Shown here: positions 1 to 39,157 of the stretch, one piece after another
Layout of the letters: each line of letters opens with the position of its first letter
Position numbering within the stretch: position 1 is the first letter of the stretch
Assembly: GCA_015068615.1 (NCBI GenBank)
Contig: SVKE01000008.1
Location: forward strand, 1-39,157
From: Oscillospiraceae bacterium
GTDB taxonomy: Bacteria > Bacillota > Clostridia > UBA1381 > UBA9506
DNA length: 39,157 bases
Direction: 5' to 3'
The notes under the pieces: generated by a model
The model's input: only the letters and a program-made list of their open reading frames with translations
Databases searched by the model: none
What the model was told of the DNA's origin: nothing
Position numbers and translations under genes: made by a program

Positions 1-60
1 TCCATCGGTGGTATGATGGTTAAGAAGATGGTCGAAGCTTACGAAAACAGCATTAAATAA
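1..60 (+). CDS. 3' end of an unidentified CDS (...SIGGMMVKKMVEAYENSIK*)
   Basis: Open frame from the window edge to TAA at 58-60, followed by a terminator hairpin. Too short to assign a family. Confidence 0.6.
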   Translation, partial: SIGGMMVKKMVEAYENSIK

Positions 61-101
61 CAAATCCTCTCACAGCTTTACGCAGATAGTGTAAGCGATA
101 T

Positions 102-141
102 AAAGGGGCTGTAAAAAAAGCGATTTTTTTACAGCCCCTTT
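102..141. terminator. Bidirectional intrinsic terminator
   Basis: Perfect inverted repeat AAAGGGGCTGTAAAAAAA-gcga-TTTTTTTACAGCCCCTTT between convergent genes. Confidence 0.85.
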
Positions 142-144
142 CTT

Positions 145-1248
145 TTATGAAAGCAAAAGCATAAAGCCTGTCAGAATCAATAAAAAGCTAAAATTATATA
201 GGGAAAACATGCCGATGTAATATCCCGTCCTGCCGGGGTTATGCCTGGTATATTCACGGAAGGTAATGAGGCTTGCCAGGGATGAAATCAGTGTGCCCAC
301 GCCGCCGATATTAACACCCACCAGCAAATCACGGTAGTTTTCGGTAAATTGCGAAAGCAGAATGGCCGTGGGAACGTTGCTGATGCATTGACAGGACAGA
401 ACGGAAAACAGCAGCGTGCTCTTAGCAAGCAGCATAGAGAAAAAATTGCGCACAAGCTCAATCCGTGCCATATTACCCGCAAAGATAAAGAAAAAGACAA
501 AGGTAAAAAGCAACGGATAGTCTACCTTTTTTAACGCCTTTCTGTCTGCAAAAAACAGGACGGCCAGGATAATGACAAGGCCAATTCCATATGGTATGCC
601 CCGGAACACAATGGCAATGGACAGGGCAAAGAGCAGAAGGTACAAAAGGGTTCGACCCGGGCTTAACGTAATCTGCACGTCATCAAGCTCTAACGGCTCA
701 GATTTGACAAAGAGCAGACAGCAAACTGTAATCAGCACCACCGACAAGATAAAGGGCGGCGCCATGATTTTTATAAATTCCAGGGTCGGAATATGAAATA
801 CCGAATACAGGTATAAATTCTGCGGGTTTCCAAAGGGCGTGAGCATGCCTCCCAGATTTGCTGCTATGTTTTGCATAATGAAGGTGAAGGCCATGTACTT
901 TTCCTTGCCTGTGCTGCTTAAAACAAGGTAACCCAACGGCAAAAAGGTGAGAAGTGCCATGTCATTTGCAATCAGCATAGAGCCGATAAAGGTAATGTAT
1001 ACCAATGCCAAAACGCTCATTCTGGCCGTTTTAAACAGCCGCACAAGCTTACGTGCCAGCATGTAAAAGAAATGAATATTTTTAAGTGCACACACCACCG
1101 CCAACACACAAAACAGGCAGGTCAGCGTTTTAAAATCAAAATACCCCAGATAGTCTTTGTCCACAGGCACGAAAAAGCACGTGACAATCGCTGCCAAAAG
1201 CGCAATGACCATCACAGTATTCTTTTTGATAAAGTTTTTTATCGCCAT
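145..1248 (-). CDS. SLC13/CitMHS-type anion (citrate/dicarboxylate-like) permease
   Basis: Polytopic protein with NIAANLGGMLTPFGNPQN motif; start at ATG 1248 (MAIKNFIKK) behind GAGGGGGCGAGGGGT is better supported than the longer 1317 start, whose extra codons run through a hairpin. Confidence 0.8.
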   Translation of the reverse strand: MAIKNFIKKNTVMVIALLAAIVTCFFVPVDKDYLGYFDFKTLTCLFCVLAVVCALKNIHFFYMLARKLVRLFKTARMSVLALVYITFIGSMLIANDMALLTFLPLGYLVLSSTGKEKYMAFTFIMQNIAANLGGMLTPFGNPQNLYLYSVFHIPTLEFIKIMAPPFILSVVLITVCCLLFVKSEPLELDDVQITLSPGRTLLYLLLFALSIAIVFRGIPYGIGLVIILAVLFFADRKALKKVDYPLLFTFVFFFIFAGNMARIELVRNFFSMLLAKSTLLFSVLSCQCISNVPTAILLSQFTENYRDLLVGVNIGGVGTLISSLASLITFREYTRHNPGRTGYYIGMFSLYNFSFLLILTGFMLLLS

Positions 1249-1274
1249 ACCCCTCGCCCCCTCATAACGCAAAA

Positions 1275-1306
1275 CAATATGGTATGCCGAACGGCATACC
1301 ATATTG
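1275..1306 (-). terminator. Hairpin between yjbQ-like gene and permease gene
   Basis: Perfect 15-bp inverted repeat CAATATGGTATGCCG-aa-CGGCATACCATATTG, short T run on the minus strand. Confidence 0.6.
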
Positions 1307-1326
1307 CAAAAAACCAACTGTCAGTT

Positions 1327-1947
1327 TTATCTCTTGAGCTGCAGATCGTAATGTACGTCATAAGCCTTTTCTTCGTCTGTATATTTACGCAGCGTGTTGA
1401 TGACTTCGCCGTTGTTCCACTTTCTGTCGCCGATGTCCTCGGTGGTACCCATAACGGTAACGTTCAGCTGTCTGCGGCGAGCGCGAACGTGATCCCAGTC
1501 GATAAAGTAGATGTGAGCAAATTCACCGCCGTCTAATACGCCGTCTTTAATGGTCATGGTTTCGCTTCTGCCAAAGAATACGCTACGCAGGTGACCATCT
1601 GTGTTCATGCTGGTGAAGTCGCCGGGCTCGTCAACGTATCTGCCGAACTGAGAATGAATCGGGCCGGGATGACGATACTGATGCTCTTCGGCAAAATCAG
1701 GAATCATCTTTCTCATGATGTCTAAAAGGTCATGCTGCAGATACTCTAAATCGAAAGAATCGATGTCATGAGAGCACTCCTGAATCATAACAGAGCAGGT
1801 GGTGTGATGAGAAGCGATGCAAACGGTACCGTTCTTAACGCCCGATGCCTCAACGATTTCCATAATCTCCTTAGATACGTCGTGGAAGGTGGGGATCCAG
1901 CCTCTGGACTGAAGCTCTAATTCCTTTTGAAATACTTTGAATTCCAT
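1327..1947 (-). CDS. YjbQ/UPF0047 family protein, long variant
   Basis: ASHHTTCSVMIQECSHDIDSFDLEYLQHDL resembles the YjbQ core (HHTTCAV...E.....D); 206 aa. Confidence 0.8.
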   Translation of the reverse strand: MEFKVFQKELELQSRGWIPTFHDVSKEIMEIVEASGVKNGTVCIASHHTTCSVMIQECSHDIDSFDLEYLQHDLLDIMRKMIPDFAEEHQYRHPGPIHSQFGRYVDEPGDFTSMNTDGHLRSVFFGRSETMTIKDGVLDGGEFAHIYFIDWDHVRARRRQLNVTVMGTTEDIGDRKWNNGEVINTLRKYTDEEKAYDVHYDLQLKR

Positions 1948-1981
1948 GTTTAGTTCCTCCTTAAAATTTAAATATAATGTG

Positions 1982-2578
1982 TTAATGGTTATTCAGCCGC
2001 TCACCCACGGCTCCGCCGGGGTGAATCACGGCAAACTGCTCGTTTTTAAAGCCCGTTTCTTCAATTAAAATGGTTTGCAGAATATGGAAGATGACCGCCA
2101 GCGCCGTTGAAGAGGTTGTGCCCTGAGAATTGTATTTGTCCGTCTCACGATTGACATGCTGCTTTAAAACGACATCCGCTCCCTGTGCCAGCGGTGATTC
2201 TAAATTCTCTGTCACGGTAATCACCTTCACGCCGTTGGTCTTGCAAATGTCTAAAATCGGCAACAGCTCCTTTGTTTTACCACCGCGGGAGGCAAACACC
2301 ATAACATCGCCCGGCTGCAAAAAGCCGGTGGCGCCATGGACGGCCTCTGCCGGAGAGATAAAGCGCGAGGGCTGCTCGATGCAGCACAAAAGATGCGAAA
2401 AATGCTGACAGATAATGCCGGAATGACCACAGCCGCAGGTGCCGATTCTATCCGCGTTCTTCAAAAGCTCTGCCGCCTCCGAAAAGGCCTGCTCGTCAAA
2501 ATGGGCCTCCATTTCCTTAATGCATTCTGCCTCGATTGTATACACCTGCTTTGCCTGCAGAAGTGATTCTTTTTTCAT
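1982..2578 (-). CDS. SIS-domain sugar-phosphate isomerase (KpsF/GutQ/PHI-like)
   Basis: GTCGCGHSGIICQHFSHLL...AVHGATGFLQPGDVMVFASRGGKTKELLPIL is a SIS fold signature; MKKESL start chosen. Confidence 0.8.
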   Translation of the reverse strand: MKKESLLQAKQVYTIEAECIKEMEAHFDEQAFSEAAELLKNADRIGTCGCGHSGIICQHFSHLLCCIEQPSRFISPAEAVHGATGFLQPGDVMVFASRGGKTKELLPILDICKTNGVKVITVTENLESPLAQGADVVLKQHVNRETDKYNSQGTTSSTALAVIFHILQTILIEETGFKNEQFAVIHPGGAVGERLNNH

Positions 2579-2591
2579 CGCCACACACCCC

Positions 2592-3290
2592 TTAATGTAA
2601 TTCATCCCATGCCTTGCGCAGATTGTAGAGCATTTCCTCTACCATCGCATAAGGATCGGCAGCCTTAATGATGCCGCTGGTGGAGCCGGTGGCCTGTGCA
2701 CCCAGCTTGATGGTGTTATACACATCCTCACCGTTGGAAATGCCGGCACCCTGCAGCACCATGATGTCAGGATTGATGTCGTTAACGGTTTTGATCGTGT
2801 CAAGCACATAGTTGCTGTCACTGGTCTGTCCGGTGCCGATGAGCTCCGTGGGCTCTGCCACAATCAGGTTCGGAGACATTTTGGCAATGGCCTTTACGTC
2901 CTCAACGGTATCAGCACAAACGATGGTGCCAAGTCCCACCTCGTCAGCCCGCGCAATGGTCTTTTTAATTTCCTCCATGGAAATGGGCTTTTCTGCATGG
3001 TTCAGCATAACGCCGACAGCACCGGCAGCCTTCACAGCCTCCGGCAGCACGCTACCCAAGCCACGACCAACCGGCAGAGAGTCCATATGCTGTGCAAATA
3101 CCAGAATTCTTTCGGTATTATCTGCTAAGAGCTGAATATCTGTGTACTGCGGAGTGACAATCACATCCACGTCATACTTCATGGCCGTTTTGTCAATCAC
3201 CTTAGCCAGCTTCAGCATTTCCTCGCCATAGAGATACGCCTTGGGACCGATTTCAAAAAAAGGAGCCTTAATTTGTAAACCCTTATACAT
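2592..3290 (-). CDS. Triosephosphate isomerase, short archaeal-like type
   Basis: VIVTPQYTDIQLL..., VGVMLNHAEKPIS, IVAEPTELIGTG, VLQGAGISNGED, ATGSTSGI motifs; 232 aa. Confidence 0.8.
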   Translation of the reverse strand: MYKGLQIKAPFFEIGPKAYLYGEEMLKLAKVIDKTAMKYDVDVIVTPQYTDIQLLADNTERILVFAQHMDSLPVGRGLGSVLPEAVKAAGAVGVMLNHAEKPISMEEIKKTIARADEVGLGTIVCADTVEDVKAIAKMSPNLIVAEPTELIGTGQTSDSNYVLDTIKTVNDINPDIMVLQGAGISNGEDVYNTIKLGAQATGSTSGIIKAADPYAMVEEMLYNLRKAWDELH

Positions 3291-3352
3291 AACAACCGAC
3301 CTTTCTAACTTGCGTTTTTGTTGTTTTTAATTTTCGTTTTATTTCGGTTTTT

Positions 3353-3381
3353 ATTATAGCATGAAGCATGGCAATTGTCAA
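3353..3381 (-). promoter_or_regulatory. SigA-type promoter of the TIM-SIS-YjbQ-permease operon
   Basis: Minus strand TTGACA-17 nt-TATAAT (3381-3376 / 3358-3353), exact consensus. Confidence 0.85.
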
Positions 3382-3430
3382 TATAAAATGATAAAATTTA
3401 CCACGAGAATATAGCATGCGCTTTATGTAT

Positions 3431-3695
3431 AAAGGGGCTGTAGCAAAATGCTACAGCCCCTTTAGGGGATGGACGAAAAATAGCGCAGATTGGACAAACT
3501 GAGTCCCGAAGGCGTACGTGGGTACGCCGAGAGGCGAAGTTTGTTCGAAGTGCAAAGCATTTTAATCTAGAAAATCGTTTTAAAACGATTTTTTACCACT
3601 CGTAATTTCATTCTTGTAATTTCTTTCCAACTACAATGTGCTAATATAGGCTTTTTGTGCTTGCACGGTCTGAGCATTTTGCTACAGTCCCTTTT
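3431..3695. repeat. MITE-like element with terminal inverted repeats
   Basis: Left end AAAGGGGCTGTAGCAAAATGC; right end GCATTTTGCTACAGTCCCTTT, inverse of left with one mismatch. Interior has several hairpins (3492-3546, 3511-3528, 3571-3592). Right-end sequence recurs at 22288 and 27983. Confidence 0.65.
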
Positions 3696-3698
3696 AAA

Positions 3699-5777
3699 TT
3701 ACGCCTTTTTTTCATAATCACATTGTTCATTATAGCAAACAATCTTTTGGGATCTGCCCGCCTTCTTCAGCAAAAGACCGCCACACTTAGGACAGCTTTC
3801 ATTTGCCACAGGCGCATCCCAAGACATAAAGTCACAGGTTGGATTATGCTCACAGCCGAAATATTTTTTCCCCCGCTGGGATTTTTTTTCTAAAATCCGG
3901 CCCTGACATTTGGGGCAGTGGGCACCGGTTTCCTTTATAATGGGCTTGGCATTCCGGCAGGCAGGAAAGCCCGGGCATGCCAAAAATTTGCCGAAGCGTC
4001 CCATTTTATACACCATGTTCCGCCCGCATTTTTCACAGATAACATCCGAAACCTCGTCTGCAATTTTTACCTTCTCCAGCTCTTTTTCTGCCTTTTCCAG
4101 ATGCTTTTCAAACGGACCATAAAAGTCACGGATAATTTTCATCCAATCTATGGCGCCGTCCTCAATGGAGTCGAGCTCCTTTTCCATATTTGCCGTAAAG
4201 GCCACATCCACAATATCTGCAAAATAAGAGCCCATAATATCCGTCACAACCTGACCCAGCTCGGTGGGAATCAGCTGTTTTTTCTCCCGGGTGACATAGC
4301 CCCGACCGGTGATGGTGGTGATGGTGGGCGCATAGGTACTGGGACGTCCAATGCCCTTTTCCTCCAACGCCTTAATGAGTGTGGCCTCGGTATAGCGCGG
4401 TGGCGGCTGAGTAAAATGCTGCGAGCTGCTGATTTTCTCTTTTGTGAGCCTATCGCCGGCAGAAAGAGGCGGCAGCTTGGCATTTTTCTCCGTATCCTCC
4501 TCGTCGGTGCCCTCCACATACAGCACCATAAAACCCTTGAACTTCATTTGACGTCCACTGGCCTTAAACTGATATTTACCGGCTTCGATATCCACATTCA
4601 CCATGTTGTATACGGCAGACTCCATCTGGCAGGCAACAAACCGCTCCCAAATGAGCTTATATAGCTTATACATATCCGGCGTCAGAGAGGCCTTGAGCAT
4701 AGCCGGCGTCAGTGATACATAGGTAGGACGGATGGCCTCGTGGGCATCCTGTGCCGTATTCTTAGTTTTATACACGCGGGCAGATGCTGGCAGAAATTCC
4801 TTGCCGTATTGCTCGCCGATATAGGCCCGTGCCTCTGTCACCGCTTCCTTTGCAATGCGCAGCGAATCTGTTCTCATATAGGTAATCAGTCCCACGGTGC
4901 CATGGCCGGGTACCGCTACGCCTTCATATAAGTTCTGAGCCGCCAGCATGGTTCTTTTAACCGTAAAGCCCAGCTTGCGCGAGGCCTCCTGCTGCAGGGT
5001 GCTGGTGATAAACGGCGGTGCGGGATTGCGTTTCTTTTCTCCGGCCTTCACCGAGGAAACCGAAAATTCCGCTTGCTCCAAATCTGCCAGAATCTGATCC
5101 ACCTCAGCCCTTGAAGAAAGCTTAATTTTTTTACCATTTCTGCCATAAAACTCTGCAGTAAAATTCGTTTTGGAGTTCTTTTCAAAAAGAGCAGCCTCTA
5201 TCAGCCAATATTCCTCGGCCTGAAAGTTCTCAATCTCCTTTTCCCTGTCACAAATCAGCTTGCAGGTCACAGATTGCACACGTCCGGCAGATAGACCCTT
5301 TTTCACCTTTTTCCACAGAATCGGGCTGATTTTATAGCCCACAATGCGGTCTAATACCCTTCGCGCCTGTTGCGCATCCACCAGGTCGCGGTCTACAACG
5401 CGCGGCTCTGTGATGGCATTTTTCACAGCGGTTTTGGTAATTTCATTAAAGGTAATGCGGCACTTTTCCTTTTCGTCAATGTCAAGGAGCTGTGCTAAAT
5501 GCCAGCTAATGGCCTCACCCTCACGGTCAGGGTCCGTTGCAAGATAAATCTTCTTGGATTCCTTGGCAGCCTTTTTCAGTTTTGCCAACAAATCGCCCTT
5601 ACCGCGAATGGTTATATATTTAGGTGCAAAATCGTTTTCTATATCAATGCCGAGCTGACTCTTCGGCAGGTCGCGCACATGACCGAACGAGGCCATAACG
5701 CTGTAGGATTTCCCCAGATATTGCTTAATGGTCTTGGCCTTAGCCGGAGACTCCACAATCACCAGATTCGATGCCAT
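3699..5777 (-). CDS. topA: DNA topoisomerase I
   Basis: MASNLVIVESPAKAKTIKQYLG, TDPDREGEAISWHL, YMRTDSLRI, C-terminal CxxC zinc-binding repeats. Confidence 0.97.
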   Translation of the reverse strand: MASNLVIVESPAKAKTIKQYLGKSYSVMASFGHVRDLPKSQLGIDIENDFAPKYITIRGKGDLLAKLKKAAKESKKIYLATDPDREGEAISWHLAQLLDIDEKEKCRITFNEITKTAVKNAITEPRVVDRDLVDAQQARRVLDRIVGYKISPILWKKVKKGLSAGRVQSVTCKLICDREKEIENFQAEEYWLIEAALFEKNSKTNFTAEFYGRNGKKIKLSSRAEVDQILADLEQAEFSVSSVKAGEKKRNPAPPFITSTLQQEASRKLGFTVKRTMLAAQNLYEGVAVPGHGTVGLITYMRTDSLRIAKEAVTEARAYIGEQYGKEFLPASARVYKTKNTAQDAHEAIRPTYVSLTPAMLKASLTPDMYKLYKLIWERFVACQMESAVYNMVNVDIEAGKYQFKASGRQMKFKGFMVLYVEGTDEEDTEKNAKLPPLSAGDRLTKEKISSSQHFTQPPPRYTEATLIKALEEKGIGRPSTYAPTITTITGRGYVTREKKQLIPTELGQVVTDIMGSYFADIVDVAFTANMEKELDSIEDGAIDWMKIIRDFYGPFEKHLEKAEKELEKVKIADEVSDVICEKCGRNMVYKMGRFGKFLACPGFPACRNAKPIIKETGAHCPKCQGRILEKKSQRGKKYFGCEHNPTCDFMSWDAPVANESCPKCGGLLLKKAGRSQKIVCYNEQCDYEKKA

Positions 5778-5821
5778 AAAATTCCTCCTTATTATAATGC
5801 CCTCCGGTCGAAAATTCGTTT

Positions 5822-7057
5822 CTATCGACTCAGGCAGAATTGCTTTCCTGGCAGAGCCTGCACCAGCCCCTTCATCTCCAGAGTGGTCAGTGCTGCAGAA
5901 AGCGTGGCCGGCGCAAGCCCGCTGGTGGTCAGCTGATCAATGTGTACCGGCACTTCAGAAAGAAGGGCGTACACAGCGTCCTCCTCCTTTGTCAGCCCCT
6001 CCGGTGCCTTGCGCGCCACAGCTTTTGGAAATACAGCATTTTTTTGCGCTGTCTTTTTATCTTTAGATTTTTTAATTTCCCTTTTCTCCGGGATTTCCGG
6101 CGTCCATGCCTCCACCTGTCCGGAAGAAGCCGGCCTGTTCTTTTCCATTACATGACCATAGAGGCCTTCGTAATGTTGAATGATATCCCGCGGTCCCAGC
6201 ACCGGAAAGGCGCCGTCTGCCAGCAATTGATTAGAGCCGACACTGCTGGCGCTGGTGATGTCGGCCGGAATGGCAAACACGTCCTTGCCCTCATCTAACG
6301 CTCGCCGTGCGGTTATGAGTGCACCGCTTACCTCCGGCGCCTCTACCACAATGCTTCCGTGCGAAAGACCGCTGATGATGCGATTTCTGATAGGAAAATG
6401 CTGTGGCAAAGAGGGCGTCCCGGGTGGGTACTCAGAGAGCACCATGCCGTTTTTGATAATTTCACGCATCAGTCCTGCGTGAGAAGGCGGCGAGGGACGG
6501 TCAACCCCACCGGCAAGCACCGCAACGGTTTTTCCTCCGCCGCGAATCGCACCCCTGTGCGCTGCTCCGTCAATGCCAAGGGCCATACCGCTGACAACTG
6601 TAATACCCTGCTCCGCCAAAATAGCAGAAAGCTTTTCTGCATTGGAAAGCCCATACCTTGAAGCCTTACGCGTGCCGACAACAGCAAGGGTCAAATGCTC
6701 ATTCAGGTTTATCCTTTCCGCGTATTTGGCATATAATACATATGGTGGGTCAGGCAGCTTAAGCAGCAGCTTGGGATACAGCTCATGCTCTTGCGTCAGT
6801 ATTTTAATCTGCTTGTCCCGACACGCATTATACACTGCCTCCGCCTTTTTTAACTCCTTATCCGAAAGAGCGGCAATGTCCGCCCGTCTAAAGACAGGAC
6901 GATCCCCTATTCTCCGGCTAAGAGCCGCCTCTATGGAGGACTTATCTGCCCGATAGATTGCCTCGGGTGTTTCAAAATAATTCAGGAGCTCGTGAATCTT
7001 TCCGGCAGTCATACCCCTCTTCAAGGACAGCCAGAGCCAGTAACGCAATTTCGCCAC
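5822..7057 (-). CDS. dprA: DNA-processing protein DprA/Smf
   Basis: VVGTRKASRYG, VSGMALGIDGAAHRGAI, SGLSHGSIVVEA, C-terminal winged-helix segment. Confidence 0.95.
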   Translation of the reverse strand: MAKLRYWLWLSLKRGMTAGKIHELLNYFETPEAIYRADKSSIEAALSRRIGDRPVFRRADIAALSDKELKKAEAVYNACRDKQIKILTQEHELYPKLLLKLPDPPYVLYAKYAERINLNEHLTLAVVGTRKASRYGLSNAEKLSAILAEQGITVVSGMALGIDGAAHRGAIRGGGKTVAVLAGGVDRPSPPSHAGLMREIIKNGMVLSEYPPGTPSLPQHFPIRNRIISGLSHGSIVVEAPEVSGALITARRALDEGKDVFAIPADITSASSVGSNQLLADGAFPVLGPRDIIQHYEGLYGHVMEKNRPASSGQVEAWTPEIPEKREIKKSKDKKTAQKNAVFPKAVARKAPEGLTKEEDAVYALLSEVPVHIDQLTTSGLAPATLSAALTTLEMKGLVQALPGKQFCLSR

Positions 7058-7220
7058 GGTGTCATTAATTCCTTCCTTATATTATACGACTACTCATATT
7101 ACACTACTACAAATCCGAAAAATTGTAAAGAAATTTTTTATCAATCTCCAAAATTACAATCAAACGAATGTATTTTAGCTGTTTCCTCCACTTTTCTTCC
7201 CTTTTACATAAAAAAAACTG

Positions 7221-7249
7221 TTGAATCTTACTTCCATGTATGATATAAT
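7221..7249 (+). promoter_or_regulatory. SigA-type promoter of the SRP RNA gene
   Basis: TTGAAT (7221-7226)-17 nt-TATAAT (7244-7249). Confidence 0.8.
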
Positions 7250-7301
7250 ATTATCGCGGAGATTCTTCCGCAATAGTATTAGCGTTCAGCGCGCAAGCGT
7301 T

Positions 7302-7404
7302 GTCGGCCGGGTCCTGCGCAATCTGAGCCTGTGAACCTCGTCAGGTGGGGAACCAAGCAGCGATAAGCGGTGTCTTGGATGTGATGCAGGATCACCCGGT
7401 GTGA
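7302..7404 (+). ncRNA. ffs: Signal recognition particle RNA (4.5S-like core)
   Basis: CCTGTGAACCTCGTCAGGTGGGGAACCAAGCAGCGATAAGCGG...GATGCAGGATCACCCGG; GGAA tetraloop at 7349-7352, outer stem CCGGG(7307)/CCCGG(7399); directly before dnaX. Ends approximate. Confidence 0.88.
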
Positions 7405-7447
7405 AAACACAAAAGGATGGCTAAATGGCCGAAATCCTTATGATAAA

Positions 7448-7470
7448 TCCGCCCATGGTGCGGGTTTTTT
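7448..7470 (+). terminator. Terminator of SRP RNA transcript
   Basis: CCGCCCATGGTGCGGG hairpin followed by TTTTTT. Confidence 0.65.
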
Positions 7471-7539
7471 CGTATCAGCATAAAGTCAAAAGCAGCAGCT
7501 GTATAAAAACCGCTCGCTGCCTGCTAGGAGGTGTGTGCT

Positions 7540-9183
7540 TTGGCATATCAGGCCCTATACAGAACATGGCGACCCATGGTTTTTGACGATGTGGCAGGCC
7601 AGGAGCATATCACCCGCACCCTGCGCAACGAAATTAAAACGGATAGTCTGGCGCATGCCTATCTTTTTTGCGGTACACGCGGCACAGGAAAAACCTCCAC
7701 AGCCAAAATTCTGGCTCGGGCAGTCAACTGTGAGCACCCTGTGGACGGGAATCCCTGCAACGAATGTGAAATTTGCCGCGGCATTTTGGACGACAGCATT
7801 TTGGATGTTGTGGAAATGGATGGTGCCTCCCGCAATAAGGTGGAAAATATTCGTGAAATTATTGATGATGTGGCTTTTCTGCCCACCCGGGCAAGAAAAA
7901 AGGTATATATCATTGATGAGGTACACATGGTCACCACACAAGCCTTCAATGCGCTTTTAAAAACGCTGGAGGAGCCGCCGGCACATGTGCTTTTCATTCT
8001 GGCCACCACCGAGCTCAACAAAATCCCGCCCACCGTTTTGTCCCGTTGCCAGCGGTTCGACTTTAAAAGAATCACGCCCGATGCCATCACAGATCGTCTT
8101 TCTGAGATCGTAACCGCCTCCGGACGGGAGGTGAGCCGCGAAGCACTGCGCCTTGTGGCAGAGCTGGGTGATGGCTCCATGCGAGACTCCTTGAGCATTT
8201 TGGAACAGGCTCTTGGCTATACTGAGCAGGCCATCAGCTATGATGATCTGTTAAAGATTATCGGCATTACCGATTATGATGCGTTGTTTACCATTTGCGA
8301 GGCCTTTTGCCGCCGTGACGGCGGAGCGGCCCTGATGGTTTTAGACGAAATTATTGAAAGCGGCAAAGAGCCCGAGGTGTTTGTGGATCGGTTGAGCCGC
8401 TTTCTGCGCGACATTTTGGTGGTGAAGCTGACCCGGGATCCCCGGCAGATTTTAAACACCTCCGAAGAGCAGCTACAGCGCATGCAACAGCTGGCTGCGG
8501 CCTTTACCCGTGAAAAGCTGATTTTTGCCTTAAAAGTAATTAACGAAGCCACAGCAAACGCCAAGGGCTCCGGTTATGGCAGAACCATATATGAGCTGGC
8601 CTTAATCAAGCTGTGTGAGCCGTCATACGACAGCTCCTTTGAAGCGCTGGCAACCCGTGTGGCCGACCTGGAAAAGCGACTGGCAGAGGGAGCGCCCGTC
8701 GCAATGACAACACCGGCCGAAGCGGAGGACCTACCCCCCTGGGAGGAGCCGGTCAGTACGCCCGAGGTGCCGCAAGAGACGCCGGCAAAAGAGACGGAGA
8801 CTTCTGCCGCAGCCCCGAAGGAAGAAAAAACTCCCCCGGCAGGCGACGTTCCGGAGGTGGTTGTCCGTTGGAACGAGGTGAAGGATTATATCCGCGCTCA
8901 CGGCGGTGCACCTGTGTTGCCTCATATCAACCGTGCCACGCCTATGATTCTGCGAAAAAAGCTTTCACTTGTCTTTTCTAAAGACGCCGCGATGAATAAA
9001 ACCGTGGTAGGCCGGGCCGGAAATCTGGAGTTGATTCAGCTGGCCGCCAAGGCTGTTACCGGTGAGGATTGGGAGGTGCAGTGCCTGTCTGAAAAAGAGG
9101 CCGGCATTTCCTCCGGTGAGGAGGACTCCTTAAATCGCTTAATTGAGCTCAGCCGTGAGCACCAGGAAATCGAAATTCTTTAA
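7540..9183 (+). CDS. dnaX: DNA polymerase III subunits gamma/tau
   Basis: AYQALYRTWRPMVFDDVAGQEH, GTRGTGKTSTAKILARAVNC, IIDEVHMVTTQAFNALLKTLEEPP. TTG start at 7540 behind AGGAGG; the 7531 GTG lies in the RBS. Confidence 0.96.
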   Translation: MAYQALYRTWRPMVFDDVAGQEHITRTLRNEIKTDSLAHAYLFCGTRGTGKTSTAKILARAVNCEHPVDGNPCNECEICRGILDDSILDVVEMDGASRNKVENIREIIDDVAFLPTRARKKVYIIDEVHMVTTQAFNALLKTLEEPPAHVLFILATTELNKIPPTVLSRCQRFDFKRITPDAITDRLSEIVTASGREVSREALRLVAELGDGSMRDSLSILEQALGYTEQAISYDDLLKIIGITDYDALFTICEAFCRRDGGAALMVLDEIIESGKEPEVFVDRLSRFLRDILVVKLTRDPRQILNTSEEQLQRMQQLAAAFTREKLIFALKVINEATANAKGSGYGRTIYELALIKLCEPSYDSSFEALATRVADLEKRLAEGAPVAMTTPAEAEDLPPWEEPVSTPEVPQETPAKETETSAAAPKEEKTPPAGDVPEVVVRWNEVKDYIRAHGGAPVLPHINRATPMILRKKLSLVFSKDAAMNKTVVGRAGNLELIQLAAKAVTGEDWEVQCLSEKEAGISSGEEDSLNRLIELSREHQEIEIL

Positions 9184-9279
9184 GCTATGGAAAGCTATAT
9201 ACAATATACGCCTTATCCGCCCATGATAAGTCTTGCGTATTTATTTCATACTATGTGGGCAGAAAGGCTATGAAGATAA

Positions 9280-9627
9280 ATGGCAAAACCCAATAAATTT
9301 ACAGGCGGTGGTGTCAACCAGAACAAGGCCGCCATGATGCAACGCGTACAGCAAATGCAGGAGGAAATGGAGCGCGTGCAGAACGAAATCAGCGAATCCA
9401 CCGTGGAGGCCACCGCCGGCGGCGGTGCCGTTACGGTTGTGATGAAGGGAAACCGCGACCTCGTTTCTGTCAGCCTAAAGCCTGAAATTGTAGACCCGGA
9501 TGATATTGAAATGCTGGAGGATTTAATTGTGGCCGCAGTGAACGAGGCCGGTAAAAAAGCCTCCGATATGATGGAGGAAGGTATGGCCGGCATCACCGGC
9601 GGACTGAATCTGCCGGGATTGTTTTAA
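9280..9627 (+). CDS. YbaB/EbfC nucleoid-associated protein
   Basis: MQQMQEEMERVQNEISESTVEATAGGGAVTVVMKG...; immediately after dnaX. Confidence 0.93.
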   Translation: MAKPNKFTGGGVNQNKAAMMQRVQQMQEEMERVQNEISESTVEATAGGGAVTVVMKGNRDLVSVSLKPEIVDPDDIEMLEDLIVAAVNEAGKKASDMMEEGMAGITGGLNLPGLF

Positions 9628-9642
9628 AACGGAGGTGTATCC

Positions 9643-10794
9643 ATGAAGATACTGTTTCTATCCGTTCCCACAGGACAAGGACATCATCAAGCCGCAAAGG
9701 CCGTGCTGGAATACTTTCAGCAGGACGATTCTGTGGAATGCCGTTTTTTGGATGTGGTGGATAATACCAGCTCATTTTTAGCCGATTCTCTGCAAAAGGG
9801 CTATCTGATTTCCACAACGGTAGCACCCAAGATGTATGGCACCTTTTATGATATGGCCGACCGACGGAATTATTCCAAATCCTCGAGTCTGGGCAAATTT
9901 GTAAAATCTATCCTAAATAAGAAGCTCTCAAAATATATTGAAATATATGACCCAGATATCATCGTAACGACACACATCTTCTCTGCTCTTGCCTTGACCT
10001 ATCTGCGCAAGAAGCAGGCAATTCGGGCCAAAACCATTGCCATTATCACAGATTTCACCATTCACCCCTACTGGGAGGATACGAAGCTGGATTATTATAT
10101 CACCGCCTCAGAGCTTTTGGGCTTTCAGGCGATGAAAAAGGGTCACGAGCCAGAAAAGGTAAAGCCCTTCGGCATTCCGATTCGCCCGCATTTTGCGCAC
10201 AAGCTGTCTAAGGAGGAGGCCCGCAAGCACCTAAAGCTTGAGAATCGCTTCACCATTCTGCTGATGATGGGATCCATGGGATATGGCAGCGACACGCTGG
10301 ACACCGTGCGTAATTTAGATCGCATGGAGGAAGATTTTCAGCTGGTCACCGTCTGCGGTACCAACAAGCGCTTAAAGGCGCGAATCGACCGAATGACCAA
10401 GCATAAAACCATTATCAATTACGGATATTCAAATGAGGTTGCAACATTGATGGACGCGGCCGACTGTATCATCACCAAGCCCGGCGGCCTCTCCACCTCT
10501 GAGGCGCTGGCCAAGGAGCTCCCCATCATTATGATGGATCCGATTCCCGGTCAGGAGGACAGAAACAAGGAGTTTATGTTAAACAATGGCATTGCCCTTT
10601 CTGTCAGCGATACCTTCCCGGTAACAGAGGCCGTATATCAGCTGATGCATTACGATTTTAAGGTTGAATCGCTGCGACGTAACATGAAAAACTTTTCCAA
10701 GCCAAATGCAGCCGCAGCTCTGGGTGAATTTATGCTGACGCTTTGCCAAAAGCCTGGTAAGGCGGCAGAGACACAACTTAAAGAAGCGCAGTAA
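9643..10794 (+). CDS. MGDG synthase/UgtP-type glycosyltransferase (GT28)
   Basis: MKILFLSVPTGQGHHQAAKAVLEYF, TTHIFSALAL, TKPGGLSTSEALAKELPIIMMDPIPGQEDRN. Confidence 0.88.
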   Translation: MKILFLSVPTGQGHHQAAKAVLEYFQQDDSVECRFLDVVDNTSSFLADSLQKGYLISTTVAPKMYGTFYDMADRRNYSKSSSLGKFVKSILNKKLSKYIEIYDPDIIVTTHIFSALALTYLRKKQAIRAKTIAIITDFTIHPYWEDTKLDYYITASELLGFQAMKKGHEPEKVKPFGIPIRPHFAHKLSKEEARKHLKLENRFTILLMMGSMGYGSDTLDTVRNLDRMEEDFQLVTVCGTNKRLKARIDRMTKHKTIINYGYSNEVATLMDAADCIITKPGGLSTSEALAKELPIIMMDPIPGQEDRNKEFMLNNGIALSVSDTFPVTEAVYQLMHYDFKVESLRRNMKNFSKPNAAAALGEFMLTLCQKPGKAAETQLKEAQ

Positions 10795-10833
10795 AGAGCC
10801 ATATATGCTGCTTTTTACTGGCAACAAGCAGCA

Positions 10834-10867
10834 ATGCGCACCACCGGCCCACAGTGGGGCTGCGCAT
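10834..10867. other. Intergenic stem-loop upstream of darA
   Basis: ATGCGCA (10834-10840) / TGCGCAT (10861-10867) with inner CCCA/TGGG pairing. Confidence 0.5.
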
Positions 10868-10907
10868 GCTATAATAAATGAGTGGGCAGAAAGGCTAAGG
10901 GGATTCT

Positions 10908-11240
10908 ATGAAGCTAGTATTTGCAATTGTGAACAACGAAGACGGCAATCAGGTTATGCGTGAGCTGAATAAGGCCGGATTTTCCGTTACAAAAATGGCT
11001 TCCACCGGAGGCTTTCTCCGGGCGGGCAACACCACGCTTTTGGTCGGTACAGAGGAGAAAGACGTGCAGAGTGCCATGGACATCATTGCTAAACACAGCA
11101 TGAAGAGAAAGCAGATTATGTTCACACCCGAGCCCTTTATCGGCGCCGCCGGAAACGACTATGCTGCCTATCCGGAGGAAGTTGAGGTAGGCGGTGCAAC
11201 CATCTTCGTAGTGGATGTGGAGCGCTTTGAAAAGGTATGA
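10908..11240 (+). CDS. darA: PII-like cyclic-di-AMP receptor (DarA/PstA/YaaQ)
   Basis: MKLVFAIVNNEDGNQVMRELNKAGFSVTKMASTGGFLRAGNTTLLVGTEE; neighbours holB and ricT as in other Firmicutes. Confidence 0.93.
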   Translation: MKLVFAIVNNEDGNQVMRELNKAGFSVTKMASTGGFLRAGNTTLLVGTEEKDVQSAMDIIAKHSMKRKQIMFTPEPFIGAAGNDYAAYPEEVEVGGATIFVVDVERFEKV

Positions 11241-12252
11241 TTACAGCTCCGTAGTCGGGCACAGCTTAATTTGTGAAAAATTACGGCAAGCAATACGCAC
11301 CGGCCGAATCGTCAGTGCGTATTTGCTTTCCGGTGCCACGGGCATCGGAAAAAAAACCGTTTGCAGACCCTTTGCCGCTGCCCTTTTATGTGAGCATCCG
11401 GCAGATGGTGTGGCCTGTGGCACCTGTACAGCCTGCCGTTTACTGGCCTCTGGCAGCCATCCCGATTTAATCTGGCTGGAGCCGCCGGCGGATAAAAAAA
11501 GCATTGGCGTGGAGCTCGTGCGGGAAAGGCTTGTAAAAGAGGCCGCCATACGTCCGTTTACGTCGGCACGCAAGGTTTTTGTGATAGAAGCCGGTGAACT
11601 GATGACACAGGAGGCGCAAAACGCGTTGCTCAAAATTTTGGAGGAGCCACCCGCTTACGCGGTGTTTATCCTACTGGCAAAAACCCGTGACAGCTTGCTT
11701 GACACGGTTTTGTCGCGTTGCTTAAAGCTTCAGTTGTTGCCTCTTGATGCATCCCTCTGTCAGCGCTATTTTGCTATGCGCCCGGAGGCAGATGAAGCGC
11801 GAAGAGCCTTGGCAGCTTCCTTTAGTCAGGGCGTTTTGGGACGCGGCATGAAAATACTGACAGATAGCGAATATTACGACTTATATAAAAGCACCGTCTC
11901 ACAGCTGTGTGCCCTGGCAAAAAACCACACAGCTTTGACGGATTTGCAGCAATTCTTTACAGAAAACAAGGCCCGGATGAACGACATCATTGATTTTATG
12001 TTGTTGTTTTTGCGGGATTGTCTACGGCTGAAAATAAATCACGGCACAGCGCTTATTTTAAGCGACCAAAAAACGGCGATAGAGCACTTTACCGCCGTTA
12101 CCTCGCCTCGCGGTCTGGTACGTGCCATGGAGGCCGTTATAAAATACAGAGAGCGTCTTGAAAAAAATGCAAGCTTTGCTGTGGCAGGGCTGCAACTTTT
12201 GACAAGAATGCAGGAGGAAATTCATGATAAAGGTAATAGGAATCCGTTTTAA
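11227..12252 (+). CDS. holB: DNA polymerase III delta' subunit
   Basis: LSGATGIGKKTVCRPFAAALLC, C-x-x-C-type zinc motif, EAGELMTQEAQNALLKILEEPP. Start uncertain (11215 ATG or 11227 TTG); overlaps darA 3' end. Confidence 0.88.
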   Translation: MKRYDYSSVVGHSLICEKLRQAIRTGRIVSAYLLSGATGIGKKTVCRPFAAALLCEHPADGVACGTCTACRLLASGSHPDLIWLEPPADKKSIGVELVRERLVKEAAIRPFTSARKVFVIEAGELMTQEAQNALLKILEEPPAYAVFILLAKTRDSLLDTVLSRCLKLQLLPLDASLCQRYFAMRPEADEARRALAASFSQGVLGRGMKILTDSEYYDLYKSTVSQLCALAKNHTALTDLQQFFTENKARMNDIIDFMLLFLRDCLRLKINHGTALILSDQKTAIEHFTAVTSPRGLVRAMEAVIKYRERLEKNASFAVAGLQLLTRMQEEIHDKGNRNPF

Positions 12253-13096
12253 ATCGGTCGGAAAGATTTATTACTTCGATCCGGATGAAAAAAAATTTGC
12301 TCTGGGTGACGGTGTCATTGTCGAAACCGCCCGGGGCACGGAATACGGTCAGATTGCTATGACCGAAAAGGAAATTGACGAAAAAAGGTTCCCCATTCCC
12401 ATTAAAAAAATTATCCGCAAAGCCACAGATGCTGATCGGAAAACACTGGAGGAGAACAGCAAAAAGGAAAAAGAGGCCTACGATGTGTGCCTTGCTAAAA
12501 TCAAGAATAACAAGCTGGATATGAATTTGATTGATGTGGAATATACATTTGACAGAAGCAAAATTTTGTTTTATTTCACAGCCGAGGGACGTGTAGACTT
12601 CCGCCAGCTGGTGAAGGATTTGGCATCGGTGTTCCGCACCAGAATTGAGCTGCGGCAAATCGGCGTGCGTGACGAGGCCAAAATGCGCGGCGGTCTGGGT
12701 ATTTGCGGCAGACCCCTGTGCTGCTCCCTCTTTTTAGGCGATTTTGAGCCGGTATCCATCAAAATGGCAAAGGAGCAGTCCCTGTCCTTAAATCCCACAA
12801 AAATTTCCGGCACCTGCGGTCGATTGATGTGCTGCTTAAAGTATGAGCAAGAGGCCTATGAGGCTTTAATTAGGGAGACCCCGAACAACGGCGCTGTGGT
12901 AGACACCCCCGCAGGACGCGGCACGGTTGTTTCCACCAGCCTGTTAAAGGGCCTGGCGCAGGTTCGCCTGGATTCTGCAGCAGAAAACGCACTGAGCGAA
13001 TTTAAAGTGTCTGATTTGGTTGTGATTAAAGACACCGCAAGACGACATCAGGAAGAAGAAATCGACCTTTCAACCTTAAAGGAGCTGGAAGGATAA
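12224..13096 (+). CDS. ricT: PSP1-domain regulator RicT (YaaT)
   Basis: VIGIRFKSVGKIYYFDP, RTRIELRQIGVRDEAKMRGGLGICGRPLCC, GTCGRLMCCLKYEQEAY. Confidence 0.93.
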   Translation: MIKVIGIRFKSVGKIYYFDPDEKKFALGDGVIVETARGTEYGQIAMTEKEIDEKRFPIPIKKIIRKATDADRKTLEENSKKEKEAYDVCLAKIKNNKLDMNLIDVEYTFDRSKILFYFTAEGRVDFRQLVKDLASVFRTRIELRQIGVRDEAKMRGGLGICGRPLCCSLFLGDFEPVSIKMAKEQSLSLNPTKISGTCGRLMCCLKYEQEAYEALIRETPNNGAVVDTPAGRGTVVSTSLLKGLAQVRLDSAAENALSEFKVSDLVVIKDTARRHQEEEIDLSTLKELEG

Positions 13097-13139
13097 TATT
13101 GACTAAAGCCGCCTTGTGCGGACGGAGAGGAGATTTACC

Positions 13140-13463
13140 ATGGCAAAGAAGGAAAAGGAATTTCTATCATACGAGGGTCGCCCGCTTCTGCGTGACGGCA
13201 ATGTGTTATACTATGGCGACTTTAAGGAGAATTTTATCACCCGCTTTACTATTTTAGAAACAAAGAAGGTCAACGATTTAGAAGTAGCCTCCAAGGTCAA
13301 CATTGAGCTTTTGGAGAAACACGGCGACGACATCAGCACGGCGCGCTTAACCAAAAAGGCAGAGCGCTCCAGTCTGTACGCTGCTTTGGACATCGGCATC
13401 TATTGGCTGGAGGATATTCTGGAAATGGAACGAGAGTTCTTGCAGAAGCAGGCCGCACAATAA
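13140..13463 (+). CDS. Conserved-looking small protein of unknown function downstream of ricT
   Basis: MAKKEKEFLSYEGRPLLRDGNVLYYGDFKENFITRFTILETK...; 107 aa; codon quality and placement support coding; no family recognised. Confidence 0.75.
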   Translation: MAKKEKEFLSYEGRPLLRDGNVLYYGDFKENFITRFTILETKKVNDLEVASKVNIELLEKHGDDISTARLTKKAERSSLYAALDIGIYWLEDILEMEREFLQKQAAQ

Positions 13464-13539
13464 GCTTTTTACTAAGAGTTATAGAAAATGCCCGAACCGG
13501 GCAAGGCAAAAATTCTGCAATAGCAGCATATTGTAACCC

Positions 13540-13576
13540 AAAAAGGGGCTTTAGCATTTTGCTAGAGCCCCTTTTT
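13540..13576 (+). terminator. Terminator of the dnaX/holB cluster
   Basis: AAAAAGGGGCTTTAGCA-ttt-TGCTAGAGCCCCTTTTT, one G-U wobble. Confidence 0.88.
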
Positions 13577-13623
13577 GAAAAATAATAAAAATACAAATAT
13601 TTTGGACTTTTTTATTTTTCATC

Positions 13624-13652
13624 TTGACTTTTTCTTTAATTTTCGGTATAAT
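13624..13652 (+). promoter_or_regulatory. SigA-type promoter of the XRE regulator
   Basis: TTGACT (13624-13629)-17 nt-TATAAT (13647-13652). Confidence 0.8.
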
Positions 13653-13689
13653 TTCCTATATAATCCAACAAAAGAGAGGAAGATTCAAG

Positions 13690-14115
13690 GTGGAACCCAA
13701 TCACGCATCCCTTGCCTCACGTCTCAAAGCTCTGCGAAGGGAGTCCGGAAAGTCACAGGAGACTCTGGCCCGCGAGCTGGGTATTTCCCGCAGCTGTCTG
13801 GCTAATTATGAAAACGGCACGCGTATGCCGGATTGCGATATGCTCATACGTATCGCCAATCTTTTTCATGTGCTGACAGATTATCTCATTATGCGAACAG
13901 ATCACCGCTCTCCGGAGCTGAGCATGGATGAGCTCAATGAAACCATACGGCTGAAAAACTATATAAAAGCTTATGAAGCCGGGCTGGATATTACAAAGCT
14001 CGCACCGGAGGGACAGATGATTCTGCTCAATTACTATAGCTACCTAAGGGCTAAGAGCCATCAGCACGGCGAAGCTGCACCCATACCTAAATGTCAGTCT
14101 ACCTCGTCGAAATAG
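13690..14115 (+). CDS. XRE-family HTH transcriptional regulator
   Basis: LASRLKALRRESGKSQETLARELGISRSCLANYENGTRMPDCDMLIRIANLF; GTG start at 13690 behind GAGAGGA. Confidence 0.85.
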   Translation: MEPNHASLASRLKALRRESGKSQETLARELGISRSCLANYENGTRMPDCDMLIRIANLFHVLTDYLIMRTDHRSPELSMDELNETIRLKNYIKAYEAGLDITKLAPEGQMILLNYYSYLRAKSHQHGEAAPIPKCQSTSSK

Positions 14116-14188
14116 CATGAGCGCCACTCTCTAGGGCAAGTGCCGCCTCCTCTTTTGCTGCAATGAGGCCGCCGGTCATAATCAGCAC
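14099..14188 (-). pseudogene. 3' fragment of a GlpP-like (glycerol-3-P antiterminator) gene
   Basis: Minus-strand translation VLIMTGGLIAAKEEAALALESGAHAISTR* preceded in frame by TAA; resembles the GlpP C-terminus ([25 protein letters not shown]). Confidence 0.55.
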
Positions 14189-14201
14189 TTATATAATGGC
14201 C

Positions 14202-15581
14202 TCAGGCTCTTTTGTGGAGCTCTGTAAGCAATGCCTTCCCTTCTGCAACAAGCTTTTCTGCCACACCGGCTTTATAGGGCGAGGTGCGTGCCTCATACCC
14301 TCCCTCATCGTAGGCAGACTGCATGGGGAAATATCCTTCATTGCCATTTGTCAGGGCGCAGGGCATAATCATGGCCCAGCCTTCGGCCTCTTTAATGCCG
14401 ACTCCGATATCTGTAAAGGGCTCTCCCGGTATACCCACCAAGGCTACACCTCCAATGCGCACGCCAACCAGACCAAGGTCAAAATGGTCGGGACCACCTT
14501 CCATTCTGCACATACGCAGCGCCTCTGCCACAACCGTGGTCAGCTCCATGGCCTCATAGGGAATCATGTCATCGCGATCGGCATCATGCCATTCCTTATA
14601 CTGATGCGCCAGCGGCAAATCCTCCGGAGCAGGCACATTAGCCGGAATCACCGCATCCCGGTGCAGTATGTCTATTGTATCTACATCCACATAATGTACC
14701 TTGTCGTATACCTGTAGCACCGTTCCTGCCAAAGCACGACCCACAAAGCGAGCCATGCCGGGGCTCTTCATTTCATTATCAAAGCTGATTTCCGTATCGT
14801 TCATGTCGCCACCCTCAGGAAAAACATGGGTGCTACCCACATCGCCCTGCGCACCGGCAAAGAACATGCACTTCGTTCCATCTAAGGCCTTTTCCACCGT
14901 TTGGCGCATCCAGCCCGGCCAGTCAGAGGAAAGAAGCTCACCGCCAATGGTATCGGCATGCAAGCCATAATTCACGAGCACAATGCTCTCTGCCCCTTCT
15001 CTGTCAAAGCGCAGCACGTGTACCCTTTGGTCAAGCTCACCGATGGGATGGTCAATATTTGGATCGCCAATGGGCGGACAGGTCATTGTCGTTCCGTCCT
15101 TCATTTTATATCTGCGAATGTAGGCCACCCTTTCCGGTGCATAGCCGGTGATATAGCCCATTTTTGCAGGCTTCATATCGGCCAGTGCGAGTTTTGCCAC
15201 ATCAGCAAGACGTCCGCCCAAAAACTCAGCATAATCCCGAATCACAGCTTCATCCGCTTCACTCAGCTCGAACATATCCATAGGCTTAAGAAATGGGCCT
15301 GTATGTGTGTGTGACGCGGAAATCATAATATCGTCCTTTGCAACGCCGGTGACCTGCTGAATCTTCAGGCAATATTCCTCAATCAAATCAGCGTCAATAC
15401 CACCATTATCCACCGCGATAAGCAAAATTGTTTTCCCCCCGCAGGAAAGCGCCATGGCCGAAGCCTCTAAGTCATCTAAAAAGCCCCTGGCAAACCTGGG
15501 AACATAATAGCCATAAATGCCTATGCCCAAGGGAGGGTTGATATTCACCCTTGCATATCCAACTCGAAAATCCTTCATCAT
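14202..15581 (-). CDS. Neutral/alkaline ceramidase N-terminal-domain-like protein
   Basis: VGYARVNINPPLGIGIYGYY, ISASHTHTGPF, LVNYGLHADTIGG, SSDWPGWMRQTVE motifs; no obvious signal peptide. Confidence 0.75.
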   Translation of the reverse strand: MMKDFRVGYARVNINPPLGIGIYGYYVPRFARGFLDDLEASAMALSCGGKTILLIAVDNGGIDADLIEEYCLKIQQVTGVAKDDIMISASHTHTGPFLKPMDMFELSEADEAVIRDYAEFLGGRLADVAKLALADMKPAKMGYITGYAPERVAYIRRYKMKDGTTMTCPPIGDPNIDHPIGELDQRVHVLRFDREGAESIVLVNYGLHADTIGGELLSSDWPGWMRQTVEKALDGTKCMFFAGAQGDVGSTHVFPEGGDMNDTEISFDNEMKSPGMARFVGRALAGTVLQVYDKVHYVDVDTIDILHRDAVIPANVPAPEDLPLAHQYKEWHDADRDDMIPYEAMELTTVVAEALRMCRMEGGPDHFDLGLVGVRIGGVALVGIPGEPFTDIGVGIKEAEGWAMIMPCALTNGNEGYFPMQSAYDEGGYEARTSPYKAGVAEKLVAEGKALLTELHKRA

Positions 15582-15590
15582 ATAAGCCTC

Positions 15591-16754
15591 CTACTTGCCA
15601 AAATGACACATCGTTCCACCCAGCATCACCTGCTGCACGTTAAATGTATCGTCCACAAAAACCAAATCTGCCTGCTTGCCGACCTCAATGGAGCCAATTT
15701 CATCGTCAAGACCAATAACCCTTGCCGGATTCAGCGATGCCATGATAAAGGCCTGTGCAATACCGCTGTTTGTATGCATCATCACATTACGACAGGCCCG
15801 ATCCATTGTAAGCTTGCTGCCGGCAAGTCCGCCCTGATCATCAAAATTCAAATCTGTCACGTGAGCAAACTGCTCCGGTACAGCCTCCGCCGTATAGGTG
15901 CTGTCTGTAATTAGCACAACCCGATGAACACCCTTGCTGTGCAACAGCAGACGCTGCATATCTCCATGCACATGAATCCCACAGGAATCGCTGATGAGCT
16001 CTGTGTATACATCCGGCTCGCAGAGGCAATATTCATCCGGACCATAGCCGCGGGTACCGCTTGGTACCGGATGCCGTCCCGTGGCGCACATGGAATGGGT
16101 TTGCAGGGTGGGACGATATTTTCCCAGACTGCGGATTTGTGCCGGGGTCGCTTCGCTGTGACCGTTTGCAAAAACCACATCGGGATTTACCTTGCGTGCA
16201 TATTCTAAAAACGGCAAAATACCTTCACGCTCGGCTGCAATCGTCCAAACTCTCGCGGCGGTGCCGGCTGCATCCACCAGTGCTTTAAACTGCGCTTCAT
16301 CAATAGCCCCCCGCCAGGGATTCAAATGCGCATAAGCGCCATAATCCGTGTTGATATAAGGCCCCTCCATGTACAAGCCCTTTAAGCTCTTCACACGCCC
16401 TATCGCCTGTTTAGCCGTGCAAATGGCCTCTAAAAACTCATCAAAAGCAAGCTCATAAGGTGGCGTTGCCAAAAAAGAGGTCGTGCCATGAGCCAAAAAA
16501 TAATCCGCGGCCTTCTCCGGATGATAATAGGTTGTATGTGAGAGAGCCTCGTGTACGTGTATATCCACAAAGCCAGGTCCCACATAACTGCCGTGTGCGT
16601 CTATCCTTTGAGCTCCGGACGGGATGGAAAGCTCCCTCTCGTGCGCCACTTCTGCAATTTTACCATCTTGAATTAACAGAGCACCGTCCCAAAGGATACC
16701 TGTTTCCAGCACTATGTGGGCATTCGTAATGGCAGTCAACGCTTGCTGCTTCAC
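15591..16754 (-). CDS. nagA: N-acetylglucosamine-6-phosphate deacetylase
   Basis: GFVDIHVHEALSH, HGTTSFLATPPYE, LKGLYMEGPYIN, VFANGHSEATPAQI, VLITDSTYTAE. Specificity could differ. Confidence 0.85.
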   Translation of the reverse strand: MKQQALTAITNAHIVLETGILWDGALLIQDGKIAEVAHERELSIPSGAQRIDAHGSYVGPGFVDIHVHEALSHTTYYHPEKAADYFLAHGTTSFLATPPYELAFDEFLEAICTAKQAIGRVKSLKGLYMEGPYINTDYGAYAHLNPWRGAIDEAQFKALVDAAGTAARVWTIAAEREGILPFLEYARKVNPDVVFANGHSEATPAQIRSLGKYRPTLQTHSMCATGRHPVPSGTRGYGPDEYCLCEPDVYTELISDSCGIHVHGDMQRLLLHSKGVHRVVLITDSTYTAEAVPEQFAHVTDLNFDDQGGLAGSKLTMDRACRNVMMHTNSGIAQAFIMASLNPARVIGLDDEIGSIEVGKQADLVFVDDTFNVQQVMLGGTMCHFGK

Positions 16755-16948
16755 TATAAATCCCTCCTGAAATTCTTTGTTCTTTTAATTTAACATATTT
16801 GGAACTGAAAGTCAATTGAATTATCATGATAAAAAACTATAGAAACATGACTTTTTTTGTTGGCTTTTGTCACCCTTGTTCCATTTTTTCATATGCTGAA
16901 AGTAGAGATAACCCCATTTCAATAAATCAGAAAGGAAGAACGCTTAAC

Positions 16949-17107
16949 ATGAATGATATGTATGATGTAAAAGAGCGTGTAGGCTATGCCTTTGTGCCTG
17001 TACAAAAGTTTGGCGAAACCTATGCGCCGGAAGACGGCTTAGAACGCGGGACCATTTTCCCCGATTTGGATTTACCCATTTCGGTGTACGGGCCCGCTGT
17101 GGATTAG
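16949..17107 (+). CDS. cotJA: Spore coat-associated protein CotJA
   Basis: YAFVPVQKFGETYAPEDGLERGTIFPDLDLPISVYG; ATG 16949 behind AAAGGAAG. Confidence 0.88.
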   Translation: MNDMYDVKERVGYAFVPVQKFGETYAPEDGLERGTIFPDLDLPISVYGPAVD

Positions 17108-17117
17108 GAGGGTTTAC

Positions 17118-17375
17118 ATGACAGGATATGACAGAAATAAAGAGCGTCTGCTCAAGCAGATTCAGGCCTTGGCCTTTGCGCAGAACGAATGGGTTTTGTT
17201 TTTAGACACCCATCCCCACGAACGCCGGGCGCTGCGCGAATATCACAGAGTGACGGCACAACTCAAGGAGCTGGAGGAATATTATAACGCAAACTTCGGC
17301 CCGCTGACGCCTGCCGATATCAGATCTGAAACCGATTGGACCTGGGCGCATAGCCCATGGCCCTGGGAAATGTAA
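17118..17375 (+). CDS. cotJB: Spore coat protein CotJB
   Basis: LLKQIQALAFAQNEWVLFLDTHPHERRALREYH; between cotJA and cotJC. Confidence 0.9.
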   Translation: MTGYDRNKERLLKQIQALAFAQNEWVLFLDTHPHERRALREYHRVTAQLKELEEYYNANFGPLTPADIRSETDWTWAHSPWPWEM

Positions 17376-17393
17376 AGGAGGAATAGTTTATCT

Positions 17394-17984
17394 ATGTGGC
17401 AATATCAAAAAAAGTTACAAATTCCCGTTAATATCAAGCGGCCCAACCCCAAGCTTGCAAATTATATCATCAGCCAGTACGGCGGACCGGACGGCGAAAT
17501 GGCTGCCTCCATGCGCTACCTGTCACAGCGCTTTTCTATGAAGGACGACGTGGCAAAAGCACTCCTGACTGATATCGGTACGGAGGAGATGGCCCATCTG
17601 GAGATTGTGGGCACACTGGTACATCAGCTGACCAAAAACGCCACCACTACAGAAATTGAGAACAGCCCGTTGGCGCTTTACTATGTGGACCACGCCAAGG
17701 GCGTATGGCCAACTTCTGCCGCCGGTCAGGCATTTACCTCCATGAGCTTTCAGGTAAAGGGCGACCCCATCGCCGATTTGGTGGAGGATTTAGCAGCAGA
17801 ACAAAAGGCTCGTGTGACCTATGACAACATCCTGCGGCTTTCTAACGACCCGGATGTAAACCGTGTCATCGCTTACCTGAGGGAGCGCGAAATCGTCCAC
17901 TTCCAACGCTTCGGTGAAGCTCTTGATAAATTGCAGGACGATTTGCAGAGGAAAAATAAGTTCTTTATGGGGATGAAAAAATAA
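17394..17984 (+). CDS. cotJC: CotJC, manganese-catalase-like spore coat protein
   Basis: MWQYQKKLQIPVNIKRPNPKLANYIISQYGGPDGEMAASMRYLSQRF...DIGTEEMAHLEIVGTLVHQL. Confidence 0.95.
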   Translation: MWQYQKKLQIPVNIKRPNPKLANYIISQYGGPDGEMAASMRYLSQRFSMKDDVAKALLTDIGTEEMAHLEIVGTLVHQLTKNATTTEIENSPLALYYVDHAKGVWPTSAAGQAFTSMSFQVKGDPIADLVEDLAAEQKARVTYDNILRLSNDPDVNRVIAYLREREIVHFQRFGEALDKLQDDLQRKNKFFMGMKK

Positions 17985-17988
17985 ACAC

Positions 17989-18025
17989 AAAAAGTTGTAT
18001 CATCGATAGGATGATACAACTTTTT
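17989..18025 (+). terminator. Terminator after cotJC
   Basis: AAAAAGTTGTATCATC-gatag-GATGATACAACTTTTT, perfect 16-bp stem. Confidence 0.9.
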
Positions 18026-18144
18026 ATATGTCTTATAACAGCATAAATGCCTCAAATGTTTTCTGATATTCTGTTTCTTACCATAGTTTTTCGCCTCTTA
18101 ACCATAGTCTGTATTTAAGGATCATATCAAATAATTTTTAAAGA

Positions 18145-19344
18145 TCACAAAAATTCAACAATAATCTCATCTGTTCCGCCATCAACTTGAATTCTCAAAT
18201 CGTTGTCCATTTGGAAAAATTCAAGGTACTTTCCCTTTTGTGAAATATGCTTCACCGTTTTTTCCGCATAACAGATAAGTTTTCCTGATGAGTTAACGCG
18301 AATTTTTGCATAATCCTCCGTCACCTTTATATCATCAACAGTCCCGCCACAGTTATACTTTCCATCAATGCCGATTGTACCAAAGCCATTGGTAACTCTC
18401 GCCATAGTCAGAATGTCAAATTCATTATCCTTTACAGTGATGCTGATGCAATCAAAATCAGGATAAAGCTCCTTATATTTCCTGCTATACACTACGCATC
18501 TTCCAAAATCTTCACACCTGCCAAAGTCCTTTTTACAAACTGTGGTGGTTTTTTCTTCAGTATCATAGGAAAATACACCCACAACCATGCTATTTTCGTT
18601 AGCATTATATAGCTTGAATGGTGTTTTTTCCACCATTGGATTTGAGAAAATGCAATCCTCCGTAGGTCGGGCGGTATTTTTGCACCGCAGGACATTGCCA
18701 TTATCATCACAAAGGGCACTTATAATCTCAAAATTATGCTCACCAACTCGGTCAGAAACATACACAGGTCCACCGCTGATTGCCCTTGCACCTGCGTGAA
18801 ATTCGCCGTCCTTATGCTTTGTCTGGAACATATCCCAGTCGCACAACACAAATCTGCTCATCCAGATACTATTAATGGCATTAAAATAAATGTGCTTGGT
18901 GTGTGAGCCTGCTTCTTCAGGATAAAAATCCCTTGATGATCGCATCACCGCAGTGTTTACGGTGTTGTAAATTATGTCGTTTGAGCAGGACATACAGTTG
19001 ATCATTTCACCGCCAAAATTGTCCACCACAGATTTTTCCAATGCCTTTCGGTACTTTTTCACCAACTGGGCTCTTCCGCCTTTTCCACTTGCGTGTGCTT
19101 CCAGTGCTGACTGGACGTCTATCTTTACGCCATCCACACACTGATTCTTCAAATACAAATGGTAGTCTGCGTAAAATTCTTCCGCCTTATCCAGATCAAC
19201 AATGCCGTAGTCGAAGTATTCGCTTTCCCATCTTTCAGGGTTTACTGCCTTTATCTCCTGGGTATGCACACCACGGCTAAGCCTTGGCAGATACTTTTTC
19301 ATTTCAACAGAAGTTGTGTCCACACCGCCCCAGTATCCCACCAA
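18145..19344 (-). pseudogene. N-terminally truncated raffinose-synthase/Sip1-type GH36 gene
   Basis: VGYWGGVDTTSVEM, YHLYLKNQCVDGVKIDVQSAL, MRSSRDFYPEE, HTKHIYFNAINSIWMSRFV, AISGGPVYVSD motifs; N-terminal region absent, sequence fused to xylB start. Confidence 0.82.
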
Positions 19345-19490
19345 TCCTCTGGCTTTTTCTCACTCCATCCTGACTTGGGATACATCACACTATATTCTTT
19401 TGTTACTGTTTTTATAATTTCACTATCCGCCCCAATAAGCATGAGTTTTAAGGCAGATGTTTCTAAATCAGCACCTATATACAAGTTCAT
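19335..19490 (-). pseudogene. xylB: 5' fragment of xylulokinase (FGGY) gene
   Basis: MNLYIGADLETSALKLMLIGADSEIIKTVTKEYSVMYPKSGWSEKKPEDWWD then switch into GH36 sequence. Confidence 0.82.
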
Positions 19491-19530
19491 ATAAGCCCCC
19501 AAAGTATTTTTTGTTTATATTATACAATAT

Positions 19531-19557
19531 ACTACTTGACAAATCTTGTCAAGTAGT
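19531..19557. promoter_or_regulatory. Palindromic operator-like site in the xylB/AraC divergent region
   Basis: ACTACTTGACAA-atc-TTGTCAAGTAGT, perfect 12-bp arms. Confidence 0.65.
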
Positions 19558-19596
19558 ATTATTAATGGACAAAATTTGTGTTTTTGGAGGAATATT

Positions 19597-20394
19597 ATGT
19601 TCTATCAGGCATTTGCTACCAACGATTCCGATTATTTCAAAAAAGAGACAGGTATTGATTTCAGTTTTCCGCAGCATCTTCACCCCTGCCTTGAGTTCAT
19701 CATTATTCAGGATGGTGAAATGCGGATAAATATCGATAACCCCTTGTATTGACTGCACAAAAACGATGCTGTTCTCATTTTTCCTAATCAGATTCACTCC
19801 CTTGAATCAACCAATTCAAAGCACACACTCTTCTTATTTTCAACAAATATTGTCAAGGCCTATTCCACTAAGAATCATGGACTTATTCCAAAAAATAATA
19901 TGTTTACACTTGACAATTACATGGTTAGCGTTCTAAATAATTTGAGTGAGGACTCGTCAAAATTTGAAATCAAAGGTGCTTTATATACAATATGTGGCAT
20001 ATTTGATCGGGTAACATCCTATCAACCTGCCTGTGACGATAAAAACAATCTACTTGTCAAAATATTCCGATTTATTGAAGAAAACTACAACGGCGACTGT
20101 TCCTTAGAGCAACTTTCCAAAAATACCGGATATGAATATACCTACCTTTCACGTATTTTCAAAAGATTTACCGGCTTATCGTATAACGAATATGTAAATA
20201 CTCTGAGACTCAATCACGCAGGGTATCTTTTACATAATACCAACTTGTCTATGCTCGAATGTGCCATGGACTGCGGATACAATTCTCTAAGAACCTTTAA
20301 TAGAAATTTTAAAGAGGTTTTTGGCATGACTCCTAATGAATACAGAAAAAAGCCTCAACTGGATACCCACATGCCTCAAAGAAACACAAAATAG
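19597..20394 (+). pseudogene. AraC-family regulator interrupted by in-frame TGA
   Basis: Upstream ORF MFYQAFATNDSDYFKKETGIDFSFPQHLHPCLEF... stops at TGA 19750-19752; same frame continues LHKNDAVLIFPNQIHSLES... into an HTH domain (YLSRIFKRFTGLSYNEYVN...). Confidence 0.8.
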
Positions 20395-20541
20395 AATGTC
20401 CGAGAATTAGATGGGTGTATTGGCTTTAAATATGAAAAATAATAAATACTGATAAGAATGCAACCAAAGTATCAGCAGAATTTATTGATGGCGGTGAATT
20501 TTCTCACAGAAGATTCTCTCAGAAGAAAAATAACGTAATAT

Positions 20542-20580
20542 AAAATACGTGTATTGAAAAAATTCCAATACACGTATTTT
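20542..20580. terminator. Bidirectional terminator between AraC pseudogene and GH13 gene
   Basis: AAAATACGTGTATTG...CAATACACGTATTTT, perfect 15-bp stem. Confidence 0.85.
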
Positions 20581-20626
20581 TCTTTATTATAACATAAATT
20601 TTCACTACTGTCCGTTCAATACGAAA

Positions 20627-22222
20627 TTATGCATTTAATTTATAAACGGCACATTCATATGGAACATACGTTCCGTTTATTACCCTATTACCGCAGTTAG
20701 ACAACACCAAACTGCAATTTGTCGAAATATCAAGCTCAGTTTCATTCTCAAAATTGCACACCACTATATAACAATCAGTCTCGGTATATCTTTTATAAAC
20801 ATATATACCTTTTCTATCTCCCGTTATGTTCTCATATTTTCCTGATATAAATGCGTCATTTTCCAGTCGTAGAGAAATTAGTTTCTGGAAATATCTATAC
20901 ACAGACTTTTTGGCTTTCAAGTCCAATTCCACATTTATCTCCTTATATCTGTTATACACAGGTATCCATGGTTTTCCACCGAATCCGGAATTTTCTGTGT
21001 TATCCCATGCCATCGGTCTTCTACTTGCATCGCGTGTACCATAGTTCATGTTTTGGAACAACTGCTCTTCATCAAGATTTTTCGGGTTCATTTTGTAGTA
21101 GTTTACTGTTTCTATATCGTCGTAATCATCAATATTTTCCGAATACGGATTTGCTGTGCCTATTTCCTGCCCTTGATATATAAATGGTACACCTTTTTGC
21201 AAAAATGACATAGTAGCCATCATAGTAGCCGATTCATATCGTTTATCTGTATCATTTGCAAATTTTGAGACACATCTTGGCTGGTCATGGTTCTCAAAGA
21301 AAAGAGTTGCCACAAGGTCATTATCTTGCATGAAATCCTGCCATTTTATAAGCTTATCTGAAACATCATCCAAGGTGAACGGAACAGGATTAAATCTGTT
21401 TCCATCGCCGTAGCCCACTACTATATGGTCAAATTGAAATAATGTGGAAAGTTCTCTTCTATCTGCTCCAGTTAACAGTTTGATATTATTTTCCTTTGCA
21501 CCCCAGCATTCACCAATAACAAACAAATGCTCTGTTTCAGGTCTTCCAAAAAGCATTTTAATAAATTCGTGTAGCCTTGGACCATTTGCGTTTAAATCAT
21601 TCTCAAAATCCTTTGATATCTGGTCAAGAACATCACACCTGAAACCGTCAACCCCGAGATTTACCCAATAATCAATTACATCAACCATCTCCTTTTGAAC
21701 TTTTGGGTTTTCCCAATTAAGGTCAGGTTGTCCAACGGCATAGGAATGTAAATAGTACTGGTTTGTTGTCTCATCATACTGCCATGCAGATCCGCCAAAG
21801 ACAGATTGCCAATCATTCAGAGGCTCATCTACCCAATAGTAATAATCCCTGTACGGATTGTCCTTTGATTTTCTTGATTCCTGAAACCACATATGTTCAG
21901 CGGAAGTATGATTTGCCACAAAATCCATAATCAGCTTCATCCCTCTTTTATGCATCTCAGCAATCATCCTTTTCCAATCATCTAAGGTTCCAAATTCATC
22001 CATAATATCACGATAATCAGAAATATCATAGCCATTATCTTCATTGGGACTCTTATAGCAAGGTGATAGCCAGATTGCATTTACACCCAAATCCTTTATA
22101 TAATCCAGTTTTTCTATGATTCCATTTAAATCGCCGATTCCATCGCCATTTGAATCCTTAAAACTTCTCGGATATACCTGATAAACTACCAATTTCAAAT
22201 GTTCCAGTTGTCTTTCTGTCAT
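20627..22222 (-). CDS. GH13 alpha-glucosidase / oligo-1,6-glucosidase
   Basis: VYQVYPRSFKDSNGDGIGDLNGIIEKLDYIKDLGVNAIWLSPCYKSPNEDNGYDISDY, GVDGFRCDVLDQI, FFENHDQPR. Confidence 0.93.
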   Translation of the reverse strand: MTERQLEHLKLVVYQVYPRSFKDSNGDGIGDLNGIIEKLDYIKDLGVNAIWLSPCYKSPNEDNGYDISDYRDIMDEFGTLDDWKRMIAEMHKRGMKLIMDFVANHTSAEHMWFQESRKSKDNPYRDYYYWVDEPLNDWQSVFGGSAWQYDETTNQYYLHSYAVGQPDLNWENPKVQKEMVDVIDYWVNLGVDGFRCDVLDQISKDFENDLNANGPRLHEFIKMLFGRPETEHLFVIGECWGAKENNIKLLTGADRRELSTLFQFDHIVVGYGDGNRFNPVPFTLDDVSDKLIKWQDFMQDNDLVATLFFENHDQPRCVSKFANDTDKRYESATMMATMSFLQKGVPFIYQGQEIGTANPYSENIDDYDDIETVNYYKMNPKNLDEEQLFQNMNYGTRDASRRPMAWDNTENSGFGGKPWIPVYNRYKEINVELDLKAKKSVYRYFQKLISLRLENDAFISGKYENITGDRKGIYVYKRYTETDCYIVVCNFENETELDISTNCSLVLSNCGNRVINGTYVPYECAVYKLNA

Positions 22223-22287
22223 CTCATCACCTCGTCGCCTTTCTCGTATTTCACACGTTGTATGTACATAATCACGATTCTTTGTTA

Positions 22288-22346
22288 TGCTGTTATTATA
22301 GGCTTTTTATGCTTTGCACGGTCTGGGCATTTTGCTACAGCCCCTT
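22288..22346. repeat. Copy of dispersed repeat (half-element)
   Basis: TGCTGTTATTATAGGCTTTTTATGCTTTGCACGGTCTGGGCATTTTGCTACAGCCCCTT, homologous to 3637-3695 and 27983-28043. Confidence 0.8.
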
Positions 22347-22366
22347 ACCGATTCGAATATTGTGTT

Positions 22367-23308
22367 TTACACATAGGATAAAACCGCTTCAAAATTTCCG
22401 CACAATTTCATTTCGTTGTTTTGCGCAGGAATAAATATGCTGTCACCCTTGGTAAACGCCATCTTCTCTTTGCCCAGTTGGATTTCCCCGTTGCCCGACA
22501 AAATAACCAGCGAGCGAAAGCTTTCATCTGTCAGCGTCACTTTTTCCTCGCCGTTACAGTCAACTTTTTCAACGGTAAAGTATTTGCAGTCAGCAAGTAC
22601 GTTGCCATCATATTTTTTCTGTTCAGGCGAAGGAGTGAGTTTTGATACAGCTTGTGCCTTTTCCACGTGAAGCTCTCTTGGATTTCCGTCTTTGTCCCTG
22701 CGGTCATAGTCATATATTCTGTATGTGGTATTGGAATTCTGCTGAATTTCGCAAATTAAAATTCCTGAACATATGGCATGGATTGTTCCTGCAGGAATAA
22801 AGAATACATCGCCTCGTTTGACAGGAACCTTGTTCAGCACCTCTAAAAGCGTGTTGTCTAAAATCCGGCGTTCAAACTCCTCTTTTGTGATGTCACGGTT
22901 TACCCCATAGTAAAGGAAAGAATCCTCCTCGCAGTCAACAATATACCACATTTCCGTTTTGCCGTACTCTCCCTCAACACGGAGCGCATACTCATCATCA
23001 GGGTGTACCTGAATGGAAAGGTTATCCTTAGCGTCAATAAGCTTGATGAGTATGGGAAAGAAATCAAATGTAGAAGCTTTACTGCCTATACATTCATTTC
23101 CGCCGTTTTTCGCTATGTACGCAGTAAGTGCATGCCCGGCAAACTCCCCCGATGCAACGACGCTTTCGCCGTCCTTGTGGGTGGAAAGCTCCCAGCTTTC
23201 TGCGGCTTTTTCCAAATCTGTTTTTTTGTTAAAATCGGTGATGAGTCGACGACCGCCCCAAAGGTATCCCTTCACACAAGACGTCAACTTAACAGGTAAA
23301 TAATTCAT
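22367..23308 (-). CDS. manA: Class I mannose-6-phosphate isomerase
   Basis: LSIQVHPDDEYA, EMWYIVDCEEDSFLYYG, GDVFFIPAGTIHAI, QQNSNTTYRIYDYDR. Confidence 0.92.
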   Translation of the reverse strand: MNYLPVKLTSCVKGYLWGGRRLITDFNKKTDLEKAAESWELSTHKDGESVVASGEFAGHALTAYIAKNGGNECIGSKASTFDFFPILIKLIDAKDNLSIQVHPDDEYALRVEGEYGKTEMWYIVDCEEDSFLYYGVNRDITKEEFERRILDNTLLEVLNKVPVKRGDVFFIPAGTIHAICSGILICEIQQNSNTTYRIYDYDRRDKDGNPRELHVEKAQAVSKLTPSPEQKKYDGNVLADCKYFTVEKVDCNGEEKVTLTDESFRSLVILSGNGEIQLGKEKMAFTKGDSIFIPAQNNEMKLCGNFEAVLSYV

Positions 23309-23322
23309 CTTCATCGCCTCTT

Positions 23323-24252
23323 TTACAGAATAATATTGAGCATTTCTTCTAATTTGTTGATTCTGTAATCGCACAAATCGCCCATGCCCGACTGGTCAAT
23401 GTTGCCTCCTGCAATACCTACGCAGCTAAAGCCTGCAAGCTTAATTGACACAACTCCTGCTGAGCTGTCCTCAATACCGATAACCTTGTGGCGGTTTTCA
23501 AAAGGAACACCTAAACCAACTCTTGCAGTTTCGGCATAAAGCCAAGGATGAGGCTTTGGAGCAAGCTCGCCCAGCGTTCCTGTCTGACCACGGCGCAGTG
23601 CCTGGCCTGCAGTAATAATTGCGTCATAAAAATCAACAGGGTCACCCATGCCAAGCTGCTTAAAAGCAGAAATAATTTCAGGCATAGCCTTCTCATAAAG
23701 ACCGCTTGTAACAAGACCGATTTTAATTCCCTCTGCTTTCACTGCAGTTAAGAATTGCTTTAGGCCGGGAGCAGGAGTGAATGCATCCTGCTTGCCTCTG
23801 CCTTTTAAGATTTCGTCCATTTCGTGGTTTACGATTTCAAAATAATACTTTCTTGCTTCTTCAAGGCTGGCACCTTTTGCGTATTTTTCAATCATATACT
23901 GAAGATGCTCGGACACAGAATGACCTGAGATAAATGGCTCGTCCTCTTCTTCTTTTTTGAAATCGGGCTTTCCTAAAAGCCTTGCTGTTGTCTGCTCAAT
24001 GACCCACATCCAGAAGCTTTCTGAGTGTACAGATGTTCCGTCTAGGTCCATCAAAATAGCCTCTGCTTTAGGTTCAAAATGTGTTTCATACATAGGATAT
24101 ATGGCAGGGTAACCCATAGAGCTTTTTACATAGCATAGCTTTTTGTTGTCGTCAAATTCTACAACGTCAATTTTCTTATCATCGGGTGTCCAAATTTTCT
24201 TAACGCCCTGCTTACCAACCTCAAAAAAATCACTTTTTGTTATTTCGTTCAT
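23323..24252 (-). CDS. HAD-superfamily hydrolase / beta-phosphoglucomutase-like, N-terminally extended
   Basis: AILMDLDGTSVHSE, IGLVTSGLYEKAMPEI, KPHPWLYAETARVGLG, VIGIEDSSAGVVS; ~66 aa precede the HAD motif. Confidence 0.85.
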   Translation of the reverse strand: MNEITKSDFFEVGKQGVKKIWTPDDKKIDVVEFDDNKKLCYVKSSMGYPAIYPMYETHFEPKAEAILMDLDGTSVHSESFWMWVIEQTTARLLGKPDFKKEEEDEPFISGHSVSEHLQYMIEKYAKGASLEEARKYYFEIVNHEMDEILKGRGKQDAFTPAPGLKQFLTAVKAEGIKIGLVTSGLYEKAMPEIISAFKQLGMGDPVDFYDAIITAGQALRRGQTGTLGELAPKPHPWLYAETARVGLGVPFENRHKVIGIEDSSAGVVSIKLAGFSCVGIAGGNIDQSGMGDLCDYRINKLEEMLNIIL

Positions 24253-26993
24253 TATTTTTCCACCTCTATTGTTAAAATCTTATTAGGACCAACACTGATT
24301 TTATCAAGGTTGATACTTTCTTCTTTTTCCTCGTTCATATTTACCTTAACTGCATTTTTAAAGGTCGTTGTGATTTTGCCCTTAACTGTTTCTTCTAAGG
24401 GGTTAAACAGTCTTATAATGTATTTGTCGCTGTCCTCTGCCTTTTTAAATGCCGTTAGCACCAGCTTTTCAGGAATTTCAAGGTATGATGCGTTGTCAGC
24501 TTCTGTTCCTGTTCCTTTTGATGTCTGGACTGTCTTTGTAGGTGTAGAAAGCTTTTCTGCTAACATTTGCGTTTCATTTTCCTTACCAAAGGGGTAAAGC
24601 ATATAGGTAAATGTGAGTTCGCCCAACGACTGACCGCCGTTTTCGTGAGGAAATGCTCCTGCACTTCTGAATTCTGTACAGATAACATTTCTCACGCCAC
24701 GGAATAAGGTAATAAAGAGTCGTCCCTCGTTATTTGCTTCATATTCACAGGTAGAATTATCAATAAATGAAAAGCCGGATTTGCCGTCTGTAAGGGTTGT
24801 AAAATATCCCTTAGGCAACGTCTGCATTTCGGGGTAATAAAGGTCGCCCTGAGGAATTGTTGAGCGCTTGTCAACATAGAAATGACCTGCACTCTGTGCA
24901 ATATCTGTCATAATTCCTGTATCAAAGGCAACGCGCATGCGATGGTCCATAGCTGTGTTGTTGATAACTGTTTTTACCTCTACCGCTTTTGCGCCCTTTT
25001 TCAAGGTGTAGTAGGTCGTGATTTCAATTTCTGCAAGCTCATCTGAGCGTTTGCTTTCGCCCTGAACCATATTCTTATTGATAATACCGAATTTCGGAAC
25101 ATTCATCTTCACTTTAGCTGCAATGGTAGCAGAAAGCTCACCGTTTTCCTCGTACCAGATTTCAGCATTTGCACCTAAGGTATTATATGTCTTATTATGA
25201 TACGGCGGGTAATAAATCCAGTAGTCACCCTGGTCGCCTGTTTCTTCGTAGTAGTTAAGATTTGTATAGACCTTGCCTGATGCTTTTTCTGTGAGCGTTA
25301 GTGTACCATTTTGCTCAACCAAAACCTTCAGGAATTCATTTTCCATTGTGTTTACGCCGGATATAAGCTCTTTACCCGAGAATTTTCTCATTTCGTGCCA
25401 GAAAACAGTTTTTCTGTTTACGTCCTTTATTTTAACTGCCTTGATTGTCTTGTAGCCCATTGCAGGAAGCTCGCCTGTTTCAACAATAACCTCAAAGCGG
25501 TCAACCTCATAAGGTAAAGGTCTTGTGTGTAAGTTAGATACAGGTGTAACCACTTCTTTTCTTGAGATAACCTGTTTGTTGAGCTTTTTGTCGCCATCAT
25601 AAAGCTCAAAATCCCACACATTCATATCCTGAGGGAAGTCGATGTAAAGCTTAACTACCTCGCTTCTTTTATAAGGAAGTGTGTTAAATAAAACCAACAG
25701 CATATCGCTGTCATCATATTTTGAGAAATCAATTGTTTTTACAATGTTTTTGCAGGCAGTATTTGAGACGGTTTCTGCAATTTCCAATGCCTGATTTAAG
25801 CGGTACATTGTATCGTCAACTGTTTTGTCCTGTGTTACGCCGTTAATACTGTCGTGAGGATGTGAAAGCAGAAGGTATTCTACGGCTTTATCTAAAAATG
25901 CCTTGTTATACTTTCCTTCCATTACAGACAAAGGCTCTGCTGTTTTAAAGATTGAGTTTTCAACCTTTTTATTTAAAATCTTAATATTGGGTCTTGTTGC
26001 CAAAGCGTTAGCACTGCATTTATATGCAGGACCGTCACGAAGCTCGCCCTTGATTGTCTTTAATTTGCTTTCGTCCACGTGTTTTTTGAATTGATCAACG
26101 TACTCCTCCAAGGTTGAAAGCTTAAGCTCTAAATCGGGGAACAGCTCCTGAGATTTTTTAATAATTTCAACCAGCTGAGGCTGCGCAGTTGATGAATCTG
26201 AGCCGTTCATTAATATTCTCTTTTCGGGAAGTACTGTTTCATCCATTGATTTCCAGGCAAGCTGAATTGCTTCCTTTAAGCGGCTTTCGTGGATTGCGCC
26301 GTTATCCTGAATGATAAAGTAATCCTCCCAATAGCCTTTAGAATCAGCCTCGTGGTACACCTGACCATCTTTGCCGATTTTCATAAAGTATTCGTTTGAG
26401 TTATAGTCTTTATCTGTGGTAACAGCAAGGAACGCATTCATAAAGAAGTTTGCTCTTGCGTGCTCTCCCAAGCGTGTTGCAAAAACCTTTGTGCCGTCAG
26501 GTGCTTCCCACAAGAATTCGCAGTTGGGACATCTGTCCTTTGATACGTTTTTGGCTACAACCACAAAGTCAAGTCCGAAGTTTTTGTAAATCTGCGGGAA
26601 CTGTGCGGTCTGTCCCCAGCCGAAGGACTCATGTGCAACGTTTAAGCAGCGGCCTAACTTTTGAGATACTCTTCTGCCTTTAAGCAAATTTCTGACTAAG
26701 CTTTCTCCACAAACAGGATAAAGGTCAGGCAAGGTGTACCAGGGGCCTACATCAATTTTGCCAGATTTGATGTAATTTTCTACCTTTTCTCTGTTTTCAG
26801 GCTTAAATTCAAGATAATCCTCCATAATAACAGACTGTCCGTCCATTAAAAAGCAGGAATACTCAGGCTGAGTATCTAATATTTCCAGTAGTTCATCTAC
26901 CATATCTATTAAATACTGTCTGTTTTCCCAGACGGGATATCTCCACTCTCTGTCCCAATGAGTGTGGGTTACTATGTATGCTTCCTTTTTCAT
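24252..26993 (-). CDS. GH38 alpha-mannosidase
   Basis: MKKEAYIVTHTHWDREWRYPVWENR, NVAHESFGWGQTAQFPQIYKNFG, LLLSHPHDSINGVTQD; coupled by TAATG to the HAD gene. Confidence 0.93.
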   Translation of the reverse strand: MKKEAYIVTHTHWDREWRYPVWENRQYLIDMVDELLEILDTQPEYSCFLMDGQSVIMEDYLEFKPENREKVENYIKSGKIDVGPWYTLPDLYPVCGESLVRNLLKGRRVSQKLGRCLNVAHESFGWGQTAQFPQIYKNFGLDFVVVAKNVSKDRCPNCEFLWEAPDGTKVFATRLGEHARANFFMNAFLAVTTDKDYNSNEYFMKIGKDGQVYHEADSKGYWEDYFIIQDNGAIHESRLKEAIQLAWKSMDETVLPEKRILMNGSDSSTAQPQLVEIIKKSQELFPDLELKLSTLEEYVDQFKKHVDESKLKTIKGELRDGPAYKCSANALATRPNIKILNKKVENSIFKTAEPLSVMEGKYNKAFLDKAVEYLLLSHPHDSINGVTQDKTVDDTMYRLNQALEIAETVSNTACKNIVKTIDFSKYDDSDMLLVLFNTLPYKRSEVVKLYIDFPQDMNVWDFELYDGDKKLNKQVISRKEVVTPVSNLHTRPLPYEVDRFEVIVETGELPAMGYKTIKAVKIKDVNRKTVFWHEMRKFSGKELISGVNTMENEFLKVLVEQNGTLTLTEKASGKVYTNLNYYEETGDQGDYWIYYPPYHNKTYNTLGANAEIWYEENGELSATIAAKVKMNVPKFGIINKNMVQGESKRSDELAEIEITTYYTLKKGAKAVEVKTVINNTAMDHRMRVAFDTGIMTDIAQSAGHFYVDKRSTIPQGDLYYPEMQTLPKGYFTTLTDGKSGFSFIDNSTCEYEANNEGRLFITLFRGVRNVICTEFRSAGAFPHENGGQSLGELTFTYMLYPFGKENETQMLAEKLSTPTKTVQTSKGTGTEADNASYLEIPEKLVLTAFKKAEDSDKYIIRLFNPLEETVKGKITTTFKNAVKVNMNEEKEESINLDKISVGPNKILTIEVEK

Positions 26994-27047
26994 TTTACAT
27001 CCCTCCTGATTTAAGTATAGTATAATTTTTCTTGTCATTCTACATTA

Positions 27048-27078
27048 ATTGTGATAAAATAATAGAACTATTGTGATA
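27048..27078. promoter_or_regulatory. Direct-repeat candidate regulator half-sites
   Basis: ATTGTGATA at 27048-27056 and 27070-27078, spaced 22 bp, between GH38 gene and divergent AraC gene. Confidence 0.5.
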
Positions 27079-27095
27079 TTTTAAGGAGTGCCGCC

Positions 27096-27947
27096 ATGAA
27101 AAAATCACCGTGCTTACCTGTTGCCGGCAACGTGGATACCGAGGCGCAATGCCTCTACAGATACGTTTACGGAGCCGACGATATATTTAATCTTCACAGT
27201 CATACCTTTTACGAAATTTTTATAACCACCTCAGGAACTGTTACACACCTGATAAACGGCATTACGCAAAAGCTACCTGAGGGTGCTCTTGTGTTTATTC
27301 GTCCCAACGATGTCCATGGTTATCTGTACGACACCCCCGAAAGTACGGATACCGCATATGTAAACCTCACATTTACATACGAAACCGCCGAACAGTTATT
27401 TGCTTATCTGTCCGAAACCTTTCCTTCACAAGAATTGTTGTTTTGTGATATGCCGCCTACTGTCATCCTGAACAAAGTTGAGAAAAAGCGCCTCCTCAAT
27501 CTGGTAAGTGAGCTTAACGCTGTAAACTGGCAGGACAAGAATGCCCTGAAGCTTCGCATGCGCTCGCTTTTATGCGAGATTTTTGTACGTTTCTTTTACA
27601 ATGTGCCTGAGCACGCTCAAAGTGATATGCCTGTCTGGTTTTCGCAGTTACTTTCCGATATGGAGCATCCTGATAATTTCTTAAAGGGTCCCCAGAGAAT
27701 GATTGAGCTATCACAAAGAACCCGCGAGCATCTGTCACGATGCATAAAGAAATATTTAGGAATGTCTGCCACCGAATATATAAACGAATTGAAAATCAAT
27801 TATGCGTCAAATCTTTTGTTGCGTACCAATACGCCGATTCTTTCTATTTGCTTTGACTGCGGTTTTCAAAATGCAAGCTATTTTAATAAGAGGTTTAAAA
27901 AGAAATACGGCATTTCGCCGAGAGAATTCAGAAAAACATATAAATAA
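27096..27947 (+). CDS. AraC-family transcriptional regulator
   Basis: N-terminal cupin-like FNLHSHTFYEIFITTSGTVTHLINGI; C-terminal HTH YINELKINYASNLLLRTNTPILSICFDCGFQNASYFNKRFKKKYGISPREFRK. Confidence 0.93.
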   Translation: MKKSPCLPVAGNVDTEAQCLYRYVYGADDIFNLHSHTFYEIFITTSGTVTHLINGITQKLPEGALVFIRPNDVHGYLYDTPESTDTAYVNLTFTYETAEQLFAYLSETFPSQELLFCDMPPTVILNKVEKKRLLNLVSELNAVNWQDKNALKLRMRSLLCEIFVRFFYNVPEHAQSDMPVWFSQLLSDMEHPDNFLKGPQRMIELSQRTREHLSRCIKKYLGMSATEYINELKINYASNLLLRTNTPILSICFDCGFQNASYFNKRFKKKYGISPREFRKTYK

Positions 27948-27982
27948 GGCCCTTTAGGTCCGGATATTGTAACAGAGAAATG

Positions 27983-28043
27983 TGCTGTTATTATAGGCTT
28001 TGTATGCTTTGCATGGTCCGGGCTTTTTGCCACAGCCCCATTA
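27983..28043. repeat. Copy of dispersed repeat (half-element, degenerate)
   Basis: TGCTGTTATTATAGGCTTTGTATGCTTTGCATGGTCCGGGCTTTTTGCCACAGCCCCATTA; aligns with 22288-22346. Confidence 0.8.
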
Positions 28044-28055
28044 GCAAAGGACATT

Positions 28056-29489
28056 TTATATTCTGGAGTAAAGCTCATTCAATCGTCGGAATTTTGTTTT
28101 ATCAATGCTGTCAAGCTGCTCCTTTGTCATTCTGTATCCCCAGTTGCCCTCGGCTTTGCCGGGGGTATTTAATCGTGTGTCAGAGCCATATCCCAGCAAA
28201 TCCTGAATCGGCATAATGACAAGTGCCGCATGAGATGCAAGCATGGTACGGATGATGGCATCACAGCCGCTTTCCCAATTCGCGTCTTGGTGACCGCAAT
28301 ATTCCAGCATATACCGCCGGGTTTCTTCGTCAAGCTCCCAGAGATATCCAAGCAATGTGTTGTTGTCATGGGTTCCTGTATAGGCAACACAATGATTGGT
28401 ATAGTTATGAGGCAGATGGGGGGATGTTTTATCGCCTGTAAAAGCAAACTGAAAAACCCGCATGCCCGGGAATCCGCTCTCTTTTACAAGCCTTATCACA
28501 TCTTCGGTGATAAATCCCAAGTCCTCTGCAATAATCAACGTGTTTCCACAGCTTTCTTTGATTGCATCAATCAATTTCAAACCGGGACCTTTTGACATAG
28601 TGCCCTCTTTGGCGGTTTTTGCCTGAACAGGAATCTCCCAGAAGGACTCAATGGCTCTGAAATGGTCAATTCGGATTCCGTCAAACATCTTTGACATAAG
28701 GGCAATTCTGTCCTTCCACCAACGAAAGTTTTCCTTCTCCATGGCGTTCCAGTCATATATGGGGTTTCCCCAAAGCTGACCGTCTGCAGAAAAATAATCA
28801 GGCGGAACCCCCGCAACGGAAACGGGCTGGTTCTTTTCATCAAGTTTAAAAAGATGTTTATGACCCCAAACATCGCTGCTGTCTAGGTCAACATAAATAG
28901 GCATATCTCCAATAATTTGAATGCCTTTGCTGTTTGCGTATTGTTTAATTTCAGTCCACTCATAAAAAAACTCATACTGAATAAACTTCCACATAAAGAA
29001 GTCGTCTTCGTGATAATCCTCACGTTCCCATTCCTGCCAAGGCTTTTCACCGTTTGCTTTTTTTATTGCCATAAATCTGCAGAAATTTTCAATGTATGGA
29101 TTTTGGGAAATAAAAGCTTCAATTTCCCCTTGATTGGTCACTCTGCTTGCAGCAACCTTCAGAACGGCCAACCTCTCATGATACAATCGTTCATATTCAC
29201 AAACATAAGGAGTAGATTGTTTTTGACAGCTAAGCTCGCCGTCGGTCAACAAGCCCTTTTCGCGAAGGCCTTGCAAACTGATAAAATAGGGATTTCCTGC
29301 AAAAGCAGAAGGAGATTTATACGGAGAATGACACTGGTCGGAAGGGCAGAAAGGAAGCACCTGCCAATAGGAATACCCGCAATCAGCCAAAAAGTCTATG
29401 AAATACTTGGCTTCATTTCCAAAACCACCTATAGAATAATCGCCGAAAAGCGAAGAAATATGCATAAGCACGCCGCTTTTTCTATCCAA
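28056..29489 (-). CDS. malQ: 4-alpha-glucanotransferase (amylomaltase)
   Basis: SGVLMHISSLFGDYSIGGFG, YWQVLPFCPSDQCHSPYKSPSAFAGNPYFIS, GIRIDHFRAIESFWEIP, IIAEDLGFITEDV, YTGTHDNNTLLGY. TTG start at 29489 behind GGAGG. Confidence 0.95.
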   Translation of the reverse strand: MDRKSGVLMHISSLFGDYSIGGFGNEAKYFIDFLADCGYSYWQVLPFCPSDQCHSPYKSPSAFAGNPYFISLQGLREKGLLTDGELSCQKQSTPYVCEYERLYHERLAVLKVAASRVTNQGEIEAFISQNPYIENFCRFMAIKKANGEKPWQEWEREDYHEDDFFMWKFIQYEFFYEWTEIKQYANSKGIQIIGDMPIYVDLDSSDVWGHKHLFKLDEKNQPVSVAGVPPDYFSADGQLWGNPIYDWNAMEKENFRWWKDRIALMSKMFDGIRIDHFRAIESFWEIPVQAKTAKEGTMSKGPGLKLIDAIKESCGNTLIIAEDLGFITEDVIRLVKESGFPGMRVFQFAFTGDKTSPHLPHNYTNHCVAYTGTHDNNTLLGYLWELDEETRRYMLEYCGHQDANWESGCDAIIRTMLASHAALVIMPIQDLLGYGSDTRLNTPGKAEGNWGYRMTKEQLDSIDKTKFRRLNELYSRI

Positions 29490-29541
29490 AATACATCGCC
29501 TCCAATTACAAAAAAATTTAACATAAAAATATAGCATAAAT

Positions 29542-29604
29542 GCAAGCCGCAAATCGGCTTGCTGCACCCCGGTGCACTAACCACATCGGAATGAAGTGCG
29601 TTAG
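29542..29604 (-). other. Structured 5' leader candidate of malQ (hairpin cluster)
   Basis: GCAAGCCG/CGGCTTGC (29542-29562), TGCACC/GGTGCA (29563-29576), CTAAC/GTTAG (29577-29604). Confidence 0.5.
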
Positions 29605-29627
29605 AATTTCAAACTAATCCCATGTTT

Positions 29628-29656
29628 ATTCTATCACATAGATACAAAGTTTTCAA
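29628..29656 (-). promoter_or_regulatory. Predicted malQ promoter
   Basis: Minus strand TTGAAA-17 nt-TAGAAT (29656-29651 / 29633-29628). Confidence 0.65.
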
Positions 29657-29695
29657 CGCTAATTTGGTTATAATGCAGATAAATACTTGCTCTGC

Positions 29696-29724
29696 TTGAC
29701 ATATAAATGTTCAAGATGTATAAT
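29696..29724 (+). promoter_or_regulatory. SigA-type promoter of glg operon
   Basis: TTGACA (29696-29701)-17 nt-TATAAT (29719-29724), exact consensus. Confidence 0.88.
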
Positions 29725-29775
29725 ATAATTAGTATATAAGAATAGATATGCCGTTTTTAAAGGAGCGAACTCTGT

Positions 29776-31650
29776 ATGAAAAAGAATCCCCAGAATGGTT
29801 TGCATGCTATGCTTAACGAATTTGCTGCAGGCACCAGCTCGAAGGCCTATGAATTCATGGGGTGCCATAAAGTTAAAGAAGGATTTGTTTTCAGGGTTTG
29901 GGCGCCAAATGCAACCGGAGTTTGCCTGGTTGGTACGTTTAATGATTGGGATATTTCTGCCTGCCCTATGCACAGTATCGGATATGGTGTATGGGAGGCA
30001 ACGGTTAAGAATGCCAATATATATGATGAATATAAATATTATATCAGCAAGCAGGACGGAGGGTTTGTTTATAAGAGCGATCCGTATGCCTTTCATGCTT
30101 GCACACGTCCCGAGAATTCCTCTAAGGTGTATGATATAGAGGGGTTTAAGTGGACAGACAGTCGGTACCGAAAGGCAAAAGCCAAAGTGCAAATCCATAA
30201 ACAGCCAATGAATATCTATGAGGTTCATCTTGGCTCATGGTTGCAGCATGATGATGGTAATTTTCTATCATATACCGATATGGCAGATAAACTTGTAAAA
30301 TATGTTAAGTATATGAATTATACCCATGTGGAGTTATTACCTGTCAGTGAATACCCGTTTGACCCGTCATGGGGATATCAGGTTACGGGCTACTTTGCGC
30401 CCACATCACGATACGGCACGCCGAAGGATTTTATGAAGTTCGTAGATACGCTTCACGCAGCAGGCATAGGCGTCATATTAGATTGGGTGGGTGCTCATTT
30501 TCCAAAGGATGAGAACGGACTGTATGAATTTGACGGAAGTTGTCTTTATGAATCTTCTGACCCTTTGCGAAACGAACATCCCGACTGGAAAACAAGAATT
30601 TTTGATTATTCCAGATACGAAGTTAAATCGTTTTTAATATCGAATATCGTTTACTGGCTGGACAAATACCATATAGACGGCATCAGGGTAGATGCAGTAG
30701 CGTCAATGTTATATTTAGATTACGGCAGACGCGATGGTCAGTGGCGTCCCAATCAGTACGGCGGTAATTATAATCTGGATGCTATTGAATTTTTGCGTTC
30801 CATGAATAGCGCAGCCTTTGCCTTTGACCCTTCGGTTATCATGGTGGCAGAGGAATCTACTGCATTCCCAATGGTTACCAAACCCGGATATGACGGCGGA
30901 TTGGGATTCAGCTTCAAGTGGAATATGGGTTGGATGAACGACCTGTTGGGTTATATGTCGTCAGATCCGCTTTTCAGAAAGGGACGGCACAATGATCTTA
31001 CCTTTTCAATGACATACGCCTTTTCTGAGAATTATATATTGCCTTTGTCTCATGACGAGGTTGTTCATGGCAAATGCTCGATGATAGGAAAGATGCCGGG
31101 AGATTATGAGGATAAATTTGCTAACCTGCGCGCTTTTTATGCATATATGATGGCACACCCCGGCAAGAAGCTTAACTTCATGGGTAATGAATTTGCTCAG
31201 TTTATAGAGTGGAACTATAAAAACCCACTTGAGTGGTTTATGTTAGAACATGATAAGCATAAAAAAATGCAGAAGTTTGTAAAAGATTTAAACCGTTTTT
31301 ATATTGATAATAAACCTTTCTGGGAAAATGATTCTGATTGGCAGGGATTCCAATGGATTGCTCATGACGATCATGAACAAAGTGTTATCTCCTTTATACG
31401 CAGAGATGCGTCGGGAAATGAGGTTGTTGTTATATGTAACTTCTGTCCCGTGGAGAGAAAAGGGTATCGGATCGGAGTTCCCAAAAGCGGAGAGTACCGT
31501 CCTGTATTGTCAAGCGATAGTGCTAAGTACGGCGGCTCGGGCACACGCCTTAGAAAGGTTAAAACCAAAGACATTAAAATGCACGGATTTGATAAATCAA
31601 TTTCTATTACGCTACCACCGCTTTCCACTGTATATTATATGAATAATTAA
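29776..31650 (+). CDS. glgB: 1,4-alpha-glucan branching enzyme
   Basis: CBM48-like FRVWAPNATGVCLVGTFNDWD; VHLGSWLQHDD, ELLPVSEYPFDPSWGYQVTGYFAPTSRYG, IRVDAVASMLYLDYGR, LSHDEVVHGKCSM. Confidence 0.96.
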   Translation: MKKNPQNGLHAMLNEFAAGTSSKAYEFMGCHKVKEGFVFRVWAPNATGVCLVGTFNDWDISACPMHSIGYGVWEATVKNANIYDEYKYYISKQDGGFVYKSDPYAFHACTRPENSSKVYDIEGFKWTDSRYRKAKAKVQIHKQPMNIYEVHLGSWLQHDDGNFLSYTDMADKLVKYVKYMNYTHVELLPVSEYPFDPSWGYQVTGYFAPTSRYGTPKDFMKFVDTLHAAGIGVILDWVGAHFPKDENGLYEFDGSCLYESSDPLRNEHPDWKTRIFDYSRYEVKSFLISNIVYWLDKYHIDGIRVDAVASMLYLDYGRRDGQWRPNQYGGNYNLDAIEFLRSMNSAAFAFDPSVIMVAEESTAFPMVTKPGYDGGLGFSFKWNMGWMNDLLGYMSSDPLFRKGRHNDLTFSMTYAFSENYILPLSHDEVVHGKCSMIGKMPGDYEDKFANLRAFYAYMMAHPGKKLNFMGNEFAQFIEWNYKNPLEWFMLEHDKHKKMQKFVKDLNRFYIDNKPFWENDSDWQGFQWIAHDDHEQSVISFIRRDASGNEVVVICNFCPVERKGYRIGVPKSGEYRPVLSSDSAKYGGSGTRLRKVKTKDIKMHGFDKSISITLPPLSTVYYMNN

Positions 31651-31675
31651 TACATGAAATAAAGGGGGATGTCTT

Positions 31676-32860
31676 ATGTTGGATAGAAGAAAAGATTGTA
31701 TTGCAATGTTGCTTGCGGGAGGACAGGGAAGCCGATTGCTAGTTTTAACGTACAAAACGGCTAAACCTGCCGTGCCCTTTGGCGGAAAATATCGCATTAT
31801 CGATTTCCCTCTTTCAAACTGCGTGAATTCCGGAATAGATACCGTGGGTATCTTAACCCAATATCAGCCCCTGGAGCTTAATAATTATATCGGAAACGGA
31901 CAGCCCTGGGGACTGAACAGAAACTTTGGCGGCGTACATATTCTGCCGCCATATGCACAGTCCGGAAAAATGGAATGGTACAAAGGTACAGCCAATGCAA
32001 TATACCAGAACATCCCATTTGTAGAGCGTTATAACCCAAAACATGTATTGATCTTGTCCGGTGACCATATATATAAGATGGATTATTCAAAGATGCTTAA
32101 GTATCATATTGAGAATGACGCCGAATGTACCATTGCCGTTCGTGATGTGCCTATTGAAGAAGCGAGTCGATTTGGTATTATGAATACCAATCCCGACAAC
32201 TCAATCTATCAGTTTGAGGAAAAACCGGCAAATCCGAAGAGCACCCACGCTTCGATGGGAGTGTATATATTCAAGTGGGACGTGCTGCGAAAATACCTCA
32301 TTGAGGACGAAGCAGACGAAACATCTGATAATGATTTTGGCAAAAACGTAATTCCTGCACTTCTCCGTGATGGCAGAAGGCTTTTTGCTTACTCCTTTAA
32401 TGATTATTGGAAAGACGTCGGTACAATCCACAGCCTATGGGAAGCTAACATGGAGCTGCTTGACGGCACTTTTAATATTCGTGATAAAGTATTTAAGACG
32501 TATGCAAGAAACTATGCTAAGCCTTCAAGCTATATAGCAAAAAGCAGTGATATTAAAAATTCATTTGTTGCTGAAGGATGCTCCGTTAAGGGCAAGATTG
32601 AACATTCCGTAATTTCTACAGGATGTACCATCGAAGAGAATGTGGAAATTTACAATAGTGTGATTATGCCTGATGCAGTGATTAAAAAAGGCGCAGTGAT
32701 AAAATATGCCATTATAAGCGAGGGCGCCGTTATAAGCGAAAACACCAAGGTGGGCGATGATCCTGTTTATTATGAAGAAAGTGAATGGGGCATCAGTGTA
32801 GTTGGCAAAGATAAGCAGATAGCTAAGAATAGCGTCGTAAAGCCGGGCGAAGTTATCTGA
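31676..32860 (+). CDS. glgC: Glucose-1-phosphate adenylyltransferase
   Basis: [58 protein letters not shown]. Confidence 0.96.
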
Positions 32861-32876
32861 AGGAGCGTGACTGAAT

Positions 32877-33992
32877 ATGAAAAGATTATCAGGTATCATT
32901 TTTTCCAATATTTATGACAGTGCTTTGGGAGATCTTACAGCCAAGAGAACGGTAGCATCATTGCCTTTTGGCGGCAGATACAGGCAGATAGACTTCGTGC
33001 TGTCAAACATGGTAAATTCCAATATCGCTTCTGTGGGTGTTATTACTAAATACAATTATGAGTCTCTCATGGATCATCTAGGTTCCTGTGAGGAATGGGA
33101 TTTGAATCGCAAAAGCGGCGGATTGTATATCATCCCTCCATTTGCGTTTGGAAGATCGGATGTGTATCATGGGAAGTTAGAAGCGCTTTATACGGCACTC
33201 CATTTCTTGAAATCTCAAAACACGGAATATATTGTGCTTTCAGATACTATTACTATTTGTAATATAGATTATCGGGAGGTGCTTGCAAATCACATAAAAT
33301 CGGGCAGGGATATTACCGCTATTGCATCTAAGCCCCGAAGTGGGGCGGATAGTTACCCGGCAGTTTTTGAAGCGGATGGCGATGGTAGTGCCAAATCAAT
33401 TACTATAAACTGTGCAGCCAGAGAAAATTCCTTAGTTGGCATTGGTATGTTTATTATGGAACGCGAGGCGCTGATTAAAGTGGTAACAGAATGTGTTTCT
33501 GCAGGATTTTATCACTTTGAGAAGGACTTTTTACAAAAATACTTTAACGAAAATAAAATCACCGTTAATGTATATAACTTTGAAGAAACAGTATTGAGAA
33601 ACCGCGATATTGCCACGTATCTTAAAAATAACATACTGCTGACGGATGAAAAAATTCGTGGCAGCTTGTTCAAATCGAGTGCACCCATTTATACAAAGGT
33701 GCGTGACGAAATTCCGACATATTATGGCGAGAGTTCTGTTGTTAATGAATGTATCGTGGCAGACGGTTGTGTGATCAGCGGTGAATTAGAGAGCTCTGTG
33801 CTTTTCCGTGATGTTAAGATTGAAGAGGGTGCTAAGGTTATAGGTTCTATTGTTATGCAGGGCAGTAAAATTGGCAAGAACTCATATATAGAAAATGCAA
33901 TAATAGATAAAAATGTTACGATAACAGAAGGCACGCGCCTTATAGGTTCTAAGCTTAGCCCTGTTATTATAAGGAAAGGTGAAACCGTATGA
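32877..33992 (+). CDS. glgD: GlgD, GlgC-like adenylyltransferase subunit
   Basis: TVASLPFGGRYRQIDFVLSNMVNSNI; degenerate nucleotide-binding N-terminus; follows glgC. Confidence 0.93.
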   Translation: MKRLSGIIFSNIYDSALGDLTAKRTVASLPFGGRYRQIDFVLSNMVNSNIASVGVITKYNYESLMDHLGSCEEWDLNRKSGGLYIIPPFAFGRSDVYHGKLEALYTALHFLKSQNTEYIVLSDTITICNIDYREVLANHIKSGRDITAIASKPRSGADSYPAVFEADGDGSAKSITINCAARENSLVGIGMFIMEREALIKVVTECVSAGFYHFEKDFLQKYFNENKITVNVYNFEETVLRNRDIATYLKNNILLTDEKIRGSLFKSSAPIYTKVRDEIPTYYGESSVVNECIVADGCVISGELESSVLFRDVKIEEGAKVIGSIVMQGSKIGKNSYIENAIIDKNVTITEGTRLIGSKLSPVIIRKGETV

Positions 33993-35413
33993 AAATATTA
34001 TTTGCAGCAAGCGAAGCAGCACCATATGTAAAAAGCGGCGGACTGGGCGATGTTGCCCAGGCACTTCCTGCAGAACTTGCTAAGGTGAAGGATGTTGAGG
34101 TATGTATATTTATACCTTACTATAAAAGTATTAAGGATAATCCTGATATTGAAGTGGAATTTGTCAAGAGCTTTTCCGTACCGGTGGCTTGGCGTAATGA
34201 GCACGTGGGTATATTTAAAGCTGTCAGCAGAAGTAAAAAGCTCAAATATTATTTTATAGATAACGAGTATTATTTCTATCGTGATGGCCTCTATGGGCAT
34301 TATGACGATGGCGAGAGATTTACCTATTTTTCTCTGGCCATTTTAGAAGCAATGCGCCAGCTTGATTATTACCCCGACATTATCCACTGCAACGACTGGC
34401 AGACAGCACTGATACCTGTTCTCAGAAAAGCGCTGTATGCAGGTATTTACGATCATGCACGTATTGTGTTTACGATTCATAATATTGAATATCAGGGTAA
34501 AATGCCAAACGAGTTTATGGCAGATGTCATCGGGATAGATGAATACTATAGAGGTGTGCTCACATATAATAATTGCATTAACTTTATGAAGAGTGCCATT
34601 GTGAGTGCAGATAAAATAACCACAGTATCAAGAACATATGCACACGAGATACGTCATGCTTTTTTTGCGCATGGGCTGCAGGACATTTTGAACGAAAATG
34701 CATATAAGCTTGAGGGGATAGTAAACGGCATTAATACTGACCTATACAACCCTGCAAAGGATACAACAATTTTTGAAAACTACACGTTTTCAGACCTTTC
34801 GGGAAAAGCAAAGAATAAGGCGGAGCTCCAGAAAATGCTGGGCCTTCCCGTAAATCCCGATGTACCTTTGGTGGCTATGATATCACGATTGGTATCTCAT
34901 AAAGGCTTGGATTTGGTAGAGTATGTTATGGGCGAGCTGATGCAGAGAGATTTGCAGTTTGTCGTTATAGGCACAGGCGATTCTAAATATGAAGATATGT
35001 TTAATTTCAACGCATATGTTCATAGTGATAAGATGTCTTCCAATATCACCTTTAACCCTGCGCTGGCCAATAAGGTTTACGCAGGTGCTGATATGTTCCT
35101 GATGCCGTCTAAGAGCGAGCCTTGCGGGCTGTCGCAGCTCATTGCAATGCGTTATGGTACTGTGCCGATTGTTCGCGAAACAGGCGGTCTGTGGGATACT
35201 GTTCCTCCTCTTAATGTGGAAACATTAGAGGGCAGGGGCTTTACTTTCAAAGGCTATAATGCCCATGATATGCTGGGTGCCGTTGACAGATGCATAGCGT
35301 TCTATGGTGATAAAACAAAGTGGAACAAACACGTTAAAAATCTTATCAAATACAACAGCAGCTGGAAAACGTCAGTTCAGGAATATTTGAGAATATATAA
35401 TGAAATTATGTAA
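33989..35413 (+). CDS. glgA: Glycogen synthase (ADP-glucose type, GT5)
   Basis: MKILFAASEAAPYVKSGGLGDVAQALPAEL, IIHCNDWQTALIP, TIHNIEYQGKMP, PSKSEPCGLSQLIAMRYGT. Confidence 0.97.
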   Translation: MKILFAASEAAPYVKSGGLGDVAQALPAELAKVKDVEVCIFIPYYKSIKDNPDIEVEFVKSFSVPVAWRNEHVGIFKAVSRSKKLKYYFIDNEYYFYRDGLYGHYDDGERFTYFSLAILEAMRQLDYYPDIIHCNDWQTALIPVLRKALYAGIYDHARIVFTIHNIEYQGKMPNEFMADVIGIDEYYRGVLTYNNCINFMKSAIVSADKITTVSRTYAHEIRHAFFAHGLQDILNENAYKLEGIVNGINTDLYNPAKDTTIFENYTFSDLSGKAKNKAELQKMLGLPVNPDVPLVAMISRLVSHKGLDLVEYVMGELMQRDLQFVVIGTGDSKYEDMFNFNAYVHSDKMSSNITFNPALANKVYAGADMFLMPSKSEPCGLSQLIAMRYGTVPIVRETGGLWDTVPPLNVETLEGRGFTFKGYNAHDMLGAVDRCIAFYGDKTKWNKHVKNLIKYNSSWKTSVQEYLRIYNEIM

Positions 35414-35425
35414 CAGGAGTAAGAA

Positions 35426-37888
35426 ATGAAAGAAAAAGAAACAAAAAAAACAACCGCACAGGCCCCGGTAGCCGATGCTCTAAAGTCAGGCGATACTGTT
35501 AAAATGCTTTCGGATGCCTGTGTAAGACTCTTTGGCTGTGATATTAAAGAAGCGACTCAGCAGCAGATGTATAAATCTCTTTGCAGTGTTGTACGCAACC
35601 TGCTCACAGAAAAGAGAAAGAAATTTCACGATAAGTATCGTGCCAATGATGATAAGCAGGTCTATTATATGTCCATGGAGTTTTTAGTGGGCACATCGCT
35701 GCGCAATAACCTGTATAACCTAGGTGTAGAAGAGGAGTTTGCAAAAGCCGTTAAAAAATGCGGTTTTGATATCCATGATTTGTATGATATGGAGCCCGAC
35801 GCAGGGCTTGGTAACGGCGGTCTTGGTCGACTGGCATCGTGCTACCTTGATTCTATGACGAGTGTGGGATTACCCGGCACAGGATTTTCCATTCGTTACG
35901 AATTTGGTATCTTCAAGCAGAAGATCGTTGACGGATGGCAAATGGAATTTCCTGATGACTGGCTGAGCATGGGAGATGTATGGCTCAATCCCAGAGAGGA
36001 CGAAGCCTTTGAAGTAAAATTCGGCGGCGATGTTACAGGTTGGTATGATAACGATAAGTATAAAGTTTCTCATACAAATTACAATTCGGTTATTGCGGTG
36101 CCATACGATATGTATATATCAGGATATGAAACTGATGCCGTTAATAAATTGGTATTGTGGAGTGCTAAATCAGCGAATAGGTTTGATATGGCAGCATTCT
36201 CCAGAGGAGACTATGCAAAATCTCTGGAGGAGAACACCATGGCAGAGGTTATATCAAAAGTCCTCTATCCTGCTGACGATCATATAGCAGGTAAAATCCT
36301 GCGCTTAAAACAGCAGTATTTGCTTGTTTCAGCATCCTTACAGAGCATTATTCATAACCATATGAAGCGTTATGGCACGTTGGACAATTTGCCTGAGAAG
36401 ATAGCCATTCATATTAATGATACGCACCCTGCACTGTGTGTACCCGAGCTTATGAGAATACTCGTTGACGACCACGAGTACGGATGGGATGAAGCTTGGA
36501 GGATCACATGTAAAACACTCACCTATACTAACCATACCGTTATGAGTGAGGCCCTGGAGCGTTGGAATGAACAGCTCTTCAAGGAGCAGCTTCCCCGCGT
36601 ATATCAGATCGTGTGTGAGATAAACCGCCGTCTGGTGGCACAACTCAATATTATATATCCCGGCGATGTGGCCAAGGTTGATTATATGGCAGTTATTGCT
36701 CATGGCGAGGTGCGAATGGCAAATCTTTGTCTGGCAGCATGCCACAAAGTAAATGGCGTATCAAAACTGCATAGCGATATATTGAAGAACGGAATATTTA
36801 GAGATTATTATAATATTGATAACGATAAATTTACAAACGTAACGAACGGAATTGCATACAGAAGATGGCTTTGTCAGGCGAATCCCGAGCTGACCGCATA
36901 CCTGGAGAAACTCATTGGTGACGGCTTTAAGCATGACAGCACGGAGCTTGAAAAGCTTCTTGCGTATATAGACGATGAGAAGGTTTTAACCCGTCTTGCT
37001 GAAATTAAGTATAATAATAAAGTGAGACTAGCTGAATACATTGAAAAAGCAAACGGTATCAAGGTTGATCCCAACTCAATGTTTGATATTCAGGTTAAGC
37101 GTTTGCATGAGTATAAACGTCAGCTTTTAAATGCACTTCATATTTTATATCTTTATAATAAGATTAAGGCAAATCCTGACGGCGATTATGTTCCGAGAAC
37201 ATTTATTTTTGCGGCTAAAGCATCAAGCGGCTACGTTATGGCTAAACAAATCATCCGCCTTATTGTAGCAATATCGGATATGGTCAATTCTGACCCTCAG
37301 GTTCGCGATAAGATTAAAGTTGTGTTTATTGAGGATTATAAAGTCTCTCTTGCTGAAATTATCATACCTGCCGCTGACCTTTCTGAACAGATTTCCATTG
37401 CAGGAAAAGAAGCATCGGGAACAGGTAATATGAAGCTTATGATAAACGGCGCTGTTACCATCGGTACATTAGATGGTGCCAATGTGGAAATTCACGAACA
37501 GGTAGGGGACGAGAACATGTTTCTGTTCGGTCTTCGTGCCAATGAGGTGGAGGCGCTCTGGCAGAGAGGCTATCGCCCAACAGATTATTATAACAACAAT
37601 CCTGACCTTAAGAAAGTCATCGAAATGCTTACATCAGGCGAGCTTGGCGTTAAGTTTGGCGATATTTCACGTTCGCTTTTAACAAACGATTTCGGTGTGG
37701 CAGATAGCTATATGATTTTAGCTGACTTTGCCGATTATGTACGCGCTCAGGAAGATGCAGCAAATGCGTATAAATCAAAACTTGATTTTGCACGTATGTC
37801 ACTTGTGAATATAGCCAAGGCGGGTATCTTCTCTTCCGATAGAGCGGTTAAAGAATATGCTGATAACATCTGGCATATGAAATATTAA
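35426..37888 (+). CDS. glgP: Glycogen/starch phosphorylase (GT35)
   Basis: YYMSMEFLVGTSLRNNL, DAGLGNGGLGRLASCYLDSM, QVKRLHEYKRQLLN, EASGTGNMKLMINGAVTIGTLDGANVEI. Confidence 0.98.
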   Translation: MKEKETKKTTAQAPVADALKSGDTVKMLSDACVRLFGCDIKEATQQQMYKSLCSVVRNLLTEKRKKFHDKYRANDDKQVYYMSMEFLVGTSLRNNLYNLGVEEEFAKAVKKCGFDIHDLYDMEPDAGLGNGGLGRLASCYLDSMTSVGLPGTGFSIRYEFGIFKQKIVDGWQMEFPDDWLSMGDVWLNPREDEAFEVKFGGDVTGWYDNDKYKVSHTNYNSVIAVPYDMYISGYETDAVNKLVLWSAKSANRFDMAAFSRGDYAKSLEENTMAEVISKVLYPADDHIAGKILRLKQQYLLVSASLQSIIHNHMKRYGTLDNLPEKIAIHINDTHPALCVPELMRILVDDHEYGWDEAWRITCKTLTYTNHTVMSEALERWNEQLFKEQLPRVYQIVCEINRRLVAQLNIIYPGDVAKVDYMAVIAHGEVRMANLCLAACHKVNGVSKLHSDILKNGIFRDYYNIDNDKFTNVTNGIAYRRWLCQANPELTAYLEKLIGDGFKHDSTELEKLLAYIDDEKVLTRLAEIKYNNKVRLAEYIEKANGIKVDPNSMFDIQVKRLHEYKRQLLNALHILYLYNKIKANPDGDYVPRTFIFAAKASSGYVMAKQIIRLIVAISDMVNSDPQVRDKIKVVFIEDYKVSLAEIIIPAADLSEQISIAGKEASGTGNMKLMINGAVTIGTLDGANVEIHEQVGDENMFLFGLRANEVEALWQRGYRPTDYYNNNPDLKKVIEMLTSGELGVKFGDISRSLLTNDFGVADSYMILADFADYVRAQEDAANAYKSKLDFARMSLVNIAKAGIFSSDRAVKEYADNIWHMKY

Positions 37889-37893
37889 AATAT

Positions 37894-37931
37894 TGGCATA
37901 AGAGATTATCTCTTATGCCAAAATATTTTTT
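37894..37931 (+). terminator. Terminator after glgP
   Basis: TGGCATAAGAGA-tta-TCTCTTATGCCA then AAATATTTTTT. Confidence 0.85.
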
Positions 37932-37945
37932 GAGCGGTGAAGGAA

Positions 37946-39157
37946 ATGCGAATTTTATATAACAGCAAAGACGAATACCATAAATCCCCGTTCGGCTGCT
38001 TGCGACAAAATGAAATGTGCAACCTGCGCATAAAAATCCCCATGAGCTGTCAGACTGTATCCGTATGCCTGTGTATCAAAAGCGAAGAGGGGTTTGAAAT
38101 GATCGTGCCCTTCCGATTTGAGGCAACAGATGATGGCTATGAAGTCTACACCACCACATTTTCTCTTTTTGCTAATGGCCTTTATTTTTATTACTTCAAA
38201 ATCACTACACAAAATGAGACATTTGACCTCTTTAAACAAGGCGATGATACCAACATTGCTGTTGGTGATTTGTGGCAGTTAACCTGCTTTGACAAAGACT
38301 ATGATACACCTGCCGATTTTAAAGGCAGGGTTATGTATCAAATTTTTCCAGACCGATTTGCAAAAAGTGGGACGGTTGACCCTGCAGGTAAGTTAGAGCC
38401 GTATCAACTGCACGAGAACACAACCGATACCCCGGTGTATCTGCCGAATGAAGAGGGGCGAATTACCAATAGTGATTTTTTTGGAGGAAACCTCAAGGGT
38501 ATTACCGAGAAGCTTCCGTATCTTAAAAATATGGGAATTGGCATCATCTATTTAAACCCCATCTTTATGGCGTATTCCAACCATCGATATGACACGGCAG
38601 ATTATAAGAAAATAGACCCTCTACTTGGCACAGAACAGGATTTTGTGTCCTTGTGCAAGGAGGCTCACAGGCTTGATATAAAAATTATTCTTGATGGTGT
38701 TTTTTCTCACACAGGAAGTAATAGCGTTTATTTTGATGAAAAAGGCGTTTTTGGTAATGGCGCAGTAAGCAACCAAAATTCTCCCTACAGAGATTGGTAT
38801 CAGTTTCAAGATTATCCAACCAAATACACCTCTTGGTGGGGCATTGATACCTTGCCTTGTGTTGATGAGCTGAATGAAGACTATATGGATTATATTATAT
38901 ATGCTCAGGATAGTGTTATCTCCCATTGGCTGAAACTGGGTGCAGACGGATTTCGTCTTGATGTTGCAGATGAGCTTCCTGATGAGTTTATTGCTGCGTT
39001 CCACAAAAAACTTAAAGAAATGAATCCGGACGCCCTTCTTTTAGGTGAAGTCTGGGAGGATGCATCAAATAAAATAAGCTATAGCAAGCGAAGGAAATAT
39101 TTTTCTGACAGCAACTTAGATTCTGTAATGAATTATCCCTTTAAAGAAGCAATTATA
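37946..39157 (+). CDS. GH13 alpha-amylase/neopullulanase-like enzyme, 3' end beyond window
   Basis: ATG 37946 behind GAAGGA; open to window end; VMYQIFPDRFAKSG, GIGIIYLNPIFMAYSNHRYDTADY, DGVFSHTGSNS, GADGFRLDVADELP. Absent from the supplied ORF track because no stop is reached. Confidence 0.93.
   Translation, partial: MRILYNSKDEYHKSPFGCLRQNEMCNLRIKIPMSCQTVSVCLCIKSEEGFEMIVPFRFEATDDGYEVYTTTFSLFANGLYFYYFKITTQNETFDLFKQGDDTNIAVGDLWQLTCFDKDYDTPADFKGRVMYQIFPDRFAKSGTVDPAGKLEPYQLHENTTDTPVYLPNEEGRITNSDFFGGNLKGITEKLPYLKNMGIGIIYLNPIFMAYSNHRYDTADYKKIDPLLGTEQDFVSLCKEAHRLDIKIILDGVFSHTGSNSVYFDEKGVFGNGAVSNQNSPYRDWYQFQDYPTKYTSWWGIDTLPCVDELNEDYMDYIIYAQDSVISHWLKLGADGFRLDVADELPDEFIAAFHKKLKEMNPDALLLGEVWEDASNKISYSKRRKYFSDSNLDSVMNYPFKEAII

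Follow-up and report, generated by a model that had tools for sequence, protein, structure and literature searches.

The window, a stretch of 39,157 nucleotides from an Oscillospiraceae bacterium (contig SVKE01000008.1), contains an intergenic element of about 265 nt at positions 3431-3695, the right limit being approximate. It is flanked by the stop codon of topA (3699), identified by its Pfam Topoisom_bac match, and by the promoter of a TIM gene (PF00121). The Pfam matches and the promoter uphold the location given in a preliminary description of this DNA. This copy lies behind topA, is oriented away from it and is found immediately upstream of the TIM gene's own promoter, a perfect TTGACA-17-TATAAT. 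The latter, a sigma-70 consensus promoter on the minus strand (3353-3381), has a TG ahead of its -10 box. All structures reported earlier were found in place: the matching ends with one mismatch (3431-3452 and 3673-3694, 22 nt, 95% complementary), the left 33 nt as a complete hairpin with a perfect 16-bp stem (3430-3445/3449-3464), the compound interior fold in which GGACAAACT (3492-3500) pairs with AGTTTGTTC (3538-3546) and encloses the GGCGTAC/GTACGCC hairpin, and the 22-bp AT palindrome at about 3571-3592. The element had been described as free of coding frames. This holds for 3464-3656, where no frame of 60 aa or more is present, but a mechanical ORF of 78 aa starts at 3657 in the right end and continues into topA.

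The nested hairpins of the interior are not loose units but belong to a single conserved, strand-specific fold (Table 1). Helices P2, P3 and P5 join in a tight three-way junction with P4 and P6 as inner hairpins. P3 encloses conserved GA-rich internal loops around P4 and an optional site, after 3504, at which many lineages carry an extra variable hairpin. P1 and P2 together bring the 5' and 3' sides of the core together as its closing helix, and in P2 the consensus is AAAAU-A-GYGC paired with GYGC-AUUUU. Folded as RNA, the + strand of the whole element was far stabler than dinucleotide shuffles (z = -8.1). Compensatory double changes were present at 31 of 41 predicted pairs in an alignment of 53 copies. 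A core-only alignment (45 sequences, 56 pairs) had 91.3% of its cells paired, double changes at 40 of the 56 pairs and a covariation score of 0.338, as against 0.162 for shuffled and at most 0.098 for slid versions. In 31 further copies, mostly from other families, which were found by the model and whose alignment was fitted to it, 94.5% of cells were paired and 48/56 pairs showed double changes. G-T cells outnumbered A-C cells by 153:37 and 111:19 in the two alignments, and the + strand folded better than the opposite strand in 75 of 76 copies. Because of this G-T excess and the better folding, we regard the + strand as the functional one, either as RNA or as single-stranded DNA (ssDNA).

Table 1. 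Features of the dispersed element in the window.
Feature	Position	Strand	Evidence
Whole dispersed element (hairpin H, folded core and right end)	3431..3695	+	Copies, sharp ends, unrelated flanks
H, near-palindromic terminator-like hairpin AAAGGGGCTGTAGC-aaaat-GCTACAGCCCCTTT	3431..3463	.	Inverted repeat; solo copies; arm covariation
Folded core, model R1 positions 1-242, about 229 nt	3465..3692	+	cmsearch E 3.1e-41; 56-pair consensus
P1 5' strand, closing helix of the core, pairs with 3688-3691	3465..3468	+	Strong covariation in distant families
P2 5' strand AAAAU-A-GCGC-AGA with bulged A, pairs with 3669-3680	3477..3489	+	91.8% paired; 7/12 double changes
P3 (3490-3500/3538-3548)	3490..3548	+	99.4% paired; 8/12 pairs with double changes
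P4 hairpin GGCGUAC-GUGG-GUACGCC	3511..3528	+	96.5% paired; 5/7 pairs with double changes
P5 5' strand GUGCAAAGCA, pairs with 3658-3666	3550..3559	+	96.7% paired; 7/10 double changes
P6, the AT-rich palindrome described earlier	3569..3594	+	10/11 pairs with double changes
P5 and P2 3' strands	3658..3680	+	Consensus structure
Right end R: P2 3' part, internal loop, P1 3' strand	3673..3694	+	Repeats I1, D1

The terminal inverted repeats of the window copy are present as described, but R repeats arm 1 of H in inverted and arm 2, the second half of the hairpin, in direct orientation. As R is part of P1/P2 and resembles H, the terminal inverted repeat of this copy is best regarded as a by-product. 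Across lineages, 80.6% of positions are paired between the H arm and R, which is above shuffles and below the 92.8% within the hairpin itself, where 11 of 11 pairs show double changes.

The genome of origin (1.32 Mb, 74 contigs) was searched with the element region of the window. Multiple copies with sharp ends, which the preliminary description had proposed to look for, were found: about 14 full-length or contig-cut copies are 82-92% identical to the query. There are also fragments in which the left hairpin is retained, a small number of fragments of the right end, and no fewer than 13 solo copies of the 33-nt hairpin. Left-anchored fragments are commoner than right-anchored ones. Ten full copies are 75-94% identical to one another, and alignment of their 200-nt flanks is no better than chance (median about 0.2). 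Contig C73 has two core units in head-to-tail order. With one genome compared per species, related copies were detected within the genus, the family and the order, several of them in tandem, and 16 copies of another genome, G106, show 86-95% mutual identity. No excess of matching flanks, and thus no target-site duplication of the kind that the preliminary description had proposed to look for, was seen among 41 copies.

The copies are located at the 3' ends of genes, mostly of convergent ones. In 40 copies with long flanks the neighbouring genes are convergent in 24 cases, co-directional in 16 and divergent in none, compared with a background of 22% convergent and 22% divergent (convergent excess, p 3e-7; divergent lack, p 6e-5). 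H follows the stop codon of the left-hand gene at a short distance, and the right end is usually 0-16 nt off that of the right-hand gene. A bias towards one replication strand, judged by GC skew, is weak (27 vs 14). Members of the same genus have a bare hairpin without core after topA, with a similar stem in several of them (L109, L112 and L113). At a further locus (L122 in the related genome G012) the core stands directly behind a topA terminator with a stem, GAGGGCGTTTAAAAAGT, that bears no relation to the usual H, which hints that some lineages use the host terminator.

H is a G+C hairpin found at gene 3' ends, here with a run of 3-4 T. A simple terminator scan gives it no score because this run is too short. 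GTAG sits inside its stem and is missing in some lineages. Most solo copies follow the 3' end of a gene and have convergent neighbours. G106 contains 29 near-identical 46-nt hairpins (control 0); the core follows directly after most of them in the same orientation, in one case it stands on the other side of the hairpin, and a few are solo. Left flanks in this genome switch abruptly at the hairpin, and one copy lies behind a tRNA gene. The copies of genome G028 likewise have the hairpin in common. Several distant lineages lack H, and there P1 alone closes the core, in very different, covarying sequences; H is therefore not part of the element everywhere. We also considered H as a pre-existing target beside which the core had inserted. 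The copies of G106, in which H is joined to the core with a constant orientation, favour H as part of the mobile unit in that genome, but one inverted case and the lineages without H make this no more than probable. The inverted case is copy L201, in which the asymmetric H loop is reversed relative to the core when compared with L199 and L202, pointing to an inversion of the hairpin or an insertion on its other side.

Among 291 sampled genomes of the class Clostridia, 48 have a match to the covariance model, so that the structured family is present in about one sixth of them. Carriers often have at least seven copies each, seven being the highest number scored. In a 300-genome sample of the phylum the model matches the own genome only. 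Stricter filters were used in both samplings and weak copies may be missed. Named loci with the exact core word are from metagenome-assembled genomes of gut Clostridia, except for one Arsukibacterium locus, where the match spans only 22 nt. The annotated plasmid collection gave no match to the element. The core was without match in the annotated phage collection, in which two records match the left-hairpin part only; one viral contig contains the core motif. No Rfam 15 family scored above its gathering threshold in the window or in 39 loci from relatives and distant carriers. Automatic annotation based on Rfam consequently cannot name the element. The structured repeat is real and class-wide, and apparently uncatalogued. 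It is a member of a broad known kind, the non-autonomous structured repeats, and its architecture is unusual.

We consider it probable, at roughly two chances in three, that the window copy is a non-autonomous dispersed (mobile) element of Clostridia which combines H with a core folded as RNA or ssDNA, and whose remnants persist as ordinary terminators. Both halves of the earlier interpretation are retained here, the mobile element through many copies, sharp ends and unrelated flanks, and the structured RNA or terminator cassette through the terminator-like hairpin at gene 3' ends and the conserved fold. Machinery acting in trans would recognise the fold as RNA or as ssDNA and make new copies, and insertion would proceed without target duplication. 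The built-in hairpin might keep transcription ending properly and so render insertion harmless. Subsequently, the core may decay while selection retains H as an ordinary terminator, which would leave left-anchored fragments and solo hairpins behind. Selection for termination seems indeed to explain best why H-anchored fragments and solo hairpins persist. The movement step we infer, since target duplications are lacking and the candidate enzymes are absent or unlinked; no mobilising enzyme was identified among reverse transcriptases, TnpB, IscB and RAYT. Only tentatively do we propose that this is a novel kind of bacterial mobile element, distributed across the class Clostridia, which would depend for its transposition on an enzyme that recognises the multi-helix fold of about 229 nt, as RNA or ssDNA, and which would seed terminators through the hairpin it leaves. 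If the element is mobile, it spreads by settling behind genes with its own terminator, and some of the terminators in these gut bacteria would then probably derive from a mobile element. As the covarying fold is strand-specific, RNA-guided and ssDNA-guided movement can be directly tested against each other.

How new copies arise can be explained in other ways. The preliminary label was that of a MITE-like element with terminal inverted repeats. In a classical MITE, a DDE transposase supplied by another element would act on the left arm of H and on R as terminal inverted repeats. In line with this, the element is short and without genes, its many dispersed copies end sharply amid unrelated flanks, the ends of the window copy are inverted, and complementarity between left and right exceeds shuffles throughout the family. 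'MITE' fits this behaviour but fails the target-duplication test. Moreover, R is part of P1/P2 in the conserved core, covariation is better between the two arms of H than between them and R, the left arm is absent from distant lineages, and the inverted ends are only partly kept across the family. Unlike MITEs, the element has an interior that forms a conserved one-strand fold. With partial left-right complementarity and several lineages lacking the left hairpin, we do not find the label of a MITE with terminal inverted repeats supported and regard such an origin as quite unlikely. Also improbable is an RNA in the service of the host, i.e. a bidirectional terminator or a 3'-UTR stability element multiplied by gene conversion instead of transposition. 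The strict placement at gene 3' ends, the conserved hairpin and the strong conservation of structure would suit such a role. It would leave unexplained why the flanking genes are unrelated, why congeners have no core after topA and why copies occur in tandem arrays, and gene conversion creates no copies at new sites.

The remaining alternatives invoke particular enzymes. Copying by a reverse transcriptase, as in a retroelement or an intron-like RNA of the group II kind, would agree with the RNA-like fold of one strand, with its joined ends and with a location beside terminator hairpins, which group II introns also favour. We regard it as very improbable, because RVT_1 reverse transcriptases were absent from the ten genomes of the genus searched, Rfam recognised neither an intron nor its catalytic domains, and fragments are mostly truncated on the right and not on the left. 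HEARO and omega RNAs of IscB and TnpB transposons resemble the element as large folded RNA-like units with mobile, gene-less copies. They differ in that the element has no Rfam HEARO match, and searches found no IscB (PF14239) in any sampled carrier and no TnpB (PF07282) above the cut-off in the own family. Being absent from key carriers, reverse transcriptase, TnpB and IscB were rejected as partners. A REP-like element moved in trans as ssDNA by a RAYT (TnpA_REP, HuH/Y1) transposase is doubtful, although it accounts for several traits. Like REP/BIME sequences, the element is chromosomal, intergenic, hairpin-based and multi-copy without target duplication. RAYT subfamily genes are enriched in carriers (26/48 vs 27/243 non-carriers; odds ratio 9.5, p 3e-10, uncorrected for phylogeny), and one is present in the own genome. 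However, the association is weak at the order level (p 0.11), and 22 of the 48 carriers have no such RAYT, including G106 with its many near-identical copies and G069, which is about 100% complete. The surroundings of 20 RAYT/Y1 genes, to a distance of about 1.5 kb, contained no clear copy of the element and only one weak partial match, and several RAYT genes carry a different, in-frame REP (GTAG with GGGCGATTC..GAATCGCCC). A REP is a hairpin of 20-40 nt with a GT[AG]G foot, whereas the element measures about 265 nt and its core has six helices. RAYT is thus associated with the element, but neither necessary nor linked to it, and we rejected it as an obligatory partner.

In the literature we found no description of the element. 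The mobile/repeat structured motifs (MRSC), 250 candidates of which were presented by Narunsky et al. (2024, PMC11109978), are similar in having a covarying structure and many copies per genome and in being possibly selfish, as RNA or DNA. The comparison is by the one example described in that paper, which differs from the element in being a single long stem.

Some further observations concern individual loci. The palindromic REP inserts of RAYT-like genes were located in frame at L138:1460 and 1622, L142:350, L143:1628 and L151:1641; one example is GTAGGGGCGATTCACGAATCGCCC, and they encode stretches such as GAIHESP. In-frame REP insertions have been described for TnpA_REP subclass 2.4 (PMC6006769). 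In genome G324 (L194-L197) several copies of the element are located within a larger repeat with the ends AATTTGGAGTTTATCGAGCTG and ATAAACTCCAATTT, which looks as though a different mobile element had taken them with it. After topA of genome G005 (L111), two shortened units that resemble the core but differ in P3 (CTCGAAATGAAAAAAGGC...GTGGTGAATTTCG) follow each other in tandem, possibly representing a distinct subfamily.
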